From NCBI GenBank assembly GCA_016928495.1, contig JAFGKQ010000221.1:1-6881 (forward strand): DNA of 6,881 nucleotides, read 5' to 3'. The translations under genes and the position numbers were made by a program. Each line of letters starts with the position of its first letter. The first letter of the stretch is position 1. This document shows positions 1-6,881 of this stretch, piece after piece. Under the pieces are notes generated by a model that did no database searches, was not told where the DNA came from, and saw only the letters and a list, made by a program, of their open reading frames with translations. The DNA comes from Candidatus Fermentibacterales bacterium (GTDB taxonomy: Bacteria; Fermentibacterota; Fermentibacteria; Fermentibacterales; JAFGKQ01).

Positions 1-977
<977 letters not shown>

Positions 978-989
978 GTATTGGAAAGC

Positions 990-1016
990 AGTATCCTGCG
1001 ATACTTGCCAGTATCG
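990..1016 (-). repeat. Alternating GATACT/AGTATC triplet just upstream of mature 16S
   Basis: Three 6-mers of alternating orientation are spaced exactly 10 nt apart: AGTATC at 990-995, GATACT at 1000-1005 and AGTATC at 1010-1015. The middle copy can pair with either neighbour, each time leaving a 4-nt loop. The hairpin at 999-1016 has 7 bp and the one at 990-1005 has 6 bp, so the two folds exclude each other. They end about 13 nt from the predicted mature 16S 5' end. Confidence 0.55.
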
Positions 1017-1020
1017 TTTC

Positions 1021-1080
1021 TGTGGTATTCCGCAAGACGGAGAGATGCGCCTGAGCGCTCTCCCCAGCGGAATCTACACA
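1021..1080 (-). repeat. Long imperfect hairpin in the rRNA leader
   Basis: Outer arms at 1021-1033 and 1067-1080 pair through GCGGAAT/ATTCCGC (7 bp) and TGTG/CACA, separated by a small internal bulge. Inside, GGAGAG (1039-1044) pairs with CTCTCC (1058-1063), closed at the tip by short GCGC pairing around CTGA. The structure fills the leader between boxA and the 16S. It could isolate the pre-16S end from the leader or serve as an RNase III or assembly site; its function is not established. Confidence 0.6.
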
Positions 1081-1108
1081 AGGACCCGGGCGATGCTCAT
1101 CTTCTTGA

Positions 1109-1119
1109 TGTCAAAGATC
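1109..1119 (-). promoter_or_regulatory. boxA-like antitermination site of the rRNA leader
   Basis: Read on the minus strand this is GATCTTTGACA. It resembles the boxA element of rRNA leaders (E. coli TGCTCTTTAACA; Gram-positive TGTTCTTTGAAAA), which binds NusB-NusE and lets RNA polymerase ignore Rho and pauses. It lies after both candidate promoters and before the leader hairpin, as expected. It also contains TTGACA, but no -10 follows at the right distance, so a promoter reading is less likely. Confidence 0.6.
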
Positions 1120-1143
1120 GGTCGCCTGCGCCGGCGAAAGATT

Positions 1144-1172
1144 ATGCTACGAAAAGGCCGCTGTGTAGTCAA
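1144..1172 (-). promoter_or_regulatory. Candidate rRNA promoter P2
   Basis: On the minus strand TTGACT (1172-1167, 5 of 6 matches) is followed by 17 nt and TAGCAT (1149-1144, 4 of 6). An overlapping CATAAT (1146-1141, 5 of 6) would give a 20-nt spacer, which is less favourable. It lies about 97 bp downstream of P1 and just upstream of the boxA-like site, the usual P1-P2 order in rRNA operons. The predicted start is near 1137. Confidence 0.5.
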
Positions 1173-1240
1173 GTAGCGTATCTTCCGGCAGTCCGAGACC
1201 GTACTGCTTCGGTGCCACCACTAGTTCCTGCGGCGGGCGC

Positions 1241-1269
1241 AGTATGCAGTCTGTCGGAAGCACTGTCAA
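1241..1269 (-). promoter_or_regulatory. rRNA promoter P1 (sigma-70 type)
   Basis: On the minus strand a perfect -35 TTGACA (1269-1264) is followed by a 17-nt spacer and a -10 CATACT (1246-1241, 4 of 6 matches). The bases after the -10 are very GC-rich (GCGCCCGCC). A discriminator of that kind is known, in well-studied bacteria, to make rRNA promoters sensitive to ppGpp; applying this here is inference. The stretch upstream of the -35 (1270-1310) is AT-richer than its surroundings and could act as an UP element. The predicted start is near 1234. Confidence 0.75.
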
Positions 1270-1452
1270 TGGTCATACTCATCCTGTTATGCAACAATGC
1301 TATAAGTCTCCGGAAGGGCCTGGCTGCTCCCCCCGCTCCCCTCGAATCGATGCCCGGGGTCGCCGGGAAACCCCCGATGGCACTCCCAGCAGCCCGTTAC
1401 TGGGCCTATGTTTGAGGGTCGCGCGGAAAGGCATCAGCCCTGGGGGAGCTGG
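1270..1452. other. Divergent intergenic spacer between rRNA promoter and sensory operon
   Basis: This roughly 180-bp non-coding stretch lies between the divergent rRNA P1 promoter and the sensory protein start. Seen in it are an extended -10 candidate on the plus strand (1298-1306), small GC-rich inverted repeats (CCCGG/CCGGG at 1353-1367; CCCAG/CTGGG at 1385-1404) and the ribosome site GGGGGAG at 1442-1448. The inverted repeats would lie in the 5' untranslated region of the sensory gene. I see no conserved riboswitch core. Confidence 0.5.
1298..1306 (+). promoter_or_regulatory. Candidate extended -10 promoter for the sensory operon
   Basis: The sequence TGCTATAAG fits an extended -10 (TGnTATAAT with one mismatch). 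No good -35 is present at 16-18 nt upstream, which is common for extended -10 promoters. Transcription would start near 1313 and give an untranslated leader of about 140 nt. It sits about 30 bp from the divergent rRNA P1 -35, so the two polymerases might interfere. Confidence 0.35.
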
Positions 1453-4242
1453 ATGACCAGAGAGGTGTTCCTGAACCTGTTCGTCAGCGATGAGCAGGTC
1501 GTCAAGATCGAGTCGACCAGTCAGGTGACCTTCGACGACCTGATCGGCCTGTCTCCCCCGGAGCTCCTCCATCCCGTGCCCTCCGGCGAGAGCTACGAGC
1601 TGGTGAGGTTCACGCCCGGCGAGGACACGGAGGTCATAGCCGCTGCCAGGTTCAACCCGGAGAGCAACGGGTACCTCGTCTACTACCTCGAGGGGGCGCC
1701 GCTCACGCTGAGCCCCTCGGCAGCCGTTCTCGGTCTGAGATCCTCGCGGCCGATGCCCATCGTTTCGCCCGGCATGGTCGCGCTGCTCGGCTACACGCCA
1801 TGGGAGCTGGGTGAGAGCGACGCCCTGCATCTTCTCACGAGCGAGTCGCCCGGCAAAGTTCACTCCTGCACTCTGATAGACAGGTCGGGAGGTGCCAGAG
1901 ACCTCCTCTTCATGCCCGTGTCGGCGCTGGCTGACGGGGTTGACATAGTCGTGATACCGGCTCCCAGGCGTGACGACATGGACGTCTCGATGTCTCTTCA
2001 GCGCTGGGGGAGCAGACCCGTGGAGGGCCCCGAGGAGGAGCTCGATCTCCTGCTTCGCGAAATGGACCTGAGCCAGGGCGCTCTGCTCCGGACAACGAGG
2101 CACGGCTTCAGGATATGGGCGACCCGGGGGCTCGACATCTCTCAGGAAGACCTCGATCCCGGCGGCTTCCTGGAGGGCTGTCTCGACCAGGGCCAGGTCT
2201 GGCTCGACATGGACGGCGGCAGCACTGCGGCAGCTTCCAGCGGCAACATGCTGGTTCAGCCCTTTGGCTGGCGATCGGCCTATGTCCTCCTGCTGGTCAC
2301 CTCCGGCAACATCAGGAGGGTCGAGCTTCAGGCCCCTGCCTTCTGCACCTTCCTCTCGATGCGGCTGGAGCTGTGGAACAGCGTGGAGTCCCATGCCGAG
2401 CTCCAGGACAGGAAGGTCCTCCTCATAGACGCGGAGCAGCTACTGATAGACGGAGGCATAAGCATCTTCGACGAGCTGGGCGACTTCCTGGGCAGGATGG
2501 CCGAGACCATTGGCGCGGATCTGCTAGCCGTAGTCAGGGCTCGGGACGGCATGCAGATCGTCTCCTGCGGGGGAGCGATAGCTCACGAGCCGGCCGACGA
2601 GCTTCTCTCCAGGCTTTCGGGGCCGGCCGGTGATGGCGTGGCAGTCGAGTCGGCACCGATAATGAAGGACCTTGTCCTCTACGCAGCATACAGGGAAGGC
2701 AAGTCCTCTTTCCGCGGAATAGTCGACTCCCTCGCGCGGCTGCTCGCGAGGCTCTGCTCGGACGGCCGCCCCGGCCCTCCTGAGGAGCCCCTGCTCTCGA
2801 GACTGCCCATGGTCGTGGTCTCTCGCGACTTTTCGGTGGAATGGGTCGGCGGAACCGAGAAGCTCGCCAAGTGCTACCACTACAACGGGTTGGACGAGCC
2901 TTGCGCCGACTGCCCTCTTCTCGGGGAGCCCACCGGACCCGACAGCGAGCCATCCTCGGTCCTGCTCGAGAGAGAGGATGGCATCGAGATAGTGGCTCCC
3001 TCTCAGGAGCGCTCGATCGTCCTCTGGGCCAGGTGCAGGCTGCCGGCGGACTCGCCCGGAAGGCAGCCTGGACACCCGGAGGAGGCCGACCGTCCACCCA
3101 CGGCGCCCGCAAGGGACACGGCCGGGCTTCGCCAACCGGGGTCTTCCTCCTACTCGCAGGACGGAAGGGTCATCGAGTGGCGCTCCTGGATGGAGGGGGC
3201 GACCGGCATACCAGCCGAGCAGGCCGTGGGACAGGATGCCGCAAGGCTACTGGAGCGCCTCTCATCGATCCACGTCGAGCGCCAGCTCGAGCTCGCCATG
3301 GAGAAAGGCGTCTCTCTTGAAGAGGGGGTCGACTTCGTGCTCAGGGGAGAGCGGTACAACAGCGCCATGAGCATCTCCCCCGATACCGGCGAGATATCTC
3401 ACCTCGTCCTGCCCGCCGGCATGAGTCCTCAGTCGGCTTCTCCGGCGTGGATGCAGCTACCGGGCCCGGGCGTGGCCGGAGCATCGAGAGAGCCGCTCCA
3501 CCTGGCCTCGGTGATCGCAGAGGCCTGCGAGAAAGCTGGCTGGGAATTCGACCTTTCCCCGGAGGCGTCTTCGAGCGGGGCTCCGGTCTGGCTGACACAA
3601 CCCGCTGCCGTGCAACTCGTCGCTGCCCTCTTCGATCTGCTCGGAGAGATCAGCCCCACCAGATGGATGGGGGTAGATGCGGTGGTTGTGGAGCATTCTT
3701 CCGTACATGGCCCGGCCGCCATTCTGCCCGGCTCCTACCACGTCATGGAGTTCAGGGTGGGTCCTGCCCTGTTGCCCGCACAGAAGCAGCTCATCTCGGA
3801 CCTTGACTCGGAGATGGCGGCACTGGGCGGCTGGGCCCGGAGGAGCGAGGACAGAGAGAGCCTGGTGGTCTCGGTTCCCGCGGCCATCCCATGGAAGGGC
3901 CGCTCTGACAGTGCCCTCGTCTACTCGCCCGGTGACGCTCGCTTTGCTGCTCAGTGCTGCGACGTCCTGGAGCGCACCTGCGGCCATGTGCAGTGCGCCG
4001 AGGACCCGACCGGGCTCGCCGGCGGGCAGGAGAAGGCGGGCATCCTGGTCATCCGGGCATCGGAGTCGGCGGCAAGGCTGATCAGCGCCCTCTGCGTGAG
4101 GATCCCGACGCAGCCTCTCCTCCTGGCCAGCGGCGTCCGCCTGAGGACGACACTGTCGCTCTCACCGAACCGAAGGCACCTCAGGCTGCCGGCATCCGAC
4201 GAGGAGCTGATGATGATGGCAAGGAGGCTTCTTCGTGCTTAG
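1453..4242 (+). CDS. PAS/GAF multidomain sensory protein, degenerate hybrid histidine kinase
   Basis: This 929-residue protein has no membrane segment and is probably cytoplasmic. Domains judged by eye: PAS about 97-170; GAF-like about 190-310 and 330-435; PAS about 447-530 with C474, C484 and C487 (C-x9-C-x2-C-P); a Pro-rich linker about 530-565; PAS about 565-653; an HATPase-like fold about 680-812; a receiver-like fold about 820-928. No phospho-acceptor His helix pair lies between the last PAS and the ATPase fold. In the ATPase fold the N-box reads DLLGEI where NLLxNA is expected, and no DxGxG is seen. In the receiver fold the acidic pair is replaced by YSPG, the phospho-Asp strand reads ILVIRAS, and the conserved Lys is replaced in LRLP. 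Family knowledge says such losses abolish phosphotransfer, so I infer a non-catalytic signalling scaffold. The start at 1453 is chosen for GGGGGAG 4 nt upstream; an in-frame ATG at 1408 lacks a ribosome site. The stop overlaps the next gene by 8 nt. Confidence 0.85.
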   Translation: MTREVFLNLFVSDEQVVKIESTSQVTFDDLIGLSPPELLHPVPSGESYELVRFTPGEDTEVIAAARFNPESNGYLVYYLEGAPLTLSPSAAVLGLRSSRPMPIVSPGMVALLGYTPWELGESDALHLLTSESPGKVHSCTLIDRSGGARDLLFMPVSALADGVDIVVIPAPRRDDMDVSMSLQRWGSRPVEGPEEELDLLLREMDLSQGALLRTTRHGFRIWATRGLDISQEDLDPGGFLEGCLDQGQVWLDMDGGSTAAASSGNMLVQPFGWRSAYVLLLVTSGNIRRVELQAPAFCTFLSMRLELWNSVESHAELQDRKVLLIDAEQLLIDGGISIFDELGDFLGRMAETIGADLLAVVRARDGMQIVSCGGAIAHEPADELLSRLSGPAGDGVAVESAPIMKDLVLYAAYREGKSSFRGIVDSLARLLARLCSDGRPGPPEEPLLSRLPMVVVSRDFSVEWVGGTEKLAKCYHYNGLDEPCADCPLLGEPTGPDSEPSSVLLEREDGIEIVAPSQERSIVLWARCRLPADSPGRQPGHPEEADRPPTAPARDTAGLRQPGSSSYSQDGRVIEWRSWMEGATGIPAEQAVGQDAARLLERLSSIHVERQLELAMEKGVSLEEGVDFVLRGERYNSAMSISPDTGEISHLVLPAGMSPQSASPAWMQLPGPGVAGASREPLHLASVIAEACEKAGWEFDLSPEASSSGAPVWLTQPAAVQLVAALFDLLGEISPTRWMGVDAVVVEHSSVHGPAAILPGSYHVMEFRVGPALLPAQKQLISDLDSEMAALGGWARRSEDRESLVVSVPAAIPWKGRSDSALVYSPGDARFAAQCCDVLERTCGHVQCAEDPTGLAGGQEKAGILVIRASESAARLISALCVRIPTQPLLLASGVRLRTTLSLSPNRRHLRLPASDEELMMMARRLLRA

Positions 4243-4744
4243 CCCTATCCTTCCTCTTCTGCTGGTCTCATCCCTGGCGCAGGTGCGCATCGCGGTCACA
4301 CCGGAGGAGTTCCTCGCTCAACTCGCGGACAGCAGCTCGGGCGCGCATGGCGCGAGGTTCTGGGTCAACCGGTTCTCGCCCCGCTCCGATCAGCCTGCGC
4401 CGGGTTTCGACGAGATGATCGAGCTGCTCGCGGACCGCCGGGATCTCAGCGTTTCTCCCGGGCGGGCGGCTCTGGTTGAAGCGGATTCGATCTCGCCCTA
4501 CTACCGCGTGGCCTTCGAGTCCTCCGAGTGGACCTGGGTGGACGCCGAGGGCAGGCTCAGCAGGAGCCGGGGATGCACGATCGTGGACTTCATCGACGGG
4601 AGGTTCTACTGGGTTAGCATCCCGATGGTCCCGATCGAGTTCTCGAAGGCCAACCAGGCACAGGTAGCCTTCGTTCTGACCGTGATGGTCATCGGCGGGG
4701 CCTTCGTGGTCATCCTCTTCTTCCGCCGAATGCTGCTCAGATAA
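4235..4744 (+). CDS. Small single-pass membrane protein coupled to the sensory gene
   Basis: This 169-residue protein is of unrecognised family. It starts at GTG 4235, 7 nt after a perfect AAGGAGG (4221-4227), and overlaps the upstream stop by 8 nt, so translation is probably coupled. Residues 1-16 look like a short signal peptide (MLSPILPLLLVSSLAQ) without a clear charged N-region. Residues 20-140 form a soluble, mixed-charge, aromatic-rich region (for example EWTWVDAEGR, GRFYWVSIP). Residues 143-163 are a strong membrane segment followed by RRMLLR, so the expected topology is outside body, inside tail. By context it may be the membrane anchor or input partner of the cytoplasmic sensory protein; that is inference. 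It could equally be an unrelated envelope protein. The gene ends 2 bp before the inverted-repeat element. Confidence 0.8.
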   Translation: MLSPILPLLLVSSLAQVRIAVTPEEFLAQLADSSSGAHGARFWVNRFSPRSDQPAPGFDEMIELLADRRDLSVSPGRAALVEADSISPYYRVAFESSEWTWVDAEGRLSRSRGCTIVDFIDGRFYWVSIPMVPIEFSKANQAQVAFVLTVMVIGGAFVVILFFRRMLLR

Positions 4745-4746
4745 CG

Positions 4747-4892
4747 GGGACGTAGTTAAAGGAACTTAAGAAACTTGTCACTCTAAGGCTCCCAATATCG
4801 ATTAATCTGCCAAACACACCTAGCTAGATTAACTATTCGCACTCCACATCTGATAATTGGACAAGTTTCTTAAGTTTCTTTAACTACGTCCC
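4747..4892. mobile_element. 146-bp AT-rich element with 33-bp terminal inverted repeats (MITE/REP-like)
   Basis: The left arm (4747-4779) and right arm (4860-4892) are reverse complements over 33 bp with a single mismatch (G4762 against T4877), which remains a G-U pair in plus-strand RNA. Arms begin GGGACGTAGTTAAAG and end AACTTGTC. The 80-bp core (4780-4859) is AT-rich and carries a smaller inverted repeat, TTAATCT 4802-4808 with AGATTAA 4826-4832, and the palindrome CTAGCTAG (4820-4827). No frame of useful length is present and no target duplication is obvious; GGCTCCC occurs both in the core (4788) and after the right end (4894), probably by chance. The AT-rich composition contrasts with the GC-rich genes on both sides. 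A non-autonomous mobile element is the best reading. A pair of terminators is the alternative, but no T-run follows either arm. Confidence 0.7.
4762..4778. repeat. Tandem 9-mer AAGAAACTT in left arm
   Basis: The left arm carries a 9-bp tandem repeat, AAGGAACTT followed by AAGAAACTT. In the right arm (reverse strand, 4880-4863 region) both copies are the perfect AAGAAACTT. Each unit is itself a small palindrome (AAG-AAA-CTT) around its AAA centre, and the junction forms CTTAAG. Such short iterated units could be binding sites for a transposase or host protein; that is inference. Confidence 0.5.
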
Positions 4893-4903
4893 TGGCTCCC
4901 CGG

Positions 4904-5167
4904 CTAGAAGCCTTCCCACTCGGAAGAGAAGTCGAGGATCTCGTAGGGTCTGTCCCTGAGGCTGTCCTCGATGGAGACGGCAGTATCTATCAGGTCGCTC
5001 AGGTCCCTCTCGAGGAGGATGATCCTGGCGATCAGGGCCTGGAGGTCCTCAAGAGCCGCGGTATCGTTGAGGAAGTCGGGCTCCTCGCCGTTCAGGTCGG
5101 AGTGTATGTCCTTCACCACTGCGGCAAAGGCCGAAGCCATCTCGCTTGCGCGTCTATAGCGACTCAT
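4904..5167 (-). CDS. Small acidic helical protein, unknown function
   Basis: This 87-residue protein is of unrecognised family. A longer frame exists upstream, but the ATG at 5167 has an excellent ribosome site, GGAGGAG (5178-5172), 4 nt before it, and it overlaps the upstream gene's stop by 14 nt. That arrangement supports this start and translational coupling. The N-terminus is basic (MSRYRR), the rest is acidic. Residues about 36-72 form a likely amphipathic helix rich in Leu/Ile with Asp/Glu between them (LEDLQALIARIILLERDLSD), which could make a coiled coil or helix bundle. There is no signal peptide or membrane segment. It is co-transcribed with the PAP2-hydrolase gene and may be its cytoplasmic partner; there is no direct evidence. 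The stop lies 11 bp from the inverted-repeat element. Confidence 0.75.
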   Translation of the reverse strand: MSRYRRASEMASAFAAVVKDIHSDLNGEEPDFLNDTAALEDLQALIARIILLERDLSDLIDTAVSIEDSLRDRPYEILDFSSEWEGF

Positions 5168-6638
5168 CGGTCTCCTCCGCGGCGAGTGTCCATGACCTGC
5201 TAACATCGCTGACCTCCCCCGAGGCGTCAACGAGCACGGGCCGCTCGATCCCCCCCGAGTCGATGATCCGCAGGCACTCCGAGAGGGCACACCTCTGCTG
5301 GGCATCCGGCTCCCGTCCGTATCGCCAGGCTGGATGCCCGGCTCCCGCCATGATCACGAGACCCGCGCAGGGGCAACAGGCGGCCAGCTCTGAGAGCTCC
5401 TCCAGCGGGACGAGCCTGTCCCGTTCGCCAGCCAGATAGGCCACCCGGCAGCTCAGGCCGGCAAGAGGCGCGTAGCTGGCCGGCTCGAGACCGGCCAGCT
5501 CCCTCCGGGCGCGAACGGGAATCGAGGCCATCAGGAGGCGGGACCGGACATCTCCGATCCTGCGACGGGCTGCGCCGACGAAGGAAACCGGAGGAGCATG
5601 GGCGATGAGGCCGCGGCAGAGCGGGCCTGCCAGGCCTGCGGCCCGCAGGGCTATGGAGGCGCCGAGCGAGTAGCCGTAGACTACCGTCGAATCCGGCTCG
5701 AGCCCTTCCTTCCACGCCGCTTCCAGGGCAGCTATCAGATCGTAGGTCTCCTCCGCTCCCCCGGAGAAGCGGCTCGCGGGATGCCACGGGTGCCCCCGAA
5801 GCGGCAATCCAAGCACGCTGCACCCCAGCCTCTGGAAAAAGGCTGCCACCGGCGAGGCCATGAAGCAGGTTGCGCCCAGGCCATGAACGATGACCGCCAG
5901 ACCGGGCCCGGTGCCATCGAGCAGGAAGGCGTCGAACCCGCATCCGTCGACGGAGCTGACGGGCAGGCGTCGCCAGCCGTCTCCCGGGATCTCGCGCGAT
6001 GGGCGTGAGCCGTGCCTGAACGGCGCCGTGACCTCGAGCATCTCCGGGCCCCTGATCCTGCGTCGAAGCAACGCCCAGAAGAGCAGACCGTTGCCCGCAC
6101 CCAGCACCCAGCCGGCCAGCACGTCGAACGGGTAGTGAACCCCGACATAGGCCCTGCTGTATCCCACGAGGAAGGAGATTCCCACAGCTATCCAACCGGC
6201 GGGCGCGCTCAGGGAGAGGGCGAGCACTGTCGCCAGCGCGGCGGAGTTCGCGGCGTGCGAGGACGGGAATGACCTGTTGCCGTGAACGGTGTGCCTGACT
6301 TCGATGAGCTCCGAGACCTCCGGGTCCCTGCCGGGGCGCTGCCTGCCCACAGCATGCTTGATCGCGCTGCTGGCAAAGTCGGAGAGCGAGACCGCCAGGA
6401 CCACGGCAAGGAGCACGAAGCGGCCGTTGGCCCCGCGTCTGAGCCGGAAGAGGGAGGAGAGAAGCCTGCCTTCGGTCCTTCCCCACCACGCCAGGTAGAT
6501 GCCCAGCAGGAGGAACACCGGAATCCAGTTGGAGACGTTGGTGATGAAGCGCAGAACGGGTCCGAGCAGGCCGGGGTCGAACCGCTGGTTGACGACCAGC
6601 AGCAGGTTCAGATCCAGGCGGGAGATCGCCTCGAACAT
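5154..6638 (-). CDS. PAP2-family membrane phosphatase fused to alpha/beta hydrolase
   Basis: This 494-residue two-domain protein starts at ATG 6638, preceded by GGAGG 4 nt away. A GTG at 6659 lacks a ribosome site. The N-terminal half (about 1-195) is a multi-pass PAP2 phosphatase with all three signature motifs: KHAVGRQRP (K94, R101-P102), PSSH (H128) and SRAYVGVHYPFD (R162, H168, D172). This family dephosphorylates lipid phosphates such as phosphatidate or undecaprenyl pyrophosphate on the outer face of the membrane. After the last membrane segment (about 172-193), residues 240-450 form an alpha/beta hydrolase: VHGLG oxyanion region (252-253), nucleophile elbow GYSLG (S324), Asp in AGERDRLVP (D407) and His in GAGHPAW (H435). 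If the topology is typical, the hydrolase is cytoplasmic. The tail after about 455 is variable. Both catalytic sets look intact. The natural substrate is unknown; a lipid remodelling role is inferred. Confidence 0.92.
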   Translation of the reverse strand: MFEAISRLDLNLLLVVNQRFDPGLLGPVLRFITNVSNWIPVFLLLGIYLAWWGRTEGRLLSSLFRLRRGANGRFVLLAVVLAVSLSDFASSAIKHAVGRQRPGRDPEVSELIEVRHTVHGNRSFPSSHAANSAALATVLALSLSAPAGWIAVGISFLVGYSRAYVGVHYPFDVLAGWVLGAGNGLLFWALLRRRIRGPEMLEVTAPFRHGSRPSREIPGDGWRRLPVSSVDGCGFDAFLLDGTGPGLAVIVHGLGATCFMASPVAAFFQRLGCSVLGLPLRGHPWHPASRFSGGAEETYDLIAALEAAWKEGLEPDSTVVYGYSLGASIALRAAGLAGPLCRGLIAHAPPVSFVGAARRRIGDVRSRLLMASIPVRARRELAGLEPASYAPLAGLSCRVAYLAGERDRLVPLEELSELAACCPCAGLVIMAGAGHPAWRYGREPDAQQRCALSECLRIIDSGGIERPVLVDASGEVSDVSRSWTLAAEETDESL

Positions 6639-6698
6639 CACCCCTCCAGCTCTGAGCACTGCCGATGCGGCGGATGTGACGGGCCGGGTACAGCCCTG

Positions 6699-6726
6699 AA
6701 TCTAGAGATCGTCCGAGGCCGGTCAA
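6699..6726 (-). promoter_or_regulatory. Promoter of the PAP2-hydrolase operon
   Basis: On the minus strand TTGACC (6726-6721, 5 of 6 matches) is separated by 16 nt from TAGATT (6704-6699, 4 of 6). Transcription would start near 6692, giving an untranslated leader of about 54 nt before the ATG at 6638. No operator-like repeat is obvious. Confidence 0.55.
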
Positions 6727-6734
6727 CCGCGTGC

Positions 6735-6763
6735 TTGTTGAGCGCTGCGGCTCGGTCTAGATT
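6735..6763 (+). promoter_or_regulatory. Candidate divergent promoter for the partial right-end gene
   Basis: On the plus strand TTGTTG (6735-6740, 3 of 6 matches) is followed by 17 nt and TAGATT (6758-6763, 4 of 6), identical to the -10 of the facing minus-strand promoter. The predicted start is near 6770, shortly before the AGGAG at 6781. The weak -35 lowers confidence. Confidence 0.35.
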
Positions 6764-6794
6764 CCGGCAGTATGCGATTCAGGAGCACGACACC

Positions 6795-6881
6795 TTGAGA
6801 CCGGACGGAAACGGAGCCCGCCCAGACCCGGGTGTCTCCCCGCGGGGGAGCCTCCCGGCCCTGGCGACGCTCCTGGCGCTA
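6795..6881 (+). CDS. Possible N-terminus of a membrane or exported protein (cut by window edge)
   Basis: A frame opening with TTG at 6795 stays open for 29 codons to the window end. AGGAG at 6781-6785 lies 9 nt upstream, and a candidate promoter lies just before it. The residues are a polar, Pro/Gly-rich stretch (MRPDGNGARPDPG) followed by a hydrophobic one beginning SLPALATLLAL, which could be a first membrane segment or signal anchor. Another frame is also open here, and the ATG at 6772 stops after eight codons. A GC-rich hairpin (CTCCCC/GGGGAG, 6836-6850) lies within. The family cannot be told from 29 residues. Confidence 0.35.
   Translation, partial: MRPDGNGARPDPGVSPRGSLPALATLLAL

Follow-up and report, generated by a model that had tools for sequence, protein, structure and literature searches.

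The window (6,881 nucleotides, the whole stretch of DNA analyzed here) carries a four-gene block, A-B/C-D, spanning positions 1408-6659 (A, 944 aa; B, 169 aa; C, 87 aa; D, 501 aa). A domain search identified D as PAP2 plus hydrolase and gave no family match for A, B, or C at the thresholds used. A minus-strand 16S rRNA gene at 1-977 is truncated where the contig begins (match to Rfam SSU_rRNA_bacteria over positions 1-948 of 1533). An inverted-repeat element lies between the convergent genes B and C, and the features of this junction are as follows.

4235-4744, plus strand: flanking gene B of 169 aa, without a family match; stop codon TAA at 4742-4744; ends 1 nt before the element start at 4746
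4745-4903, unstranded: gap between the two genes, 159 nt, of which 12 nt are left once the element is removed; nine relatives have -8 to +18 nt here
4746-4779, plus strand: left terminal repeat GGGGACGTAGTTAAAGGAACTTAAGAAACTTGTC, from the inverted repeat, copy search, and end alignment
4780-4859, unstranded: core of 80 nt, unlike the cores of other copies or the transposase copy except for a subterminal TTA-like box
4860-4892, minus strand: right terminal repeat, inverted, from the inverted repeat, copy search, and end alignment
4904-5167, minus strand: flanking gene C of 87 aa, convergent with B, without a family match; stop codon at 4904-4906; conserved in nine relatives

Structure of the element and its empty site

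In the window sequence the arms at 4747-4779 and 4860-4892 are 33 nt each and 97% complementary, with one mismatch and 80 nt between them, and they lie 2 and 11 nt from the two stop codons. These values, and an abrupt shift in base composition (39% G+C in the element vs 64% in the fetched loci of the same genome), bear out what had been claimed in the sequence-only reading. Alignment with the other copies moved the left end to 4746 (GGGG), giving an element of 147 bp. Among 16 aligned ends, conservation extends over ∼40 nt, with 32 nearly invariant positions followed by C34 and a TTA-like box at 38-40; similarity stops beyond this point. The predicted fold of the element reached -63.2 kcal/mol, vs -25.4 (sd 3.3) for shuffled sequences (z = -11.6), and none of 200 shuffles was as low.

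The order and orientation of the four genes are kept in nine relatives of the same order, and none of these has the element at this position. The stop-to-stop gap between B and C in these relatives is -7, 18, -8, 13, 9, 7, 8, -4, and 8 nt, compared with 159 nt in the window; removal of the 147-bp element from the window gap leaves 12 nt. We concluded from this comparison of sequences that the B/C junction of the nine relatives is the empty site for the element. The relatives are distant (about 27-44% protein identity, none from the same genus or family), so the insertion cannot be dated. A second empty site was sought at copy C28a, where the left gene has only distant homologues and the right gene has none, which precluded a syntenic comparison.

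Dispersed copies and their locations

The genome that contains the window, a fragmented and 81% complete assembly of 2,307,464 bases in 337 contigs, was searched with a 150-nt element query. The 51 local matches form inverted pairs and solo arms, and the exact sequence GGGACGTAGTT occurs at 32 sites. The proposed dispersal of the arms was thus found. Six short doublets were recognized, C316 (the window copy), two on C28, and one each on C138, C125, and C133, with total lengths of 147, 162, 148, 148, 149, and 206 bp (four of the six within 147-149 bp). There are also two long doublets, C225 (1,261 bp) and C49 (1,370 bp), and GGGG points outward in every doublet of the family. A single copy conserved at its site, which had been named as the pattern that would point away from mobility, is contradicted on both counts, by the many copies and by the absence from relatives. 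Between the arms of C49 (L133:1649-3018) lies a 219-aa gene that matches no family, and a transposase is absent; this long copy may represent either a pair of solo arms or a copy carrying cargo. An abutting direct repeat (target duplication) was found in none of the eight paired copies. Lack of target duplication is expected for Y1 HuH enzymes, unlike most DDE elements.

The arms are nearly identical from copy to copy although the cores are unrelated: the six short-copy cores showed no similarity above shuffles to one another or to the transposase copy. Derivation of the core by internal deletion of the transposase copy was therefore rejected, and the usual MITE origin was not seen. Homogenization, arm exchange, or fast core change could possibly account for identical arms around unrelated cores. 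In REPINs, too, the ends are conserved, and the length and hairpin of the spacer appear to be important (Bertels and Rainey, 2011; PMC3116915). Across six copies, unrelated cores with mostly constant total lengths are suggestive of the same REPIN-like combination. The near-identity of the arms, the unrelated cores, and the presence of solo arms would also suit a domesticated repeat whose arms were spread or homogenized by gene conversion or by arm-by-arm transposition, the doublet itself not moving as a unit. We consider this unlikely, as a whole doublet stands opposite a clean empty site, the clustering of four lengths looks as though the pair were one unit, and the spacers of REPINs vary in the same way (PMC3116915).

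Two further searches concerned the distribution of the arm outside this genome. The exact 31-nt arm had no match in viral contigs, and an exact 16-mer contig scan was uninformative, since the matches returned were close to chance expectation and came mostly from one conserved Prochlorococcus stretch; its Fermentibacteria match (L093) was a lone coding match. On the right flank of three copies (window 4886-4905, L128 after 1628, and L129 after 1738), TCCCCGGCTA lies no more than 20 nt from the element, which could reflect chance, gene ends, or a preferred target.

The expectation that such elements land in convergent gaps agreed with their commonest location: by a rough codon-usage gene call, 6/8 paired copies lie in convergent gaps, which has a probability of 0.001-0.011 at an assumed background of 20-30%. 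At C225 an arm provides the end of the neighbouring gene, and within 24 nt the family-consensus arm closes each of the three inward reading frames with a stop codon. Insertions may persist mostly in tight convergent gaps, as no gene or promoter would be broken there, and the stops of the arm itself may also help them survive. The gene next to C28a (L128:1467-1628) has a homologue in another genome (G002), and a doublet of that genome's own end type (L178:820-1030) adjoins the homologue at its 3′ end; unrelated end types therefore occupy the same gene end in the two genomes.

The strong hairpin, its position between two stop codons, and the frequency of convergent gaps would all suit a local terminator or mRNA 3′-end stabilizer that is not mobile. 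We regard this as very unlikely given the nine relatives without the element at the homologous site and the many copies elsewhere in the genome; a search for an intrinsic terminator found no terminator-like stem with a T run. It had also been proposed that the sole arm mismatch, a G-U pair in plus-strand RNA, keeps the hairpin in transcripts. The mismatch is indeed a plus-strand G-U. Whichever transition occurs in one arm, one strand will have G-U and the other A-C, so this carries no weight. In copy C125 none of the four arm mismatches is G-U on the plus strand as read; these changes do not preserve plus-strand pairing, and selection for an RNA hairpin is therefore not supported. A secondary effect of the element on transcripts is possible.

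Transposases and their terminal repeats

A transposase with the same ends had been put forward as support for mobility, with Y1 and DDE enzymes as examples, and the one found is of the Y1 type. The long copy at C225 (L132:1050-2310, 1,261 bp) has identical 32-nt arms (L132:1050-1081 and 2279-2310) that enclose a 359-aa transposase gene. The protein scored above the cut-off of Pfam Y1_Tnp and matched the NCBIfam REP-associated tyrosine transposase profile at E 2e-14, below the cut-off of that profile. Its HuH motif and tyrosine are intact, and H74, H76, and Y133 are present in 33/33 homologues. A profile scan of the C225 protein gave weak helix-turn-helix matches near residues 302-343. At E <= 1, 11 of 13 homologues scanned matched Bac_DnaA_C (best 3.9e-6), and the transposase family profile matched the DnaA structures 2hcb and 1l8q at 6e-7; the single C225 transposase gave no direct match in PDB. 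A better-matching transposase could be missing because of the fragmented, incomplete assembly.

The same genome has a second Y1 gene, C90 (L165:1682-2404, minus strand; 240-248 aa), with ends TTATGGGGACACATCACTTATCTC; no match to a DnaA-type domain was found in its product. Ends of the C90 type occur at 36 sites in their own genome (control, 0) and form outward-facing doublets. Most C90-family copies have TTAT or a TAA/TAG-like variant directly outside GGGG.

Transposase homologues were found in 27 of 42 genomes searched, and nearly all full-length homologues examined sit between their own inverted repeats, mostly starting GGGG[AT]CG. For 33 transposases, arm similarity correlated with protein identity (Mantel r 0.767, permutation p 0.0001). 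Because the arms were hand-picked and are of unequal lengths, this value of r is approximate. Mean arm similarity was 0.94 for transposases in different genomes at >= 60% identity, and 0.54 for transposases within one genome vs 0.52 for unrelated ones. These sequence comparisons indicate that terminal-repeat similarity tracks the transposase, not the genome. Own end types are dispersed in 16 of the 42 genomes, all of one genus (g2), and other end types are dispersed in G002.

Terminal inverted repeats flanking a short gene-less core are also what a MITE of a DDE-type insertion sequence would have. That origin is extremely improbable here: target-site duplication is absent from all eight paired copies, the sole gene type found within the same ends and identified is a Y1 HuH transposase, with no DDE gene in the copies fetched, and throughout the order the type of end goes with the similarity of the Y1 transposases.

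We concluded that the element is very probably a non-autonomous insertion, a MITE/REPIN-like doublet of terminal repeats, which the C225 Y1 HuH transposase mobilizes, or once mobilized, in trans. This rests on the shared ends, the dispersed doublets, the empty site, and the lack of target duplication, together with the intact HuH motif and tyrosine of C225 and the finding that terminal repeats co-vary with transposases within the order; mobility is thus read from the distribution of copies. The small non-autonomous mobile element first proposed is in this way supported by its dispersed copies, by a Y1 transposase with the same ends, and by its absence from relatives.

Relation to TIRtrons and REPINs, and possible mechanism

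In the work of Di Nocera and co-workers, Y1 genes that lie between long terminal repeats are termed TIRYTs and reside in TIRtrons; many of these, a majority, carry a GGGGWSAS motif, which is thus not strictly defining, and the repeat families are often dimers (PMC3733652). The present system shares with them a Y1 tyrosine transposase gene within long terminal inverted repeats starting GGGG and moderately abundant dispersed repeat families with many dimers. It differs in that the end GGGGACGT fits GGGGWSAS in its first six bases only, the seventh being off, whereas the C90 family end GGGGACAC fits fully. We file the system on its sequence features as TIRtron-type (TIRYT/TIRtron), which it fits with one motif base off. 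The empty site and the co-variation of ends and transposase are additions to that description.

Most TIRYTs were placed in TnpA-Y1 subclass 2.1, whose members have a C-terminal Bac_DnaA_C or other helix-turn-helix (HTH_23, HTH_28) and are without canonical REPs (Quentin et al., 2018; PMC6006769). The homologues resemble this subclass in the HuH core, in the C-terminal match to a Bac_DnaA_C-type helix-turn-helix seen in most of those scanned, and in the absence of canonical REPs; the protein of the window genome differs in its weak helix-turn-helix matches, so that its assignment to the subclass is tentative. A canonical GTAG REP was rejected as the family definition, since the other ends of the order do not retain the GTAG that this arm has, and the arm does not qualify as a REP with a GT[AG]G foot, its own hairpin being weak.

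Likeness to REPIN/RAYT systems lies in the inverted doublets, in ends far better conserved than the spacer, in an apparently constrained spacer length, and in a single-strand hairpin and a dedicated Y1 transposase. However, the arms here are longer, copy number is low, no GTAG foot is conserved across the order, and the transposase gene itself lies between the same ends. These comparisons make the copy in the window a REPIN-like doublet of the non-autonomous kind.

For the mechanism, we infer that the arms would pair into a hairpin in single-stranded DNA, e.g., on the lagging strand; the transposase would recognize the ends and cut via a 5′-phosphotyrosine link, and the element would join a new site without duplicating the target. 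A more tentative and somewhat doubtful extension is that TIRYT transposases would maintain REPIN-like populations, in which an end pair at a set spacing would be the unit that is replicated or homogenized. The arms would then remain identical from copy to copy, the core could vary in sequence though not in length, and the C-terminal DnaA-type domain would read the TTA-like box on the inner side of each arm.

The finding accounts, for annotation, for short AT-rich hairpins that this group has in convergent gaps. The name TIRYT dates from 2013 and appears in only two papers of the literature searched; the mobility of their repeats has so far been suggested. Recognition and mobility become directly testable in this order, which offers a clear empty site, tens of transposases that each have a particular end type, and a correspondence between ends and transposase.
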